Made by a program: the position numbers and the translations under genes. A stretch of 64,000 nt of DNA from Collinsella sp. BA40 (GTDB lineage Bacteria > Actinomycetota > Coriobacteriia > Coriobacteriales > Coriobacteriaceae), in assembly GCF_008014645.1 (NCBI RefSeq), contig NZ_VOWY01000001.1:62001-126000 (forward strand), written 5' to 3'. Below the pieces are notes generated by a model. It did not search any database and was not told where the DNA came from. It saw nothing but the letters and a program-made list of their open reading frames with translations. Positions 1 to 64,000 of this stretch are shown here, in pieces (the stretch's first letter is position 1; every line of letters starts with the position of its first letter).

Positions 1-47
1 AGAAGTGGGACGAGGTCTACAACGCCATCGAGGTTACCGAGCTGTAG
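1..47 (+). CDS. C-terminal end of an unidentified protein (cut by window start)
   Basis: Only the last 14 codons are in the window. The open frame from base 3 reads KWDEVYNAIEVTEL and stops at TAG 45-47. A hairpin with a short T-rich tail follows 30 bases later, as expected at the end of a transcription unit. The tail is too short to identify a family. It lies on the opposite strand to the DeoR-type repressor that follows, so the two genes converge. Confidence 0.5.
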   Translation, partial: KWDEVYNAIEVTEL

Positions 48-77
48 GGCGGCTGCACGGCTTCGATAGATTGCAGG

Positions 78-115
78 ACGGGTCGCATGCCTTGGGCATT
101 CGGCCCGTTCTTTCA
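78..115 (+). terminator. Imperfect terminator hairpin
   Basis: ACGGG at 78-82 pairs with CCCGT at 104-108. The inner part pairs imperfectly (GCATGCC with GGCAT), and TCTTTC follows. It sits between the end of the truncated first gene and the end of the convergent DeoR gene. Confidence 0.45.
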
Positions 116-137
116 TCTGGAGAGCGAAGCCCGAAAC

Positions 138-941
138 TCAGGCAAGCCGCAACTCGGGGACTGGGGAACCCTCGGGCAGGTTCTGGAGCGCATGGGAGAC
201 GAACCCATGGGGGTCCGCGTCCATGATGATGGCGTCGGCATCCGAGGCGGCGGCGAAGCAGATCATGCAGTCCGAGTTTGCCTTGCTGGAGTCCATAAGC
301 ACGACCGTGCGCGCGGCGGCGCCGATGATTGCCTGTTTGAGCTGGGCCATTTGCGGGTAATCGGTCATGAATCCCCGGTTAGGAACGAAGCCGCCCGGAC
401 ATACGACGGCGAGATCGGCATGGAGTATCTCGAGGGACCTCAAGGCGAGCAGGCCGCTGAGGTAGCGATGGCCCTTGCGCAGCGCGCCGCCGAGTACGAT
501 CACGTCGACGTTCGGAAGATTCTGGTCGATGTAGTCGGCGATGGTGATGTCGGCGGTAATGACTGTGATATCGGTGCGAGAATCGAGCATACGGACGAAT
601 TCCAGGGTGGTCGTGCCGGAATCGACGATGATGGTGTCGCCATCGTGGACGAGCTCGACGGCGCGGTGTGCGATGGCTTGCTTCGCATCGGCGTTGAGGT
701 TGATCCGCTTGTCTTGGACGGAGACCTTCAGCGCCTTGTGGAGCGAGACGGCGCCGCCATGGGTTCGTCGAAGCTTTCCGTCGGCTTCAAGGGCGTCGAG
801 GTCGCCGCGGATGGTGACCACGGATACGCCGAAGGTTTCAGCGAGCTCGGTGACCTGGACCGAAGTGCTTCGATCGAGCATGGACATGATGGCGCTGCGG
901 CGCTCTTCGGCAAACGCGCGACCATGTGCGGAGGTGGCCAT
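138..941 (-). CDS. DeoR/GlpR-family transcriptional regulator
   Basis: This 267-residue protein has the DeoR/GlpR layout. Residues about 13-65 form a winged helix with the family signature (LAETFGVSVVTIRGDL, then RRTHGGAV). The remainder is the sugar-phosphate-sensing DeoRC domain, with typical motifs such as TIIVDSGTTTLEF, VLGGALR and a C-terminal VVLMDSSK. Such proteins usually repress sugar-phosphate genes and are released by a phosphorylated sugar. The gene diverges from the class II aldolase at 1385 across a 443-base gap rich in inverted TTTCTTT/AAAGAAA repeats. The simplest reading is that it controls itself and the aldolase. The effector sugar cannot be read from sequence. Confidence 0.88.
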   Translation of the reverse strand: MATSAHGRAFAEERRSAIMSMLDRSTSVQVTELAETFGVSVVTIRGDLDALEADGKLRRTHGGAVSLHKALKVSVQDKRINLNADAKQAIAHRAVELVHDGDTIIVDSGTTTLEFVRMLDSRTDITVITADITIADYIDQNLPNVDVIVLGGALRKGHRYLSGLLALRSLEILHADLAVVCPGGFVPNRGFMTDYPQMAQLKQAIIGAAARTVVLMDSSKANSDCMICFAAASDADAIIMDADPHGFVSHALQNLPEGSPVPELRLA

Positions 942-1104
942 GGGCTTTCCTTTCGAGATCAGATGCCGCGGGAGCAGGGAGCCGCAATGGCCGGAAGGGG
1001 GGGGGGGGGACGGCTCCGAACGGGAGGGGCGGTTCTTGGGATACGTCTACGCAAGACATCCCGACGCGCCCAATTGTAGCGGAACTATGGAGAAGGCATT
1101 TTCA

Positions 1105-1174
1105 TTTCTTTCTTTTTAGGAAAGAAAACAAGTTTCTTTTTACTTGCAATTTGAAAAAAGAAAACGAATTGCAA
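1105..1174. promoter_or_regulatory. Cluster of inverted repeats between deoR-type gene and aldolase (putative operators)
   Basis: Three inverted repeats lie in an A/T-rich patch of an otherwise GC-rich gap (942-1384). TTTCTTTC 1105-1112 pairs with GAAAGAAA 1120-1127. AAAGAAA 1121-1127 pairs with TTTCTTT 1133-1139. TTGCAATT 1144-1151 pairs with AATTGCAA 1167-1174. DeoR-family repressors commonly bind repeated sites of this kind upstream of their own gene and their target. A TACAAT at 1295-1300 could be the -10 element of the aldolase promoter, but no good -35 is visible. Confidence 0.5.
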
Positions 1175-1384
1175 AGCTGGACGCGTGACGGAGTTCGAAA
1201 ACCGCGCGGCTCCACTTTCTTTTTCTTCGCTACCGCCGACGGCGAAACCATTGCGTTTGGCAGGGTCATCGGCGCACGTAAAACGGGTTTTTCGTACAAT
1301 ACGGGCATGGAACGCCGAACAGCAGGGTTCGGCACTATGGCGCGCGATAACCCACATGAAGCGCGCAGGAGGGAGCGATAGCTC

Positions 1385-2233
1385 ATGCTCGTAACCACCA
1401 AGGAGATGCTGCTCGACGCGCAGAAGAACCACTACGCCGTCGGCGCCTTCAACGTCGAGAACCTCGAGTTCGTCATGGCCGTCCTGGCTGCCGCCGAGGA
1501 GACCAAGTCCCCCGTCATCATGCAGACCACTTCCGGCACCATCAAGAAGACCGGCCTCGATTACTTCTACGGCATGGTCAAGGCTGCCGCCGAGCGCGCT
1601 TCCGTGCCCGTGGCCCTGCACCTCGATCACGGCGACGGCTACGATCGCTGCATGAAGGCCCTGCGCACCGGTTACACCTCCGTCATGATCGACGGCTCCC
1701 ACGAGTCCTTCGAGGACAACATCGCCCTCACCAAGTCCGTGGCCGACGCCGGCGCCTGCATGGGCGTGCCCGTCGAGGCCGAGCTCGGCAAGGTCGGCGG
1801 CAAGGAGGACGACGTCGAGGTCGAGGGCGAGTCCCCCTACACCGATCCGGTCGAGGCCAAGGAGTTCGTCGAGCGCACCGGCTGCACCTCCCTCGCCATC
1901 GGCGTGGGCACCGCTCACGGCGTGTACACCGAGGAGCCCCACATCGACCAGGACGTCGTGAAGGCCATCCGCGCCGCCGTCGACGTGCCGCTGGTCCTGC
2001 ATGGCACCTCCGGTGTGCCGGACGAGCAGGTCGCCGAGGCCGTCAAGAACGGCATCTGCAAGGTGAACTACGCCACCGAGCTGCGTCAGGCCTACACCAA
2101 GGGCTACATGGCCTACATGGCTGAGAACCCCAACAACTTCGATCCCAAGAACCCGGGTCAGGCCGGCATGGCCGAGATCACCAAGATCGTCAAGATCCGC
2201 ATGGAGAACCTCGGTTCCGTGGGCCGCGCCTAA
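1385..2233 (+). CDS. fba: Class II fructose-/tagatose-bisphosphate aldolase (GatY/KbaY/Fba type)
   Basis: This 282-residue zinc aldolase splits a ketose 1,6-bisphosphate into dihydroxyacetone phosphate and glyceraldehyde 3-phosphate. Visible family residues are catalytic Asp81 and Zn ligand His82 (LHLDHGD), the AELG Glu, His178 (GTAHG) and His206 (VLHGTSG), then the KVNYATE phosphate site. The length fits the GatY/KbaY/Bacillus-type Fba subgroup, which includes both fructose and tagatose bisphosphate enzymes; sequence alone does not decide. The start is ATG 1385, behind AGGAGGG. The gene stands alone with a strong terminator. The divergent DeoR gene suggests sugar-responsive control, but the optimal-looking codons suggest a highly expressed central glycolytic role. 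Confidence 0.9.
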   Translation: MLVTTKEMLLDAQKNHYAVGAFNVENLEFVMAVLAAAEETKSPVIMQTTSGTIKKTGLDYFYGMVKAAAERASVPVALHLDHGDGYDRCMKALRTGYTSVMIDGSHESFEDNIALTKSVADAGACMGVPVEAELGKVGGKEDDVEVEGESPYTDPVEAKEFVERTGCTSLAIGVGTAHGVYTEEPHIDQDVVKAIRAAVDVPLVLHGTSGVPDEQVAEAVKNGICKVNYATELRQAYTKGYMAYMAENPNNFDPKNPGQAGMAEITKIVKIRMENLGSVGRA

Positions 2234-2278
2234 TCGCTCGAAGCGCGTCTGCGCGGTCGACTGCATAGTCCCCCTTTT

Positions 2279-2312
2279 CCCTCCTGCCCCCGTTGGGGCG
2301 GGAGGGTTTTTT
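2279..2312 (+). terminator. Rho-independent terminator after aldolase
   Basis: A perfect 12-bp stem, CCCTCCTGCCCC 2279-2290 with GGGGCGGGAGGG 2295-2306, has a 4-base loop and is followed by six T. Confidence 0.95.
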
Positions 2313-2391
2313 AACCCGCGGGACCGCGTGCAGCGAGCGTCGGCACTCGAGGGAGGCGTTCGCCGAACGGCGGATGCTTTATTCAAATGGA

Positions 2392-2421
2392 TTGAGAAAC
2401 CCCAGCTCAGCGTGGTACATT
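2392..2421 (+). promoter_or_regulatory. Putative sigma-70-type promoter for the DMT transporter
   Basis: TTGAGA (2392-2397) and TACATT (2416-2421) are 18 bases apart, about 100 bases upstream of the transporter start. They follow the aldolase terminator directly. Confidence 0.5.
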
Positions 2422-2519
2422 CTTCGTGCTAACACCAAGGTTCGCACGGATCTGCCGGACGCCTGCGCGCGCTTGCGCTCCGGTGCCCGGCGGGACCGCG
2501 AGGCGCAGGGGAGAAGCCT

Positions 2520-3728
2520 ATGGAAGACGGTCGACCCGATGCGCGCGAGGCGGCGCGCGAGCCGCGCACGGTCGAAGAGGTGCGCGCGCTGAAGAAGGCC
2601 CATCCGGGTGGAACATGGAAGTATGCCTGCGCATGCCGGTCGGGGGTGCGCTACGAAGGGGAAAGCGAGGCGTGGAGTTCATTGAAAGAGATGATCGAAA
2701 CCGAAGCACGTGGCAGCAAGACCGCGAATGCCCATGACGTCGAAGCGGAGTGGACGTCGCTGGTAGACGAGACGCGCGACAGCGTGCCGGTGCCGCCCGA
2801 GGACCGCGCGCCGGGCGCGCTGCGCGGCGCGGGTGCGCGCTCGCCGCTGTTCTGGAAGCTCATGCTGGTGGCCATGGCCCTCATCTGGGGCTATTCGTTC
2901 CTCACCATGAAGACGGTGCTCGACACCATTCCCACCTACATGCTGCTGGCCTGCCGCTTCCTGCCGTCGGCGGCCATCATGTTCGCCATCTTCCATAAGC
3001 GTATTCGCGCGCACTTCAATCTGGAATACCTGGGAATCGGCTTGCTGATGGGCTGCGTCATCTGGTCGGCGTACGGAACGCAGACGCTCGGCCTGGTGGA
3101 TACCACGCCGGGTAAAAACGCCTTCCTCACCGGCACGTACTGCATCCTCGTGCCGTTCATCGCGTTCATCCTGTTCCGCGAGCGCATCACCAAGTGGCAC
3201 ATCTCCGCAGCGGTGCTGTGCCTGGTGGGCGTGGGCTTCGTGGCGCTCGACGACTTCTCCATCGGTCGCGGCGACCTGCTCACCCTGGTGGGAGCCGGCT
3301 TCTTCGCGCTGGATATGGCGGTCGTGGGCCATGTGGGGCGCACCCGCGACGTGAGCGTCCTGACGTTTTGGATGTTCCTGTTCGTGGGAACGTTCTCGTT
3401 GATCACCACCACGTTCTTCGAGCCTGTCGTTCCGGCCGCCATGTGGACGCCCGGCACCATCGGGCAGCTGGCCTTCCTCGCGGTCATGTGCACCACGGTG
3501 GGCCTGCTTTTGCAGAACCAGGCGCTGTCCCACGTGCCGCCGGCGACGGGCTCGCTGCTGCTGTCGCTCGAAAGCCCCTTCGGCGTGCTGTTCTCGGTGC
3601 TCGTGGCGGGCGAGGTGCTTACCGGCAAGCTTATCTTGGGCTTCGCGCTCATCTTCTTGTCTATCGTTTTGTCCGAGACCCACTTCAGCTTCCTGGCCAA
3701 GTGGCTGCCGGAGCGCAAGCGCGCATAA
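2520..3728 (+). CDS. EamA/DMT-superfamily transporter with a hydrophilic N-terminal extension
   Basis: The 402-residue product is an inner-membrane permease of the drug/metabolite transporter superfamily. From residue about 112 there are ten predicted membrane helices in two EamA repeats (motifs ALIWGYSFLTMK, PGKNAFLTGTY, LESPFGVLFSV). The substrate cannot be told; relatives export amino acids or metabolites. The first 110 residues are hydrophilic and charged and contain GGTWKYACACRSG; DMT proteins are normally about 290-310 residues without this. Start ATG 2520 has GGGGAGA upstream. A start inside the extension (for example at residue 58) is possible. A short gap leads to the EFR1-like gene on the same strand. 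Confidence 0.85.
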   Translation: MEDGRPDAREAAREPRTVEEVRALKKAHPGGTWKYACACRSGVRYEGESEAWSSLKEMIETEARGSKTANAHDVEAEWTSLVDETRDSVPVPPEDRAPGALRGAGARSPLFWKLMLVAMALIWGYSFLTMKTVLDTIPTYMLLACRFLPSAAIMFAIFHKRIRAHFNLEYLGIGLLMGCVIWSAYGTQTLGLVDTTPGKNAFLTGTYCILVPFIAFILFRERITKWHISAAVLCLVGVGFVALDDFSIGRGDLLTLVGAGFFALDMAVVGHVGRTRDVSVLTFWMFLFVGTFSLITTTFFEPVVPAAMWTPGTIGQLAFLAVMCTTVGLLLQNQALSHVPPATGSLLLSLESPFGVLFSVLVAGEVLTGKLILGFALIFLSIVLSETHFSFLAKWLPERKRA

Positions 3729-3773
3729 AGCGCCTGCGCGGCTTCTTGTGTTCGATTGAAAAGACGTGATGGT

Positions 3774-4559
3774 ATGAAGATCGATTCGGTGCGCGCGCTG
3801 TATTTTACGGGCGCTGGTACGACGAAGACCGTGGCGCTGGCTTTCTGCAGGGCCATCGAGGCGCCGTTCGAGCTGGTCGACGCGACGCCGCGTTCATGTG
3901 AGCTCCGCGCCGCCCGCCCCGGCGATCTGCTGGTGTGCGCGGTTCCGTCCTATGGCGGCCGCGTGCCCGCTCCCTTCCTGGAGCGCTTGGCTTCGATGGG
4001 GCGCGCGAGCGAGCCCGTTCCCGCGGTCATGCTGGTCACCTACGGCAACCGCGCGGTCGACGATACGTTTATCGAGCTCGCCGATGCGCTCGACGCGCAG
4101 GGGATCGTGCCCGTGGGCGGTGCCGCCGTGGTGGCCCATCATTCTCTTATGACCAACGTGGCAGAGGGGCGTCCCGACGCCCAGGACCTGGCGGCGGTCG
4201 AGCAGCTCGCCCAGCGCGTGCGCTCCGCGCTCGAGGACGCGCCGTGCGTCGAGGACGCGCGCTTGGCGCAGGTTCCGGGAGCGCGGCCGTACCGTGCGTA
4301 CGACGGCGTGCCGCTCCATCCGGTCTGCCAGGCCGATCGCTGCGTCCAGTGCGGCGCGTGCGTGGCGCTGTGCCCCGTGGGCGCGATCGATCCCGAGCAT
4401 CCCGAGGACACCGATGAGGAGCGCTGCATCTCGTGCATGCGCTGCGTCGCTGCCTGCCATCGCGGCGCCCGCGAGATCGGCGGCGGCTTGAAGCTGGCGG
4501 TGGCGCGCAAGGCCTTTGCGCTCAAATGCGCCAAGCGCTGCGAGAGCTACCTGCTGTAA
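3774..4559 (+). CDS. EFR1-type flavodoxin-ferredoxin fusion protein
   Basis: This 261-residue cytoplasmic protein starts with a flavodoxin-like fold (LYFTGAGTTKTVA phosphate loop, then VPSYGGRVPAPF). It ends in two 4Fe-4S ferredoxin motifs, CVQCGACVALCPVGAI and CISCMRCVAACHRGA. This is the arrangement of the EFR1 family of anaerobes, presumed electron carriers between flavin and iron-sulfur partners. ATG 3774 is taken as the start because the flavodoxin strand begins at once. An in-frame TTG at 3756 is the alternative; neither has a convincing ribosome-binding site. It may be cotranscribed with the DMT transporter 45 bases upstream. Its redox partner is unknown. Confidence 0.85.
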   Translation: MKIDSVRALYFTGAGTTKTVALAFCRAIEAPFELVDATPRSCELRAARPGDLLVCAVPSYGGRVPAPFLERLASMGRASEPVPAVMLVTYGNRAVDDTFIELADALDAQGIVPVGGAAVVAHHSLMTNVAEGRPDAQDLAAVEQLAQRVRSALEDAPCVEDARLAQVPGARPYRAYDGVPLHPVCQADRCVQCGACVALCPVGAIDPEHPEDTDEERCISCMRCVAACHRGAREIGGGLKLAVARKAFALKCAKRCESYLL

Positions 4560-4603
4560 GGCGGTATCGGAAGCGCCTGCGCGCTCGATGTTGAAAGAGA
4601 CTG

Positions 4604-4645
4604 AATAGCCCCGTTCCTCCAGGAGGGAGGAGCGGGGCTATTTCT
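4604..4645 (+). terminator. Terminator between convergent genes
   Basis: ATAGCCCCG 4605-4613 pairs with CGGGGCTAT 4633-4641, and the inner CCTCC/GGAGG also pairs. A short T-rich tail follows on the plus strand. It ends the unit with the DMT transporter and EFR1-like genes, and may also serve the opposing glycosidase gene. Confidence 0.8.
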
Positions 4646-4700
4646 CATGCGCGCGTCCGCGCGACCGAAGCGGCTCGCGCGTCGTGAGGCGCGCGTGCGG

Positions 4701-7700
4701 CTAGCGACGCTTCTTCAGCTTGCGGCCGGCGTAGACCGCGGCGGAACCGGCGGCCGCCGCGATTCCCGCGAAGGCGGCCATATCGCCGGTGGTGGGAAGG
4801 CCGCCGGGGCGTGCGGGCTGCTGCGGCTCGGGTTCGGGCTGCGGCTGGGGTTGCGGATCGGGCTTGGGCTGCGGCTGCGGCTGGGGCTGCGGCTCGGGTT
4901 CGGGCTCCGGCGCGACGTCTTTCTTGAAGTCGGCGACGAGCGTGAGGTCGTCCGTCACCGCGGTGCCGAAGTCGAACGGCTTGCCGTCGAGCGTCCAACC
5001 CTCGAAGGTGTAGCCCGCGCGGACGGGGTCGTCCTGCGGCTTGGAGACGGTCGAGCCGCTCTCCACCTCGGCCGTGGCAAACACGGCGTCGCCGTTCATG
5101 AACGTGACGGTGTGCTTCGCCACGGGCGCCGTTATCTTCTTCCAGGAGGCGGTGAGCACGAGGTCGCCGGTGACGGGCGCGTCGAAGTCGTAGCGCTCGG
5201 TGCCGTTGAGCCAGCCGAGGAACTCATAGCCCTCGCGTGCAGGCGTCGCGGGCTCGGCCACCTTCTGACCGTCGACGACCTTCACCTGCATGGCGGTTGC
5301 ACCCTCGTAGCCGGGGTCGAACGTCACCGTGCGCTCGATGGGCTGCGGCTCCGGCTGCTGTTGGGCGGGTACCTTCACGATGGTGAAGGAGTGCGGCGCA
5401 AGCTCGATGCGGGGCGCGGCCTGCTCGGCGGTCATCGTGCTCGTATCGATCCGCACGGCGTCGGGTCGCTCGGGCGTGTTGGCAGCTGTGAAGTCGTCGC
5501 CGGCGAGCGAGCGGATCTCGAGGGCGCGGCCGGTGAGGTCGACGCCGGGGATGCTCAGCTTCATGGCGCCCGCCTCGGCGAGGCCAAGGTTGACGATGGC
5601 GACGTAGATGTTGCCCGCGGTGTCGGTAGACGCCATCACGTCGTACTGCTTCACGCCGTTGGAGAGCACCGGCATGGCGGCTGTCCGGGCGGTCACGATG
5701 TTCGTGCCGAAACCGCCGTTCAGCATGGTGAAGACGCTTGCACTGGGCGTCTTGAAGAAGGTGAAGGCGCCCTCGCCGGTCTTGGTGTCGCCGCTGCCCT
5801 TCACGGGAACGGCCTGGATCACGGCCTGCTGGGTGGGGCCGAGCGAGTCGGCGCCATCGGAGTACCAGTCGACGAGGCAGTGCTTCTGGATATAGGGGCT
5901 GCCCAGCTCCACGTAGTCCATGATGGCGCGCGCGATGTAGAGCGCGTGCGTCTGGGAGCGCAGGAGCAGGTTTTGCGAGCGGAAGATGCCGTACTCGCTG
6001 ATGACGGGGACCTTGTTGGGATCGTACTTCTGCATGAGCTTGACGTAGCCTGCCACGTGCTCGCGCTTGTTGTCGCCGAGTTTCATGGCCTGCAGGTAGA
6101 AGGCCTCGTTATTGCCGTTGTTGCCGGGGTCGCCCGAGTAGGGATGGATGGTGAGGCCGTCGTACAGCGCATCGTGGCCGCCTTCGTGCATCTTGTTGAC
6201 GAAGCCCTCGGTCTCGTAGCTCGAGTAGATGTGGATCTCGCCCGCGGGCTGGCCTGCGCGCGTGCGATCGGCGTTGATCTGCGCCATGGTCTCGCGCATC
6301 TTGCGCGAGACGGCCACGAAGCCGTCGCGGTTCACGGAGTAGTCGACGGTGATCTTGGCGTCCTTGGCGGGAATCATGCCGTGGGCGCCGTCGCCGAAGG
6401 TGAAGTAGCCGGTCTTGGCGTCGAGCTGGTAGACCTTGTCGGCGGCGCCGGCGGCCTTGAGGTCGTCGACGCGGCGCCACTCCTCGCCCGCCACCTTCAC
6501 CTTGACGGAGCCGACGTTCACCGCGGTGAAATCGGCGTAGTCGGACGCCTTCTTATCGCGCTCGACGCGCGCATAGCGCATGCCGAACTCCTGGTTGGCT
6601 TTGCCGGTCGATTTTGAGGCGGTTTCGTTCCAGTTGCCGCGCACGACGGCGTACTGGTTGGTGAACGAGGCGGTGCCGCCGTCGATATAGGCTTTCTCGG
6701 GTCCGCCGGGAACGCTTGCGGTCCAGTACTGCTGCGACGAGTTGCCGTCGGCGCCGCCCTGGTTCATCTCGTTGCCGATCTCGAAGTAGCGCACGTTGAA
6801 CGGCTCGGGGTGGCCGAGGTCGCGGCGGACGTCGGCCCAGGCGGTGCCGCCGTTGGGATTGGTGCCCGCTGCGGCGTTGAGGAACTCGATGAGGTCGGCG
6901 GCGTCGTTTGCATCGCCTCGACCCAGCGCGTACACGTAGACGATCTCGGAACCGTGCTCCTGCGCGAAGGTTCCGATCTCGGAGATGCCGAAGTTGGGCG
7001 CGATGCCGCCCTGGCCGCTGTTGTTATAGAAGCCGTGGATCTGGTTGGTGCGCTCCTCCTTCTTGCCGAGCGTCTCCTTCCAGTTGAAGAGGTTGGAGAT
7101 GGTGCCGCCCGGATAGCGGATGGAACCGAAGCCCGCCTCGTCGTAGAGCTTCGCGAACTCGTCTTTGACCTTCATGGCCTGGGAGTCGAAGGTGCCGTAG
7201 CCGTTGAAGGCGTAGCGGTGGTTGATGCCGAAGACGGCGTCATCCACCGTGCGCGTGACGTGGCTCGTGTCGACGCTCACCTGCACGCCGAGGGCGTAGA
7301 CGGCGCCGATGGCCTGGGCCAGCTCCTCTTTCGCCTGCTTGATGGCGCCGGCGCCGGCGTTCTCCAGGGCCGTCTCGGCCTTCTTCACGGCAGCGTCCAG
7401 CGCGGCGTACTCGGCGGAGTCGTCGCCGTTCCTAAGGAGCTCTTTCGCGCTGGCCACCAGGCGCTGGAGCTCGGCCTTGGTGCTCGCCACCTCGAGCTCG
7501 GCTTTGACCGCGCCGTAGGAATCGTAGAGCCGCTTGGCCTCGTCGGCGGAGAGCGCCTTGTTGTACAGGCGCAGCTCGTCGAGCTTGCCCTCGAAGCGCT
7601 CGGTGTTATTCGGCTGCGCGGCATCGGAGCCCCAGGAGCCCAGCACGAGGCCCACGGCGCCGGCGGGCAGGGACTGCGACCAGCTGCCGGAGCCCAGCTC

Positions 7701-8315
7701 CTTGCCGTTGAGGTAGAGCTTGATGCTCTTGGCGGCGCCGTTATTCGTGACCTGCTTGACCACGGTGACGTGCTGCCATGCGGCGCGCGAGGGGTTTTTA
7801 CCCAGCGTGATATTGCTGTCGGCCTTGTCGATGGAGGAGGAGAAGGTGCCGTCCTTCCATTCGGTGAGGACGGAGGTGGGCTGGCCGGCGGAATGCAGCA
7901 GGACGGTGCGCTTGCCCGCCGCGGGCTGGCTGCTATCGGCATCGCGGATCCAGAACGAGACGGTGAAGTCCTTCTGCTGCTCCAGCGCCCCGCGCACGCG
8001 CACGTCGTGCGCGTCGTTCTTGTCGGTGAACGACAGACTCTTGCCCAGGGAGGCCAGCCCGCTGTCCTCGACCTTCACGGTGCCGTTCGGATCGGCCACC
8101 TTTTCGATGCTGAAGTTCTTGCTGCCGGCGCCCTTCAGCGGCTGGTCTCCTTCGAAGGTCCAGATGCCGGTGGCGCCCTCGGGGGCGGCGGTGGCGGCGA
8201 GGGCGGGCCTGGCGCTCGCGCCGAGCGCCAGCGCGAGCGCCAGGCCCGCACCGACGCAGGCCGCGCGACGCAGGCCGCGCGACGGTATATCCGCTTCCTG
8301 ACTTCGTAGCTTCAT
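4701..8315 (-). CDS. Cell-wall-anchored GH51-like (clan GH-A) alpha-L-arabinofuranosidase with LamG domain
   Basis: This 1204-residue secreted enzyme has, in order: a signal peptide (about 1-41); a LamG/concanavalin-like module (about 48-265, WTFEGD to LDELRLYNKAL); a helical linker (about 268-345); a clan GH-A domain resembling GH51; a C-terminal beta domain; two InlB/Flg_new repeats (VTFDPG...GYEFLGW and VTFMNG...GYTFEGW); a Pro/Glu/Gln-rich wall spacer; and the sortase signal LPTTG (1173-1177) with a hydrophobic stretch and KKRR tail. GH51-like motifs are RYPGGTISNLFNW, acid/base Glu516 in FEIGNE and candidate nucleophile Glu774 in VISEYG. The two Glu are 258 residues apart, about twice the usual GH51 spacing, because of an inserted beta-rich segment. 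It probably cuts arabinosyl side chains of plant or host-associated glycans. Exact family and substrate are inferred. Confidence 0.85.
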   Translation of the reverse strand: MKLRSQEADIPSRGLRRAACVGAGLALALALGASARPALAATAAPEGATGIWTFEGDQPLKGAGSKNFSIEKVADPNGTVKVEDSGLASLGKSLSFTDKNDAHDVRVRGALEQQKDFTVSFWIRDADSSQPAAGKRTVLLHSAGQPTSVLTEWKDGTFSSSIDKADSNITLGKNPSRAAWQHVTVVKQVTNNGAAKSIKLYLNGKELGSGSWSQSLPAGAVGLVLGSWGSDAAQPNNTERFEGKLDELRLYNKALSADEAKRLYDSYGAVKAELEVASTKAELQRLVASAKELLRNGDDSAEYAALDAAVKKAETALENAGAGAIKQAKEELAQAIGAVYALGVQVSVDTSHVTRTVDDAVFGINHRYAFNGYGTFDSQAMKVKDEFAKLYDEAGFGSIRYPGGTISNLFNWKETLGKKEERTNQIHGFYNNSGQGGIAPNFGISEIGTFAQEHGSEIVYVYALGRGDANDAADLIEFLNAAAGTNPNGGTAWADVRRDLGHPEPFNVRYFEIGNEMNQGGADGNSSQQYWTASVPGGPEKAYIDGGTASFTNQYAVVRGNWNETASKSTGKANQEFGMRYARVERDKKASDYADFTAVNVGSVKVKVAGEEWRRVDDLKAAGAADKVYQLDAKTGYFTFGDGAHGMIPAKDAKITVDYSVNRDGFVAVSRKMRETMAQINADRTRAGQPAGEIHIYSSYETEGFVNKMHEGGHDALYDGLTIHPYSGDPGNNGNNEAFYLQAMKLGDNKREHVAGYVKLMQKYDPNKVPVISEYGIFRSQNLLLRSQTHALYIARAIMDYVELGSPYIQKHCLVDWYSDGADSLGPTQQAVIQAVPVKGSGDTKTGEGAFTFFKTPSASVFTMLNGGFGTNIVTARTAAMPVLSNGVKQYDVMASTDTAGNIYVAIVNLGLAEAGAMKLSIPGVDLTGRALEIRSLAGDDFTAANTPERPDAVRIDTSTMTAEQAAPRIELAPHSFTIVKVPAQQQPEPQPIERTVTFDPGYEGATAMQVKVVDGQKVAEPATPAREGYEFLGWLNGTERYDFDAPVTGDLVLTASWKKITAPVAKHTVTFMNGDAVFATAEVESGSTVSKPQDDPVRAGYTFEGWTLDGKPFDFGTAVTDDLTLVADFKKDVAPEPEPEPQPQPQPQPKPDPQPQPQPEPEPQQPARPGGLPTTGDMAAFAGIAAAAGSAAVYAGRKLKKRR

Positions 8316-8686
8316 GAAGCCGTCCTTTCTCGCTCGCGCAGGCGAAGCGACGTTGGCAGGTGCGGCGCGCGCGATATGGTCAGCGTGCGCCGATCGTACA
8401 CATAGCGATACAACCTACCATGCGGCGACGAGTGGAAAGGAGGGCTCCGACCGGGCAACCCGTGTACGGATGAAATACCGATGCAAGCGGTAGTGAAGTG
8501 GGGGAAAGCGCCCGCGGGCGCGCCGGGGGAGGGCGCGGGCGCGGGCGAGGTGGTGCGAGGGGTTGGTGGATGCCGGCCGGCGTGGTGCCGCGGCGGCGAG
8601 GGGCGCCTCGATGTCCATCGGGGGGGCGCCGCCGGGCGTCTGCGTGCGGTGCTTTTAGCTGGCACCCCCGTGGGCGCCTTTAAGCG
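8316..8686. other. 371-base gap upstream of the wall glycosidase
   Basis: The gap is extremely GC-rich between about 8500 and 8660. On the minus strand GAAAGGACG lies just before the glycosidase ATG and serves as its ribosome-binding site. I see no convincing promoter, terminator or small gene. The short G-tracts here are ordinary for this base composition. Confidence 0.5.
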
Positions 8687-9742
8687 CTATAGCAGCGTGC
8701 GCGCGAACGCGACGGCCTCGTCGACCGCTTCCATCGGCGTGGCCCAGCTCGTCACGAAGCGTGCGACGGGGCGCCCGTTCACATAGGTGACCTCGGCGCC
8801 CAGGTCGGCTTCGAGCTGTTCCGCCTGCGGGCGGGTGCACCAGAAGAACTGCTGGTTACCCATGGTGCGGATGTAGGGCTCGAGGCCGGCGTCCTCCAGT
8901 CCGCGGGCAAGCGCCACGGCGCAGGCGTTGGCATGGGCCGCATGGCGCAGGTAGGGAAGGGAGCCGTCGGCTCCGGGGGTGAACGCCGCCTGGAACTGGA
9001 CGCCCATGAGGCGGCCCTTGGCGGTCATGTGCCCCGCTCGCTTGATGAGGTAGGGGATGCGGTCGCATGCGCGGCGCGTGCGCTCGGTGCGCGGGTTCAC
9101 GACGAGCGCCTCGCCGAACAGCATGCCCGCCTTGGTGCCGCCGAGCGTGAAGGCGTCGGCGCGCGCGGCGATGTGCCGGAGCTCGAGGTCGCCGTCGGAC
9201 GCCGCCAACGCGCTGGCCATGCGCGCGCCGTCCACGTAGACGGCGAGGCCGTGGCTCTCCGCCCAGTCGCACAGGCGGTCGAACTCGGCGCGCGTGTACA
9301 CGTGCCCCAGTTCCGAGGTGTTGGAGAAGTAGATCATCGCCGGGCGCGTGGCGTGGCAGCCGCCAGCCGTCGTCTGAACGTAGATGCGCTCGCACTCCTC
9401 GGGCGTGAGCACGCCGTTCGCGTCGGCGGTCGCCAGGATGCGGCGGCCACATGCCTCGATGGCACCCGTCTCGTGCGCGGTGGGATGCGCGTCGGCGGCG
9501 AGGATGGGCCCTTCGAATTCCTCGGTGAGCGCGCTGATGGCGATGGCGTTCGCCGCGGTGCCGCCGGGGATGAAGCGCACGAGCGCTTCGGGTTGCCCGC
9601 ACGCGGCGCGAATCGTATCGGTGGCCTGCGCGCAGTGGCGATCGGTGCCGTAGCCGGGGGTCTGCTCGGCGTTGGTGCGCAGCAGGGCGTCGAGCATCTC
9701 GGGCGCGGCGCCCTCTGAGTAGTCGTTGCGGAACTGGTGCAT
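8687..9742 (-). CDS. Threonine aldolase-family PLP enzyme (low-specificity L-threonine/beta-eliminating lyase family)
   Basis: This 351-residue pyridoxal-phosphate enzyme of fold type I cleaves beta-hydroxy amino acids such as threonine or allo-threonine to glycine and an aldehyde in characterised relatives. Family features are FRNDYSEGAAPEML at the start, PGYGTD, FIPGGTAANAIAI, VYVDGARMASA for the cofactor-binding Asp, and the Schiff-base Lys in LGGTKAG. ATG 9742 is chosen because it has GGGAGA just upstream and the conserved N-terminus begins there; longer in-frame extensions upstream are GC-rich noise. It stands between the glycosidase (same strand) and the divergent hisS gene. The stereochemistry of the substrate cannot be read. 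Confidence 0.88.
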   Translation of the reverse strand: MHQFRNDYSEGAAPEMLDALLRTNAEQTPGYGTDRHCAQATDTIRAACGQPEALVRFIPGGTAANAIAISALTEEFEGPILAADAHPTAHETGAIEACGRRILATADANGVLTPEECERIYVQTTAGGCHATRPAMIYFSNTSELGHVYTRAEFDRLCDWAESHGLAVYVDGARMASALAASDGDLELRHIAARADAFTLGGTKAGMLFGEALVVNPRTERTRRACDRIPYLIKRAGHMTAKGRLMGVQFQAAFTPGADGSLPYLRHAAHANACAVALARGLEDAGLEPYIRTMGNQQFFWCTRPQAEQLEADLGAEVTYVNGRPVARFVTSWATPMEAVDEAVAFARTLL

Positions 9743-9862
9743 GGCGTCTCCCTTGGATGGCCGGCGCGCCCTCGACGCGCGCCGGATGGATATAGCGTGC
9801 CCGCTCGTGTGGTATTCGCGGGTATGATGCAGCGGGCGGCTGCGTGGTTTGCGGCCCACCCA

Positions 9863-9868
9863 TATAAT
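9863..9868 (+). promoter_or_regulatory. Consensus -10 element of hisS
   Basis: TATAAT lies 52 bases before the hisS start. A matching -35 is not evident. There is no room for a T-box leader between it and the gene. Confidence 0.5.
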
Positions 9869-9919
9869 AGGAGAGTTACGAATGCGCCCCCGGGCGAATT
9901 ATGATGGAAGGAAGTATGC

Positions 9920-11230
9920 ATGCAGGCACAGAGGGCTGAGGGCACCAAGGACCTGATCGGTCGCGAGATGCGCGCGTGGCAGCGGATGCAGGAGGTGGCC
10001 TCCGAGGTATTTGGCCCGTACGGTTTCGATGCGATCGAGACCCCGGCCATCGAGCAGGTCGATGTCTTCGTCCATGGTATCGGCCAGTCCACCGACGTGG
10101 TGCGCAAGGAGATGTTCCGCGTGTTCTCCGGCGCCAACTTCGCTCGCGTGCTCGAGGAGGGCACCGACGCCAAGCTCAAGGCCAAGCAGCGTCTGGCCCT
10201 GCGTCCCGAGGGCACGGCCGGCGTGGTGCGCGCCGCCGTGGAGAACGGCTTGGTGGCCCAGGGATCCGCCCCGTTCAAGGGCTGGTACGCCGAGGCGATG
10301 TTCCGCGGCGAGCGCCCGCAGAAGGGGCGCCTGCGCCAGTTCCACCAGGTGGGCATCGAGTGGCTCGACGCGTCCGACCCCGCCGCCGACGCCGAGTGCA
10401 TCATCATGCTCATGGAGTTCTATAAGCGCCTGGGCTTCGACCTGTCGCAGCTGCGCCTGCTTATCAACTCGATGGGCGACCCGGCGTGCCGCCCCGCCTA
10501 TCGCGATTCGGTGCGGGCCTTCATCCTCGACCACGCCGACGAGATGTGCCCCGAGTGCCTGGAGCGCGCCGAGCTCAACCCGTTGCGCGCCTTCGACTGC
10601 AAGAACGAGCACTGCCACGCCATCATGCAGGACGCGCCGCTGATGCGCGAGAGCCTGTGCGACGAGTGCCGCGAGCACTACGAGCAGGTTAAGCGCTACC
10701 TGGATGCCGCCGGCATCGCCTACGTGGAGGACCCCACGCTCGTGCGTGGCCTGGATTACTATACGCGCACGGTCTTCGAGGTCGAGGCTCCCGGTGCGGG
10801 CGTGGGCTCCATCGGCGGCGGCGGCCGCTACGACGGCCTGGTCGAGCTCGAGGGCGGCAAGCCCACGCCGGCCGTGGGCTTCGCGGTGGGCTTCGAGCGC
10901 GCCATGCTGGCGCTCGAGGCCTTCGGCGGCGAGATGGCGTCGCCGGACCCCTCGTGCGTCTTCGTGGCCAACGCCGGCGACGAGCTGCGCGGCGAGGTGT
11001 TCGCCCTCGCGCGCGAGCTGCGCGAGGCAGGCATCCGCACCGAGGCCGACTATCTGGGTAAGAAGCTCAAGGCCCAGTTCAAGCTGGCCAACAAGCTCAA
11101 CGCGGCCACCATGGTGGTCGTGGGCGGCGACGAGCTCGCACAGGGCAACGTGCGCGTGCGCGACATGGCCACGGGCGAGGAGCGCCTCGTCCCCCGCGCC
11201 TCCGTCGTCGACGAGCTGCGCGCCCGCTAG
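9920..11230 (+). CDS. hisS: Histidyl-tRNA synthetase
   Basis: This 436-residue class II aminoacyl-tRNA synthetase charges tRNA-His in the cytoplasm. Motif 2 is the region around FRGERPQKGRLRQFHQVGIEW. The two histidine-specific motifs LVRGLDYYTRTVFE and GGGGRYDGL are present, and motif 3 is VGFAVGFERAML. The C-terminal anticodon-binding domain covers about residues 340-436. Length is normal. ATG 9920 follows GAAGGAA. The gene is transcribed away from the threonine aldolase gene and is followed, without a clear terminator, by ppc on the same strand. Confidence 0.97.
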   Translation: MQAQRAEGTKDLIGREMRAWQRMQEVASEVFGPYGFDAIETPAIEQVDVFVHGIGQSTDVVRKEMFRVFSGANFARVLEEGTDAKLKAKQRLALRPEGTAGVVRAAVENGLVAQGSAPFKGWYAEAMFRGERPQKGRLRQFHQVGIEWLDASDPAADAECIIMLMEFYKRLGFDLSQLRLLINSMGDPACRPAYRDSVRAFILDHADEMCPECLERAELNPLRAFDCKNEHCHAIMQDAPLMRESLCDECREHYEQVKRYLDAAGIAYVEDPTLVRGLDYYTRTVFEVEAPGAGVGSIGGGGRYDGLVELEGGKPTPAVGFAVGFERAMLALEAFGGEMASPDPSCVFVANAGDELRGEVFALARELREAGIRTEADYLGKKLKAQFKLANKLNAATMVVVGGDELAQGNVRVRDMATGEERLVPRASVVDELRAR

Positions 11231-11287
11231 GCCTTGCGCGCGGCCGCGCCCGGTCGATTCTGTGGAGGGCGCTCGGATATCGGGCGC

Positions 11288-11314
11288 TTGGAGGGCGCCG
11301 CATCGCCGTATACT
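11288..11314 (+). promoter_or_regulatory. Putative ppc promoter
   Basis: TATACT (11309-11314) lies 42 bases before the ppc start. A weak TTGGAG sits 15 bases upstream of it; that spacing is short. Confidence 0.4.
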
Positions 11315-11356
11315 GAAAGAAACACGTGTTCACGCTTTTATCCGAAAGGACCTGCC

Positions 11357-14182
11357 GTGACAGAGGAAACCAAGCATCAAACCGAAGACGTCGCCACCGT
11401 GTCGGGCGGCGCGGCGGTCGAGTCGGTCAGCCGCATCGACCGGGATGAGGCCCGCGCCGCGATGCAGGCGCTCTCCGAGTTCAACATCCCCGCGCAGCTG
11501 CGCGACCATCTGGCGCTGTTCGTGCGCCTGGAGCGCCGCGTGCTGCGCGAGTACGACGAGGAGATCTGCAATATCTTCGACCGGCTGCTCGCGAGCGTCA
11601 TCGCCGCCAACGAGGGGGACCCGGGCGCGGAGGCCGCGGCGGACCCCACGAACGAGGAGGGCGTCCCCACTACGCAGAGCGCCACGGCCGACGCGTTCCG
11701 CGATGCCGTGGAGCTCATCGACTCGCTGCCGCTCGACCGCGCGCAGGTGATCGTCCGCGCGTTCACCACGTTCTTCCACCTGGCCAACCTTTCCGAGGAA
11801 AACTACCGCGTCGAGAAGCTGCGTCGCCGCGAGAGCGAGGTGTCCATCGATTCCCCCGTCGATCCGGCCAACGAGCTCACCGTGGCTTATCGCCAGCTCA
11901 TCGACGAGGTGGGCGTGGGCCGCGCCAACGAGCTGCTCAACCGCCTCGAGTTTCACCCGGTGTTCACCGCGCACCCCACCGAGGCGCGCCGCAAGGCCGT
12001 GGAGGGCAAGATCCGCCGTATCGCGCGGCTGCTCGCCGAGCGCTCGCGCCTGGGCGGCTCCGACCTCATGGAAAACGAGCGCCATCTGCTGCAGGAGATC
12101 GACGCCCTGGTGCGCACGACGCCCATCGCGCCGAAGAAGCCCACGCCCGTCGAGGAAGCCGATACCATCATCGACATCTTCGACAACACGCTGTTCGACA
12201 CCATCCCCATGGTGTACCGTCGCTTCGACGACTGGGTCCTGGGCGACCGCGCGGGCACGGTGCCGCCGGTGTGCCCGGCGTTCTTCCATCCCGGCAGCTG
12301 GATCGGCACCGATCGCGACGGCAACCCCAACGTGACCGCCAAGGTGAGCCGACAGGTGGCGGCCAAGTTCGCGTCGCACATGATCAGCGCCCTCGCGAAC
12401 AAGTGCCGCCGCGTGGGCCGCAACCTCACGCTCGAGGCCAAGTACACCAAGCCTACCGACGAGCTGCTCAACCTGTGGAACCACCAGGTCGAGATGAGCG
12501 AGATCCTCACCGATCGCGCCAGCATGATCTCTAAATCCGAGCCCCATCGCGCGGTGATGCTGGTCATGGCCGCGCGCTTGGACGCCACGGTGGCGCGCAA
12601 CGCCGACACCATGTACGACTCGGCCGATGAGTTCCTGGCCGACCTGCGCGTGGTGCAGCGCTCGCTCGCCGAGGCGGGCGCGGTGCGCGCGGCCTACGGA
12701 CCGGTCCAGACCATCATCTGGCAGACCGAGACCTTCGGCTTCCATATGGTCGAGACCGAGTTCCGCCAGCATTCCGTCGTGCACGAGCGCGCCCTGGCCG
12801 ATATCCGCGAGCACGGCGTCCATGGCGAGCGCGGCGAGCTGGCGCCCATGACGCGCGAGGTGCTCGACACCTTCCGCGCGATGGGCAGCATCCAGAAGCG
12901 CTACGGCCTCAAGGCCGCGCGCCGCTACATCATCTCGTTTGCCAAGAGCGCCCAGAACGTCGCCGACGTGTACGAGCTGGCGCAGCTGGCGTTCGCGCAT
13001 GCCGAGGACGTCCCCGCCATCGATGTGATCCCGCTGTTCGAGCAGCTCGAGGACCTCGAGGGCTGCGTCGACGTGCTCGACGGCATGCTGCAGATCCCCG
13101 CGGTGCAGAAGCGCCTGGCGCAGACCAATCGCAAGCTCGAGGTCATGCTCGGCTACTCAGATTCCTCCAAGGACGCCGGCCCCACCACCGCCACGCTCGC
13201 GCTGCATTCCGCGCAGGCGCGCATCGCCGCGTGGGCCGAGCGCAACAACATCGACCTGGTGCTCATGCACGGCCGCGGCGGCGCCGTGGGCCGCGGTGGC
13301 GGCCCGGCCAACCGCGCGGTGCTCGCGCAGCCCAAGGGCTCGGTCAATTGCTGCTTCAAGCTGACCGAGCAGGGCGAGGTCATCTTCGCCCGGTACGGCA
13401 ACCCGGCGCTGGCCCAGCGCCACGTGGAGAGCGTCGCGGCGGCCACGCTGCTTAACTCGGCTCCGTCGATCGAGCGCGTGAACACCCAGACCACCGAGGA
13501 GTTCGCCGATATGGCGGCGCGCCTCAACGAGGTGTCGCACCAGACCTATCTCGACCTGTTGAACACGCCCGAGTTCACGCCGTGGTTCTCCACCGTGACC
13601 CCGCTGACCGAGGTCGGCCTGCTGCCCATCGGTAGCCGCCCGGCAAAGCGCGGCTTGGGCGCCAAGTCGCTCGACGACCTGCGCACCATCCCCTGGGTCT
13701 TCAGCTGGAGCCAGGCCCGCATCAACCTGGCGGCCTGGTACGGCCTGGGTTCGGCGTGCGAGGCGCTGGGCGACCTCGACCTCCTTCGCCGCGCCTATGC
13801 CGAGTGGCCGCTGTTCAGCACGTTCATCGACAACATCGAGATGTCCATCGCCAAGACCGACGGCCGCATCGCCAAGATGTACCTTGCCCTGGGCGACCGC
13901 GAGGACCTGGCAGCCAAGGTGTTCGAGGAGATGCAGCTTACGCGCACGTGGACGCTGGCCATCACCGGCAACGCCTGGCCGCTCGAGAAGCGCCGCGTAC
14001 TCGGCCGCGCCGTCCGCGTGCGCAATCCGTTCGTGGACGCGCTGTCCCTGGCTCAGGTTCGCGCGCTGCGCGAGGTCCGCATGAACCAGGACGAGCTGTC
14101 CGAGGAGGCCAAGGCCGAATTCATGAGCCTCATCTTGGCGACCGTGACCGGAGTTTCCGCCGGCCTCCAGAATACGGGGTAA
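11357..14182 (+). CDS. ppc: Phosphoenolpyruvate carboxylase
   Basis: This 941-residue cytoplasmic enzyme adds bicarbonate to phosphoenolpyruvate to make oxaloacetate, the anaplerotic and CO2-fixing step of anaerobic C4 metabolism. The two active-site signatures are intact: FTAHPTEARR (catalytic His206), and YSDSSKDAGP (Lys605) followed by HGRGGAVGRGGGP. Bicarbonate/PEP-site motifs such as GSWIGTDRDGNPNV are present, and the chain ends in the family's QNTG. GTG 11357 is the start: GAAAGGA lies 6-7 bases upstream, and the upstream in-frame extension is in the intergenic region. Oxaloacetate feeds the aspartate pathway genes (lysC, asd, thrBC) found later in the window. Confidence 0.97.
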   Translation: MTEETKHQTEDVATVSGGAAVESVSRIDRDEARAAMQALSEFNIPAQLRDHLALFVRLERRVLREYDEEICNIFDRLLASVIAANEGDPGAEAAADPTNEEGVPTTQSATADAFRDAVELIDSLPLDRAQVIVRAFTTFFHLANLSEENYRVEKLRRRESEVSIDSPVDPANELTVAYRQLIDEVGVGRANELLNRLEFHPVFTAHPTEARRKAVEGKIRRIARLLAERSRLGGSDLMENERHLLQEIDALVRTTPIAPKKPTPVEEADTIIDIFDNTLFDTIPMVYRRFDDWVLGDRAGTVPPVCPAFFHPGSWIGTDRDGNPNVTAKVSRQVAAKFASHMISALANKCRRVGRNLTLEAKYTKPTDELLNLWNHQVEMSEILTDRASMISKSEPHRAVMLVMAARLDATVARNADTMYDSADEFLADLRVVQRSLAEAGAVRAAYGPVQTIIWQTETFGFHMVETEFRQHSVVHERALADIREHGVHGERGELAPMTREVLDTFRAMGSIQKRYGLKAARRYIISFAKSAQNVADVYELAQLAFAHAEDVPAIDVIPLFEQLEDLEGCVDVLDGMLQIPAVQKRLAQTNRKLEVMLGYSDSSKDAGPTTATLALHSAQARIAAWAERNNIDLVLMHGRGGAVGRGGGPANRAVLAQPKGSVNCCFKLTEQGEVIFARYGNPALAQRHVESVAAATLLNSAPSIERVNTQTTEEFADMAARLNEVSHQTYLDLLNTPEFTPWFSTVTPLTEVGLLPIGSRPAKRGLGAKSLDDLRTIPWVFSWSQARINLAAWYGLGSACEALGDLDLLRRAYAEWPLFSTFIDNIEMSIAKTDGRIAKMYLALGDREDLAAKVFEEMQLTRTWTLAITGNAWPLEKRRVLGRAVRVRNPFVDALSLAQVRALREVRMNQDELSEEAKAEFMSLILATVTGVSAGLQNTG

Positions 14183-14211
14183 TTCCAAGTGCGACATTGA
14201 GTTCGTACGCG

Positions 14212-14262
14212 ACGCCGAGGGTCCGCGATGCATGTGCGCGACGCCCTCGGCGTTGTTTCGTT
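14212..14262 (+). terminator. Terminator after ppc
   Basis: ACGCCGAGGG 14212-14221 pairs with CCCTCGGCGT 14244-14253, and a T-rich tail (TGTTTCGTT) follows. Confidence 0.85.
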
Positions 14263-14479
14263 GCGCGCTTCGCGCCCGGGTCGGATCCAATCAGGAGCCA
14301 CGATCTCATCTATATTGGATGTTCGCGCCCGAACCAGCCCCATCATCGTGCGCGAGGCTCGTTTTTCACCCTGGACAATGTCATTTCAGCGTCACGAGCA
14401 AATGTCACATCCCTGTTACGCGCGCACGCAACGCGTTCTTCTCCTCACGCTTGCGCCCGCCTTCCGCTATCCTATTGAA

Positions 14480-14649
14480 CTATCGCGCGAGCACCGCCTT
14501 CGATTTCGGACGTGCTGTTGTTCGCGCGTGGCCCGTCCGAGCTCCTATCGGCTCCGGGTCCTGTCCCGCTGCGCGGTCTACGCAGGCGGGGCCATCTGTA
14601 CGACAAGCCGCCCGGACCGACACGGGGTGGCACGGATGAGGAGGTTTTC
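14480..14649 (+). promoter_or_regulatory. Structured leader of aspS with a T-box-like GGGTGGCAC
   Basis: The 170 bases before aspS hold several stems. CGCGCGA.GCAC pairs with GTGC...TCGCGCG within 14485-14531. CCCGC.TGCG pairs with CGCA.G.GCGGG at about 14566-14596. GGTCC and GGACC pair around that hairpin. They are followed by GGGGTGGCAC just upstream of the AGGAGG ribosome-binding site. GGGUGGNAC is the heart of the T-box antiterminator, but the rest of that motif and an Asp specifier loop are not recognisable. I therefore call only a structured leader. From 14263 to 14480 I see nothing else definable. Confidence 0.35.
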
Positions 14650-16422
14650 GTGACTGAAATCCGCTCCATGCACACGCATACCTGCAACGAGCTCCGCCGC
14701 GAGCACATCGGCCAGGAGGTCACGCTCACCGGTTGGGTGTGGCGCCGCCGCGACCACGGCGGGCTGATCTTCGTCGACCTGCGCGACCGCGAGGGCGTGA
14801 CGCAGGTTTCCTTCGACCCCGAGCACTCCGGCGGCACCGCGTTCCATACCGCCGAGACGATTCGCTCCGAGTGGCCCATCAAGGTCACCGGCGTGGTGCG
14901 CGAGCGCCCCGAAGGGCAGGCCAACGCCAAGCTCGCCACCGGCGAGATCGAGGTGCTCATCTCCCATATCGAGGTGCTCAATACCTCCAAGACCCCGCCG
15001 TTCCAGATCGAGGACCACGTCGAGGCGGGCGAGGACATTCGCCTGCGCTATCGCTACCTCGACATCCGTCGTCCCAAGATGATGGCCAACCTGCAGATGC
15101 GCTCCGATTTCACGTTCGCCATCCGCCAGGCGCTGCATGACCGTCTGTTCATGGAGGTCGAGACTCCGGCCCTGTTCAAGTCCACGCCCGAGGGCGCGCG
15201 CGACTTCCTGGTTCCCAGCCGCATCCAGCCCGGTCATTTCTACGCGCTGCCCCAGTCCCCGCAGCTGCTCAAGCAGCTCCTTATGGTGGGCGGCGTCGAG
15301 CGCTACTACCAGGTTGCCAAGTGCTTCCGCGACGAGGACCTGCGCGCTGACCGCCAGCCCGAGTTCACCCAGGTCGACATCGAGATGAGCTTCGTCGACC
15401 AGGACGATGTCATGAGCACGCTCGAGGACGTGCTGTCCGACGCTTTCGCCAAGATGGGCGTCGACATGCCCACGCCGCTGCGCCGCATCGACTACTGGGA
15501 CGCCATGGATACCTACGGCTCCGACAAGCCCGACACGCGCTTCGGCATGGAGCTGCACGACGTGACCGGCATCTTCACCGAGTCCAAGTTCAAGCTGTTC
15601 GCCAGCGCCGCCGCCACCGAGGGTCAGTACGTCAAGGCTATCAACGCGAAAGGCGCCGGCACCTGGCCGCGCGCGCAGATCGATAAGCTGGCGGGCGTCG
15701 CCGCCGACTTCGGCGCCAAGGGCCTGGCCTGGATCGCCTTCCGCGAGGACGGTTCCGTGAACAGCCCCATCGTCAAGTTCTTCACCGACGACGAGATGGC
15801 TGCGCTGCGCACCGAGATGGACGCCCAGCCCGGCGACCTCGTGATGTTCGCCGTGGCCGACCGCAAGGGCGCCGACGAGATCCTGGGTGGCATGCGCAAC
15901 CATATGGCCGATGCGCTTGAGCTGCCGCGCGAGGGCCACGACTTCCTGTGGGTCGTCAACTTCCCGCTGTTCCATTGGGACGAGGAGCGCGGCGCCTACG
16001 AGGCCGAGCACCAGCCCTTCACCCTGCCCAGCACCGACGACCTCGAGGCTATTAAGGCCGACCCGCTGGCCGCGGGTTCCTGCACCTATGATTTCGTCAT
16101 GGACGGCTACGAGGCCGGTGGCGGCGGCATGCGCATCCATAATTCCGAGATGCAGCTCGCCATGCTCGAGATGCTCGGTTTCACCATCGAGGGCGCGCGC
16201 GAGCAATTCGGTTTCCTCATGGACGCCCTCGAGTTCGGTGCGCCGCCCATGGGTGGTTTCGCGCTCGGTCTCGATCGCGTGTGCATGCTGCTGGCCGGCG
16301 CCGATTCCATTCGCGAGGTCATGGCGTTCCCCAAGACCAGCTCCGGTTCCGACCTCATGTCCGATGCCCCCAGCGCCGTCTCCGGGCGACAGCTCAAGGA
16401 AGTTGGCCTTCGCATCGACTAG
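14650..16422 (+). CDS. aspS: Aspartyl-tRNA synthetase
   Basis: This 590-residue class II synthetase is of the bacterial type. It has an N-terminal OB-fold anticodon domain (GWVWRRRDHGGLIFVDLRD), motif 1 around residues 130-170, motif 2 (CFRDEDLRADRQPEFTQVD), the bacterial GAD insertion domain in the middle and motif 3 (GGFALGLDRVCMLL). GTG 14650 is the start, with AGGAGG 5 bases upstream; ATG 14668 is possible but poorly placed. It charges tRNA-Asp; discrimination between tRNA-Asp and tRNA-Asn cannot be judged here. A 45-base palindromic terminator follows. Confidence 0.97.
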   Translation: MTEIRSMHTHTCNELRREHIGQEVTLTGWVWRRRDHGGLIFVDLRDREGVTQVSFDPEHSGGTAFHTAETIRSEWPIKVTGVVRERPEGQANAKLATGEIEVLISHIEVLNTSKTPPFQIEDHVEAGEDIRLRYRYLDIRRPKMMANLQMRSDFTFAIRQALHDRLFMEVETPALFKSTPEGARDFLVPSRIQPGHFYALPQSPQLLKQLLMVGGVERYYQVAKCFRDEDLRADRQPEFTQVDIEMSFVDQDDVMSTLEDVLSDAFAKMGVDMPTPLRRIDYWDAMDTYGSDKPDTRFGMELHDVTGIFTESKFKLFASAAATEGQYVKAINAKGAGTWPRAQIDKLAGVAADFGAKGLAWIAFREDGSVNSPIVKFFTDDEMAALRTEMDAQPGDLVMFAVADRKGADEILGGMRNHMADALELPREGHDFLWVVNFPLFHWDEERGAYEAEHQPFTLPSTDDLEAIKADPLAAGSCTYDFVMDGYEAGGGGMRIHNSEMQLAMLEMLGFTIEGAREQFGFLMDALEFGAPPMGGFALGLDRVCMLLAGADSIREVMAFPKTSSGSDLMSDAPSAVSGRQLKEVGLRID

Positions 16423-16494
16423 GGGTTTACGGGGCACCTGGTGACCTCGTTCTTTCATTTCCGGACGCTGCGCACGAGGCACGCGCTGCTTCAG

Positions 16495-16539
16495 CAAAAC
16501 TAAAGCGGGTCCGCCTTCGGCGGACCCGCTTTAGTTTTG
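16495..16539. terminator. Perfect 21-bp palindromic terminator
   Basis: CAAAACTAAAGCGGGTCCGCC pairs perfectly with the segment 16519-16539 across a 3-base loop. T-rich (plus) and A-rich (minus) ends make it bidirectional. It ends aspS. Confidence 0.93.
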
Positions 16540-16654
16540 ATGCGTCCTTTACGCAGGTTTGACGTGGGCTTCTCACAATAGAGGTGGTTAGCGGGGCGCC
16601 GTTGCTCTTCCTTGCTCCGAGCGCGGACGCCCCAGCACCTGTAAGGAGGCGCCC

Positions 16655-16753
16655 ATGTTGCAGGCTATGATGAACTACCTGGTCCTTCTTTGTATCCTTA
16701 TGATGCTCGCCATCGGTGTCGGAATGGCGATCCATAAGGGATGGCTGCGCTAG
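16655..16753 (+). CDS. 32-residue single-span membrane peptide
   Basis: ATG 16655 opens a 32-codon frame that ends at TAG 16751-16753, behind a near-consensus TAAGGAGG 7 bases upstream. The peptide starts MLQAMMNYLVLL. It has one hydrophobic helix (about residues 7-26) and a basic tail, HKGWLR. That is the shape of small regulatory or subunit peptides such as CydX or KdpF, but no specific family is recognisable. No neighbour on the same strand is close: aspS ends 230 bases upstream behind a terminator, and the TPP riboswitch starts 500 bases downstream. It is probably transcribed alone. TTGACG at 16559-16564 may be a -35 element. Confidence 0.6.
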   Translation: MLQAMMNYLVLLCILMMLAIGVGMAIHKGWLR

Positions 16754-17235
16754 GGCGAATCGCTCCTTCGCGCACGTGGCGCTTGCGATGCGATGCGGTT
16801 GCACGCGTTAAATCCCGTGTAGTGGTCAAATTGCAAATCTCTGTGGCATACATCCCGTGATACATGCTGTGCTTGCGCGATCTGCACTCGTTCGCTGCCG
16901 CATGCTTCCTTAGATAACAGACAATTGTTGTAAATCTAGGGGGCACATCCTTGAACGACGGGGGAGGGGGCGTCGGAAGAGGGGCCCGCGCGGGCATTCC
17001 GTCTCCGAATGAGCGTCTTCAGCTCTTCCGGCTCGCCCGGCGGTGCCACACGGATTAGGTATTTGACCATAATGGCAAGATTCAACAATGCGCTCGAAAA
17101 TAGCATTGCAAACTATAGTAAATAGTATGAAATATATGCATAAAAGATGCATATTGCTGTAATGCTTGGCTAGCCTGGAGACCGCGGGCGAATCAAAGCC
17201 CACGGCACCCGAGTCGGCCTGATGGGTGTCAGTGC
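16754..17235. other. About 480-base non-coding gap with an A/T-rich stretch
   Basis: The gap has no gene I can support. From about 17065 to 17165 it is strongly A/T-rich for this genome. It holds a perfect inverted repeat, ATATGCAT 17134-17141 with ATGCATAT 17147-17154, and the palindrome ACTATAGT at about 17112. The function is unknown. Confidence 0.4.
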
Positions 17236-17241
17236 TATACT
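17233..17241 (+). promoter_or_regulatory. Extended -10 promoter of the thiamine operon
   Basis: TGCTATACT (an extended -10, TGnTATAAT type) lies about a dozen bases before the start of the TPP riboswitch. No good -35 is seen, which is common for extended -10 promoters. Confidence 0.55.
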
Positions 17242-17253
17242 CGGTTGCGTACC

Positions 17254-17368
17254 AATGGGGAGCTGGCGGAGGCCGGCTGAGAGGAAACCCGCGGGCTGTT
17301 TGGCGACCACGTCGCCGCCCGCACCGTTTCGACCCGAAACCTGATCCGGGTAATGCCGGCGTAGGGAC
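17254..17368 (+). ncRNA. TPP riboswitch (THI element)
   Basis: All conserved blocks of the thiamine pyrophosphate aptamer are present in order: GGGGAGC, the pyrimidine-sensor loop GGCTGAGAGG, ACCC, then GAAACCTGATC, CGGGTAATGCCGG and CGTAGGGA. A variable stem (about 17290-17322) separates the two halves. It precedes a terminator and four transport genes, so TPP binding should switch the operon off by premature termination. Confidence 0.96.
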
Positions 17369-17406
17369 TGAGCAGCCGTGCTTGCAATCGAGTTCATCGT
17401 GTTGAG

Positions 17407-17436
17407 CGGGCCCCTACGAGAGAAGGGGCCCGTTTT
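17407..17436 (+). terminator. Riboswitch-controlled terminator
   Basis: CGGGCCCCT 17407-17415 pairs with AGGGGCCCG 17424-17432, followed by TTTT. It lies between the TPP aptamer and the first operon gene and is the likely expression platform. The competing antiterminator pairing is not traced. Confidence 0.85.
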
Positions 17437-17459
17437 GTGCGGCCTCGGAAAGGAAGCTC

Positions 17460-17768
17460 ATGGAAGCGAGCGTAGCGATCCAGGTACTGCCTCAGGGCGT
17501 GGACGGCACCAAGGAGGTCATCCGTATCGTCGACGAGGCCATCGCCTATATCCAAGCCAAGTTCCCCGATGCGTACGTGGGGCCGTTCGAGACTACCATC
17601 CAGGGCGATTACGACGCCTGCATGGAGGTCGTCGCCGGCGTGAGCCGCATCTGCACGCAGGCCGGCGCCCCCGAGGTCGCGACGTACGTCAAGATCTTCT
17701 TCGCGCCCGAGGCGGGCGTGCTCACCACCGAGGAGAAGATCTCCAAGTATCACCAGGACGAGCGCTAG
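17460..17768 (+). CDS. MTH1187/YkoF-like thiamine-binding protein (DUF77)
   Basis: This 102-residue protein is of the MTH1187 family, a ferredoxin-like fold that binds thiamine or related pyrimidines and is often found with thiamine transport genes. Family landmarks are the N-terminal VAIQVLPQG, the central VGPFETTIQGDYDACMEVV and the C-terminal TYVKIFFAP. It is cytoplasmic: there is no signal peptide. It is the first gene behind the TPP riboswitch and ends one base before the permease gene, so the two are translationally linked. Its role is probably to bind or buffer the imported precursor. Confidence 0.88.
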   Translation: MEASVAIQVLPQGVDGTKEVIRIVDEAIAYIQAKFPDAYVGPFETTIQGDYDACMEVVAGVSRICTQAGAPEVATYVKIFFAPEAGVLTTEEKISKYHQDER

Positions 17769-17769
17769 C

Positions 17770-18588
17770 ATGCGCGGCTCGTCCCCGGCAACCGATTCGG
17801 CTCTGCGCCACGGTGGACGGCCTCGCCGCCGGCTGCTCGCCCTCGCGGCTCCGATTGCCATCATCGCGCTTCTTGTGCTGTGGCAGGTCGTATGCTCGGC
17901 GGGCATCATGCCGCCGTACTTGCTGCCAAGTCCAATCGCGGTGGTGCGCGCGCTCGTGGGTGATTGGCCGCTGCTGGTGGGCCATGCTCTGACTACGCTT
18001 GCGGAAGCGGGTATCGGTCTGGCGGCGGGAATCGCGCTCGGCGCGCTTGCCGCCGTGGCCATGGACTGCTTCGAGGTGCTCTATCGCGCTTTCTACCCGC
18101 TCGTGGTGCTTACGCAGACGATTCCCACGGTGGCCATCGCGCCGCTGTTGGTGCTGTGGTTCGGCTACGGCATGCTGCCCAAGGTCGTGCTCATCGTGGT
18201 GGCAACGTTTTTCCCTATTACGGTGGGCCTGCTCGGCGGATTCAAATCGGTTGACCCGGACGAGATCGATCTTATGCGCTCGATGGGGGCGTCGCGGTGG
18301 CAGATCATGCACCACGTGAAGATTCCGGCGGCTTTGCCGCAGTTTTTCAGCGGCCTCAAGATTTCGGCCGCGTACGCCATCGTGGGCGCGGTCATCGCCG
18401 AATGGCTGGGCGGGTTCTCCGGCCTCGGCGTGTACATGACGCGCGTACGCAAAGCGTATTCGTTTGACAAGATGTTCGCGGTCATCTTCCTCATCTCGGC
18501 CCTGAGCCTCGTGCTCATGTGGGTCGTCGAGGCGGTGCGCCGCATCGCTATGCCCTGGGAGCGCATCGAGCGTCATCAGGGAGAATAG
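17770..18588 (+). CDS. thiX: ABC transporter permease for thiamine precursor (ThiX-like)
   Basis: This 272-residue inner-membrane permease has about six helices and the BPD_transp_1 fold. The cytoplasmic EAA-type loop that docks the ATPase reads DLMRSMGASRWQIMHHVKIPAALP. It is similar in layout to the SsuC/TauC/ThiX permeases. Because it sits behind a TPP riboswitch with an NMT1-type binding protein, the likely substrate is a thiamine pyrimidine precursor such as formyl-aminopyrimidine. ATG 17770 follows the stop of the upstream gene directly; the GAGGACGAGCG stretch in that gene's end may serve as the ribosome-binding site. Confidence 0.88.
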   Translation: MRGSSPATDSALRHGGRPRRRLLALAAPIAIIALLVLWQVVCSAGIMPPYLLPSPIAVVRALVGDWPLLVGHALTTLAEAGIGLAAGIALGALAAVAMDCFEVLYRAFYPLVVLTQTIPTVAIAPLLVLWFGYGMLPKVVLIVVATFFPITVGLLGGFKSVDPDEIDLMRSMGASRWQIMHHVKIPAALPQFFSGLKISAAYAIVGAVIAEWLGGFSGLGVYMTRVRKAYSFDKMFAVIFLISALSLVLMWVVEAVRRIAMPWERIERHQGE

Positions 18589-18596
18589 GAGCAATC

Positions 18597-19658
18597 ATGC
18601 AGGGCAATCCCAAGACTATCACGGCACGTCCCCTGAGCCGTCGCGCCTTCATGCATGCCGGCATCGCCGGCGCCGGTTTGGCGGGCGCCGCGGCCCTGAC
18701 GGGTTGCGCAGGCAAGCCGGCCGATCAGTCCGGCTCCGCGCAGAAGGGCAGCGGCCTCAAGAAGATTACCTTCGCCCTCGACTGGACGCCCAACACCAAC
18801 CACACGGGTCTCTACGTGGCCCAGGAGAAGGGCTACTACAAGGACGCCGGCCTCGACGTCGAGATCCTGCAGGCGCCCGAGAACGGCGCCGACGCGCTCG
18901 TCGCCGCGGGCGACGCCCAGTTCGGCGTGACCTTCCAGGACACCATGGCGTCCTATGTGTCCGGTGACGCGCCGATGCCCGTCACCGCGGTCGCCGCGAT
19001 CATCCAGCACAACACCTCGGGCATCATCAGCATGAAGGACAAGGGCATCGCGAGCCCCGCCGGCATGATGGACCACACCTACGCCACCTGGGAGCTGCCC
19101 ATCGAGCAGGGCGTCATCCAGCGCTGCGTCGAGGCGGACGGCGGCGACTTCAGCCGCGTGAAGATGATCCCCTCCACGGTCACCGATGAGGTCACCGCGC
19201 TCACCACCGACCAGGTCGATAGCATCTGGATCTACTGGGCATGGGCCGGCGAGAAGTGCCGCCTGGCGGGCCTCGACACCAACTACTTCGCCTTCGCCGA
19301 CATCGATCCGGTCCTCGACTTCTACACGCCGGTCATCATCGCCGGCAACGACCTGATCGAGAGCGACCCCGAGACCGTCAAGGCGTTCATCGACGCGACG
19401 CGTGCGGGATACGAGGACTGCATCAAGGATCCCGACGCCGCCGCCGAGATCCTGCTGAAGGCCGCCCCTGAGCTCGAGCCCGAGCTCGTCCATGCGTCGC
19501 AGGCCTACCTCGCCGAGCAGTACCAGGCCGATGCCTCCATGTGGGGCCAGCTGGACCAGCAGCGCTGGGACGACTTCTTCGGCTGGGTCACCGAGCAGGG
19601 CTTCGCCGCGCCGATCGAGCCCGGCGCCGGCATGACCACCGAGTTCATCGGCGCCTAG
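18597..19658 (+). CDS. thiY: NMT1/THI5-like substrate-binding lipoprotein (ThiY-like)
   Basis: This 353-residue solute-binding protein of the NMT1/THI5 family captures a pyrimidine precursor of thiamine outside the membrane. The N-terminus carries a twin-arginine motif (LSRRAFM) and a lipobox ending in Cys (ALTGC), so it should be a Tat-exported lipoprotein. Family motifs are FALDWTPNTNHTGLYVAQEKGYYK at the start of the mature domain, APENGADALVAAG, and the IWIYWAWAG region. ATG 18597 lies 8 bases after the permease stop with AGGAG upstream. It works with the flanking permease and ATPase. Confidence 0.92.
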   Translation: MQGNPKTITARPLSRRAFMHAGIAGAGLAGAAALTGCAGKPADQSGSAQKGSGLKKITFALDWTPNTNHTGLYVAQEKGYYKDAGLDVEILQAPENGADALVAAGDAQFGVTFQDTMASYVSGDAPMPVTAVAAIIQHNTSGIISMKDKGIASPAGMMDHTYATWELPIEQGVIQRCVEADGGDFSRVKMIPSTVTDEVTALTTDQVDSIWIYWAWAGEKCRLAGLDTNYFAFADIDPVLDFYTPVIIAGNDLIESDPETVKAFIDATRAGYEDCIKDPDAAAEILLKAAPELEPELVHASQAYLAEQYQADASMWGQLDQQRWDDFFGWVTEQGFAAPIEPGAGMTTEFIGA

Positions 19659-19741
19659 CGCCGGAGAGCGCCGCGCGGAGCCGCATGCGCTGCGGCTCCG
19701 CGCCGGGATACGTGTATTGGAGCGCGACGGGGGAGGAACCG

Positions 19742-20497
19742 TTGGCAAAGCTGGTGATAGACGGCGTCTCGCAGGGCTTCGGCCCGGTGGACGTGCTGGA
19801 GGATATCGACCTCGTCGTCGAGTCCGGGCAGGTCGCCTGCCTGCTCGGTCCGTCGGGTTGCGGCAAGACGACGCTCTTCCATGTGGTGGCGGGCCTCGCC
19901 TCGCCGCGTGCGGGTCGCGTGCTGCTCGATGGGCGCGACATCGCCGGCCAACCCGGGCAACTGGCCTACATGCTGCAGAAGGACCTGCTTCTTCCCCATA
20001 AGACGATTATCGACAACGTGTCGTTGCCGCTCGTGCTCAAGGGCGAGCCGACGGCTGCGGCGCGCGAGCGGGCGCGCGGACTGCTCGGTCTCTTCGGCCT
20101 GGAGGGAACGGCGGACCGCTGGCCGGCGGAGCTCTCGGGCGGCATGCGCCAGCGCGCCGCGCTGCTGCGCAGCTACCTGTTTTCGAGCGAGTTCATGTTG
20201 CTCGACGAACCGTTCTCGGCGCTCGATGCCTTCACCAAGGCCGATATGCACGCATGGTTCCTCGACGTGGTCGAGACGTGCGGAACCACGGCATTGCTGG
20301 TGACGCACGACATCGACGAGGCTGTGAAGCTCGCGGATGTGATCTACGTGATGCGCGGTGCTCCGCAGCAGGGCGAACCGGCGCGCATCGCGGGTAGCGA
20401 GCGCGTGGCGTGTCCGCGCGCCGAGCGTGCCGAGTTTGCGCTCACACCTGCCTTTCTCGAGCACAAGCGCCGCGTCCTCGACCTTTTGGGTCGATAG
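19742..20497 (+). CDS. thiZ: ABC transporter ATP-binding protein (ThiZ-like)
   Basis: This 251-residue cytoplasmic ATPase of the nitrate/taurine/thiamine-precursor class has Walker A GPSGCGKTT, Q-loop YMLQKDLL, signature LSGGMRQR, Walker B FMLLDEP with the D-loop SALD, and the switch His in VTHDIDEA. TTG 19742 is chosen as start because GGGAGGA lies 5-6 bases upstream and the strand MAKLVIDGV begins there; no ATG is close. It is the last gene of the riboswitch operon. A long inverted pair of REP-like repeats begins 12 bases after its stop and may end transcription. Confidence 0.9.
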   Translation: MAKLVIDGVSQGFGPVDVLEDIDLVVESGQVACLLGPSGCGKTTLFHVVAGLASPRAGRVLLDGRDIAGQPGQLAYMLQKDLLLPHKTIIDNVSLPLVLKGEPTAAARERARGLLGLFGLEGTADRWPAELSGGMRQRAALLRSYLFSSEFMLLDEPFSALDAFTKADMHAWFLDVVETCGTTALLVTHDIDEAVKLADVIYVMRGAPQQGEPARIAGSERVACPRAERAEFALTPAFLEHKRRVLDLLGR

Positions 20498-20509
20498 GAG
20501 CGCCGCCGT

Positions 20510-20610
20510 CTCAGATTAGGGACAGGCACTTTTCTGAGGTTCGGGGCGTTGATGGAGACGCGACTCGCCGTCGGCTTCGACCTCAGAAAAGTGCCTGTCC
20601 CCAATCTGAG
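20510..20610. repeat. REP-like repeat, inverted pair
   Basis: Two 31-base arms, 20510-20540 and 20580-20610, are reverse complements with one mismatch. Each carries the core GGGACAGGCAC(TTTTCTGAG) or its complement, and outer ends CTCAGATT/AATCTGAG. The 39-base loop between is unrelated sequence. The same core recurs at 23691-23774, 40695-40723 and, degenerate, at 41256-41285. Such paired palindromes resemble REP elements moved by Y1 (RAYT) transposases; no such transposase is in the window. Confidence 0.85.
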
Positions 20611-20787
20611 GTGCGGGGTCGGGCCGCGCGGTGAAATGTGGTTTACAAAGCGCTGACGTAACAAATGTGCGCCGAATGCCTACAATAGTGAATAGCAGTA
20701 ACGTTGCCTTGCCGTCCGCCATAGGTGTAGCGAACGACGAGCGTGCCGCTATCGTTGTATAGCCGTAGTTCGAAGGGGATGTGCGCT

Positions 20788-21552
20788 ATGGAAACACTGC
20801 AGGTAGCTATTAAGAACAGGGGCGGTCACACCCTGCGCGGCATCGTCACGGTGCCGGCGGGCGAGGGGGTCCATCCGTGCGTCGTCATGCTGCATGGGTT
20901 TGGCGGCTCCGTTTCGGGGCGCAGGTACTTTGGCACGAATTTGGCCCGTGCGCTCGCGCGCGAGGGCATTGCGTGCGTCCGATTTGATTTCTATGGGTGC
21001 GGCGAGTCGGACGGCGAGTTTTCCGACATGTTGTTCGACGGCTTGCTTGACGACGCCGCGGACATCTTCGCCTGGGCCTCCGCGCAGCCATGGGCCGATG
21101 CCGACCGTATGTTCCTGGCGGGCCATAGCCTGGGCGGCTATGTCGCGGCCAGCGCCGCCCCCGATATCCGCCCACGCGGCCTCGTCCTGCTGAGCCCGGG
21201 GGCCGCCATGTGGCGCGACGCCGAGCGCAACGCGTGCTTGCTCGAGCAGCATACCGGACGCGACTACGCCGACATGGAGGGCCTCGTCTTCAAGATGGCC
21301 TTCAACCATAGCATGGGCGCGCATCCCGACCCCTACATCGAGGCCGAGGGCTACGACGGACCCGTGCTTATCGTGCGCGCCGATGACGACGAGCTCGTCT
21401 CGAGCGAGGACTGCGAGCGCTACCGGTCCGTCTACGGGGATGTCGAGTACGTGCAGGCGCCCGCCGGCGGGCACGATTTCGCCAACATAGATGCCCGCGC
21501 CATGGTGTTCGACGCCATGGCGGACTTCGTCAAGGGCAACTGCAGAGCATAG
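20788..21552 (+). CDS. Alpha/beta hydrolase (esterase, possibly cinnamoyl/feruloyl-type)
   Basis: This 254-residue cytoplasmic hydrolase has the oxyanion-hole motif MLHGFGGS, the nucleophile elbow GHSLGG, a late Asp in IVRADDDELV and the catalytic His in GGHDF. The length and the HGFGG/GRRYFG/FDFYGCGESDG pattern resemble the small cinnamoyl (feruloyl) esterases of gut bacteria, but other esterases share them, so the substrate is only a suggestion. ATG 20788 follows AAGGGG. The enoate-reductase-like gene starts 61 bases downstream on the same strand, so the two may form an operon. Confidence 0.85.
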   Translation: METLQVAIKNRGGHTLRGIVTVPAGEGVHPCVVMLHGFGGSVSGRRYFGTNLARALAREGIACVRFDFYGCGESDGEFSDMLFDGLLDDAADIFAWASAQPWADADRMFLAGHSLGGYVAASAAPDIRPRGLVLLSPGAAMWRDAERNACLLEQHTGRDYADMEGLVFKMAFNHSMGAHPDPYIEAEGYDGPVLIVRADDDELVSSEDCERYRSVYGDVEYVQAPAGGHDFANIDARAMVFDAMADFVKGNCRA

Positions 21553-21613
21553 GTTCCATAGGCAGGCGGGCCGCGGGAGGGCGGCGCGCCGCTACGAAAG
21601 GAGAATCACGCAC

Positions 21614-23551
21614 ATGAGCAAACCGGATATGAGGATCCTGGAGCCGATCACCGTCGGCGGCGTCGAGTTCAAGAACCGCATCATGTTCCCGCCGCTGACC
21701 ACCGGCTACGAGGAGCGCGACGGCAGCATCGGCGAGCGCAGCCGCGGCTTCTATACCCGTATCGCGCAGGGCGGCGCGTCCTATATCGTGCTGGGCGACG
21801 TCGCGCCCATCGCCTCGTTCTCGCCCACGCCCAAGCTCTACTGCGATGAGCAGATCGATTCCTTCAGGAAGCTCGCCGACGCCGTGCACGAGTACGGCTG
21901 CAAGCTCGGCGTGCAGATCTTCCATCCCGAGTACGACTGCGACGCCATCAACGAGCTCTTCCAGCAGGGCAAGATGGCCGAGGTGCGCGAGCGCCTGCAC
22001 CACGACATGATGCACTTCACCGACGAGGTGAGCGAGGAGGGCCTGCTCAAGATCATCGACAAGATGTGCGACTGCGCCCGCCGCGCGGAGAAGGCCGGCG
22101 TCGACGTCATCCAGGTCCACGGCGACCGCCTGACCGGCTGCCTGTGCTCCACCCGCATGAACCACCGCACCGACAAGTTCGGCGGCTCGCTCGAGAACCG
22201 CACGCGCTTCGCGCTCATGCTCGTCCGCGCCCTGCGCGAGGCCGTGCCCGATATGGTCATCGACTACAAGTTCCCCATCGTGACGCCCGAGCGCGGCAAG
22301 GGCGGCATCGACCTGGCGGACGCCCCGCAGTTTGCCCGGTGGCTCGAGGAGGCCGGCGTCGACATGCTGCACGTCGCCCAGGCCAACCACACCGGCAACA
22401 TGGCCGACACCATCCCGCCCATGGGCGTGCAGCCCTACGGCTTCTTTGTCGACATCACCGGCCAGATCAAGGACGCCGTGAGCATCCCCGTCTCCGCCGT
22501 CGGCCGCATCATCGACCCCAAGATGGCCGAGCGCATCGTGGTGTCCGGCAAGGCCGACATGGTTGGCATCGGCCGCGGGTTCCTCGCCGACGAGGACTGG
22601 GTCCGCAAGGTCGAGGAGGCCCGCGCCGACCAGATCATCCGCTGCCTGTCCTGCAACAAGGGCTGCACCGACGCCATCCAGCGCCGCGAGGGCCTCTCCT
22701 GCGTCCTCAATCCCGAGAACGGCTATGAGACGGTGCGCCGCATCGCGCCCGCACGCGAGGCCAAGCGCGTCGCCGTCATCGGCGGCGGCATCGCCGGCCT
22801 CATGGCCGCCCGCGTCGCCGCGCTGCGCGGCCACGACGTCACCTTGTTCGAGCGCGCCTGCGAGCTGGGCGGACAGCTCAACATCGCATGCGTGCCCCCG
22901 CGAAAGGCCGAGCTGCGCCGCGCCGTCCAGGACGGCGTGACCGCGGCCCGCAACGCCGGCGTGACGTTCGAGCTCGGCCACGAGGCGACCGCCGATGAGC
23001 TTACCGCCGCGGGATTCGACCATGTGATCGTGGCCGTGGGCGCCCAGTGCGCCTGCCCGCCGATCCCCGGCCGCGAGCTCCCCAACGTGGTGGACTCCTG
23101 GTCCGTCCTGGCTGGTACGGCCGAGGTCTACGGCAAGGTCGCCGTCATCGGCGGCGGCATGGTGGGCTGCGAGACCGCCGAGCTGTTGGCCGACGAGGGC
23201 TGCGAGGTGAGCGTCGTCGAGATGCTCGAGAGCATCGCCGCCGACGAGGGTCCGACCATCAAGCCGACCCTCTTCGAGCACTTCGAGGCCCGCGGCGTGA
23301 AGCGGTTCACGCAGCACAAGGTGCTCGAGATCACCCCGACCGAGCTTGTGTGCGAGACCGCCGACGGCTCCGAGGCCCGCATGCCCATCGACTACGCCGT
23401 CATGGCCATCGGCGCCAAGCGCGTCGCCTTCGACACCGTCGCGCTCGATGCGGCAGGCGTGGCCTGGACCTTCGTGGGCGACTGCAGCGAGGAGGGCGGC
23501 GACATCTCCTGCGCCACCAAGACCGCCTACGACGCCGCCTGCGCGATCTAG
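21614..23551 (+). CDS. Old-yellow-enzyme-type NADH:flavin/enoate reductase (BaiCD/BaiH, 2,4-dienoyl-CoA reductase family)
   Basis: This 645-residue multidomain reductase has an N-terminal TIM barrel binding FMN (about 1-340), a 4Fe-4S site Cys344-x2-Cys347-x3-Cys351-x11-Cys363, an FAD-binding domain beginning VAVIGGGIAGLMAA and an NAD-binding VAVIGGGMVGCETA. Relatives reduce activated C=C bonds: dienoyl-CoA, bile-acid intermediates (BaiCD/BaiH), daidzein and cinnamates. The barrel motif QVHGDRLTGCLCSTRMNHRTDKFGG is complete. ATG 21614 is preferred over an upstream frame extension because AAAGGAG precedes it. The physiological substrate is unknown. The adjoining esterase suggests plant phenolics as one option. 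Confidence 0.9.
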   Translation: MSKPDMRILEPITVGGVEFKNRIMFPPLTTGYEERDGSIGERSRGFYTRIAQGGASYIVLGDVAPIASFSPTPKLYCDEQIDSFRKLADAVHEYGCKLGVQIFHPEYDCDAINELFQQGKMAEVRERLHHDMMHFTDEVSEEGLLKIIDKMCDCARRAEKAGVDVIQVHGDRLTGCLCSTRMNHRTDKFGGSLENRTRFALMLVRALREAVPDMVIDYKFPIVTPERGKGGIDLADAPQFARWLEEAGVDMLHVAQANHTGNMADTIPPMGVQPYGFFVDITGQIKDAVSIPVSAVGRIIDPKMAERIVVSGKADMVGIGRGFLADEDWVRKVEEARADQIIRCLSCNKGCTDAIQRREGLSCVLNPENGYETVRRIAPAREAKRVAVIGGGIAGLMAARVAALRGHDVTLFERACELGGQLNIACVPPRKAELRRAVQDGVTAARNAGVTFELGHEATADELTAAGFDHVIVAVGAQCACPPIPGRELPNVVDSWSVLAGTAEVYGKVAVIGGGMVGCETAELLADEGCEVSVVEMLESIAADEGPTIKPTLFEHFEARGVKRFTQHKVLEITPTELVCETADGSEARMPIDYAVMAIGAKRVAFDTVALDAAGVAWTFVGDCSEEGGDISCATKTAYDAACAI

Positions 23552-23621
23552 CGCAAAACGAATAGCGGGCGCTGCGCGAGGGCGTGCACGCCCGTTCGCC
23601 GCCCATGTGCGACGGCTATAG

Positions 23622-23660
23622 AGCGGCCTTCCATCCAAGCCGGGTGGAAGGCCGCTTTTC
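23622..23660 (+). terminator. Terminator after the reductase
   Basis: GCGGCCTTCCA 23623-23633 pairs with TGGAAGGCCGC 23645-23655, then TTTTC. Confidence 0.92.
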
Positions 23661-23690
23661 GTTTGCGATGGCGCTCGGCGCGCATCACGC

Positions 23691-23774
23691 CTCAGATTAG
23701 GGACAGGCACCAATCTGAGCACCGACCGTCTCAGATTAGGGACAGGCACCAATCTGAGCAGGCACCAATCTGAG
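23691..23774. repeat. REP-like repeat, tandem copies
   Basis: Two full 29-base copies (23691-23719 and 23730-23758) and a partial third (23759-23774) follow each other in the same orientation. Each full copy has inverted ends CTCAGATT and AATCTGAG around GGGACAGGCACC. The period is 39 bases for the first two. Confidence 0.85.
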
Positions 23775-23870
23775 CACCGATCTGAGGCTCTGCTCGCGAC
23801 AGCAGGCTCATATGCATCTAGCAGCGCATATAAATCTGATGATGAACAATCGAATTATCTTTTCGTAAAA

Positions 23871-23940
23871 GTTAGCCATGGTTATTCCCAGGGGCGGCAT
23901 TTCGTGGTAGTTTACCAAGGTGAACAAAGCCAAGGCTAAC
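23871..23940. promoter_or_regulatory. Three operator-like boxes upstream of feoA (putative iron-responsive sites)
   Basis: Three 16-base partial palindromes share the pattern GTTAGCC-WW-GGCTAAC: GTTAGCCATGGTTATT 23871-23886, GTTTACCAAGGTGAAC 23910-23925 and CAAAGCCAAGGCTAAC 23925-23940. This resembles DtxR/IdeR/MntR-family operators (TTAGGTTAGSCTAACC type). They lie directly before feoA, so iron-dependent repression is likely. The core promoter is not clear. Confidence 0.6.
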
Positions 23941-23962
23941 TTTTGGAAAGATGGTGGGTCGA

Positions 23963-24202
23963 ATGCCGCAGGGACCGCAGATGCCGTCGATGCCCCTTTC
24001 GATGATGAGGGCGGGTGAGACGGCGACCGTCGCGCGCGTGAAGGGCGCGTCCGACGTGAAGCGGCATCTCGAGACCCTTGGATTCGTCGAGGGCTCGCAG
24101 GTGCACGTGGTGACGGTTGGCGGCGGCAACATCATCGTCATGGTGAAGGGCGCGCGCTTCGGCCTCGATGTCAAGGTCGCCCGCAACGTCATGGTCGCTT
24201 AG
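23963..24202 (+). CDS. feoA: FeoA-domain protein 1
   Basis: This small cytoplasmic SH3-like protein of the FeoA family assists the FeoB ferrous iron channel. The core reads AGETATVARVKGASDVKRHL, then TLGFVEGSQV and VTVGGGNIIVMVKGARFGLD, as in typical FeoA. Start choice is uncertain: ATG 23963 (79 residues) has GGTGGG 4 bases upstream, while ATG 23951 (83 residues) lies immediately after GGAAAG. It is the first gene of feoA-feoA-feoB, behind three operator-like boxes. Confidence 0.88.
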   Translation: MPQGPQMPSMPLSMMRAGETATVARVKGASDVKRHLETLGFVEGSQVHVVTVGGGNIIVMVKGARFGLDVKVARNVMVA

Positions 24203-24231
24203 GCTTGCACGTCTGGGAACAGGAGGAAGGT

Positions 24232-24453
24232 ATGAAAACGCTGGGAGAGGTGCCGGTGGGGGAGTCCGCCGTCATCGTGAAGCTGCATGGCGAGGGGCCG
24301 CTGCGCCGGCACCTTATGGATCTGGGGCTGATCAAGGGCACGCCGTTCAAGGTCGTGAAAGTCGCTCCCCTGGGCGATCCGGTCGAGATCTCGGTGCGTG
24401 GATACGAGCTGTCCATCCGCAAGGAAGAGGCGGCCATCGTCGAGGTGCGGTAG
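24232..24453 (+). CDS. feoA: FeoA-domain protein 2
   Basis: A second FeoA paralogue of 73 residues starts at ATG 24232, with AGGAGGAAGG just upstream. The core is VPVGESAVIVKLHGEGPLRRHLMDLGL, then GTPFKVVKVAPLGDPVEISVRGYELSIRK, the full FeoA SH3-like fold. It lies 29 bases after the first feoA and 99 before feoB. Two FeoA proteins in a row are common in anaerobes. They may bind different FeoB faces, but this is not known here. Confidence 0.93.
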   Translation: MKTLGEVPVGESAVIVKLHGEGPLRRHLMDLGLIKGTPFKVVKVAPLGDPVEISVRGYELSIRKEEAAIVEVR

Positions 24454-24552
24454 CGCATTTTTTTTGAGCAGTAAGTTACCCACATCTAACAAATGCTACG
24501 TCGCGGATGCCGTATATTGCACGGCCCCGGACAGGATGCAAGGGAAGGAACT

Positions 24553-26787
24553 ATGGCAGAAACGAGCATGCATATCGCGCTGGCGGGCAACCCCAACTGC
24601 GGTAAGACCACGCTGTTCAACCTGATTACGGGTCAGAACGGCTACGTGGGCAACTGGCCGGGCGTCACGGTGGAGAAGAAGGAGGCGCGCCTCTCCTCCG
24701 ATAAGGGCGTCGTCGTCACCGACCTGCCCGGCATCTACTCCCTCTCGCCCTACAGCCCCGAGGAGCGCGTGAGCCGCGACTACCTCATGGGCGACGAGCC
24801 CGATGCCGTCATCCAGGTTCTCGATGCCACCAACCTCGAGCGCAACCTGTACCTGGCGCTCCAGGTTATCGAGACGGGGCTTCCCGTGGTGGTCGCGCTG
24901 AACATGGCCGATCTGGTGGAGAAGAACGGCGATAGGATCGACGTGCCCGCGCTCGAGCGCGCGCTGGGCTGCCCCGTGGTCTTGATCTCCGCGCTGAAGA
25001 ACACGGGCGTCGACGACCTGCTGGAAACGGCGAAGCGCTCTGCGGCTCGCAAGGCCGCTCCGAAGCGCCATGCATTCGATGCCGCGGTCGACGGCGTGCT
25101 CGAGCGCATCGAGCACCAGCTGCCCGCCCGCGTGCCCGCTGCCAAGCGCCGGTACTACGCGGTGAAGCTGTTCGAGCGCGATGCCGGGGCAGCCGCCTCG
25201 CTCGCCCTCGACGCCGCGGCCGCCGAGCGCATCGAGCAGCTGGTGGCGGCATGCGAGGCGGATTGCGACGACGACGCGGAGTCGATCATCACCGGCGAGC
25301 GCTACGCCGTGATTGCCCATATCGTGGACGAGTGCCTGCATCGGGCGCCGGCGCGCATGAGCACATCGGAGAAGATCGACCGTATCGTCACCAATCGCTG
25401 GCTGGGCCTGCCGATTTTCGCCCTGATCATGTTCGGCGTGTACTACCTGTCCATCTCGACCTTCGGCACGGCCATGACCGATTGGGTCAACGACAACCTC
25501 TTCGGCGAGGGCTGGGAGCTTTTCGGAGCCGCCATGCCCAGCGTGCCCGCGCTCTTCGAGGGCTGGCTCTCCGCTGCCGGCGCGTCCGACATGGTGATCT
25601 CCTTGGTGTGCGACGGCATCGTCGCCGGCGTGGGTGCGGTGCTCGGCTTCATTCCGCAGATGTTCGTGCTGTTCGTGCTGCTGTCCTTCCTTGAAGACTG
25701 CGGCTACATGGCGCGCGTCGCGTTCGTCATGGACCGCGTGTTCCGCCGCTTCGGCCTGTCCGGCAAGTCGTTCATCCCCATGCTCGTCTCCACGGGCTGC
25801 GGCGTGCCCGGCGTGCTGGCCACCAAGACGATCGAGAACGAGAAAGACCGCCGCATGACGGTCATGACCACCACGTTCATCCCGTGCGGCGCCAAGCTGC
25901 CCGTCATCGCGCTGGTCATGGGCGCGCTCATCGGCGACGCCGAATCCACCTGGATCGCGCCCCTCTTCTACTTCCTGGGCGTCGTCGCGGTCATCGTCTC
26001 GGGCATCATGCTCAAGAAGACGAAGCTGTTCGCCGGCCGCCCCACCCCCTTCGTGATGGAGCTGCCCGCTTACCACATGCCGAGTGCGCGCAGCTGGGCC
26101 CTGCACGTGTGGGAGCGCGTGAGCGCCTATATCAAGAAGGCCTTCACGATCATCTTCGCATCCACCATCGTGGTGTGGTTCCTGTCGAACTTCGGCGTCT
26201 ACGAGGGCGCGTTCGGATTCCTGCCCGCGATGGAGGGCATCCCCGAGGAGTTCACGAACTACTCTGTCCTCGCTGCGGTCGCCGGTGCCGTGAGCTGGAT
26301 CTTCGCCCCGCTGGGCTTCGACTCCTGGCAGGCCACGGCCATGTCCGTCACCGGCCTGGTGGCCAAGGAGAACGTGATGGCCACGGCGGCCTCGCTGCTG
26401 CATCTGGCCGAGGCGACCGAGACCGACCCCTCCCTGTGGAGCGCCTTCGCCGCGCTGTTCCCCAGCGTGGGCGCCATCGCCGCGTTCGGTGCGTTCAACC
26501 TGCTGTGCGCCCCCTGCTTCGCGGCCATGGGAACCATCCGCGCCCAGATGGGTTCGGCAAAGTGGACGGCTATCGCGCTGGGCTACGAGTGCGGCTTCGC
26601 GTGGGTGGTGGGACTGCTTATCAACCAGTTCTACCTGGCCGCCCAGGGCGTCTTCAGCCTGTGGACCGTCGTCGCGGTCGTGTTGGCGACAGGCATGCTG
26701 TTCCAGCTCTTCCGCCCCATGCCGAAGGGGGCGTGGGACGACGAGGCGGTCTCGGCCCCGGCCGCGCGCCCGCAGGCGGCACGCTAG
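24553..26787 (+). CDS. feoB: Ferrous iron transport protein B
   Basis: This 744-residue inner-membrane Fe(II) transporter has an N-terminal G domain: G1 GNPNCGKTT, G3 DLPG, G4 NMAD. A helical GDI region follows, then the membrane domain with two Gate repeats (the conserved Cys in STGCGVPG, and NLLCAPCFA later). ATG 24553 has GGAAGGAA upstream; a longer frame starts 60 bases earlier without a ribosome-binding site. It takes up ferrous iron under anaerobic conditions with the two FeoA proteins and the Cys-rich partner downstream. Length is normal. Confidence 0.97.
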   Translation: MAETSMHIALAGNPNCGKTTLFNLITGQNGYVGNWPGVTVEKKEARLSSDKGVVVTDLPGIYSLSPYSPEERVSRDYLMGDEPDAVIQVLDATNLERNLYLALQVIETGLPVVVALNMADLVEKNGDRIDVPALERALGCPVVLISALKNTGVDDLLETAKRSAARKAAPKRHAFDAAVDGVLERIEHQLPARVPAAKRRYYAVKLFERDAGAAASLALDAAAAERIEQLVAACEADCDDDAESIITGERYAVIAHIVDECLHRAPARMSTSEKIDRIVTNRWLGLPIFALIMFGVYYLSISTFGTAMTDWVNDNLFGEGWELFGAAMPSVPALFEGWLSAAGASDMVISLVCDGIVAGVGAVLGFIPQMFVLFVLLSFLEDCGYMARVAFVMDRVFRRFGLSGKSFIPMLVSTGCGVPGVLATKTIENEKDRRMTVMTTTFIPCGAKLPVIALVMGALIGDAESTWIAPLFYFLGVVAVIVSGIMLKKTKLFAGRPTPFVMELPAYHMPSARSWALHVWERVSAYIKKAFTIIFASTIVVWFLSNFGVYEGAFGFLPAMEGIPEEFTNYSVLAAVAGAVSWIFAPLGFDSWQATAMSVTGLVAKENVMATAASLLHLAEATETDPSLWSAFAALFPSVGAIAAFGAFNLLCAPCFAAMGTIRAQMGSAKWTAIALGYECGFAWVVGLLINQFYLAAQGVFSLWTVVAVVLATGMLFQLFRPMPKGAWDDEAVSAPAARPQAAR

Positions 26788-26803
26788 ACCGTGAACATCG
26801 TAT

Positions 26804-26835
26804 ACGGGGCCCGTTGCCACGGCGGCGGGCCCCGT
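26804..26835 (+). terminator. Hairpin between feoB and its small partner
   Basis: ACGGGGCCCG 26804-26813 pairs perfectly with CGGGCCCCGT 26826-26835. There is no T-run, so it may be an attenuating or mRNA-stabilising hairpin rather than a full terminator. Confidence 0.5.
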
Positions 26836-26871
26836 CCCGTATTGCTATGCTGGATGTAAGGAGGAATGCGT

Positions 26872-27084
26872 ATGGGACCGATCGATATCGTTATCCTGCT
26901 GGCCGTGGCCGCGGCGTTTGCCGCCGTGGTCATGCGCGTGCGCAAGAAGGGTACCTGCGGCGATTGCGGAAGCTCCGGCTCGTGTGCGGGTTCGTGCGCG
27001 GGATGCGCGACGCCCTCGCGCGCGGGCTGCCCCGCATGCGAGGGGGTCGACCGCGTGGCCGAGCGCCTCGGCCGCGACCTCTAG
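26872..27084 (+). CDS. FeoB-associated Cys-rich membrane protein
   Basis: This 70-residue protein has an N-terminal membrane helix (about 3-21, IDIVILLAVAAAFAAVV), a basic RVRKKG turn and a Cys/Gly/Ser-rich cytoplasmic tail with eight Cys (CGDCGSSGSCAGSCAGC and CPAC). It fits the FeoB-associated Cys-rich family found after feoB in many anaerobes, a possible metal-binding FeoC substitute. ATG 26872 is chosen over ATG 26866 because AAGGAGG ends 7 bases before it. It follows feoB by 84 bases. Confidence 0.88.
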   Translation: MGPIDIVILLAVAAAFAAVVMRVRKKGTCGDCGSSGSCAGSCAGCATPSRAGCPACEGVDRVAERLGRDL

Positions 27085-27111
27085 CGGGTTGCCGCATCAT
27101 ATCCACGTCTT

Positions 27112-27156
27112 CGCCGGGGGCGCGTGTCGGGACCGAACCGGCGCGCGCCCCCGGCG
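27112..27156 (+). terminator. Strong hairpin at the end of the feo region
   Basis: CGCCGGGGGCGCG 27112-27124 pairs perfectly with CGCGCCCCCGGCG 27144-27156. It lacks a T-tract. It separates the feo genes from the glutamine synthetase homologue. Confidence 0.55.
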
Positions 27157-27164
27157 GCGTGCAT

Positions 27165-27226
27165 GAAACCAGGACGAAACAAACGTATGAAACAATGGCT
27201 CGATGGCCGAAGGCCATGGTTGTTTC
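27165..27226 (+). promoter_or_regulatory. GAAAC direct repeats and hairpin upstream of the glutamine synthetase homologue
   Basis: GAAAC occurs at 27165-27169, 27176-27180 and 27189-27193, the first two exactly 11 bases apart. This fits actinobacterial GlnR boxes (GTnAC-n6-GAAAC half sites). GAAACA 27189-27194 also pairs with TGTTTC 27221-27226 around the inner hairpin ATGGCC-GAA-GGCCAT (27203-27217). A GlnR-like regulator is encoded downstream at 28681, which supports nitrogen control. Confidence 0.5.
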
Positions 27227-27247
27227 TTTGCGCGGGAGGGTGCCCTC

Positions 27248-28588
27248 ATGGATCAGCAGCAGTACATCGATTTCGTGCTCCGCACGGTCGAGGAGCGCGA
27301 CATACGCTTCATTCGCCTGTGGTTTGCGGACGTGCTGGGCCGGCTCAAGAGCTTTGCCATCGCGCCCGAGGACCTCGAGGTCGCGTTCGAGGAGGGCATC
27401 GGTTTCGACGGCTCCGCCATCGAGGGCTTTACCACGCCCGATGAGGCCGACATGCTCGCGTTTCCCGATCCCTCGACCTTCCAGGTCCTGCCATGGCGCC
27501 CGAGCCACGACGGGGCCGCGCGTATTTTCTGCGACGTATGCACCCCGGATCGCGAGCTGTTCGCGGGCGATCCGCGCGAGTGCCTGCGCCGCATGTTCTA
27601 CAAGGCCGAGAAGGCCGGCTTCATCATGAACGTGGGCGCCGAGCTCGAGTTCTACTACTTCCCCGACGAGCACACGCCCGAGCCGCTCGACGACGTGCGC
27701 TATTTCGACCTCACGCCCTCCGATTCGGCGCGAGACCTGCGCCGCTCCACCGTGCTGATGCTCGAGAAGATGAGCGTGCCGGTGGAGTATACCTTCCATT
27801 CCTCGGGCCGCTCGCAGCACGGTATCTCGCTGCGCCATGCCGAGGCGCTCTCGATGTCCGACGCCATCATGACGGCCAAGCACGTCATCCGCCTGGAGGC
27901 GTACGAGGCCGGCGTGCACGCGTCGTTCATGCCCAAGCCCATCGCCAACGAGGCGTCGAGCGCGATGTTCCTGCATCAGTCGCTGTTCGACAAGAGCGGC
28001 AACAACGTGTTCTACGGCGAGGACGATCCGGTCTACCACCTGTCGCCCATCGCGAAGAGCTACATGGCCGGCATACTGGCCCATGCATCCGAGATATCGG
28101 CGATCACCAACCCCACCGTCAACTCGTACAAGCGCTTGGTGACGGGCGGCGCCACCGTGCCGGCATACGCCACGTGGGGCATGCGCAACCGCTCCGCGAT
28201 GATCCGCATCCCCATCTACAAGCCGGGCAAGCACCTGTCGAGCCGCATCGAGCTGCGCACCCCCGACCCCATGGCCAACCCCTACTTGGTGAACGCCGTG
28301 ACGCTCGCCGCCGGCTTGGACGGCATCGAGCGCGGCCTGGAGCTGCCCGAGGAGGGCACGAGCGCGCTCAAGTCGCTTTCCGATGCGGAGCTGCGCCGCC
28401 GCGGTATCAAGCCGCTGCCGCGCAACCTCTCCGAGGCGCTCGATTGCTTCGAGGAGTCCGAGCTGATGCGCGAGACGCTCGGCGAGCACATCCACAGCTT
28501 CTTCCTTAAGAAGAAGCGCCAGGAGTGGGAGAAGTACTCGTCGACCATCACGGAGTGGGAACTGAAGCATTACCTTGCAAATTCGTAG
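27248..28588 (+). CDS. glnA: Glutamine synthetase family protein with degenerate active site
   Basis: This 446-residue protein has the full type I glutamine synthetase fold: FDGSAIEGF, GAELEF (Glu132, Glu134), SFMPKP, NSYKRLV, RNRSA and RIELRTPDPMANPYL. The residues that hold the metals are not conserved. Where active enzymes have HHEV...QHEIDLR this one has FHSSGRSQHGISLR, so two ligand Glu become Ser185 and Gly192. GSGMHxHQSL becomes SSAMFLHQSL, so the ligand His becomes Phe241. The PGYEAP flap, with its catalytic Glu, becomes TGGATVP. It is therefore unlikely to make glutamine and may be a regulatory or repurposed homologue. ATG 27248 follows GGGAGGG. A GlnR-like gene follows after 92 bases. 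Confidence 0.88.
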   Translation: MDQQQYIDFVLRTVEERDIRFIRLWFADVLGRLKSFAIAPEDLEVAFEEGIGFDGSAIEGFTTPDEADMLAFPDPSTFQVLPWRPSHDGAARIFCDVCTPDRELFAGDPRECLRRMFYKAEKAGFIMNVGAELEFYYFPDEHTPEPLDDVRYFDLTPSDSARDLRRSTVLMLEKMSVPVEYTFHSSGRSQHGISLRHAEALSMSDAIMTAKHVIRLEAYEAGVHASFMPKPIANEASSAMFLHQSLFDKSGNNVFYGEDDPVYHLSPIAKSYMAGILAHASEISAITNPTVNSYKRLVTGGATVPAYATWGMRNRSAMIRIPIYKPGKHLSSRIELRTPDPMANPYLVNAVTLAAGLDGIERGLELPEEGTSALKSLSDAELRRRGIKPLPRNLSEALDCFEESELMRETLGEHIHSFFLKKKRQEWEKYSSTITEWELKHYLANS

Positions 28589-28680
28589 CCTGAACGCGTG
28601 GCGCATGCGTTCGGCGTGCGATAAAGTAATCAAAATGAGTTTCCGGGCCCGATGCCGCGGCATCAAGTTGGGGGGTGCCC

Positions 28681-29343
28681 ATGTCCGATAACAACATCCT
28701 GTTCATGGCGCGGACGACGCGGTTCCACGAATTCGCGCGAACGCTGAGCGCTACCATGGGTGCCGACGTGTTCGCCGCCACGCCCGATTCGCCGAGCGCC
28801 GCGCACGATTTCGACCTGCTGCTCCTCGACACCGACGGCGTGCGCCCCGATCGCCTGGAGTCCATCGCCACATGGCTCGAGGGCCGCGGAAGCGTCCCCA
28901 TGATGCTGATCGTGGACGAGGACGCCCTGTCGAGCTTGCATATGCCCTCGCACGGTCGCTGCGATTTCATCTGCTCGGGAGCGAGCCCCGTCGAGCTCGA
29001 GCTGCGCGTGCGCCGGCTCCTGGGCGAGGACGATTCGTTCTCCGGCGACGATATCCTGCATATCGACGGCATGACCATCAACCTGGCTACCTATCAGGTG
29101 TATCTGGACGACGAGCCCGTCGACCTCACGCTCATGGAATACTCCCTGCTGTCGTTTCTGGCAACGCATCCCAACCGCGCGTACAGCCGCGAGGTGCTGC
29201 TGCACCGCGTATGGGGTTTCGAGTACTGCGGCGGCACCCGAACCGTCGACGTTCATATCCGCCGGATTCGCTCCAAGATCGGCCCGCAGATCGCCGGCCA
29301 CATCAACACGGTGCGCGGCGTGGGCTATCTGTTCAAGGAGTAG
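28681..29343 (+). CDS. GlnR-like OmpR-family orphan response regulator
   Basis: This 220-residue protein has an atypical receiver (about 1-115) and a winged-helix DNA-binding domain (LDLTLMEYSLL-type start, SREVLLHRVWGFEY, GGTRTVDVHIRRIRSKIG, GVGYLF). It resembles actinobacterial GlnR. The receiver keeps a lone Asp50 (LLLLDTDG) but lacks the acidic pair and the conserved Lys, as GlnR does, and no histidine kinase is adjacent. GlnR proteins control nitrogen assimilation genes. The position right after a glutamine synthetase homologue and GAAAC repeats upstream of it supports that role. ATG 28681 has TTGGGGGG upstream. Confidence 0.8.
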   Translation: MSDNNILFMARTTRFHEFARTLSATMGADVFAATPDSPSAAHDFDLLLLDTDGVRPDRLESIATWLEGRGSVPMMLIVDEDALSSLHMPSHGRCDFICSGASPVELELRVRRLLGEDDSFSGDDILHIDGMTINLATYQVYLDDEPVDLTLMEYSLLSFLATHPNRAYSREVLLHRVWGFEYCGGTRTVDVHIRRIRSKIGPQIAGHINTVRGVGYLFKE

Positions 29344-29524
29344 CGTCGTCCGCCGACCCTGTCTTGCCGCGCGTTCCGCTGGCTGCCCCACGGTTCCGAC
29401 CGGGGTGTTTACGAATTACTTAAAGGGCTTGTGAAAGAGTTAATCATTGCGCGCGACCGAGCTGTCCGCGCGCCTCTTGGGGTACAACGTTGCTAGTAGT
29501 TGATGCTGGCGAAAGGAGCTCCCC

Positions 29525-30901
29525 ATGAGTGATGAGAAAATGCCCCAGCGGCCCGATGGCCTTGGCTCGTTGCCGCGCGTCGAGGTCGAGCCCACGCCCG
29601 TGCCGGGTGCGGGCTCGGCACCCGCTTCCGGCGATGACGCGCCGAAGCACGCCGCCCCCGCCGGCGAGACCGTGAAGCACACGGTCGTGAAGACCCGCAC
29701 CAAGAAGCTGCCGGTGTTCCTGGCGGCGCTCGGCGGCCTGGTCCTGGGCGCCGTGCTCGTTATCGCGCTGGTCATGTCGGGCGCGTTCCGCATCACCGAC
29801 GGCAACGTCGAGGCTTCGTCCTCAACGACCAAGAACATCCAGATCGACCCCGAGGACACCACCCTTGCCGAGACCGTTGCCGCCAAGGCGCAGCCCTCCG
29901 TGGTCTCGATCACCGCCACGGGGGATTCCCAGAACAGCGGCGGCATCGGTTCGGGCGTGGTGCTCGATACCGAGGGCAACATCCTCACCAACAACCACGT
30001 GATCGAGGGCGCCACGGCCCTGACGGTCTCCATGGGCGGCGAGTCGTACGAAGCCGAGCTGGTGGGAGCCGATCCCTCGAGCGACCTTGCCGTCATCCGC
30101 CTCAAGGACGTCGATAAGAAGGCGCTCGCGCCCATCGAGCTCGGCGATTCGAGCGAGCTTGCGGTAGGCGAGTGGGTCATGGCTATCGGCAGCCCCTTCG
30201 GCAACGAGCAGTCGGTCTCTACCGGCATCGTGAGCGCCCTGTATCGCTCCACCGCCCTGCCCTCGACGGGCGGTACGTCCATCTACGCCAACATGATCCA
30301 GACCGATGCCGCCATCAACCCCGGTAACTCCGGCGGCGCGCTCGTCAACGACCGCGGCGAGCTCATCGGCATCAACTCGATCATCGAGTCGTACTCGGGC
30401 TCCAGCTCGGGCGTGGGCTTCGCCATCCCCGTGAACTATGCCGTCAACATCGCCGAGCAGATCATCGATGGCAAGACCCCCGTTCATCCGTATCTGGGCG
30501 TCAACCTTACGTCCGTCAACGCCATGACGGCGCGTAGGAACGGCCTGGGCGTCACCGAGGGCGCGCTCGTCGTGTCCGTCGTGGATGGGGGCCCCGCCGC
30601 CGCGGCCGGCCTCGAGGCGAACGACGTTATCACCAAGATCGACGATAGCCCGGTGGTTTCGGCCGACGGCCTGATCATCGCCCTGCGCGAGCACAACGTG
30701 GGCGACAAGGTCAAGCTCACTGTGGTGCGCGGCAAGGACAGCAAGGAGCTCGAGGTCGAGCTCGGTTCCGACGAAGCGCTCCAGGCCGAGAACCAGGATG
30801 TCTCGTCCGGTGACGCGGCGGGCAACTCCATGACCGAAGAGGAGTTCCTGCGCTACCTCGAAGAGCTCATGGGCCGCGGTTCCGCGAGCCCGTTGGGGTA
30901 G
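29525..30901 (+). CDS. HtrA/DegP-like trypsin-type serine protease with PDZ domain
   Basis: This 458-residue membrane-anchored protease has a disordered cytoplasmic N-terminus (1-60), one membrane helix (about 63-85), a trypsin-like domain with triad His158 (NNHVI), Asp187 (SSDLAVI) and Ser269 (NPGNSGGAL), and a C-terminal PDZ domain (about 325-420: HPYLGVNL, GPAAAAGLEANDVI). An acidic tail follows. HtrA proteins degrade or chaperone damaged proteins outside the membrane. ATG 29525 has AAAGGAG 5 bases upstream. It is a single gene with its own terminator. A TACAAC at 29483 might be the -10 element. Confidence 0.93.
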   Translation: MSDEKMPQRPDGLGSLPRVEVEPTPVPGAGSAPASGDDAPKHAAPAGETVKHTVVKTRTKKLPVFLAALGGLVLGAVLVIALVMSGAFRITDGNVEASSSTTKNIQIDPEDTTLAETVAAKAQPSVVSITATGDSQNSGGIGSGVVLDTEGNILTNNHVIEGATALTVSMGGESYEAELVGADPSSDLAVIRLKDVDKKALAPIELGDSSELAVGEWVMAIGSPFGNEQSVSTGIVSALYRSTALPSTGGTSIYANMIQTDAAINPGNSGGALVNDRGELIGINSIIESYSGSSSGVGFAIPVNYAVNIAEQIIDGKTPVHPYLGVNLTSVNAMTARRNGLGVTEGALVVSVVDGGPAAAAGLEANDVITKIDDSPVVSADGLIIALREHNVGDKVKLTVVRGKDSKELEVELGSDEALQAENQDVSSGDAAGNSMTEEEFLRYLEELMGRGSASPLG

Positions 30902-30939
30902 TAAAGCGAATCGCGTGCCTTCCCGCGAGGGCGCGCTTC

Positions 30940-30969
30940 GGGGCCGTGCGATGGCGCGCGGCCCCTTTT
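30940..30969 (+). terminator. Terminator after the HtrA gene
   Basis: GGGGCCG(T)GCG pairs with CGC(G)CGGCCCC across ATGG, then TTTTG. Confidence 0.88.
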
Positions 30970-30986
30970 GCTATGGTCAGCTCGCA

Positions 30987-31030
30987 CGAGGCGGGGCCGC
31001 TCGGAAACGCGCGGTCCCGCCTCGTTCGTT
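30987..31030 (+). terminator. Second hairpin before the rnf promoter
   Basis: CGAGGCGGG at 30987-30995 pairs with CCCGCCTCG at 31016-31024, with further pairing inside (CCGC with GCGG). The tail TTCGTT is only moderately T-rich. Confidence 0.5.
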
Positions 31031-31051
31031 ACTAAACCGCACGTATTTCGC

Positions 31052-31111
31052 CATTATTCTATCTTACGAATAATGATACGTGTTCAAACGATGGACGATT
31101 CCCGTTAGAAT
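31052..31111 (+). promoter_or_regulatory. rnf promoter with upstream inverted repeat
   Basis: TTCAAA (31083-31088) and TAGAAT (31106-31111) are 17 bases apart, a plausible promoter 66 bases before rnfC. Just upstream, CATTATTC 31052-31059 and GAATAATG 31068-31075 form a perfect 8-bp inverted repeat with an 8-base spacer, a likely operator. It is loosely Fur-box-like (ATAATGATA), but the regulator is unknown. Confidence 0.55.
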
Positions 31112-31176
31112 AGAACGTCGGACTAAAGCCGCCCTGCGCCTGCGGGCGGTGGAGGAAGAGGACAGGAAGGGGAGTA

Positions 31177-32514
31177 ATGTTCTCTCTTCATAAGACGCTG
31201 GGCGGCGTCCATCCGCCCCAGTGCAAGGACACGCGGGATTGTCCCTGCACGTGGATCGAGCCTCCCAAGCAGGTTCGCATCCCGCTCAACATGCACATCG
31301 GCGCGCCGTGCACGCCGTGCGTCGAGGAGGGCGCGCACGTGTACGTGGGCACCAAGATCGGCGACGGCGAGGGGCTGTGCGCCCCTATTCATGCAAGTAT
31401 CTCCGGTACGGTGACCTCGGTTGCCACCGAGAAGCTGCCCACTGGCGCCACGGCCCCGGTGGTCACCATCGCCTCCGACGGCAAGATGGAAAACGACCCC
31501 GCGCTCACGGTTCCCACCTATAGCGGCAAGGACGAGTTCATCGCCTGCGTGCGCGATTCCGGCGTGGTGGGCCTGGGCGGCGCATCGTTCCCCACGTGGT
31601 TCAAGATGCGCGCGCCCGAGGGCAAGAAGTTCGACTTCGTGGTTATCAACGCCATGGAGTGCGAGCCCTACATCACGAGCGACTACCGCCAGATGATCGA
31701 GCACGCCGAGCGCGTGATCGACGGCGTGGTGCGCGTGGCGCGTGCGCTCGAGATCCCCGCCGCCGTCATCGGCGTCGAGGATAACAAGCCCGAGGCCGTC
31801 GACGCGCTCAACCGCGCCATCGCGGACAAGGGCGTCGGCGATATCGTCGAGGTGCTCATGGTTCCCACCAAGTACCCCGCGGGCGGCGAGAAGGTCCTCA
31901 TCGAGGCCACGACCGGCCGCGCCGTCCCCGCCGGCGGCCTGCCCATCGATGCCGGCTGCCTGGTGCTCAACGTCACCACGGTCTCGCGCGTGGAGGAGTA
32001 CTTCCGCTACGGCGTGCCGCTGGTCCGCCGCACCATCACCCTTGCCGGCGACTGCGTGAAGAACCCCGGCAACTACCGCGTCCCGCTCGGTATGATCGTC
32101 CGCGACGTCATCGAGGCTACCGGCGGCCTTGAGAAGCAGCCCAAGAAGATCATCATGGGCGGACCGATGATGGGCCGCACGGTCACCGATATCGACTGCC
32201 CCATCCTCAAGGCGAACAACGCCATCCTGTGCCTGGACAAGGACGCCGTCCTGCCCGAGGAGTCGCCTTGCATCCGCTGCGGACGCTGCGTGCGCGTGTG
32301 CCCGCTCGGTCTCATGCCGTACGCGCTCGACGCCGCCAGCCGCCGTCACGACGCGGTCGAGCTCGACGAGCTCGCGGTCATGAACTGCATGGAGTGCGGC
32401 TCCTGCGCGTTCACCTGCCCCGCCCATAGGCGCATCACCGCATCGATCCGCGAGGGCAAGGCCGCCTATCGCGGCGAGGTCGCCCGCCTGACCCAGCCTG
32501 CGAAGGAGGCGTAA
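31177..32514 (+). CDS. rnfC: Rnf complex subunit RnfC
   Basis: This 445-residue peripheral subunit is the NADH-binding part of the Rnf ferredoxin:NAD+ oxidoreductase. It keeps LGGVHPP at the N-terminus, the NADH/FMN motifs GGASFPT, MECEPY and YPAGGEK, and two 4Fe-4S motifs, CIRCGRCVRVCP and CMECGSCAFTCP. An unusual Cys-containing N-terminal stretch (CKDTRDCPC, then CTPC) is also seen. ATG 31177 follows AGGAAGGGGAG. It is the first gene of a tight rnfCDGEA cluster; rnfD starts 3 bases after its stop. Confidence 0.95.
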   Translation: MFSLHKTLGGVHPPQCKDTRDCPCTWIEPPKQVRIPLNMHIGAPCTPCVEEGAHVYVGTKIGDGEGLCAPIHASISGTVTSVATEKLPTGATAPVVTIASDGKMENDPALTVPTYSGKDEFIACVRDSGVVGLGGASFPTWFKMRAPEGKKFDFVVINAMECEPYITSDYRQMIEHAERVIDGVVRVARALEIPAAVIGVEDNKPEAVDALNRAIADKGVGDIVEVLMVPTKYPAGGEKVLIEATTGRAVPAGGLPIDAGCLVLNVTTVSRVEEYFRYGVPLVRRTITLAGDCVKNPGNYRVPLGMIVRDVIEATGGLEKQPKKIIMGGPMMGRTVTDIDCPILKANNAILCLDKDAVLPEESPCIRCGRCVRVCPLGLMPYALDAASRRHDAVELDELAVMNCMECGSCAFTCPAHRRITASIREGKAAYRGEVARLTQPAKEA

Positions 32515-32517
32515 CGT

Positions 32518-33441
32518 ATGAACCTGATCTTCGAGGATTCCCCGCACTTCCACGGCAGCGCGTCCACCTTCAAGATCATGGGCGCCGTGTGCCTGGCGCT
32601 CGTGCCCACGCTGCTTGCGGCAACGTGGCTCTACGGTCTGGCCGCTCCGCTGCTGGTGCTGGTATGCATCGCCACGGCGCTCGTCTGCGAGCACCTGTGC
32701 TGCGCCATCATGCATCGCGAGTCCACCGCGGGCGATATGTCCTGCGTGGTCACGGCCATGCTGTTCGCCTTCACCCTGCCCGCCACGGCGCCCGTGTGGG
32801 TCGCCGTCCTGGGCACCGCGTTCGCCATCGTCATCGTGAAGATGATGTTCGGCGGCATCGGCAACAACTTCGCCAACCCGGCCGTCGCCGCGCGCATCTT
32901 CGTGATGGTCGCGCTGCCCAGCGCCCTTTCGTCCTATCCGGATGTGGTGGGCAAGCCGCTCGACGCCATCACCGGCGCGACGCCGCTCGCATTGGAGGCC
33001 AATCCCTACAGCATCATGGACCTGCTGCTGGGCAACCACGCGGGCGCCCTGGGCGAGACCTGCGTCATCACGCTGCTCATCGGATACCTCTTCCTGCTGG
33101 CCATCAAGGTCGTCGATGCGTGGGCGACCGTGCCGTTCATCGGCACCGTGGCGCTCATCATGGGCTTTGCGGGCGAGGATGTCGTCTTCCAGTTGCTCTC
33201 CGGCGGCCTGGCGCTGGGCGCCTTCTTCATGGCCACCGACTACACCACCACGCCCATGACGCCGAAGGGCAAGATCGTCTTCGGTATTGGCTGCGGCGTG
33301 ATCACGTCGCTGGTGCGCCTGTTTGCCGCCGCGCCCGAGGGCGTGGCGTTCTCGATCCTGTTCATGAACATGTTCGTGCCCCTGATCGACCGCTATACCC
33401 GTCCCCGTCCGGTTGGAGGTGTGAAGAATGCCCTCGTCTAG
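32518..33441 (+). CDS. rnfD: Rnf complex subunit RnfD
   Basis: This 307-residue integral membrane subunit has about nine to ten helices. Thr155 in TGATPL is the expected covalent FMN attachment site, made by ApbE-type flavin transferase (not encoded in this window). Conserved GGIGNNFANPA and the ending NMFVPLIDRYTRPR are typical. AAGGAGG inside the 3' end of rnfC drives translation. The last bases overlap rnfG by 14 nucleotides, indicating translational coupling. It carries electrons and helps ion movement across the membrane. Confidence 0.94.
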   Translation: MNLIFEDSPHFHGSASTFKIMGAVCLALVPTLLAATWLYGLAAPLLVLVCIATALVCEHLCCAIMHRESTAGDMSCVVTAMLFAFTLPATAPVWVAVLGTAFAIVIVKMMFGGIGNNFANPAVAARIFVMVALPSALSSYPDVVGKPLDAITGATPLALEANPYSIMDLLLGNHAGALGETCVITLLIGYLFLLAIKVVDAWATVPFIGTVALIMGFAGEDVVFQLLSGGLALGAFFMATDYTTTPMTPKGKIVFGIGCGVITSLVRLFAAAPEGVAFSILFMNMFVPLIDRYTRPRPVGGVKNALV

Positions 33442-34012
33442 CTCCTGGCTCTCGCGCCACCGCAACGGCGCGTTCTACACGCTCGGGCTCGTGCTCGCGG
33501 GCACCCTGGTGTGCGGCGGCGTGACCGCTGGCGTCCACTGGGTGCTTACCGACGCCTTCGCCGCGTCCGATGCCGCGCTCGATGAATCGAAGGGCGGCGC
33601 CCAGCGTGCGCTGCTGTTCCCCGATGCCACGTTCGAGAAGGTTTCCGCCCCCGCCATCGAGGGGCTCAACTCGGTGTACAAGACCGACGCCGGCGATTAC
33701 GTCTTCGATGTCCAGTCCAAGGGCTATCACGGCGATGTGGAGCTCATGGTGGGCATCACGTCTGCCGGCAAGGTCGCGGGCATCCAGGTCGTAGCCGAGG
33801 ACGAGACCGACGGCATCGGCACCAACGCCCTTACCGACGAGTACTTCGGCACCTTTACCGACCTGGCCGCCTCCGGCGTGCTCACGGTCGAGGACGCCGG
33901 TGCCGGCGAGACCAAGGTGGACGGCGTGTCCGGCGCCACCTTCACGGCCAACGCCGTCATCGCCGACCTCAACATCGCCTTCGAGGCGTACGCGCAGATG
34001 GGAGGCAAATAA
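33428..34012 (+). CDS. rnfG: Rnf complex subunit RnfG
   Basis: This 194-residue protein has one N-terminal membrane helix (about 17-40) and an FMN_bind domain on the outer face. Thr171 in SGAT (residues 168-171) is the predicted covalent FMN site. The GYHGDVELMVGI and VVAEDETDGIGT motifs are typical. The start overlaps the end of rnfD, with TTGGAGG upstream. With RnfD it forms the flavin wire of the complex. Confidence 0.94.
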   Translation: MPSSSSWLSRHRNGAFYTLGLVLAGTLVCGGVTAGVHWVLTDAFAASDAALDESKGGAQRALLFPDATFEKVSAPAIEGLNSVYKTDAGDYVFDVQSKGYHGDVELMVGITSAGKVAGIQVVAEDETDGIGTNALTDEYFGTFTDLAASGVLTVEDAGAGETKVDGVSGATFTANAVIADLNIAFEAYAQMGGK

Positions 34013-34013
34013 T

Positions 34014-34661
34014 ATGGCGCTGAATGAAAACATCGTGCGCGAGCAGGACGAGCGCGTGGCCGCTTTCGTGCGCACGCCCACCTTCGTCGTCGTCGCCGCG
34101 GCCCTGCCCGGTCTGTTTGCGGCCACGTCCACGGTCAACGGCATCGCCATCGGCCTGGCTACCGCCGTCGCCATCCTGGCGATGGCCGTCGTCGCCCCGC
34201 TGTTCCGCCGCTTCACCGGCGCGTTCTCCTTCCTGCCGCTCACGCTCCTTGCGGGCGCCACGGTATCGGTGCTCGTGAGCTTCGGCGTGCGCGTGGCCGA
34301 TCCGGCTGCCTACGAGTCGCTCGGTATCTACCTGCCGCTCACCTGCGTGAACGCCATGGCCGTGGTGTTCGTCGCCTGCGACGGGTTTACCGCCGACCCC
34401 ACCTCGAAGTCCTCGGTCGGCACCGCCGCGTTCGCCGCGCTCTGCGCGCTGGCAACGCTGGTGTTCGTGGGCTTCATCAACGAGATGTTCAGCACCGGTG
34501 TCGTCTTCGGCCTCACCATGCCCGAGCTCGCGGCCTCCCCGCTGTCCATCTTCGGTACGCCTGCGGGCTCGCTGCTCGTGCTCGCCTTGGTTGCCGCGTT
34601 CGTGCAGTCTATCTGCGACGTGTGCGCCTCGTCCGAGAACGCTAAGGAGGATGAGCGCTAA
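34014..34661 (+). CDS. rnfE: Rnf complex subunit RnfE, lacking the usual cluster cysteines
   Basis: This 215-residue integral membrane protein is of the RnfA/RnfE (NqrD/NqrE) family with six helices. The family pattern is clear (STVNGIAIGLAT, YESLGIYLPLTCVNA), but the two cysteines that ligate the intramembrane [2Fe-2S] cluster in characterised Rnf/Nqr are absent. LGLCP is replaced by AAALP (Leu31), and TNC by VNA (Ala114). A Cys sits at 111 instead. ATG 34014 follows GGGAGG. The stop overlaps the rnfA start (TAATG). Confidence 0.88.
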   Translation: MALNENIVREQDERVAAFVRTPTFVVVAAALPGLFAATSTVNGIAIGLATAVAILAMAVVAPLFRRFTGAFSFLPLTLLAGATVSVLVSFGVRVADPAAYESLGIYLPLTCVNAMAVVFVACDGFTADPTSKSSVGTAAFAALCALATLVFVGFINEMFSTGVVFGLTMPELAASPLSIFGTPAGSLLVLALVAAFVQSICDVCASSENAKEDER

Positions 34662-35257
34662 TGGAGTTCCTGAACTCGTTTTTCACCGCCGCATTCGATA
34701 ACAACATCGTATTCGCTCAGCTTATCGCCATGGTCTCTGTGATCCTGGTGGCCCATCGCCCGCAGGATGCCATCCGCATGGGCGGCCTTCTGGGCATCGC
34801 CGTCGCGGCGGCGGGCGTTATCGGCTGGCCGCTGTATGCGGGCTTTCTGATTCCCTGGAGCGTCTCCTACCTCGCGCCGCTTGGTTGCGTGCTCGCCAGC
34901 ACCGGCGCCATCTTCGTGGGCGGCACCATCATGGGTGCCGGCAAGCCCTCCGAAGAGCGCACGCGTATCCTGCGTTCCTGCACCATCTTGGCGTGCAACG
35001 CCGCCGTGTTGGCGGTTCCGTTGGCAAACGGCGCCGTGGCCGAGACGCTTACGTTCTGGTCGGCCTTCGGTACCTCGCTGGGTGCGGGCTTCGGCCTGTT
35101 CTTGGCCGTGGTGCTGTTCGCCTTCGTTCGCAACGGCATCGACGAGCGCCTGGTTCCGCATGCGCTGCGCGGCCTGCCCATCACGCTGATCACCGCCTCG
35201 CTCATGGCGCTTGCGTTTACGGGCGTCGCGGGCATCGCTGGCGGACTGTTCGTGTAA
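34661..35257 (+). CDS. rnfA: Rnf complex subunit RnfA, lacking the usual cluster cysteines
   Basis: This 198-residue paralogue of RnfE has six helices and inverted topology. It aligns along its length with RnfA proteins (NNIVFAQ, ending PITLITASLMALAFTG). The cluster ligands are missing: position 25 is Val instead of Cys (LGLCPF becomes IAMVSV), and the TNCAVLG motif reads CNAAVLA, with Ala at 114. The lost pair mirrors the loss in RnfE, so the intramembrane [2Fe-2S] cluster cannot form in the usual way. It is translationally coupled to rnfE. Confidence 0.88.
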   Translation: MEFLNSFFTAAFDNNIVFAQLIAMVSVILVAHRPQDAIRMGGLLGIAVAAAGVIGWPLYAGFLIPWSVSYLAPLGCVLASTGAIFVGGTIMGAGKPSEERTRILRSCTILACNAAVLAVPLANGAVAETLTFWSAFGTSLGAGFGLFLAVVLFAFVRNGIDERLVPHALRGLPITLITASLMALAFTGVAGIAGGLFV

Positions 35258-35271
35258 GGGGGATTTGACTG

Positions 35272-35460
35272 ATGACCGATCCTATCATCATGGTGGGCGT
35301 TCCGCCCATTCTGCTCGCCGTCATCGGCGGCGGCGTCGCCATCGCTCTGAGCATCTGCGCCGGCATCAACAACTTCGTCGACCGCCGCGAGGCTCGCGCC
35401 GAGGCCGAGGAAGCCGAGGCTTCCGACGCGGCGTCCGAGGAAGTGGCAGCGGAGGCGTAG
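35272..35460 (+). CDS. 62-residue membrane peptide at the position of rnfB
   Basis: This is a 62-residue product starting MTDPIIMVGVPPILLAVIGG. It has one membrane helix (about 7-30) and an acidic Ala/Glu tail (EARAEAEEAEASDAASEEV). It begins 14 bases after rnfA with GGGGG upstream and is followed by a strong terminator, so it is the last gene of the rnf unit. That is where RnfB (a roughly 280-residue ferredoxin-like subunit with an N-terminal helix) normally sits. The peptide looks like an RnfB membrane anchor without any iron-sulfur domain. It may be a remnant or a dedicated assembly peptide. Confidence 0.75.
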   Translation: MTDPIIMVGVPPILLAVIGGGVAIALSICAGINNFVDRREARAEAEEAEASDAASEEVAAEA

Positions 35461-35483
35461 CGCCTCTCGACCACGCTTGCAGC

Positions 35484-35525
35484 AAAGCGCTCTCCAGGTT
35501 AGTCCTGGGGAGCGCTTTTGTTTTG
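35484..35525 (+). terminator. Terminator of the rnf operon
   Basis: AAAGCGCTC(T)CC pairs with GG(G)GAGCGCTTT (35507-35518), followed by TTGTTTT. Confidence 0.93.
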
Positions 35526-35572
35526 AGGCGAGCACTTGAGTCCGGACGCTGGGAACCACGGTCGATGGACTC

Positions 35573-35983
35573 TTGGGTGGCGAGGTGCCTGCGATCGCGC
35601 AGGAGACAACCGAGGCTCGCCGAAAGCTCGCACGCTGCCTTGCCACGCTTGTTGCTCTCTTTATCCTTTATCTCATCGTGAATATCGTCGACGTCGCGTT
35701 CATGCGCGGCGAGTGGAACCATACGGCGCACTATGTGTGCAGCGGCATCCGAATCACCCTGGCTGCGTTCTCCATTCCCGTCGCGAGGCGCATGCGCGAG
35801 ATCACGCGCGGGCACGAGCTGGGTGACGCGGTGGAGATCATGATGTTCGTCGAGGGCTATCCTGCGGGCCAGGAGCCGCCGAACAACGTCTTCTACCGCA
35901 CGGTCCTCACCAACATCCCCGCGTTGTACACGCTGTTCCTCGTGGCGCTCGCGGCGGTATTCATCGCGATCGTCTACGCCTAG
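35573..35983 (+). CDS. Small membrane protein of unknown function
   Basis: This is a protein of about 136 residues with three likely membrane helices (about 19-43, 54-72 and 116-136) and a soluble loop containing RRMREITRGHELGDAVEIMMF. I do not recognise the family. The start is uncertain: TTG 35573 and GTG 35585 are both possible, and neither has a good ribosome-binding site. It lies between the rnf terminator and the convergent SDR gene, so it is probably a single gene. Confidence 0.65.
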   Translation: MGGEVPAIAQETTEARRKLARCLATLVALFILYLIVNIVDVAFMRGEWNHTAHYVCSGIRITLAAFSIPVARRMREITRGHELGDAVEIMMFVEGYPAGQEPPNNVFYRTVLTNIPALYTLFLVALAAVFIAIVYA

Positions 35984-36010
35984 GATCGAATTGGGGTGTG
36001 GGCGCCGTAC

Positions 36011-36040
36011 GAAAACGGGCCCCTCGACGAGGGGCCCGCT
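36011..36040 (-). terminator. Terminator of the SDR gene
   Basis: CGGGCCCCT 36016-36024 pairs with AGGGGCCCG 36030-36038. On the minus strand TTTT (36012-36015) follows the stem. It may also stop the convergent membrane-protein gene. Confidence 0.88.
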
Positions 36041-36070
36041 GCACGGATGCATGGCTGTCGCGCGTGCGCG

Positions 36071-36832
36071 TTACGGCATGATGCTGTTGGCGCCGTCCAC
36101 GATGACGCTCTGGCCGGAGAAGTAGCAGGAGTCAGGACCGGCGAGGAAGGCGATGACGGGCGCGATGTCCATCTCGGGGTCGCCGAAGCGCTTCATCGGG
36201 TTGAGGTTGACCTGCTTGGCGTACTCCTCCGGGAACTTCTCGGCCCACGCCTTGGCGGCCGGGGACTCGGCGCCGGGCAGCACGATGTTGACGGTGATGC
36301 CGTACTGTCCCCACTCCTTGGCGGCGATCTTGGTCAGGCCGCGCAGGGCCTCCTTGTTGGAGCCGTAGGCGAGCTGGCCGGCGATGCCGAACATGCCGGT
36401 GGCGGAGGCGAAGTTGATGATGCGGCCCTCGTGCCGCTCCTTCATGTAGGGGAAGGCGGCTTGCATGTAGTTGAGGGAGCCGATCACGCCGGACTCCCAG
36501 GCCTTGAGCATGTTGTCGTACTCGGTGTCCTCGACGGGCTGCGAGGGAACGATGGCTTGGCCGTTGTTGACGATGACGTCGATGGAGCCGTAGGTCTCGA
36601 CGGCCTTCTCGACGACCTCGAAGACGCGCTCGCGGTCGGCGGAGTCGCAGGTCATGGCGAAGCCCTCGCCGCCGAGCTCGCGGATCTCGGCGATGGTGGC
36701 CTCGATGGGCTCGAGGCGACGGCCGGTGGCGATGACCTTGACGCCGCGCTTGGCCAGGCACAGCGCGATGCCCTTGCCGATGCCCTGGCCGGCGCCGGTT
36801 ACGACGGCGACCTTCTCGTTCAGCTGCTTCAT
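36071..36832 (-). CDS. Short-chain dehydrogenase/reductase
   Basis: This 253-residue classical SDR binds NAD(P) at TGAGQGIG and has the active-site set Asn (VIVNNGQA), Ser (NFASATG), Tyr and Lys (YGSNKEA). The arginine in ATGRRLEP after the second strand hints at NADPH preference. Substrates of relatives include 3-oxoacyl-ACP, sugars, diketones and hydroxysteroids; nothing here decides. It does not resemble the Collinsella 7-beta-hydroxysteroid dehydrogenase as I recall that sequence. ATG 36832 is used because the Rossmann strand begins there and AGAGGA precedes it. An inverted repeat (36915-36935) upstream could be its operator. Confidence 0.9.
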   Translation of the reverse strand: MKQLNEKVAVVTGAGQGIGKGIALCLAKRGVKVIATGRRLEPIEATIAEIRELGGEGFAMTCDSADRERVFEVVEKAVETYGSIDVIVNNGQAIVPSQPVEDTEYDNMLKAWESGVIGSLNYMQAAFPYMKERHEGRIINFASATGMFGIAGQLAYGSNKEALRGLTKIAAKEWGQYGITVNIVLPGAESPAAKAWAEKFPEEYAKQVNLNPMKRFGDPEMDIAPVIAFLAGPDSCYFSGQSVIVDGANSIMP

Positions 36833-36914
36833 GATGAGTCCTCTCTCTTTTGAAGCCTGTGCGGTTGCGGGGCGTGCGGATGCAGCTCCTGCGCGCACGT
36901 ATTTGCCAGAAGTC

Positions 36915-36935
36915 TATCCACTAAACGGGTGGATA
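36915..36935. promoter_or_regulatory. Perfect inverted repeat upstream of the SDR gene
   Basis: TATCCAC 36915-36921 and GTGGATA 36929-36935 have a 7-base spacer and lie 83 bases before the SDR start. It is a likely regulator binding site; no regulator gene is adjacent. Confidence 0.45.
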
Positions 36936-37032
36936 AACGCGACTTCGCCGTTCGGGCTGCCAGACGGCGCGCCGTCATTCCGCTATCGGCATGCTGCGCG
37001 GCTGATCGGAGCTATCGAAGGAGCCGCTGATG

Positions 37033-37180
37033 TGCAGTTCTGCCGACTTTTCCCATCGGTTCTGGAGATGCAAATGTATACTCGCTTCCATGCATTTTTA
37101 TAACCTGCGGGTTTGTAATCGATCGTCACAGGGATACTTGGCGCAATCGTAAAACGATGGGAAAAGCCGGCAGGATTGCA
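37033..37180. repeat. Long-spaced inverted repeat (MITE-like)
   Basis: Two 26-base arms, 37033-37058 and 37155-37180, are near-perfect reverse complements, with CTGCCGaCTTTTCCCATCG as the core. They enclose 96 bases of A/T-richer DNA. No reading frame is inside. The size and form suit a small non-autonomous element or a large cruciform. No clear target duplication is seen. Together with the SDR operator this fills the 428-base gap between the SDR gene and ligA. Confidence 0.5.
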
Positions 37181-37226
37181 ATATGGGCTCGCGCATGCCT
37201 CGCACTCCGCGTACGATGGTACCCTG

Positions 37227-39504
<2,278 letters not shown>

Positions 39505-39586
39505 GGATAGCCGCGTGCTGCCCGGCACGCGGCCGACCGTTATCGCGCACCGAGCATCTATCCCCACGGCGGCAGGTGGTTTTCGG

Positions 39587-39592
39587 TATACT
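39587..39592 (+). promoter_or_regulatory. -10 element upstream of the FNT channel gene
   Basis: TATACT lies 36 bases before the ATG; the -35 is not clear. Confidence 0.4.
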
Positions 39593-39627
39593 CGCTTGAG
39601 CACTATCGAATCCCACAGGAGGTATCC

Positions 39628-40518
39628 ATGGCCGTAGAGCCCAAGCCCATGCACGACCTGCCCGCCCATCACCTGGTGCCCGATGCGCTCACCCCGGAGC
39701 AGATCGAGTCCAAGGCCGAGACCGTGGCCATCAGCAAGGCGAACATGCCGTTTGTGAAGCTGTTCGTCCTCGCTATGTTCGCCGGCGCGTTCGTGGCGCT
39801 GGGCGCGGCGTTCTTCACCGTGGTCATGGGCGATACCGAGATGGGGTTCGCGGCGCAGCGCGCCCTCGGCGGCCTGTGCTTCTGCCTGGGCCTCGAGTTG
39901 GTGCTACTGTGCGGCGCCGAACTGTTTACCGGCAACGCGCTCATGGTGCTGGGCAAGGTGTCGGGCAAGATCTCGTGGGGTGGTCTGGCGCGCAATTGGA
40001 GCGTCGTCTGGCTGGGCAACTTCGTGGGCGCCCTGGCGATCGCCGCGCTGATCTTTTTAGCCGATCTGCAGAGCATGGGCGGCGGTTCCGCGGGAGACGC
40101 CATGGTGGCGCTCGCCGTGGGCAAGGTTGCACCGGCGTGGCATACGCTGTTCTTCAAGGGCGTGCTGTGCAACCTGCTCGTCTGCCTGGCGGTGTGGATC
40201 GGCTTCGGCGCGCGCACCACGGCGGACAAGGTGCTTGGCATCATCCTGCCGGTGGCGGCGTTCGTGGTGATGGGCTTCGAGCACTGCGTGGCCAACATGT
40301 TCTTCCTGCCCATGGGGCTTGCCGCCAAAGCCGCCGGCTTCGGTGCGGCGGTGGCGGGCGCCGAGTCGCTCACAGCGGGATCGCTCGCCTATAACCTGTC
40401 GGCCGCCACGCTCGGCAACATCGCCGGCGGCATCCTCATCGTGGGCGTGGGCTACTGGATCGCCTACGGACGCGAGGCACACAAGCACGAGGTCGAGGCG
40501 GGCAAGCTCGCGGAGTAG
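39628..40518 (+). CDS. Formate/nitrite transporter (FNT) family channel
   Basis: This 296-residue inner-membrane channel is of the FocA/NirC/HSC family, normally a homopentamer. Family marks are CGAELFTGN after the second helix, the substrate-gating region, KGVLCNLLVCLAVW, and the central pore His in GFEHCVANMFFLP. The N-terminal 35 residues are cytoplasmic. Formate is the likely substrate in a mixed-acid fermenter, but nitrite or hydrosulfide channels look alike. ATG 39628 has AGGAGG upstream. It is a single gene between ligA and a strong terminator. Confidence 0.92.
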   Translation: MAVEPKPMHDLPAHHLVPDALTPEQIESKAETVAISKANMPFVKLFVLAMFAGAFVALGAAFFTVVMGDTEMGFAAQRALGGLCFCLGLELVLLCGAELFTGNALMVLGKVSGKISWGGLARNWSVVWLGNFVGALAIAALIFLADLQSMGGGSAGDAMVALAVGKVAPAWHTLFFKGVLCNLLVCLAVWIGFGARTTADKVLGIILPVAAFVVMGFEHCVANMFFLPMGLAAKAAGFGAAVAGAESLTAGSLAYNLSAATLGNIAGGILIVGVGYWIAYGREAHKHEVEAGKLAE

Positions 40519-40583
40519 GGGCGCGGTGGAGCCCGCGTGTCCGCAGGGTGGCGCGGCGGGAAACGGGCTGAGAGAGACATGAG

Positions 40584-40630
40584 GACCCGGCCTTGGCGGG
40601 CGAAGCAGCTCCCAGGGCCGGGTCTTTTTC
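40584..40630 (+). terminator. Terminator of the FNT gene
   Basis: GACCCGGCC 40584-40592 pairs with GGCCGGGTC 40616-40624, followed by TTTTTC. Confidence 0.9.
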
Positions 40631-40694
40631 ATGCGCGTCAAGCGCCGGGCGCAACGCGGCAACCTCGGATTGAGCCTCCGCCGGGCGCCCGAAC

Positions 40695-40723
40695 CTCAGA
40701 TTGGTGCCTGTCCCTAATCCGAG
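40695..40723. repeat. REP-like repeat overlapping the 3' end of the YbjQ gene
   Basis: A single 29-base copy in reverse orientation (CTCAGATTGGTGCCTGTCCC, then TAATCCGAG). Its right half encodes the last residues and TAG stop (complement at 40714-40716) of the YbjQ-like gene on the minus strand. Confidence 0.8.
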
Positions 40724-41040
40724 GTGCGCTGCACGCGGACGGCGGTGCCGGTGGCGCAGGTCATGATCATGCCCTCGAAGGTCTCGTAGCCAAGGGATGC
40801 GCCAACGACGGCATTTGCCCCCATGGCCTCGGCGCGATCGGACAACTCCTGCAGGGCGTGGTCGCGCGCCTGAGCCATCTCCTCTTCGTAGCCCGCGGAG
40901 CGCCCGCCGAAGATATTGCGGAAACCCGCGCCGATGTCGCGGAACATGTCGATGCCGCTGACGACCTCGCCGGAAACAACGCCCAGATACTCCTTGATCC
41001 TGTAGCCGTCGAGGCTGTTGGTGGTGGTGATGGCAAGCAT
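40714..41040 (-). CDS. YbjQ/UPF0145 family protein
   Basis: This 108-residue cytoplasmic protein is of the YbjQ (UPF0145) family, which forms ring-like pentamers or decamers of unknown biochemical role. The pattern fits: the strand YRIKEYLGVVSGEVVSGID, RDIGAGFRNIFGGRSAGYEEEMAQAR, then MGANAVVGASLGYE, and the ending MIMTCATGTAVRV. ATG 41040 has AAAGGAAGGG upstream. The last codons, TSD-stop, come from a REP-like repeat, so the native C-terminus may have been altered by its insertion. Confidence 0.92.
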   Translation of the reverse strand: MLAITTTNSLDGYRIKEYLGVVSGEVVSGIDMFRDIGAGFRNIFGGRSAGYEEEMAQARDHALQELSDRAEAMGANAVVGASLGYETFEGMIMTCATGTAVRVQRTSD

Positions 41041-41141
41041 GGCCCTTCCTTTCGATCGCCTGGCCTTACGGGGAGTTATACCCTGGTTGACGGTCGGGCC
41101 ATGCACAGCGAGGACGCGGGGACGAGGGTACGGTAACGAGG

Positions 41142-41174
41142 CGGCCGCCCGAGAGCGAGGCTTTCGGGCGGCCG
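41142..41174. terminator. Hairpin between YbjQ and engB
   Basis: CGGCCGCCCG 41142-41151 pairs perfectly with CGGGCGGCCG 41165-41174. There is no T-run on either side. It is the likely 3' structure of the engB transcript. The rest of the 307-base gap (41041-41347) holds the degenerate repeat at 41256 and nothing else I can name. Confidence 0.5.
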
Positions 41175-41255
41175 TAGCGTGACGATCGGTTGTCATCGTA
41201 TTGTATGGAAGCGTGCGGCGAGGCGGTGCCGCGGGAACAGGCTTCAGGCTAGGGT

Positions 41256-41285
41256 CTCAGATTAGCGCCTGTCCCTTTTTCGAGG
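41256..41285. repeat. Degenerate REP-like copy
   Basis: CTCAGATTAG is followed by CGCCTGTCCC and TTTTTCGAGG, so the left arm of one repeat type is joined to the right arm of another. It looks like a decayed or recombined copy of the family at 20510, 23691 and 40695. Confidence 0.6.
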
Positions 41286-41347
41286 AGTCGCCGCGTGGAG
41301 GTCGAGTGAACGCCTCATGACGTTTTTGATGCCGCCCGCGTGCGGCG

Positions 41348-41968
41348 CTACTCCTCCTCGCCCTCGTAGCCGTCCTCGTCGCCGAGGCAGTCCTCCTCGA
41401 TGCGGCGCTTGAGCGCGTCGATGCCGGCGCCCGTCTGGGAGCTGGTCACGATGATGTCCTCGGGGTCGAGCTGGAGCTGCTTGCGGATGTTGGCGAGCTG
41501 CTTGGCCTGCTGGCCCTTCCCCAGCTTGTCCGCCTTCGTGAGGCAGACCACGAAGTTGAACTCGTTCTCACGCAGGTACTCGATCATGTTGAAGTCGAGC
41601 TTGCTGGGGTCGTGGCGAATATCCACGAGCGAGACGACCAGGTTGAAGCTGCGCTCGCTCTCGAGGTAGTCGCCGATGAGCTGGGCCCAGCGCTGGCGTT
41701 CGGCCTTGGAGCGCTGCGCGAAACCGTAGCCCGGAAGGTCCACGAAGTGGATGCCGTCGGCCTCGAAGAAGTTGATGTTGGCGGTCTTGCCCGGGGTGCT
41801 CGAGACCTTGACGAGGCCCTTGCGGTTGAACAGCTTGTTCATGATGGATGACTTGCCCACGTTGGAGCGCCCCACGAAGCTCACCTCGGGGCAGGTCGAC
41901 GGCGGGATCTGGCTCGTGGCGCCGTAGCTGGCGATGAACTTGGCGAGGTTGTAGTTGATCTGGCTCAT
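41348..41968 (-). CDS. engB: Ribosome biogenesis GTP-binding protein EngB/YsxC
   Basis: This 206-residue GTPase is needed for assembly of the large ribosomal subunit. The G motifs are complete: G1 GRSNVGKSS, G2 threonine in SSTPGKT, G3 DLPGYG, G4 TKAD, G5 near TSSQTGAG. A short acidic tail (GDEDGYEGEEE) extends it slightly beyond the family norm. ATG 41968 has AGGAGG upstream. It follows mtnN on the same strand by 45 bases, so both are likely cotranscribed. Confidence 0.95.
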   Translation of the reverse strand: MSQINYNLAKFIASYGATSQIPPSTCPEVSFVGRSNVGKSSIMNKLFNRKGLVKVSSTPGKTANINFFEADGIHFVDLPGYGFAQRSKAERQRWAQLIGDYLESERSFNLVVSLVDIRHDPSKLDFNMIEYLRENEFNFVVCLTKADKLGKGQQAKQLANIRKQLQLDPEDIIVTSSQTGAGIDALKRRIEEDCLGDEDGYEGEEE

Positions 41969-42013
41969 GGGGCCTCCTAGGGAATGGGTATGCGGGCGTG
42001 CCGGGCGGTCGGC

Positions 42014-42826
42014 CTAGTTGTCGGAGATGCCCAGCTTCGCGGCGAGACGGCGGATGATCGAGAGCGTGAGGGCGCTCGCGGAGCGGGCGTAGCCGTCCAG
42101 ATCGAACTCGCGGTCGCAAAACGCGTCGTAGGCTTCGTCGCAGTTGTCGGAGATGGCGCGCAGCACCAGGCAGTCGATCTTGTTCTTGGCTGCCACATGG
42201 GCGATGGCGGCGCCCTCCATCTCGGCGCAGTCCGCCTGGGTGGCGGCTATGACGCGCTCGCGCGCTTCGGCGCCCGTGATGAAGCGGTTGCCCGATGCGA
42301 TGGTCCCGCGCAGGTAGCGGTGCACGTCGGCGGAGGTATCGTTGCGGCGGAAGAACGTGGCGTCGGCGGCGGCGCGGGCCTCGGCGTCCTGTTCGCCTTC
42401 GGCGATGGCAGCGTTCACGAAGCCGTGGGAGAGGAGGGTCTCCTCGGCGAGGTCGACGAGGAAATCGCTGCTGGCGAACTCCTCCAGGCCCGGTGCGGAT
42501 TCGGCGATGAGCGCGGTGTCGGTGTCGGTGTAGCGCAGGCGCTCGCCGATGACGACGTCGTCGATATGCAGCGCGGGGTTGAGCCCGCCGGCGATGCCGC
42601 TGAAGATGATGGCGTTGGCGCCGTATTTGGAGATGAGGTGCTGCGCGGCGGCCGCGGCGTTGACGGTGCCCATGCCGGCGGTGGTGCACACGATGTTGAA
42701 GCCGTGGTACTCGCCGCCGATGATCTTGAGGCCGGCTTCCTCGCACACGGTGCCGCGCTCGATGGACGTATAGATCTGGCGCACTTCCTTCTCGAGCGCG
42801 CCGATGATCGCGATGGTAGGTGCCAT
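42014..42826 (-). CDS. mtnN: 5'-methylthioadenosine/S-adenosylhomocysteine nucleosidase
   Basis: This 270-residue enzyme removes adenine from methylthioadenosine and S-adenosylhomocysteine, recycling by-products of methylation and polyamine synthesis. Family motifs are IGALEKEV with a catalytic Glu, TTAGMGTVNAA, FSGIAGGL, EMEGAAIAHVA (the ribose-binding MEG) and the catalytic Asp in LRAISDNCDE. A longer internal loop (residues about 125-165) brings it above the usual 230. ATG 42826 has GAGGAG upstream. Confidence 0.93.
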   Translation of the reverse strand: MAPTIAIIGALEKEVRQIYTSIERGTVCEEAGLKIIGGEYHGFNIVCTTAGMGTVNAAAAAQHLISKYGANAIIFSGIAGGLNPALHIDDVVIGERLRYTDTDTALIAESAPGLEEFASSDFLVDLAEETLLSHGFVNAAIAEGEQDAEARAAADATFFRRNDTSADVHRYLRGTIASGNRFITGAEARERVIAATQADCAEMEGAAIAHVAAKNKIDCLVLRAISDNCDEAYDAFCDREFDLDGYARSASALTLSIIRRLAAKLGISDN

Positions 42827-42969
42827 GATGCTCCTCGCAGTTGTCTGGCGTGTTTTCGATGCCTAATGGTACCAGTCTTGCATGGAAAAAATGCGTGTCG
42901 CCCATGGTACGATTGCCCGCGGAATGCGATTTGGGCCGGGTGGCAGCCCGGTATGGCGAGGGGAGATGC

Positions 42970-44283
42970 ATGACTACCGACAACCGCTCCATCGAGGCGC
43001 CGCGCGCCGCCTCTGCGGCCGACCTGTCTGCGGCCCGGCGCAGCCTCTGCGTCCTGCTGCTGGTGGTCATGGGCTTCATTCTGGGTTCCTCGGAGTTCAT
43101 CGTCATTGGTATCGAGCAGCAGATCGCCGATGCCTTCTCGGTGCCGCTCGCGCACGTGGGAGGGCTCGTCAGCGCGTTCGCCCTCTCCTATGCGATCCTG
43201 ACCCCGATCCTCGCGCTCACCACGGGCAGGTTCCGCCGGTTCACGCTGCTCGTCGGGTATTCGGTCGTCTTCTGCGCGGGCAACCTCCTCGCGGCCCTCG
43301 CGCCGACGTTCGAGCTGCTGTACGCCGCCCGCCTGGTGCTCGGCGCGGTCTCCGGCGGCCTGCTCGCGGTCGGCGTCACCTACCTGCCCGAGCTCATGGA
43401 TCCCAAGCGAACGCCCTTCGCGATCTCCCTGGTCTACGGCGCCTTCTCGGTGGCCATGGTGCTGTCCACCTCGATCGGCAAGATGATCGCCGAGCTCTCG
43501 AGCTGGCACGTCGCGATGTGGGCGGTCCTCGCCGTCGCCGTGGTGGTGTGCCTCGCGCTCGTCGCCGTGCTGCCCCGCGCCGGGGAGACCGACGAGCCCG
43601 CGACCGTTCGCGACCAGATCGGCCTTCTGGCCGAGCCCCAGGTCCTGACCGGCATGGCGATCTTCGTCTTCGGCGTGGGCGGCGTCTACGTCTTCTACGC
43701 GTTCATCACGCCCTACCTCGAGCAGGTCCTGGGACTGAGCCCCTTCCAGGCGTCCGCGGTGCTCATGGTCTACGGCGTGATGTGCATCATCTCCAACATG
43801 CTCTCGGGCGTGCTGGACTCGCGCGCGGGCATGCGCGGCCTGGTGCCGGTCTTCGTCATCCAGACCGGTCTGCTGCTCGCGCTGTACGCGCTCGGCTCGA
43901 CGATGCCCCTCGCCCTGGCCGTGGTCCTCGCCATCGGCGTCTCCATGTACGTGCTCTCGGTGCCGTGCATCACCATGTTCATGCGCGTCGCGCGGCAGCG
44001 GCACCCCAAGGCCATGATGCTGGCGAGTTCCGTGGAGCCCACCGCCTTCAACATCGGCATCAGCTTCGGCACGGCGGTCGGCTCGGCAGTGGTCGCGGGT
44101 CCCGGCATGGCGAGCGCGGGCCTGGTGGGCGCGTCCTTCTCGGTGGTCGCCCTCGTCCTCACGCTCGTCACGATGCGCATAGACCGCCGCCGCGGCTGGG
44201 AGCGACCGCGTGCAACCCGGTTAGAGCGAAGACGAGCCCCGTCCGCATGCGCGCGGGCGGGGCTCGCCTGTGTAATCGTATGA
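42970..44283 (+). CDS. MFS transporter (AraJ-like efflux family)
   Basis: This 437-residue permease has twelve predicted helices. It resembles the DHA1/AraJ group: helix 1 MGFILGSSEFIVIGIEQQIA, the loop TTGRFRRF, and helix 5 with GAVSGGLLAVG. The substrate cannot be told; relatives export sugars, drugs or metabolites. ATG 42970 has GGGGAGA upstream. The last 20 codons run into the terminator hairpin of the convergent thrB gene (44233-44266), giving an odd basic C-terminus (LERRRAPSACARAG) that may be the result of a lost earlier stop. Confidence 0.9.
   Translation: MTTDNRSIEAPRAASAADLSAARRSLCVLLLVVMGFILGSSEFIVIGIEQQIADAFSVPLAHVGGLVSAFALSYAILTPILALTTGRFRRFTLLVGYSVVFCAGNLLAALAPTFELLYAARLVLGAVSGGLLAVGVTYLPELMDPKRTPFAISLVYGAFSVAMVLSTSIGKMIAELSSWHVAMWAVLAVAVVVCLALVAVLPRAGETDEPATVRDQIGLLAEPQVLTGMAIFVFGVGGVYVFYAFITPYLEQVLGLSPFQASAVLMVYGVMCIISNMLSGVLDSRAGMRGLVPVFVIQTGLLLALYALGSTMPLALAVVLAIGVSMYVLSVPCITMFMRVARQRHPKAMMLASSVEPTAFNIGISFGTAVGSAVVAGPGMASAGLVGASFSVVALVLTLVTMRIDRRRGWERPRATRLERRRAPSACARAGLACVIV
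44233..44266 (-). terminator. Terminator-like hairpin of thrB, inside the end of the MFS gene
   Basis: CGAGCCCCG 44233-44241 pairs with CGGGGCTCG 44258-44266, with CCGC/GCGG inside. On the minus strand TCTTCGCTC follows. It overlaps the coding end of the MFS gene. Confidence 0.65.
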
Positions 44284-44307
44284 TGCGCTTTCGATTGCGA
44301 TCGGGCG

Positions 44308-45189
44308 CTACAGGTACTCGATCTGCGCGCCCTGCGTGTCGCAGGTGAGGATATGCGTTTCGCACTCCGGGAACCGCTCGCGCAGGCGTACCTGCAGGAA
44401 CTTGGCAACGATGGTGTCGTCGGTCACGGCCATGAGCGTGGAGCCCGAGCCCGAGATCCACAGCGTGCCCGCCCCGCCGTCCAGGCACGTGCGGCGGATG
44501 GCGTCGTAGTCGGGGATGAGCGCGCGGCGGTAGGGCTCCTGCAGGCGGTCGTCGTTGGCGTCGGCGATGAGCGCGAGGTCGCCGGTCTCGAGCCCGCGGG
44601 TCATGCCTGCGATGCGCCCCATCTGCCATACGGCGGATGCGAGCGGTACCTCCTGCGGTACGACCTTGCGCGCCTCGCTCGTGTGCACCTCGTAGGGCGG
44701 GATGATCGTGATGAAGCGCAGGCGGCCGCTCACCTCGTAGCGAAGGCAGCGGGGGAGTCCGCCCTCGGGCGTGAAGGAGCATACGGCGCCGCCCAGGATC
44801 GCGGGGGCGACGTTGTCGGGGTGCCCCTCGACCGCCGTGGCGATGCGCACGAGCTCGGCGCGGTCGACGGTGTGGCCGGTCAGCGCGGCGGCCGCCATGA
44901 TGCCGGCCACGACGCAGGTCGAGCTCGACCCCAGTCCGCGCGCTACGGGCACCTCGGTCTCTATGTGGAGGCGCACCGGGAAGGGCTCCTCGCCCCATTC
45001 GCGCAGCGCGTCGGCGAAGGAGGCGTACGCGAGGTTGTCCTCGTTGCAGAACTCCTCGGGGCAGCCGGTGATCTGCAGCGTCTCGGCGCGCTCGAAGGTG
45101 AAGTGCGAGTAGAGCGACACGGCCATGCCGAGCGTGTCGTAGCCGATGCCGAGGTTCGCGCTGGTGGCCGGCACGGTGATCTTGATCAT
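44308..45189 (-). CDS. thrB: Homoserine kinase
   Basis: This 293-residue GHMP-family kinase makes O-phosphohomoserine, the substrate of threonine synthase. Motifs are PATSANLGIGYDTLGMAV at the N-terminus, the ATP-binding PVARGLGSSST, GHPDNVAPAILGG, and the C-terminal SGSGSTLMAV. ATG 45189 has AAAGGAG 7 bases upstream; a longer frame upstream is not supported. It lies downstream of thrC on the same strand, with a 150-base gap that contains a CGAAGGCGCC hairpin (45255-45277). Confidence 0.96.
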   Translation of the reverse strand: MIKITVPATSANLGIGYDTLGMAVSLYSHFTFERAETLQITGCPEEFCNEDNLAYASFADALREWGEEPFPVRLHIETEVPVARGLGSSSTCVVAGIMAAAALTGHTVDRAELVRIATAVEGHPDNVAPAILGGAVCSFTPEGGLPRCLRYEVSGRLRFITIIPPYEVHTSEARKVVPQEVPLASAVWQMGRIAGMTRGLETGDLALIADANDDRLQEPYRRALIPDYDAIRRTCLDGGAGTLWISGSGSTLMAVTDDTIVAKFLQVRLRERFPECETHILTCDTQGAQIEYL

Positions 45190-45254
45190 GTTGATGCTCC
45201 TTTGCAGGACGGGGCGGGGTCGGCGCATCGTCCGCCGCGAGTTTCCGCACGAGC

Positions 45255-45277
45255 CGAAGGCGCCGGCGGCGCCTTCG
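45255..45277 (-). other. Hairpin in the thrC-thrB gap
   Basis: CGAAGGCGCC 45255-45264 pairs with GGCGCCTTCG 45268-45277 across a 3-base loop. With no T-run it may be a processing or stability element rather than a terminator. Confidence 0.4.
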
Positions 45278-45339
45278 CGCGAGCCCAGGACTGTCCGAGC
45301 GCCGGATGATGCACCGACCCCGGCTCTCGGGCGGGATGG

Positions 45340-46851
45340 TTACAGCTTGGCGGACGCCGCCTCCACGAACGCGCCCATGCCATCGATGTCCACCACGGCG
45401 TCGTGCAGCACGGGCTTCTCCCGCAGCTCAGACAGCTGCGTGGGCGCGCAGGTGCCCGTTGCCTTCTCGAGCACCTGCATGCAGGCGAAGTCGTCGGGCG
45501 GGCAGAACAGGCCGAGCGAGCTTGCGACGGCGCGCGGGAACTTGTACGGGCTCGCGGTGGAGAGGACCACGCGAGCGCGAGCGTCTGGAGCGGCTGCGAC
45601 CTGTTGCAGCGCGTGGTAGCCGCAGGCGGTGTGCGGGTCGATCAGGTAGCCATGGCGCTCCCAGCAGTCCTTGATGGCCGCGGCCACCTCGTCCTCGTCC
45701 GCCCAGCCGCAGCCGAAGACCTCCTGGATGCGGGCGAGCAGGTCGGCGGGCACCGTGTAGCGGCCTCCGGCCAGCTCATCCATAAGGCGCGCGACGAGCT
45801 CGCAGTCGCCATCCGCCAGATAGTAGAGCATGCGCTCGAGGTTGGACGAGATGAGGATGTCCATGGACGGCGAGGTGGTGGTGTAGAAGGGGCGCTCGCG
45901 GTCGTAGGCACCGGTGGTGAGGAAGTCGAACAGCACGTTGTTCTTGTCGCTCGCAACGATGAGCTTGGCGACCGGCAGCCCCAGGCGCTTGGCGTAGTAG
46001 CCCGCCAGGATGTCGCCGAAGTTGCCCGTGGGCACGCAGAACTCCACGGCGTCGCCCGCCTCGACGGCGCCCTCGCGCAGCAGCTGGGCGTAGGCGGCGA
46101 AGTAGTAGACGACCTGGGGCACCAGGCGGCCGACGTTGATGGAGTTGGCGCTGGAGAGCTGAACGCCGGATGCGGCCAGGCGCGCGGCGAGCTCGCGGTC
46201 GGCGAAGATGCCCTTGACGGCGCTCTGCGCGTCGTCGAAGTTGCCCCGCACGGCGCAGACCGAGACGTTCGCGCCCTCCTGCGTGCTCATCTGCAGCTCC
46301 TGCACGCGGGAGACCTTGCCTTCGGGATAGAAGACGGTGATGCCGCAGCCGGGCGCGTCGGCGAAGCCCGCGAGCGCCGCCTTGCCGGTGTCGCCGCTCG
46401 TGGCGGTGACGATCATGATCTTGTCCGCGGCGCCCTCGTCGGCGGCGTTCGTGCGTGCCATGAGGCGGGGGAGCATCTGCAGCGCGACATCCTTGAACGC
46501 GCTGGTGGGGCCGTGCCACAGCTCGAGCACGTAGGAGGGGAGCGCCTGCGCGTCCGTGCTCTCGCCCGCGAGCTTTACAAGGGGTGTGACCTCGGGAGAT
46601 GCGAAGGTGTCGCCGTATGCCTCATCGACGCATGCGGCGATCGCGTCGGCGGAGTAGTCGGGCAGCAGCAGGCCCAGGACCTCGCGCGCCAGCTCCAGGT
46701 AGCCCTTCGAGGCGAGGCCCGCCAGGTCGATGCGCCGCTCGCCGAGCTCGTCGGATACGTACAGACCGCCGTCGGGGGCAATGCCGCGGCGGATGGCCTG
46801 CTTGGCGCTGAGGGCTTCGATGCGGGAACGGGTGCTGTGGTACGTCGCCAT
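45340..46851 (-). CDS. thrC: Threonine synthase
   Basis: This 503-residue PLP enzyme converts O-phosphohomoserine to threonine. The N-terminal domain (MATYHSTRS, GLYVSDEL) and the Schiff-base Lys in GPTSAFKDVALQ are typical. ATSGDTGKAAL, SINVGRLVPQ and PTGNFGDILAGYYA define the cofactor site. The length and sequence fit the yeast/E. coli-type (class I) enzyme. ATG 46851 has AAGGAGC upstream. It diverges from lysC-asd across a 295-base region, which puts four aspartate-family genes back to back. Confidence 0.96.
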   Translation of the reverse strand: MATYHSTRSRIEALSAKQAIRRGIAPDGGLYVSDELGERRIDLAGLASKGYLELAREVLGLLLPDYSADAIAACVDEAYGDTFASPEVTPLVKLAGESTDAQALPSYVLELWHGPTSAFKDVALQMLPRLMARTNAADEGAADKIMIVTATSGDTGKAALAGFADAPGCGITVFYPEGKVSRVQELQMSTQEGANVSVCAVRGNFDDAQSAVKGIFADRELAARLAASGVQLSSANSINVGRLVPQVVYYFAAYAQLLREGAVEAGDAVEFCVPTGNFGDILAGYYAKRLGLPVAKLIVASDKNNVLFDFLTTGAYDRERPFYTTTSPSMDILISSNLERMLYYLADGDCELVARLMDELAGGRYTVPADLLARIQEVFGCGWADEDEVAAAIKDCWERHGYLIDPHTACGYHALQQVAAAPDARARVVLSTASPYKFPRAVASSLGLFCPPDDFACMQVLEKATGTCAPTQLSELREKPVLHDAVVDIDGMGAFVEAASAKL

Positions 46852-46990
46852 AAACGTGCTCCTTCGGCGTGCGGCAGCGCCATGCAGGCGCTGATGAAAC
46901 GTTGCAGCACATGGTAGCAGAGCATGCAGGGTCCCATCGGCGCCGCCAGCCGTCTGGCGCACGGGTGCAGCTGCATTTCACAGGACGTTC

Positions 46991-47020
46991 TTTGTTTGGA
47001 AACAAAAGTGCGATTATGCA
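46991..47020. promoter_or_regulatory. Palindrome in the thrC/lysC divergent promoter region
   Basis: TTTGTTT 46991-46997 and AAACAAA 47000-47006 form a perfect palindrome around GG. TTGTTT (46992-46997) and TATGCA (47015-47020) are spaced 17 bases and could be the lysC promoter, so the palindrome would lie on its -35. It is a possible common operator for both directions. Confidence 0.4.
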
Positions 47021-47146
47021 ATATGCCGCCGATGTGGTTTAGTAGACTAAGCATTCACGGTGCTTTCCCACGATAAAGCGATAGCTCGTGAAACGATGGC
47101 GCGGATGCGCGTCGCACGTATGAGTTGGAAGGGTTATTCGTTCACC

Positions 47147-48511
47147 ATGATCAAGATCACCAAATTCGGCGGTTCATCGGTTGCCGATGCCGAGCACTTC
47201 AGGAAGATCAAGGGCATCATCGATGCCGACCCGGCCCGCCGCTTCGTGGTCGTGTCCGCCTGCGGACGCCGCTCCTCGGGTGACACCAAGGTCACCGACC
47301 TGCTCTACCTGGTGGACGCGCACGTGAACTACCATGTGTCCTGCGACGACCTGCTCGCCGACATCGGCCAGCGCTATTTCGACATCGCCGACGAGCTCGG
47401 TCTGTCCTATCCCATACGCGAGGAGTTCGCTGCGTTCGCCGAGCGCGCCCGCTCGGGCGGCTACAGTACCGAGGAGCTGGTGAGCCGCGGCGAGTATTTC
47501 ACCGCGCGCCTCATGGCCGAGTACCTCGGTCTTCCCTTTATCGACGCCATCGATATGGTTGCCTTCCACCACGACGGGACGCTTTCCATGAAGCGCACCG
47601 CCGAGCTCGTGCGCGAGAACGCCCGCGAGGGCGGGTTCGTGATGCCGGGCTTCTACGGTGCCACCAAGGAAGGCAAGGTCAAGCTGCTCGATCGCGGCGG
47701 CGGCGACATCTCGGGCTCCATCCTCGCCCAGTGCCTCGAGGCCGACCTGTACGAGAACTGGACGGACGTCTCGGGCTTCCTGTCCGCCGACCCGCGCATC
47801 GTCGCCCACGCCCAGCCCATCCCGCGCATCACCTACGAGGAGCTGCGCGAGCTGTCGTACATGGGCGCCTCCGTCCTGCATGAGGAGGCGGTCTTCCCGG
47901 TGCGCGACGCGGGCATCCCGCTCGTCATCAAGAACACCAACGCGCCCGATGACCCGGGCACCATCATCTCCGAGACGGCCAAGGACGGCGACACCGAGCC
48001 CATCATCACCGGCATCGCCGGCAAGCGAAACTTCCTGGCCATCAACGTCTCGCGCGACCGCACCAAGAGCCGCATCGGCTTCATGCGCCGCGCGCTGTCG
48101 GTGTTCGAGCGCTACGGCATCTCCGTCGAGCACATGCCCACTGGCGTGGACCAGTTCGCGGCCGTCGTGCAGGCATCCGATGTGAAGGACTCGCTGTACT
48201 CGCTCATCTCCGATATCCAGGAGGAGGTCGAGCCGCTGGAGATCGAGGTCGTCGAGGACCTTGCGCTCATCGCCACCGTGGGCCGCAACCTGCGCGGCCG
48301 CGCCGGCATCTCGGGCCATCTCTTCGGCAAGCTGGGCGAGGCGGGCGTGAGCGTGCGCATGATCACGCAGGGCTGCGACGAGATCAATATCATCGTAGGC
48401 GTGGAGGAGCGCGACTTCGACCTTGCCATCAAGACCATCTACGAGGCGTTTTCCGATGAAGACGGCATCGTGACCACCGCGGACCTCGAGCCCGCGCCGC
48501 GTCCGTTCTAA
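47147..48511 (+). CDS. lysC: Aspartate kinase
   Basis: This 454-residue kinase phosphorylates aspartate, the first step toward lysine, threonine, methionine and diaminopimelate. Its catalytic domain starts KITKFGGSSVAD and carries LLDRGGGDISGS and WTDVSGFLSADPR. Two ACT domains follow (about 300-454, FLAINVSRDR and LALIATVGRNLRGRAGISG), which normally bind lysine or threonine. ATG 47147 matches the conserved N-terminus. GGAAGGG is rather far upstream, and ATG 47120 in frame is an alternative. asd follows after 18 bases. Confidence 0.95.
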   Translation: MIKITKFGGSSVADAEHFRKIKGIIDADPARRFVVVSACGRRSSGDTKVTDLLYLVDAHVNYHVSCDDLLADIGQRYFDIADELGLSYPIREEFAAFAERARSGGYSTEELVSRGEYFTARLMAEYLGLPFIDAIDMVAFHHDGTLSMKRTAELVRENAREGGFVMPGFYGATKEGKVKLLDRGGGDISGSILAQCLEADLYENWTDVSGFLSADPRIVAHAQPIPRITYEELRELSYMGASVLHEEAVFPVRDAGIPLVIKNTNAPDDPGTIISETAKDGDTEPIITGIAGKRNFLAINVSRDRTKSRIGFMRRALSVFERYGISVEHMPTGVDQFAAVVQASDVKDSLYSLISDIQEEVEPLEIEVVEDLALIATVGRNLRGRAGISGHLFGKLGEAGVSVRMITQGCDEINIIVGVEERDFDLAIKTIYEAFSDEDGIVTTADLEPAPRPF

Positions 48512-48529
48512 GTTATAAGGGGAGCAACC

Positions 48530-49555
48530 ATGAAGCAGTACACAGTCGCTATCGTCGGCGCGACGGGCGCCGTCGGCACCCAGATGCTCGCATGCCTGGA
48601 GGAGCAGCGCTTCCCCGTGGGCGCGCTCAAGCTCCTGGCGAGCCCGCGCTCTGCAGGCAAGGTCGTCGAGACCCCGTGGGGCCCCGTCACGGTCGAGGCC
48701 GCCGCGCCCGAGGCGTTCGACGGCGTGGAGATCGTGCTGGGCGCCGCCGAGGACGACGTGGCGAAGGCGCTGTACCCGGAAGCCGTGCGCCGCGGCGCCG
48801 TGGTGGTGGACAACTCGCACGCCTTCCGTCTGGACGAGGACGTGCCGCTGGTCATCCCCGAGATCAACGCCGCCGACGCCCTGCAGCACAAGGGCATCAT
48901 CGCCAATCCCAACTGCGCTACCATCATCGGCTTGGTGCCCACCTGGCCGCTGCACCAAATCGCGGGCGTGACGCGCATGATCGTATCCACCTATCAGGCC
49001 GCGTCCGGCGCGGGCGTGCCCGGCATGCGCGAGCTCGAGGAGCAGATCGGCTGCATGGGCCGCGGCGAGGAGCTTCCGGCGCCGTCCGCCTTCGCGGCGC
49101 AGCTGGCCAGCAACCTCATCCCGCAGATCGGCGGCGAGAAGTTCGAGGGCTTCACCTCCGAGGAGATGAAGATGCAAAACGAGGGCCGCAAGATCATGCA
49201 CCTGCCCGATTTGCGTGTGAACTGCACCTGCGTGCGCGTTCCGGTGCTGCGCTCGCACTCCGAGAGCGTGATGCTCGAGTTCGAGCGCGACATCACCCTC
49301 GAGCAGGCGCGCGAGGCCCTGGCCGCCGCCCCGGGCGTCAAGCTCGTGGACGACCTGGCCGCCGAGTCCGCGCACGACCGCTGGCCCATGCCGCTGGACA
49401 CCACCGACCAGGACCTCATCTGGGTCGGCCGCGTGCGCCGCGACATCTCCAACCCCGACGCCCTGCGCGGCATCACCTTCTGGTGCTGCGGCGACCAGAT
49501 CCGCAAGGGCGCCGCGACCAACGCCGTCCAGATCGCCAAACTCCTCTGCGAGTAG
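48530..49555 (+). CDS. asd: Aspartate-semialdehyde dehydrogenase
   Basis: This 341-residue enzyme reduces aspartyl phosphate to aspartate semialdehyde with NADPH. The Rossmann loop reads VAIVGATGAVGTQM. The catalytic Cys is in NPNCATI, with the substrate Arg and His in the CVRVPVLRSHSE region and QAASGAGVPGM between. ATG 48530 has AAGGGGAG upstream. It forms an operon with lysC and supplies both the threonine branch (thrB, thrC here) and cell-wall diaminopimelate. Confidence 0.96.
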   Translation: MKQYTVAIVGATGAVGTQMLACLEEQRFPVGALKLLASPRSAGKVVETPWGPVTVEAAAPEAFDGVEIVLGAAEDDVAKALYPEAVRRGAVVVDNSHAFRLDEDVPLVIPEINAADALQHKGIIANPNCATIIGLVPTWPLHQIAGVTRMIVSTYQAASGAGVPGMRELEEQIGCMGRGEELPAPSAFAAQLASNLIPQIGGEKFEGFTSEEMKMQNEGRKIMHLPDLRVNCTCVRVPVLRSHSESVMLEFERDITLEQAREALAAAPGVKLVDDLAAESAHDRWPMPLDTTDQDLIWVGRVRRDISNPDALRGITFWCCGDQIRKGAATNAVQIAKLLCE

Positions 49556-49638
49556 GAGCCGCGGGGGTGCATGGGTCCCGGGGCCCGTGCGTCGCCGGCG
49601 CTCTCCTGCAGCCCCTTCTCATATCGAACGCGCTTCAA

Positions 49639-49668
49639 GCCGCGTGCTGCCTGCCTGCAGCACGCGGC
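49639..49668 (+). terminator. Hairpin after asd
   Basis: GCCGCGTGCTGC 49639-49650 pairs perfectly with GCAGCACGCGGC 49657-49668. A T-tract is lacking directly after, so termination efficiency is uncertain. Confidence 0.55.
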
Positions 49669-49718
49669 CTGCTCGTTGAGCGGCCTGTTTTATCGCGTCA
49701 AATCGGCGCCGTGCGGGG

Positions 49719-49724
49719 TATAAG
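49719..49724 (+). promoter_or_regulatory. -10 element of the ABC transporter pair
   Basis: TATAAG lies 48 bases before the ATPase gene; no clear -35. Confidence 0.35.
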
Positions 49725-49772
49725 TACCAATCATCGCGCACGATGGAGCGTATTTGCGTCGGAGGTACCTGC

Positions 49773-50474
<702 letters not shown>

Positions 50475-50476
50475 GC

Positions 50477-53400
50477 ATGGCGATGGGAAAGAAGGGCCGC
50501 CGCGCAGCGAAGGCGCGGCCAAACGCGTTTACCACCGATATCAAACGCACGATAACGGGCAACCTCAAGCGTTTCATCTCGCTGTTCGTCATCACGGCGC
50601 TGGGCACCACCATGTTCGTCGGCCTCAAGGCCGCCTGCGACGACCTGCGTGCCACGGCCGATAGCTACTACGACCAGCAGCGCCTGTTCGACATATCCGT
50701 GCAGTCCACGCTTGGCCTGGATGGGGTGGACATCGCGGCGCTCGCCGCGCTCGAGGGCGTGGACGAGGCGGAGGGCGGCTATACCGAGACCGCCTACACG
50801 CAGGTGGACGGGCGGCGCGCGAAGGTCGACCTCAAGGCACTGTCCGCGGCGGGTATCAACGAGCCGCGCGTACTCGAGGGCCGCTTGCCGCGCGATGTCG
50901 GCGAGGTGGCGGTGACGCAGCGCTTCCTCGACGCGAGCGGCAAGCGCGTGGGCGATACGGTGACGTTTGCCGGCGCCGACGAAAACGAGCCGTCCGGGGA
51001 CGCGCCGACAGGCGCCGGGGACGAGGCCGCCGGCTCGCAGGACGGCGCGGCGACGGACGCCGCGTCCGAGCCGATCTTCAAGCGCGGCACCTATACCATC
51101 ACCGGCGCGGTCCTCGATCCCATGGACGTGAACGCTGGAACCAAGACGATGTCGTTTCGCGCGGGGGGCGGTGCGCAGTTCGCCTTCTTCCTCACGCCGG
51201 CTGCCGTACGGGACCGCGATACGTTCACGGTCGCGTATCTCACGGTGGCGGGCGCGGCCGAGCTGCCTACGTATTCGGATGAATATGACGAGCTGGTAGA
51301 CGAGGTCAAGCAGCGCGTCGAGGAGACGCGCGAAGCAGGCGCGTCGGCGCGGACCGACCGCGTGCGCGCCGACGCCCTGGGCCAGATCGAGGAGAAGCAG
51401 CGCGAGGCAGAGGCACAGCTGGCCGAGGCGGACGAACAGCTCGCCCGCGCCCGCGGCCAGGTCGCCGACGCCCTCGCGCAGATCGAAGCCGGCCGGCGCG
51501 AGCTGGAGCGGCAGGGGGCGAGCGCCGAGTCGCAGCTCGATGCCGCGCAAAAACAGCTGGACGCTTCGAGCGCCCAGCTCGATGCGGCATGGGCCACGGT
51601 CCAAGCCAAGCAAGCCGAGCTCGATGTGGGAGCGGCTGCTGCTGAAGATTCGCTGAAGCAGATCGAGCGCGCCGAGGCGGGCGCCGCTACGCTGAAAACC
51701 CTGATGGGCGAGGCGTGGCCGGCCGATGCCTGGGCGCGCCTGCAGGCCGGCGATGCATCGGCCCGAGAGCCCTTCGTGTCGGCGGTGAGCGCCTATACCG
51801 CGGAGGCGGTCGCGCAGATAGATCAAGCGTCGTGCTTGCTCGACGCCGTGCGCGGGCTGCTGGATAAGCTGCCCGCAACGCCGGGCGTGCGCGATGAGCT
51901 GCTCGAGCGCATCGATGGGCTGGCAAAGATCCTTGCAGCCGTCTATCCGGATGCCGCGGGCGAGATCGAGCGCGTCCGCGCGCTCGTGGCCTCGTATGTG
52001 GCCGGGGCGCCGAGCCTCGACGAGGCGCATGCCTCTCTCGACCGCATCGCCGCCGCCTTGGCCGACCTTCGCGTCCAGATCGATGCCGCGGGCTCCCAGG
52101 CGGGGCAGCTGGCCGATGCGGTCCTGGCAAAGCCTCGGGTCGAAGCCGCGCTCGCTGCCGTCGCGAGCGGCCGGCGCCAGCTTGCGTCCGCGCGCGACGA
52201 GGTCGTTCGCGGGCAGGCGCAGCTCGAAGCGGGCCGGGCCCAGCTCGACGCCAAGCGAGCCGATGCGCGCAGGCAGCTGGCGGCCGGCGCCGACGAGCTG
52301 GCGGCCGGCGCCGCCGAGGCCGCCAACGGGCGCGCCGAGCTCGAGCGCAACGAGGACGAGTTCCAGGAGAAGAAGCTCGACGCCGAGGCGCGCTTCGCCG
52401 ATGCGCGCGCCGAGGTGGACGGCATCGAGGGCGCGACTTGGTACATCCAGGACCGCTCCTCGCTGCCGAGTTACGCCAGCGTCGAGTCCGATGCGAAATC
52501 CATCGAGTCCATCGCCACGGTCTTCCCGCTCATCTTCTTCACGGTGGCCGTTCTCATCAGCCTTACCACGGTGACGCGTATGGTGGAGGAGGACCGCGGC
52601 CTGATCGGCGTATACAAGGCGCTGGGCTACAGCAAGGCGCGCATCCTGTCCAAGTACGTGATCTACGCCTTCGCGGCCTGCGTTACCGGCGGCATCGCAG
52701 GCGACCTGTTCGGCTTCGTGGCCCTGCCCGAGGTCATCTTCACCATCTTCGCCACCATGTACGCGCTGCCGCCCTTCCAGCTGCACTTCAACCCGGGCTC
52801 GGCGCTTATGGGCGTGTCGCTGTTCGCCATCGGCATCGTGGGCGCCACCTTCCTGGCTTGCCGCTACGTGCTGCGCGAGACCCCGGCGTCGCTCGTGCGC
52901 CCCAAGGCGCCGCGTGCGGGCAAGCGCATCATGCTCGAGCGCATCACGCCGTTGTGGCGCCGCATGAGCTTCCTCAACAAGGTGAGCGCGCGCAACCTCT
53001 TCCGCTATAAGAAGCGCTTCCTCATGACGGTCTTCGGTATCGCCGGCTGCACCGCGCTCATGATCTGCGGCCTGGGTATCCGCGATACGGTCATCTCGCT
53101 CAAGCCGCGCCAGTATGGCGAGGAGGGTATCGTCCGCTACGACCTGCTCGCGGTTACCACGGACGACAACTTCGCGCGAGCCCAGGACGAGCTGCGCGCG
53201 ACCGGCTGCATCGACCAGATGCTCGAGGCGCGTATCGATAGCGCCACGGCGAGCTTCAACGGCGCGCGGGAATCGGTGCAGATCATCGTGGTGCCGCGCG
53301 ATGCGGATTTGTCGGCCTACCTCAAGATGGAGGACGGTTCGGCCACGTCGCCCGTGCTGCCCGCCACCGGCGGCGACGCCCTGGAGCTGCCGCGCGACAG

Positions 53401-54130
53401 CGGTGTGCTTATCACCAAGAACGCCGAGCAGGTGCTGGGCTTCTCGGTGGGAGACGCTATCGAGCTGCAGGATTCGGCCATGCGCACGGGCACGGTCGAG
53501 GTGCGCGGCATCGCCGTGAACTTCCTGGGCAACTTCGTCTTCATGACCGAGGACGCCTACGCCGCCGCCTTCGGCGAGCGCTGCGCGCCCAACGGGTTTC
53601 TCGCCAACCTGCAGGGCACCGATGACGAGAAGATCGCCTTGGCCGACGAGCTCGCGGCGGGCGATACCTTCGTAACGGTGAGCAGCTCGACCAAGATCGC
53701 CAACGATTTCTCCGACAGCTTCAAGATCATCGACGTGGTGGTGTACGTGGTCACGATCATGGCGGGCGCGCTGGCGTTCGCCGTGGTGTTCACCTTGTCC
53801 ACCACGAATATCTCCGAGCGCGAGCGCGAGCTGGCGACCATCAAGGTCCTGGGGTTCCGGCGCCGCGAGGTATATCGATATATCAACAAGGAGACGATCG
53901 TGCTCACGCTGATCGGCATCGTGGCCGGGTGGCCGCTGGGCTATCTCATCACGCGCTTCCTTACGTACGTGCTGCGCATGCCCTCGCTGTTCTTCGATAC
54001 CATCGTGGAACCGCAGACCTATCTGTTCGCTTCGGTGATGTCGCTCGTGTTCACGCTCGTCATCAACGCGATCACCAACCGGGCGCTGGACCGTGTTGAC
54101 ATGGTGGGGGCGCTCAAATCTGCCGAGTAG
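50477..54130 (+). CDS. FtsX-like ABC permease with giant extracytoplasmic coiled coil
   Basis: This 1217-residue membrane protein has a first helix at about 32-53, then a long outer region. An N-terminal globular part (55-270) includes a low-complexity Gly/Ala/Asp loop. A heptad-rich coiled coil of about 390 residues follows (about 275-665, for example EEKQREAEAQLAEADEQLARARGQ-like repeats). Two FtsX domains come after (helices from about 680 and from about 1090), separated by a second outer domain. Actinobacterial and Firmicute relatives of this size exist, but their substrates are mostly unknown; roles in envelope stress or antimicrobial resistance are typical guesses. ATG 50477 or 50483 could be the start. 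Confidence 0.9.
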   Translation: MAMGKKGRRAAKARPNAFTTDIKRTITGNLKRFISLFVITALGTTMFVGLKAACDDLRATADSYYDQQRLFDISVQSTLGLDGVDIAALAALEGVDEAEGGYTETAYTQVDGRRAKVDLKALSAAGINEPRVLEGRLPRDVGEVAVTQRFLDASGKRVGDTVTFAGADENEPSGDAPTGAGDEAAGSQDGAATDAASEPIFKRGTYTITGAVLDPMDVNAGTKTMSFRAGGGAQFAFFLTPAAVRDRDTFTVAYLTVAGAAELPTYSDEYDELVDEVKQRVEETREAGASARTDRVRADALGQIEEKQREAEAQLAEADEQLARARGQVADALAQIEAGRRELERQGASAESQLDAAQKQLDASSAQLDAAWATVQAKQAELDVGAAAAEDSLKQIERAEAGAATLKTLMGEAWPADAWARLQAGDASAREPFVSAVSAYTAEAVAQIDQASCLLDAVRGLLDKLPATPGVRDELLERIDGLAKILAAVYPDAAGEIERVRALVASYVAGAPSLDEAHASLDRIAAALADLRVQIDAAGSQAGQLADAVLAKPRVEAALAAVASGRRQLASARDEVVRGQAQLEAGRAQLDAKRADARRQLAAGADELAAGAAEAANGRAELERNEDEFQEKKLDAEARFADARAEVDGIEGATWYIQDRSSLPSYASVESDAKSIESIATVFPLIFFTVAVLISLTTVTRMVEEDRGLIGVYKALGYSKARILSKYVIYAFAACVTGGIAGDLFGFVALPEVIFTIFATMYALPPFQLHFNPGSALMGVSLFAIGIVGATFLACRYVLRETPASLVRPKAPRAGKRIMLERITPLWRRMSFLNKVSARNLFRYKKRFLMTVFGIAGCTALMICGLGIRDTVISLKPRQYGEEGIVRYDLLAVTTDDNFARAQDELRATGCIDQMLEARIDSATASFNGARESVQIIVVPRDADLSAYLKMEDGSATSPVLPATGGDALELPRDSGVLITKNAEQVLGFSVGDAIELQDSAMRTGTVEVRGIAVNFLGNFVFMTEDAYAAAFGERCAPNGFLANLQGTDDEKIALADELAAGDTFVTVSSSTKIANDFSDSFKIIDVVVYVVTIMAGALAFAVVFTLSTTNISERERELATIKVLGFRRREVYRYINKETIVLTLIGIVAGWPLGYLITRFLTYVLRMPSLFFDTIVEPQTYLFASVMSLVFTLVINAITNRALDRVDMVGALKSAE

Positions 54131-54391
54131 GGCGGGCGGGACGGGTATATGCCCGAGTAGGCGCCCGTCCCCGTGCCGCCGCGTCGCGATGCGCGAGCAT
54201 GAACATCGCCTGCGGTCGTTCGCGGGTGCGCAGGTGCCGTCAAGACTCCTTGAACGGCAACGCTTCAAGCGAATGTGTACAATAGAGGGCTGAAGCGTAG
54301 AGCTCGGGGTGCATGCGGCCGTAGGGCCGTGGTGCGTCGCCGTACTTTTTTCGTTGCCGCTCTGTTGCGGCGCTTGAGAGATTGGTTGTCC

Positions 54392-55246
54392 ATGGCTCAG
54401 TTCATCATCGTTGCAGAATCGGGATCGGACCTGACGCCCGCGCTGGTCGAGCGCTACGGCGTGCGCATCGTGCCCATGCACGTGACCATCGGTGACGAGA
54501 CCTACGACGACGGCTCCATCACCAGTCACGAGGTGTACGAGCGCGCTCGCGCCCTCGATGTGATGCCCAAGACGAGCGCCGCCACCATCCATGATTTCGC
54601 TACGACGTTCGATTGCATCCACGAGGAGGAGCCTTCGGCCACCATCCTCTATCTTGCCTATTCTTCGGTGACTACCTGCTCGTACGCCTCGGCCCTCACC
54701 GCCGCCGAGGGGCGCGACTACGTGGTGGCCATCGACACCAAGAGCGTGTCCATCGGCCAGTCCCTCATCGTCTCGCGCACGGCGCGCTATCTCGAAGCGC
54801 ATCCCGAGGCTACGGTCGACGAGGTGACGGCGTTCGTGGAGCGCGCCCGCGACGAGGTCCTGCTCGGCTTCGTTCCGAGCGACCTTGCGTTCCTGCGTGC
54901 TGGCGGGCGCTTGTCCAACGCGCAATTCCTCGGCGCGCACCTGCTCAAGATCAAGCCGGTTATCGAGCTGGTCGGCGGCAACTTCGTGGCCACCAAGAAG
55001 CTGCGCGGCACCATGAAGCGCGCCGCCCTGCATTTCATTGACCATCTCATGGAAGAGGGCCCGGTCGACCTTGGACGCGTGGGCCTGGCATATTCCGACG
55101 GCTTGTCCGAAGATATCAAGCGCGCGGTCGAGGACCATGTAACCAAGCTGGGGTTCAAGAGCTTCGATTGGGTCGAGGTGGGCGGCATGATCTCGTCGCA
55201 CTGCGGTCCCAACGCGTTCGGCGCCGTGATGCAGCGCCTGGCGTAA
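54392..55246 (+). CDS. DegV family fatty-acid-binding protein
   Basis: This 284-residue cytoplasmic protein of the DegV/FakB type binds a fatty acid between two domains. FakB members present it to the kinase FakA; no fakA is adjacent. Motifs are IVAESGSDL at the N-terminus (usually SxSD), IVPMHVTIGDETYDDG, TSAATIHDF (the pocket TS), AIDTKSVSIGQ and LRAGGRLS. ATG 54392 matches the family start, although its ribosome-binding site is weak. TACAAT at 54279-54284 is a possible -10 element. Confidence 0.93.
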   Translation: MAQFIIVAESGSDLTPALVERYGVRIVPMHVTIGDETYDDGSITSHEVYERARALDVMPKTSAATIHDFATTFDCIHEEEPSATILYLAYSSVTTCSYASALTAAEGRDYVVAIDTKSVSIGQSLIVSRTARYLEAHPEATVDEVTAFVERARDEVLLGFVPSDLAFLRAGGRLSNAQFLGAHLLKIKPVIELVGGNFVATKKLRGTMKRAALHFIDHLMEEGPVDLGRVGLAYSDGLSEDIKRAVEDHVTKLGFKSFDWVEVGGMISSHCGPNAFGAVMQRLA

Positions 55247-55299
55247 GCATCTTCGCGCGCTCCGCGGGACGCGTGCGTCTACAACGTTCGAGCAACGCG

Positions 55300-55330
55300 A
55301 CGGCCGCCCGGGTTTCCGGCGGCCGTTTTC
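55300..55330 (+). terminator. Terminator after degV
   Basis: ACGGCCGCC 55300-55308 pairs with GGCGGCCGT 55318-55326, then TTTC. Confidence 0.85.
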
Positions 55331-55456
55331 ATAACGCTCGCGCTCGCCTGCGAGCGTGTCGCCTGCGCGCCGTGGTAGCCTGGGGCCAGCCGGGCATGCG
55401 TTTCGCTCGCGCTGCACGGTCGCTGGTTGCATGGTCTCATGGAAGGGGCGCGTGGC

Positions 55457-56326
55457 ATGGTCTGCAGGAAAACGGCGTTGGTTATCTCTGATTCGCTGGG
55501 CGATACCGCCTGCGATGTGGTGCTGGCCGCCGCCGCGCAGTTCGACGAGGGGTTGTTCCGCATCGTGCGCATCCCCCGGGTGCGCGACGTCGGGGAGGTG
55601 GCGGCGTATCTCGAGCCGCGTCTGGCGCGCGGCGACGCGCTGGTGGCCTTTCACACGATCGCCGACGCGAAACTTCGCTCCGACCTGGTATCCGTGCTTT
55701 CCGCGCACGACGTCATGCAGGTCGACCTGCTAGGCGGGGCGATCGGCGCCCTCGCGCGCCTCACGGATACAGAGCCGCGTGGCATCCCCGGCGCGATCCA
55801 TCGGACCGATGAGCGCTATTTCAAGCGAATCGAGGCCATGGAGTATTTCGTCGAGCATGATGACGGACGCGCGTGCGACGACCTCGCCGACGCCGATATC
55901 GTGCTTATAGGCGTATCGCGTACGTCCAAGACGCCGCTTGCGATGTATTTGGCGTATCTGGGCTACAAGGTTGCCAACATTCCGCTGGCGCCGGGGATGG
56001 AGCCGCCCGCGGCGCTGTTCGAGGTCGATCCCGCCAAGCTGTTCGGTTTGACCTCGCGGGTGGATGTGATCGCGGATATCCGCGAACGGCGGCTCGGCGA
56101 CGATATGGCGCGCGCCGTGGCGGGCTCGTATGCCGATCCGCTCGCGGTGGAGGCCGAGATGCGCGATGCCCGCGCGCTCATGGGCCGCCTGGGCTGCTTC
56201 GTCGTCCGAACGGATGAGAAGGCGATCGAGGAGTCGGCCGCCGAGATCGTGGCGCAGCTGGAGCGCGTGCGTGCTGCGCGGGCCCGCCGGGCGGGCGCGG
56301 ATTTCGAGAGGCCGCAGCTTTCGTAA
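55457..56326 (+). CDS. ppsR: Pyruvate, phosphate dikinase regulatory protein (kinase/pyrophosphorylase, DUF299)
   Basis: This 289-residue bifunctional regulator uses ADP to phosphorylate, and thus inactivate, PPDK on a Thr near its catalytic His, and reverses this with phosphate. The family P-loop GVSRTSKTPLAMYLA is complete, followed by GYKVANIPL and FGLT. The N-terminus ALVISDSLGDTA is typical. ATG 55457 is chosen with GGAAGGGG 9 bases upstream; ATG 55439 is possible. The target, ppdK, starts 205 bases downstream, which makes the assignment firm. Confidence 0.93.
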   Translation: MVCRKTALVISDSLGDTACDVVLAAAAQFDEGLFRIVRIPRVRDVGEVAAYLEPRLARGDALVAFHTIADAKLRSDLVSVLSAHDVMQVDLLGGAIGALARLTDTEPRGIPGAIHRTDERYFKRIEAMEYFVEHDDGRACDDLADADIVLIGVSRTSKTPLAMYLAYLGYKVANIPLAPGMEPPAALFEVDPAKLFGLTSRVDVIADIRERRLGDDMARAVAGSYADPLAVEAEMRDARALMGRLGCFVVRTDEKAIEESAAEIVAQLERVRAARARRAGADFERPQLS

Positions 56327-56531
56327 ACATGTATGCCTTGTGAATAACCAACTGGTTCTATCATAGAGTGACCACAAATTGCTCCGTTCGCCGCACGATG
56401 GAGGCCGTCCACTCGCGTTCACATCTTCTCCCCTTGTTGCGCGGAACACCTTCCTATGATGCACCTTGTCCAACGGCGTTGGGCGCTTACGTGCTCACAG
56501 GCGGGATTCCGCCGCAGAACAGGAGGTTATC

Positions 56532-59276
56532 GTGACCGAGGAACAGCGTGTCTACCGGTTTGGCGCCAACGCGACCGGCGTCGACGTCACCGAGGGCGAC
56601 GCGAGCATGAATTTCGTGCTGGGCGGCAAGGGTGCGAACCTGGCCGAGATGAGCAGGATCGGCTTGCCGGTCCCTCCCGGTTTCACCATCACCTGCCAGA
56701 CCTGCGTCGCATATGCCGGCGCGGGCAACGAGTGGCCGGCGGGCGCCCTCGATCAGATCGATGCGGCGCGCCTCGATTTGGAAGAGCGCATGGGCAAGCG
56801 CCTCGGCGACGCGGCCGACCCGCTGCTCGTCTCGGTGCGATCGGGCGCCCCCTTCTCCATGCCCGGCATGATGGATACGGTGCTCAACCTGGGTCTGAAC
56901 GATGCGTCGGTCCAGGGCCTCATCGCGCAGACGGGCAACCCGCGCTTCGCATGGGATAGTTACCGCCGTTTCATCCAGATGTTCTCGAACGTGGTGCTGG
57001 GCGTCGATGCCGACCTCTTCGAGAACGCGCTCACCACGCAGCGCCTCGCCGCGGGCGTGCGCCAGGATAGCGAGCTTTCGGCTGATGACCTGCAGGAGCT
57101 CGTCGGCGAGTTCAAGAAGATCTTCGCACGCGAGGTGTCGGCGTCCGATCATCCCGAGCTGGTCGACGAGCGCGGCGCGGTGGCCTTCCCCTCCGACCCC
57201 GCGCTGCAGCTGCGCCTGGCCATCCAGGCCGTCTTCGGCAGCTGGATGAACGAGCGCGCCTGCCTCTACCGCAAGCAGAACGGCATCTCGGACGACCTGG
57301 GCACCGCTGTGAACGTCCAGGCCATGGTGTTCGGCAACAAGGGCGATACCTCGGCGACGGGCGTGGCCTTCACGCGAAACGCCGCCGACGGCACGCGGGA
57401 ATTCTACGGCGACTTCCTGGTGAACGCCCAGGGCGAGGACGTCGTGGCGGGCATCCGCAACACCGAACCGATCGCCGATCTCAAGAAGAATCCGGCGCTA
57501 GCCGAGGCGGGCGAGGAGCTGGAGCGCATCTTCGGCGTCCTCGAGGGGCATTACCGCGATATGTGCGATATCGAGTTCACCATCGAGCAGGGCAAGCTGT
57601 GGATGCTGCAGACGCGCGTGGGCAAGCGCACCGCCGCGGCGGCCCTCAAGATCGCCATCGATATGGTGGACGAGGGCCTCATCACGCGCGAGGAGGCCGT
57701 GGCGCGCATCAATCCCGCCCAGCTCGACCAGCTGCTGCATCCGCAGTTCGATGCCACGGCGACCTACGACGTGCTGGCTCGCGGCCTCAATGCGAGCCCC
57801 GGCGCCGCGGTGGGCGAGATCGTGTTCTCCTCCAACGACGCGGTGGCCGCGGTCGAGGAGGGGCGCCGCGTCATCCTGGTGCGCTGGGAGACCAATCCCG
57901 ATGACCTGAAGGGCATGACGGTGGCGGAGGGCATCCTCACCAGCCATGGCGGCAAGACGAGCCACGCCGCCGTGATCGCCCGCGGCATGGGCACGCCCTG
58001 CGTATGCGGCGTGGAGCGCTTCCGTATCGATGCGGCTGCGAAGGAGGTGCATGTCGAGGGTACCGATATCGTGCTGCGCGAAGGCGACGTCATCTCCATC
58101 GACGGCGCGCGCGGCACCGTGGTGGCGGGCGCCGTTCCGCTGGTCTCGGCCGAGCTCACCGGCGACCTCGAGACGGTTCTCGGATGGGCCGACCAGATCC
58201 GCTTGAGCGAGGAAGGCGGTCGCGCCTACCACGTGCGCGTGAATGCGGACAACCCCGCCGATGCGCGCCTGGCGCTCGAGTTCGGCGCCGAGGCCATCGG
58301 CTTGTGCCGCACCGAGCATATGTTCCTGGGCGAGCGCAAGCGCATCATCCAGGACTTCATCTTGAGCGAGGAGCCGCAGGTTCGCGAGCGCGCCGTCCAG
58401 GAGCTGCTCCGTGTCCAAACCGAGGACTTTATAGAGATGTTCCGTGTGATGGACGGCCGCTCCGTGGTGGTGCGCCTGCTCGATCCGCCCCTCCACGAGT
58501 TCCTGGATGATCCGCGCGAACTCGAGGTCGACATCGCGCGCCGCGAGGCGGCGGGGGAGGACGGCGCTGCGCTTGCAGCCGCTCGCGAGCTCTTGCACCG
58601 CATCGACGGCATGAGGGAGTCCAATCCCATGCTGGGCCTGCGCGGCGTGAGGCTCTCCATCGTCTATCCCGAGCTCCCGCTCATGCAGGTTCGCGCGATC
58701 GCATCGGCCGCCGCGCAGCTCAAGCGTGACGAGGGGCTCGATCCGCGGCCGGAGATCATGGTGCCGCTCGTGTCCATCACCGAGGAGCACGTGCAGGTGC
58801 GCCGCGTCATCGAGGACGTTTTGGCGGCCGTGGGCGAGGAGTACGGCGTCGCGCTGGACATTCCCGTGGGAACGATGGTCGAGCTGCCGCGCGCCTGCCT
58901 GGTGGCCGACCGTATCGCCGAGCACGCGGACTTCTTCTGCTTCGGCACGAACGATCTCACGCAGACCGCGTTCGGGTTCTCGCGCGACGATGCCGAGGCA
59001 CGGTTCATACCCACCTACCTGCACAAGAAGGTGCTGGAGGTAAATCCGTTCGAGACGATCGACCCCGCGGTCCTCGAGCTCGTGCGCATGGCGGTCGAGC
59101 GCGGCAGGTCCGCCCGCCCGCAGCTCCATGCCGGCGTGTGCGGCGAGCACGGCGGCGACCCCGCCTCCATCCCCCAGTTCTTCAACGTGGCCGGCGTGGA
59201 TTACGTGAGCTGCTCGCCCTACCGGGTGCCGCTCGCGCGTCTGGCCGCGGCACAGGCGAAGCTCGCAAGCAAGTAG
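56532..59276 (+). CDS. ppdK: Pyruvate, phosphate dikinase
   Basis: This 914-residue enzyme interconverts pyruvate + ATP + phosphate with phosphoenolpyruvate + AMP + pyrophosphate. The N-terminal nucleotide domain starts NFVLGGKGANLAEM. The swivelling domain carries catalytic His478 in GGKTSHAAVIARG, with Thr476 as the regulatory phosphorylation site of the neighbouring regulator. The PEP/pyruvate barrel ends with Cys870 in AGVCGEHGGDP. GTG 56532 has AGGAGG upstream. Slightly longer than the usual 875-900. With ppc it controls flux at phosphoenolpyruvate. Confidence 0.97.
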   Translation: MTEEQRVYRFGANATGVDVTEGDASMNFVLGGKGANLAEMSRIGLPVPPGFTITCQTCVAYAGAGNEWPAGALDQIDAARLDLEERMGKRLGDAADPLLVSVRSGAPFSMPGMMDTVLNLGLNDASVQGLIAQTGNPRFAWDSYRRFIQMFSNVVLGVDADLFENALTTQRLAAGVRQDSELSADDLQELVGEFKKIFAREVSASDHPELVDERGAVAFPSDPALQLRLAIQAVFGSWMNERACLYRKQNGISDDLGTAVNVQAMVFGNKGDTSATGVAFTRNAADGTREFYGDFLVNAQGEDVVAGIRNTEPIADLKKNPALAEAGEELERIFGVLEGHYRDMCDIEFTIEQGKLWMLQTRVGKRTAAAALKIAIDMVDEGLITREEAVARINPAQLDQLLHPQFDATATYDVLARGLNASPGAAVGEIVFSSNDAVAAVEEGRRVILVRWETNPDDLKGMTVAEGILTSHGGKTSHAAVIARGMGTPCVCGVERFRIDAAAKEVHVEGTDIVLREGDVISIDGARGTVVAGAVPLVSAELTGDLETVLGWADQIRLSEEGGRAYHVRVNADNPADARLALEFGAEAIGLCRTEHMFLGERKRIIQDFILSEEPQVRERAVQELLRVQTEDFIEMFRVMDGRSVVVRLLDPPLHEFLDDPRELEVDIARREAAGEDGAALAAARELLHRIDGMRESNPMLGLRGVRLSIVYPELPLMQVRAIASAAAQLKRDEGLDPRPEIMVPLVSITEEHVQVRRVIEDVLAAVGEEYGVALDIPVGTMVELPRACLVADRIAEHADFFCFGTNDLTQTAFGFSRDDAEARFIPTYLHKKVLEVNPFETIDPAVLELVRMAVERGRSARPQLHAGVCGEHGGDPASIPQFFNVAGVDYVSCSPYRVPLARLAAAQAKLASK

Positions 59277-59314
59277 CTACTCCTTCGCCCCGAATCCGTC
59301 CCCTCTCTCAGGGC

Positions 59315-59355
59315 GGCCCGGCGGTGCTTCGTGCATCGCCGGGCCCTTTGCGTTT
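59315..59355 (+). terminator. Terminator after ppdK
   Basis: GGCCCGGCG-GTGC 59315-59327 pairs with GCAT-CGCCGGGCC 59333-59345 across a TTCGT loop, and T-rich sequence follows. Confidence 0.88.
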
Positions 59356-59452
59356 TCGACGTGCGCGCGTCCAGCTGGGGCATGACGCGAAAAGCCCAAG
59401 CTCACGCAATGCGAAGACTTTATGAAGCACTATGGAAACGCCCGAGCACGTG

Positions 59453-59641
59453 TATACTAATCAAGCTGTGCCCGTGAAGGGGAGGATTCTGTCTGGAAAA
59501 ACCAGGCCACATAGGGTTGCGTGGACTGGGATGGAAAGGCGAATGCAAACCGGCGGACGCAGATGTTAGTAGTGGTCCTCTAGGGGCGAACACAAGGGGT
59601 GTTCGCAGTGTCCCAAGACCACCGAGAGTTGGAGATCGTAC
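59453..59641 (+). promoter_or_regulatory. Promoter and structured leader of the ribosomal protein operon
   Basis: TATACT (59453-59458) is a good -10, so the leader is about 175 bases. Its end forms a long stem-loop: GTGGTC 59572-59577 with GACCAC 59617-59622, and inside GCGAACAC 59586-59593 with GTGTTCGC 59599-59606. CCAC/GTGG pair further upstream. Its place fits ribosomal-protein feedback control (L4 in E. coli S10), but the structure is not recognisably that of E. coli. rpsJ, the usual first gene, is not present here. Confidence 0.55.
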
Positions 59642-60262
59642 ATGATCAGCATGATTCTCGGCCGCAAGATCGGCATGACCCAGGTTTGGGACGAGAACGA
59701 CAACATCGTTCCCGTCACGGTCATCCAGGCTGGCCCCTGCACCGTCTCGCAGGTTAAAACTGAGGCGACCGACGGCTACAACGCCGTTCAGATCGGTTTC
59801 GGCGACATCAAGTCCAAGCATGTGAACAAGCCCATGGCTGGTCACTTCGCCAAGGCTGGCGTCGAGCCCGTTCGTTTCCTCCGCGAGGTCCGCGTGGCCA
59901 ACGGTGAGGAGCACAAGGTTGGCGACGTCGTTACCGTTGCCGACTTTGCCGACACCGCCAAGGTCGACGTCATCGGCACCTCCAAGGGTAAGGGCTTCCA
60001 GGGCCGCATCAAGCGCTGGGGCCAGGGTCGTGGTCCCATGGGCCATGGTTCCCACTTCCACCGCAGCTCCGGCTCCATCGGCCAGTGCGCCTACCCCGCT
60101 CGCGTCCTCAAGGGCGTCAAGATGGCAGGTCACATGGGCAATGAGCGCGTGACTGTCAAGAACCTTTCCGTTGTCCGCGTCGATGCCGAGCAGAACCTCA
60201 TTCTTGTCAAGGGCGCAGTGCCCGGTGCCAAGAACGGTCTGGTCGCCATCCGTATGGCTTAA
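59642..60262 (+). CDS. rplC: 50S ribosomal protein L3
   Basis: This 206-residue L3 binds 23S rRNA early in large-subunit assembly. It opens [16 protein letters not shown] and carries [17 protein letters not shown] and the [14 protein letters not shown] loop near the peptidyl transferase centre. ATG 59642 follows GGAGA. It is the first gene of the S10-type operon in this window; rplD begins 50 bases after its stop. Confidence 0.98.
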
Positions 60263-60312
60263 GGGCCACGAACCCTTTTTAAGCCCAGAGTCATACCAAG
60301 GAGAACAACCAC

Positions 60313-60939
60313 ATGTCTAAGTTTGAAGTAAAGAACAGCGAGGGCGCAAAGGTCGCAGAGGCCGAGCTCGCTGCCGAGGTCTACGGCATCGAGCCGAACC
60401 TCCACGTCATGCACCACATCGTTACGTGCCAGCAGGCATGCTGGCGTCAGGGCACCCAGTCCGCCAAGACCCGTTCCGAGGTCTCCGGCGGCGGCAAGAA
60501 GCCGTGGCGTCAGAAAGGCACCGGTCGTGCCCGCCAGGGTTCCACCCGTTCGCCGCAGTGGCGTCACGGCGGCGTGGTCTTCGCTCCGAAGCCCCGCTCC
60601 TACGCCAAGCGTATGAACAACAAAGAGGTCAAGCTCGCCATGCGTTCCGCGCTTTCCGCTAAGGTTCGCGACAACGAGCTCGTTCTCGTCGACGACTACG
60701 GCTTCGAGAAGCCGTCCACCAAGGCCGCTGTTGCCATGCTCAAGGCCCTGGGCCTCGAGGGCAAGCGCCTCACGATCATCGTGCGCGAGGACGACATCAA
60801 CGCCTACCTGTCCTTCCGCAACATCCCCAAGACGTGGATCATCACGCCGGACGAGGCCAACACCTATGACCTCATCAACAACGGCGCTCTGCTGATGCCC
60901 GCCGACGTCGCGAATCACTTCGGGGAGGTGCTCGCATAA
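60313..60939 (+). CDS. rplD: 50S ribosomal protein L4
   Basis: This 208-residue L4 reaches the peptide exit tunnel with its loop (SGGGKKPWRQKGTGRARQGS, then SPQWRHGGVVF). The C-terminal globular domain is complete. In E. coli, L4 also represses its own operon. AAGGAG precedes the start. The stop overlaps the rplW start (TAATG). Confidence 0.98.
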   Translation: MSKFEVKNSEGAKVAEAELAAEVYGIEPNLHVMHHIVTCQQACWRQGTQSAKTRSEVSGGGKKPWRQKGTGRARQGSTRSPQWRHGGVVFAPKPRSYAKRMNNKEVKLAMRSALSAKVRDNELVLVDDYGFEKPSTKAAVAMLKALGLEGKRLTIIVREDDINAYLSFRNIPKTWIITPDEANTYDLINNGALLMPADVANHFGEVLA

Positions 60940-61226
60940 TGGACGCACATAACGTGATCATTCGCCCGGTCGTTTCCGAGCGTTCCTTCTCCGCCATGGA
61001 GCAGAACAAGTACACGTTCGAGGTCGCTCGCGACGCGAACAAGTACCAGATCAAGGATGCCGTCGAGGAGATCTTCAACGTCAAGGTCACCCGCGTGAAC
61101 ACCCTCATGGTCAAGCCCAAGAACAAGCGCGTGCGCTACGTTACCGGCAAGACCCGCTCTTGGAAGAAGGCCATCGTGACCGTCGCCGAGGGCGATTCCA
61201 TCGAGATCTTCGGCAACCAGGCCTAA
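60939..61226 (+). CDS. rplW: 50S ribosomal protein L23
   Basis: This 95-residue L23 sits at the tunnel exit and docks trigger factor and SRP. The N-terminal IIRPVVSERSF and the FEVARDANKYQIKDAVEEIF region are typical. It is translationally coupled to rplD. An unusually long 170-base gap separates it from rplB. Confidence 0.98.
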   Translation: MDAHNVIIRPVVSERSFSAMEQNKYTFEVARDANKYQIKDAVEEIFNVKVTRVNTLMVKPKNKRVRYVTGKTRSWKKAIVTVAEGDSIEIFGNQA

Positions 61227-61396
61227 AGATCGAGGTCGTGCAATGCTTTTGGTGGCCTCCCGAAAGGGAGGCATCAGAAGCGCAGTGTATCGGGCATTTA
61301 GAGTAGACACGCCCGGTACCGTGGTAAATCCGGTGTCACCACACCCGCAGTCCCAGCTTGTGGTGGCGAGCGGATTGATTCGAAAGGGATTTAGTA
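61227..61396 (+). promoter_or_regulatory. 170-base structured gap between rplW and rplB
   Basis: The gap holds GCCTCCC-GAAA-GGGAGGC (61255-61272), a GGGC/GCCC hairpin (about 61286-61312), and GTGGT/ACCAC pairs (about 61321-61344). These genes are normally almost adjacent. It may be a regulatory RNA element, processing site or internal promoter region. Confidence 0.45.
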
Positions 61397-62227
61397 ATGG
61401 CTGTAAAGCATCTTAAGCCGACCAGCGCAGGTCGCCGCTGGCAGACGATCTCGGACTTCTCCGAGATCACCTGCACCAAGCCCGAGAAGTCGCTCCTCGA
61501 GCCGCTTCCCAAGAAGGCTGGTCGTAACAACAAGGGTCGCATCACCGTCCGTCACCAGGGCGGCGGCCACAAGCGTCAGTATCGTCGCATCGACTTCAAG
61601 CGCAACAAGGACGGCGTGCCCGCCAAGGTTGCCACCATCGAGTACGACCCCAACCGCTCCGCGCGCATCGCTCTGCTCCACTACGTCGACGGTGAGAAGC
61701 GCTACATCCTGGCCCCCAAGGGCCTCAAGGTTGGCGACACCGTCATCTCCGGCGTGGGCGCCGACATCAAGCCCGGCAACGCCATGCCGCTCTCCGAGAT
61801 TCCCGTCGGTACCCTGATCCACGCGATCGAGTTCCAGCCCAGCAAGGGCGCTGCGATCGCTCGTTCCGCCGGTACCGCCTGCCAGCTCATGGGCAAGGAG
61901 GGCAAGTACGCCATCGTGCGCATGCCCTCTTCCGAGATGCGTCGCATCCTGCTCACCTGCCGCGCTACCGTTGGTGAGGTCGGCAACGCCGAGCACTCCA
62001 ACATCGTCATCGGCAAGGCTGGCCGTAGCCGTCACCTCGGTATCCGCCCGACCGTCCGCGGTACGGTCATGAACCCGGTCGACCACCCGCACGGCGGTGG
62101 CGAGGGCAAGAACCACACCTCTGGTCGTCCCTCCGTTACTCCGTGGGGCAAGCCGACGAAGGGCTATCGTACCCGCAAGAAGAAGAAGGTCTCCAACGAC
62201 CTCATCATCCGTCGTCGCAAGAAGTAG
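61397..62227 (+). CDS. rplB: 50S ribosomal protein L2
   Basis: This 276-residue L2 is a core protein near the peptidyl transferase centre and the intersubunit bridge. Its features are [29 protein letters not shown], and the C-terminal [16 protein letters not shown]-type motif (here [17 protein letters not shown]), which contains the functionally important His. GAAAGGGA is upstream of ATG 61397. rpsS follows after 30 bases. Confidence 0.98.
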
Positions 62228-62257
62228 TTCGATACCGAGTTTTAGGAGTTAGCACTT

Positions 62258-62518
62258 ATGAGCAGAAGTCTCAAAAAGGGCCCGTTCGTAGAGGCTCGCC
62301 TCCTCTCGCGTATCATCGCGATGAACGAGGCCGGCAAGAAGGACGTCGTGAAGACCTGGTCCCGCGCGTCCACCATCTTCCCCGAGATGGTTGGCCACAC
62401 CATCGCCGTCCACGACGGCCGCAAGCATGTCCCCGTGTACGTCACGGAGTCCATGGTTGGTCATAAGCTCGGCGAGTTCGCGCCGACCCGTACGTTCCGT
62501 GCCCACAAGGCCAAATAG
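62258..62518 (+). CDS. rpsS: 30S ribosomal protein S19
   Basis: This 86-residue protein starts [12 protein letters not shown] and contains [21 protein letters not shown] and [15 protein letters not shown], the full S19 pattern. It contacts the A-site finger of the large subunit and S13. TAGGAG is upstream. Confidence 0.98.
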
Positions 62519-62531
62519 GGGGTCTACGTAA

Positions 62532-62903
62532 ATGGCAACTAAGTCTACCGACATCGCGAGCCGCGAGGTCCGCGCCACGGCCAAGTACGTGCGCGTCTCC
62601 CCGGGCAAGGCTCGTCTGGTCGTCGATCTGGTCCGTGGCAAGTCCGTCGCGGCCGCCTTCGATATCCTGCATTTCTGCGATCGCCACGTCGCCGTGGACG
62701 TGGAGAAGGTTCTCCGCTCCGCCGTGGCCAACGCTGAGAACAACAACCAGATGCGCGCCCAGGATCTGGTCGTGAAGGCCGCCTACGTTGACGAGGGTCC
62801 CTCGCTCAAGCGTATCCGTCCTCGCGCTAAGGGCTCCGCTTCCCGCATCCTCAAGCGCACCAGCCACATTACCATCATCGTCGCTCCTCGAAAGGAGGCA
62901 TAA
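62532..62903 (+). CDS. rplV: 50S ribosomal protein L22
   Basis: This 123-residue protein has the core [21 protein letters not shown] and the C-terminal hairpin [22 protein letters not shown], which lines the exit tunnel. It is 13 bases after rpsS; rpsC follows after 5 bases. Confidence 0.98.
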
Positions 62904-62908
62904 GCGTC

Positions 62909-63619
62909 ATGGGTCAGAAAGTTTACCCCACTGGTTTCCGTCTCGGCATCACCGAGAACTGGCGCTCCCGCTGGTTCGCCGAGAAGAACTATGCCGAGAC
63001 CCTCGGTAACGACCTCGAGATCCGCAAGTTCCTGAGCAAGCGCCTCTCCCGTGCCGCTGTCTCCCGCGTCGAGATCGAGCGCGCCGGCGACAAGGTGAAG
63101 GTCATCATCCTCACCGCCCGCCCCGGCATCGTCATCGGTAAGAAGGGCGCCGAGATCGACGGCCTCCGCACCGAGCTCGAGAAGGTTGCTGGCGTCGAGA
63201 AGGGCCAGCTCTCCGTCGACGTCATCGAGATCAAGCGCCCCGAGCTGGACGCCAACCTCGTTGCCCAGTCCATCGCCGAGCAGCTCGAGGGCCGCGTGGC
63301 CTTCCGTCGCGCCATGCGCAAGGCTGTTCAGTCCGCTCGCAAGGCCGGCGCCAAGGGTATCCGTATCCAGTGCTCCGGTCGTCTGGGTGGCGCCGAGATG
63401 GGCCGTCGCGAGTGGTACCGCGAGGGTCGCGTGCCGCTGCACACCCTGCGTGCCAAGATCGATTACGGCACCGCCACCGCACACACCACCATGGGTTCCT
63501 GCGGTATCAAGGTCTGGATCTACCTGGGCGAGAAGCTCCCGGGCCAGCCTGTTCCCAACCCGGCTCTCGAGGGCTCTTCCCGTCCTCGTCGTCGTAATAA
63601 CGAGAGGAGGGGTCAGTAG
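62909..63619 (+). CDS. rpsC: 30S ribosomal protein S3
   Basis: This 236-residue protein has the KH domain with [10 protein letters not shown]-type GxxG (here [13 protein letters not shown]) and a C-terminal S3 domain with [26 protein letters not shown]. It lies at the mRNA entry channel and has helicase activity with S4 and S5. AAAGGAGG lies in the end of rplV. The stop shares a base with the GTG start of rplP. Confidence 0.98.
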
Positions 63620-64000
63620 TGCTTGCTCCTAAGCGTATTCTCCACCGTAAGGTGCAGCGTGGCTCCATGAAGGGCCAGGCCAAGGGCAACACCCAGCTCC
63701 ACTTTGGTGAGTTCGGTATCCAGGCTCTCGAGCGTCACTGGATCACCAACCGTCAGATCGAGGCCGCTCGTATCGCCATGACCCGCTACATGAAGCGTGG
63801 CGGTAAGGTCTACATCACCATCTTCCCGGACAAGCCCATCACGAAGAAGCCTGCGGAGACCCGCATGGGTTCTGGTAAGGGTAACCCCGAGGAGTGGGTG
63901 GCCGTCGTCAAGCCGGGCCGCGTTATGTTCGAGATCGCCGGCGTCTCCGAGGAGATCGCCCGCGAGGCCCTGCGTCTTGCTCAGCACAAGCTGCCCATCA
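63619..64000 (+). CDS. rplP: 50S ribosomal protein L16 (cut by window end)
   Basis: The first 127 codons of L16 are present: [19 protein letters not shown], then [24 protein letters not shown] and the [12 protein letters not shown] loop that contacts the A site. GTG 63619 is the start, overlapping the rpsC stop by one base, with GAGAGGAGG about 8 bases upstream. The usual length is about 138-140 residues, so only the tail is missing. Confidence 0.97.

Follow-up and report, generated by a model that had tools for sequence, protein, structure and literature searches.

The locus described here raises the question of where electrons could go in an Rnf complex that lacks one side of its path. Rnf is a main energy-conserving complex of anaerobes, and its mechanism is a U-shaped path through an unusual intramembrane cluster. 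In canonical Rnf, the path leads from ferredoxin to RnfB, the [2Fe-2S] cluster of RnfA/RnfE, the FMN of RnfG on the outside, the flavins of RnfD, the clusters of RnfC and finally NAD+. Electrons follow such a U-shaped path in Acetobacterium woodii (PMC11889175). Table 1 presents the rnf operon of the window, the whole 64,000-nucleotide stretch of Collinsella sp. BA40 DNA that was analyzed. Its six open reading frames (ORFs) are intact and lie on the same strand; together with the hairpin of 15 pairs, they agree with the order proposed in a sequence-only reading of this DNA, namely rnfC-D-G-E-A followed by a 62-residue membrane peptide and a terminator. No named regulatory RNA was found at the operon.

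Table 1. Features of the rnf operon, in positions of the window.
Feature	Position	Strand	Description
Promoter-like hexamers upstream of rnfC	31083..31111	+	TTCAAA-17-TAGAAT, 9/12 consensus match, weak; no evidence of function
rnfC	31177..32514	+	NADH/FMN domain, SLBB, two 4Fe-4S clusters; NCBIfam TIGR01945 450.7 bits, above cut-off
rnfD	32518..33441	+	Membrane flavoprotein; TIGR01946 271 bits, above cut-off
rnfG	33428..34012	+	Membrane-anchored, extracytosolic FMN_bind; PF04205 54.8 bits
rnfE	34014..34661	+	PF02508 46.6 bits; rnfE profile 43 bits against cut-off of 213
rnfA	34661..35257	+	PF02508 60.6 bits; rnfA profile 79 bits against cut-off of 229
62-aa single-TM peptide, rnfB position	35272..35460	+	Arg-rich flank, acidic tail; no family match
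Terminator-like hairpin at operon end	35484..35518	+	15 pairs, then TGTTTTG

RnfA and RnfE were compared residue by residue with the solved subunits of A. woodii and Clostridium tetanomorphum. In RnfA, GICPFL of the references is replaced by AMVSVI and TTNC by ACNA, such that the two [2Fe-2S] cysteines become valine and alanine; in RnfE, GMCP is replaced by AALP and VVNC by CVNA, and the cysteines become leucine and alanine. The alignment thereby confirms the RnfA changes as first read (Cys25 to Val, TNC to CNA). For RnfE, the loss of the cysteine pair stands, but the motif cited as TNC is VNC in the reference. All four intramembrane cysteines are replaced in 30/30 cluster-bearing genomes of the Collinsella family, and since the losses are identical in these related genomes, chance is excluded as their cause. 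Nearly all canonical relatives still have these cysteines, in 16-17 of the 18 rows aligned for RnfA and in 16/16 for RnfE. Both proteins are members of PF02508, scoring over its cut-off, yet they fall far under the rnfA and rnfE subfamily cut-offs. The predicted fold of RnfA matches 7zc6_A with a TM of 0.76, that of RnfE matches 9eri_E, and on these models the RnfA/RnfE fold appears to be retained.

The absence of RnfB, first noticed in the window, extends to the genome. A profile search of all 1.93 Mb (99.99% complete) returned no RnfB above the family cut-off, only seven weak ferredoxin-domain matches to the RnfB profile, and no match to NqrF (TIGR01941). An rnfB gene elsewhere together with a second, cysteine-containing rnfA/rnfE set had been named as the finding that would overturn the earlier reading; neither was found genome-wide, and the genome has a single RnfA/RnfE pair. 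Across a family sample of 67 genomes (Collinsella, Enorma and relatives), 0/67 hold an RnfB above cut-off, the matches spanning only part of the profile. The weak ferredoxin-domain matches could be taken as signs of an RnfB-like input encoded elsewhere that works with a substitute cluster in RnfA/RnfE, especially as other cysteines occur in some of these proteins, RnfA Cys107 being present in 23/30. The partial nature of the matches and the lack of NqrF in this genome argue against such an input. Relocated cysteines were considered as a substitute cluster (RnfA Cys107 and Cys112; RnfE Cys110 and Cys144) and rejected, as they are not conserved and neither alignment has a cysteine column common to all sequences. 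RnfA of L024 and RnfE of L019 and L031 contain no cysteine at all, and therefore a substitute four-cysteine cluster is impossible there. A hidden input of this kind is exceedingly improbable.

In the remaining subunits, every cofactor residue that was checked is conserved, in keeping with the claim that RnfC, RnfD and RnfG retain their sites. The eight cysteines of the two 4Fe-4S clusters are all invariant in an alignment of RnfC with canonical RnfC. RnfD keeps TGAT, with the covalent-FMN threonine and the riboflavin Asn/Asp invariant in 23/23 sequences, and RnfG keeps SGAT, with its FMN threonine and tyrosine likewise invariant (23/23). The sequences show that the ferredoxin-side arm (RnfB and the RnfA/RnfE cluster) is gone, and with it the electron/ion coupling known from the Na+ pump, and that the RnfC/RnfD/RnfG arm keeps all of the cofactor residues examined. 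With one arm absent and the other intact, electron flow is most likely from NADH to an extracytosolic acceptor. The locus would thus encode a naturally dissected Rnf, or half-Rnf, whose NADH arm exports electrons, a reading to which we assign a probability of roughly two in three. The predicted route runs from NADH to RnfC, RnfD, the FMN of RnfG and on to the extracytosolic acceptor. Such a complex would re-oxidize NADH in a fermenting gut bacterium instead of conserving energy from ferredoxin. The suggestion that coordinated loss implies a different electron path is borne out by the missing arm of the U. The accompanying suggestion of a different donor or acceptor holds in part: since the other arm is intact, the donor is probably still NADH, and the acceptor is the part expected to differ.

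In searching for that acceptor, RnfG proved to be the sole FMN_bind protein of this genome, and no other FMN_bind protein was found in cluster-bearing genomes. FAD_binding_2 reductases were rejected as dedicated acceptors, their presence not tracking the cluster. One explanation for the absence of a cluster-tracking secreted reductase is that the acceptor is membrane-bound, with RnfG handing electrons to quinone in the membrane or to a membrane-located partner whose gene lies elsewhere, without export. The related NQR does reduce quinone; however, it does so on the NqrA/NqrB side, and the equivalent arm here carries the RnfC clusters. Furthermore, the operon holds no partner gene, and conserved synteny adds only HtrA and LigA. 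An NADH:quinone reductase is therefore an unlikely identity for the complex.

Another possibility is that ion pumping persists, with cluster-free RnfA/RnfE coupling transport to RnfG redox changes by conformation, NADH serving as donor and the outside or quinone as acceptor. Purifying selection on RnfA/RnfE across the family and the apparently retained fold would suit this idea, and persisting selection could reflect an unrecognized transport role. Of the Na+-path residues, taken from PMC11889175, Arg67 and Asn107 of RnfE are partly kept. Those of RnfA are all replaced: Glu88 by Gly, Ala or Ser (23/23), Thr110 by Ala or Ser (23/23), and Tyr105 is lost as well. Moreover, coupling in A. woodii needs the charge of the cluster beside the Na+ site, and removal of the RnfA/RnfE cluster abolished Fd:NAD+ activity (PMC11889175). 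A persisting pump is doubtful, and the loss of required residues predicts that both Fd:NAD+ activity and ion pumping are absent.

A further alternative is that the genes are the remains of a decaying Rnf, non-functional since the loss of RnfB and on its way out of the family. The cluster occurs in 30/67 family genomes and is missing as a whole from 37/67, so it is dispensable. RnfA and RnfE also evolve faster than in canonical clusters: at median identities of 58% and 57%, respectively, they are the least conserved subunits of the divergent clusters, whereas RnfA is the most conserved subunit of canonical ones (78%), an inversion of rank that also counts in favor of half-Rnf. Nevertheless, decay is largely refuted and very unlikely. 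No internal stop codon was found in the PF02508 matches of 30/30 genomes, and dN/dS ranges over 0.03-0.50 across the five rnf genes in 12 pairs. The rnf genes are under purifying selection, and values near 1, which would have signaled pseudogenization, were not seen (RnfA, 0.08-0.50; RnfE, 0.13-0.37). With the cofactor residues of RnfD and RnfG kept and the peptide and ApbE strictly retained, the judgment that this is not simple decay is upheld. True damage looks otherwise, as in the interrupted RnfA/RnfE genes of two canonical relatives (G164 and G176). ApbE, a flavin transferase, occurs in 30/30 genomes with the cluster versus 7/37 without it (P = 1e-12, a value that ignores shared ancestry), and an exported ApbE orthogroup was seen only alongside the cluster.

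Returning to half-Rnf, a one-TM peptide lies 3' of rnfA in 22/22 divergent clusters, and RnfB occupies the corresponding place in 18/18 canonical clusters. When the peptide profile was aligned with hhalign, it beat 100/100 shuffles. In pairwise comparison, the peptide scores highest against the RnfB helix from the nearest full Rnf, a score equaled by 4/500 shuffles. RnfG helices, taken as a control, come close to these results. Homology to the RnfB helix is thus only suggestive. The peptide may be a remnant of RnfB, its membrane anchor, and it perhaps still packs against the RnfG helix, which the RnfB helix touches in A. woodii (PMC11889175). RnfA and RnfE, in turn, may give RnfG a redox-silent dock in the membrane. 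That they are kept as such a cluster-free dock is a guess, because the contacts between RnfG and RnfD in canonical Rnf are only minor. A lineage-wide half-Rnf, from which the ferredoxin-side module was removed whole to leave an NADH-driven exporter, the redox-silent dock and an RnfB-helix micro-subunit, has slightly better than even odds.

The earlier reading had asked whether the loss of the cysteines always goes with a missing rnfB and with the small peptide; it does in every divergent cluster examined, and all three are reversed together in canonical Coriobacteriales. The other families of the order keep RnfB and the [2Fe-2S] cysteines in 18/18 clusters (16-17/18 in the RnfA rows). By best score per genome, no independent cluster-free case was found among 396 sampled genomes elsewhere in the phylum; the single weak match outside the family (G301) is an incomplete sequence of 66 aa lying at the end of a contig. 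No published report of an RnfB-less Rnf in Collinsella was found in a search that covered mainly open-access literature. The stable loss of exactly one arm in a family shows that the arms of Rnf are evolutionarily separable modules, and the Collinsella form offers a natural cluster knock-out for studying the coupling of electron transfer and ion pumping. It also carries a warning for annotation: these genes are readily called Rnf, implying ferredoxin-driven energy conservation that the Collinsella sequences do not support. If electrons are indeed exported, common gut bacteria would have a new candidate route of extracytosolic reduction, a hitherto unrecognized electron exit in gut Collinsella.

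Among known systems, Rnf (RnfCDGEAB; A. woodii, C. tetanomorphum; PDB 9eri, 7zc6) shares with the Collinsella form its C-D-G-E-A order, homologous RnfC, RnfD and RnfG with the NADH/FMN, 4Fe-4S and covalent-FMN sites, and the RnfA/RnfE fold. Unlike Rnf, the Collinsella form lacks RnfB and the intramembrane ligands, has replaced Na+-path residues and carries a one-helix peptide for RnfB. Na+-NQR has a homologous core and an NADH donor, and RnfB was lost during its evolution (PMC12174285); it has NqrF instead and keeps the four cysteines, whereas the Collinsella form has no NqrF. The closest analogue is provided by two-subunit NQR/RNF-like systems (PMC8238504; Huang et al. 2024, PMC10979944), which have a single arm of the U and depend on ApbE; in them, electrons are predicted to pass one way only, with NAD(P)H as the source and an FMN_bind protein outside the cytosol as the recipient. 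They differ in fusing RnfD/NqrB to a PF00175 reductase, in lacking the RnfD flavinylation site and in having no RnfA/RnfE; the Collinsella form has a separate RnfC input and keeps both the RnfD FMN site and RnfA/RnfE. Half-Rnf, if real, could be an intermediate between full Rnf and such exporters. The survey of Meheust et al. 2021 (PMC8238504) took RnfB as the mark of RNF and PF00175 as that of NQR/RNF-like systems, so the Collinsella form fits neither definition: its single arm does end in an extracytosolic FMN_bind protein, but RnfD, at 307 amino acids, has PF03116 as its only domain, with no fused PF00175.

The rnf genes of the window form a compact operon that ends, beyond a 62-residue ORF, at a strong terminator-like hairpin. 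The products of rnfC and rnfD exceed their NCBIfam subfamily cut-offs; Pfam assigns RnfA and RnfE to PF02508, but they reach 79 bits against the rnfA cut-off of 229 and 43 bits against the rnfE cut-off of 213, respectively. In an alignment with the solved proteins of Acetobacterium woodii and Clostridium tetanomorphum, all four cysteine ligands of the intramembrane [2Fe-2S] cluster (the A/E cluster) are replaced. The source genome (1.93 Mb, completeness 99.99%, contamination 0.12%), whose nearest RnfA relative is that of Collinsella tanakaei at 90% identity, encodes a single pair of PF02508 proteins. Neither NqrF nor an RnfB above cut-off was found in this genome, the partial RnfB matches covering just the ferredoxin-like portion of that profile. 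Right behind the operon terminator lies a 136-aa ORF with hydrophobic segments, which is without a Pfam match and is absent from the conserved neighbours. The window also holds an aspS RNA (RF02930, 73 bits), a member of a cis-regulatory RNA family.

Coordinates of the rnf operon and of other features discussed in the text
Feature	Position	Strand	Remark
rnfC-rnfD-rnfG-rnfE-rnfA	window 31177-35257	+	compact operon
62-residue ORF	window 35272-35460	+	3' of rnfA
Terminator-like hairpin			3' of the 62-residue ORF; operon end
136-aa ORF	window 35573-35983		behind the terminator
aspS RNA	window 14563-14645		RF02930
Exported ApbE gene locus	L129:8323-9886		source genome
Second ApbE paralogue	L130:7982-9112		
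FMN_bind locus L134	G018 C46:60559-68208		Collinsella

Within the family comprising Collinsella, Enorma and relatives, 30 of 67 genomes carry the RnfA/E pair, none of the 67 has an RnfB above cut-off, and an alignment of all 30 pairs contains none of the four ligand cysteines (0/30). RnfA/E from other families of Coriobacteriales are canonical, and the best scores per genome leave a clean gap between E values of 1e-54 to 1e-68 in those families and 1e-11 to 1e-21 in this one. Among 396 sampled genomes of the phylum, all those outside the family score canonical except for one contig-edge fragment. A broader scan of 84,980 species, one genome each, using short peptides conserved in the divergent RnfA, yielded 28 loci, every one of them Collinsella, Enorma or other Coriobacteriaceae-type. 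By virtue of these scores, the absent cysteines and the lineage-limited loci, the RnfB-less, cluster-free Rnf is therefore a single conserved lineage-specific form and not a local accident. No published account of such an Rnf was found in the literature searched, mostly outside subscription journals. In a different family of the order, two genomes of genus g70 with canonical Rnf clusters (L084 and L086) have an interrupted rnfA (G176) or shortened rnfA and rnfE with stops (G164); this damage, which is either real decay or assembly error, contrasts with the intact divergent genes.

In a tree of RnfC and RnfD, the family forms one clade (support 1.0), adjoined with a support of 0.875 by L077, a canonical RnfB-bearing cluster from a different family of the same order (genome G073, 1.4 Mb); the remaining canonical clusters from the order group elsewhere. 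RnfC and RnfD of L077 are the closest full-Rnf relatives seen (RnfC identity 48%), and the locus is a candidate proxy for the ancestral cluster. A single loss of RnfB and the A/E cluster, in the family's ancestor, is the simplest account. The site is mostly fixed, with genes for an HtrA-type protease (17/22 neighbourhoods) and an NAD-dependent DNA ligase (19/22) as flanks.

RnfC retains both of its 4Fe-4S motifs. The FMN threonine of RnfD, its riboflavin asparagine and aspartate, and the FMN threonine and tyrosine of RnfG are likewise conserved in 23 of 23 clusters. Work in A. woodii has tied Na+ movement to Glu88, Tyr105 and Thr110 of RnfA (PMC11889175), residues that are kept by canonical relatives but replaced within the family. 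Median within-family identity is 76% for RnfC, 77% for RnfD, 67% for RnfG, 57% for RnfE and 58% for RnfA, an inversion of the rank found in canonical Coriobacteriales, where RnfA ranks first (78%). Despite their low identity, RnfA and RnfE are still constrained, with pairwise dN/dS of 0.08-0.50 and 0.13-0.37, respectively. Their predicted folds, modelled with moderate confidence (mean pLDDT 75 and 73), match RnfA of the C. tetanomorphum structure (7zc6_A, TM 0.76) and RnfE of the A. woodii structure (9eri_E, TM 0.66).

Apart from RnfG, none of the 30 cluster-bearing genomes encodes an FMN_bind protein. ApbE, the enzyme that transfers FMN onto both RnfD and RnfG, occurs in 30/30 of them versus 7/37 others of the family (Fisher P = 1e-12, uncorrected for kinship). 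Two ApbE orthogroups were distinguished, and the source genome's copy of one carries both an export signal and a lipobox. This exported type was confirmed in all 15 cluster-bearing genomes checked, and we infer from profile scores that the remainder carry it; genomes without the rnf cluster lack it, and any ApbE they have falls in the second group or outside both. In the source genome, the exported ApbE gene overlaps one for a PF07456 membrane protein, and a riboflavin ECF transporter is encoded close by; PF07456 is heptaprenyl diphosphate synthase component I, and the protein may contribute to flavin supply for flavinylation. The second paralogue is without an evident export signal and also occurs in some genomes lacking the cluster. 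Elsewhere, a Collinsella without the divergent Rnf has a locus (L134) where large proteins (frames of 277, 528 and 1283 aa) contain five FMN_bind matches. The neighbouring ApbE of this genome is roughly as far from one orthogroup as from the other, and the locus resembles one for extracellular electron transfer by multi-flavinylated proteins.

In A. woodii, electrons leave ferredoxin for RnfB, cross the A/E cluster to reach the outside FMN on RnfG, and return by way of RnfD and RnfC to NAD+; Fd:NAD+ activity is abolished once the A/E cluster is removed, and direct RnfB-RnfC transfer is judged unlikely (PMC11889175). The divergent clusters lack the ferredoxin-to-RnfG arm and keep the NADH-RnfG arm intact. 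The most economical reading is that electrons would run one way, from NADH to RnfG and then to an acceptor beyond the membrane; Meheust et al. reasoned likewise for two-subunit NQR/RNF-like systems (PMC8238504). Beyond the observed missing and retained residues, distribution, selection and ApbE link, this reading would have RnfA and RnfE serve as a dock, the 62-residue peptide serve as a helix, and an outside acceptor exist. While the complex is made of Rnf subunits, it is without RnfB and the A/E cluster, both defining features of Rnf. It also falls outside the definitions of NQR and of the NQR/RNF-like systems, yet on the one-way reading it would work like the latter. We file it as a variant of the Rnf/NQR kind.

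Turning to the peptide, RnfB starts 4-40 bases 3' of rnfA in 18 of 18 canonical clusters of the order, and all 22 divergent clusters have at that place a peptide of 43-69 aa with a single hydrophobic segment. Arg/Lys beyond its helix would orient the peptide like the helix of RnfB. Sequence comparison is suggestive of descent from that RnfB helix. The peptide usually begins 10-14 bases from rnfA; the start chosen at one locus (L053) lies 70 bases beyond, and that of another (L058) is probably an upstream GTG.
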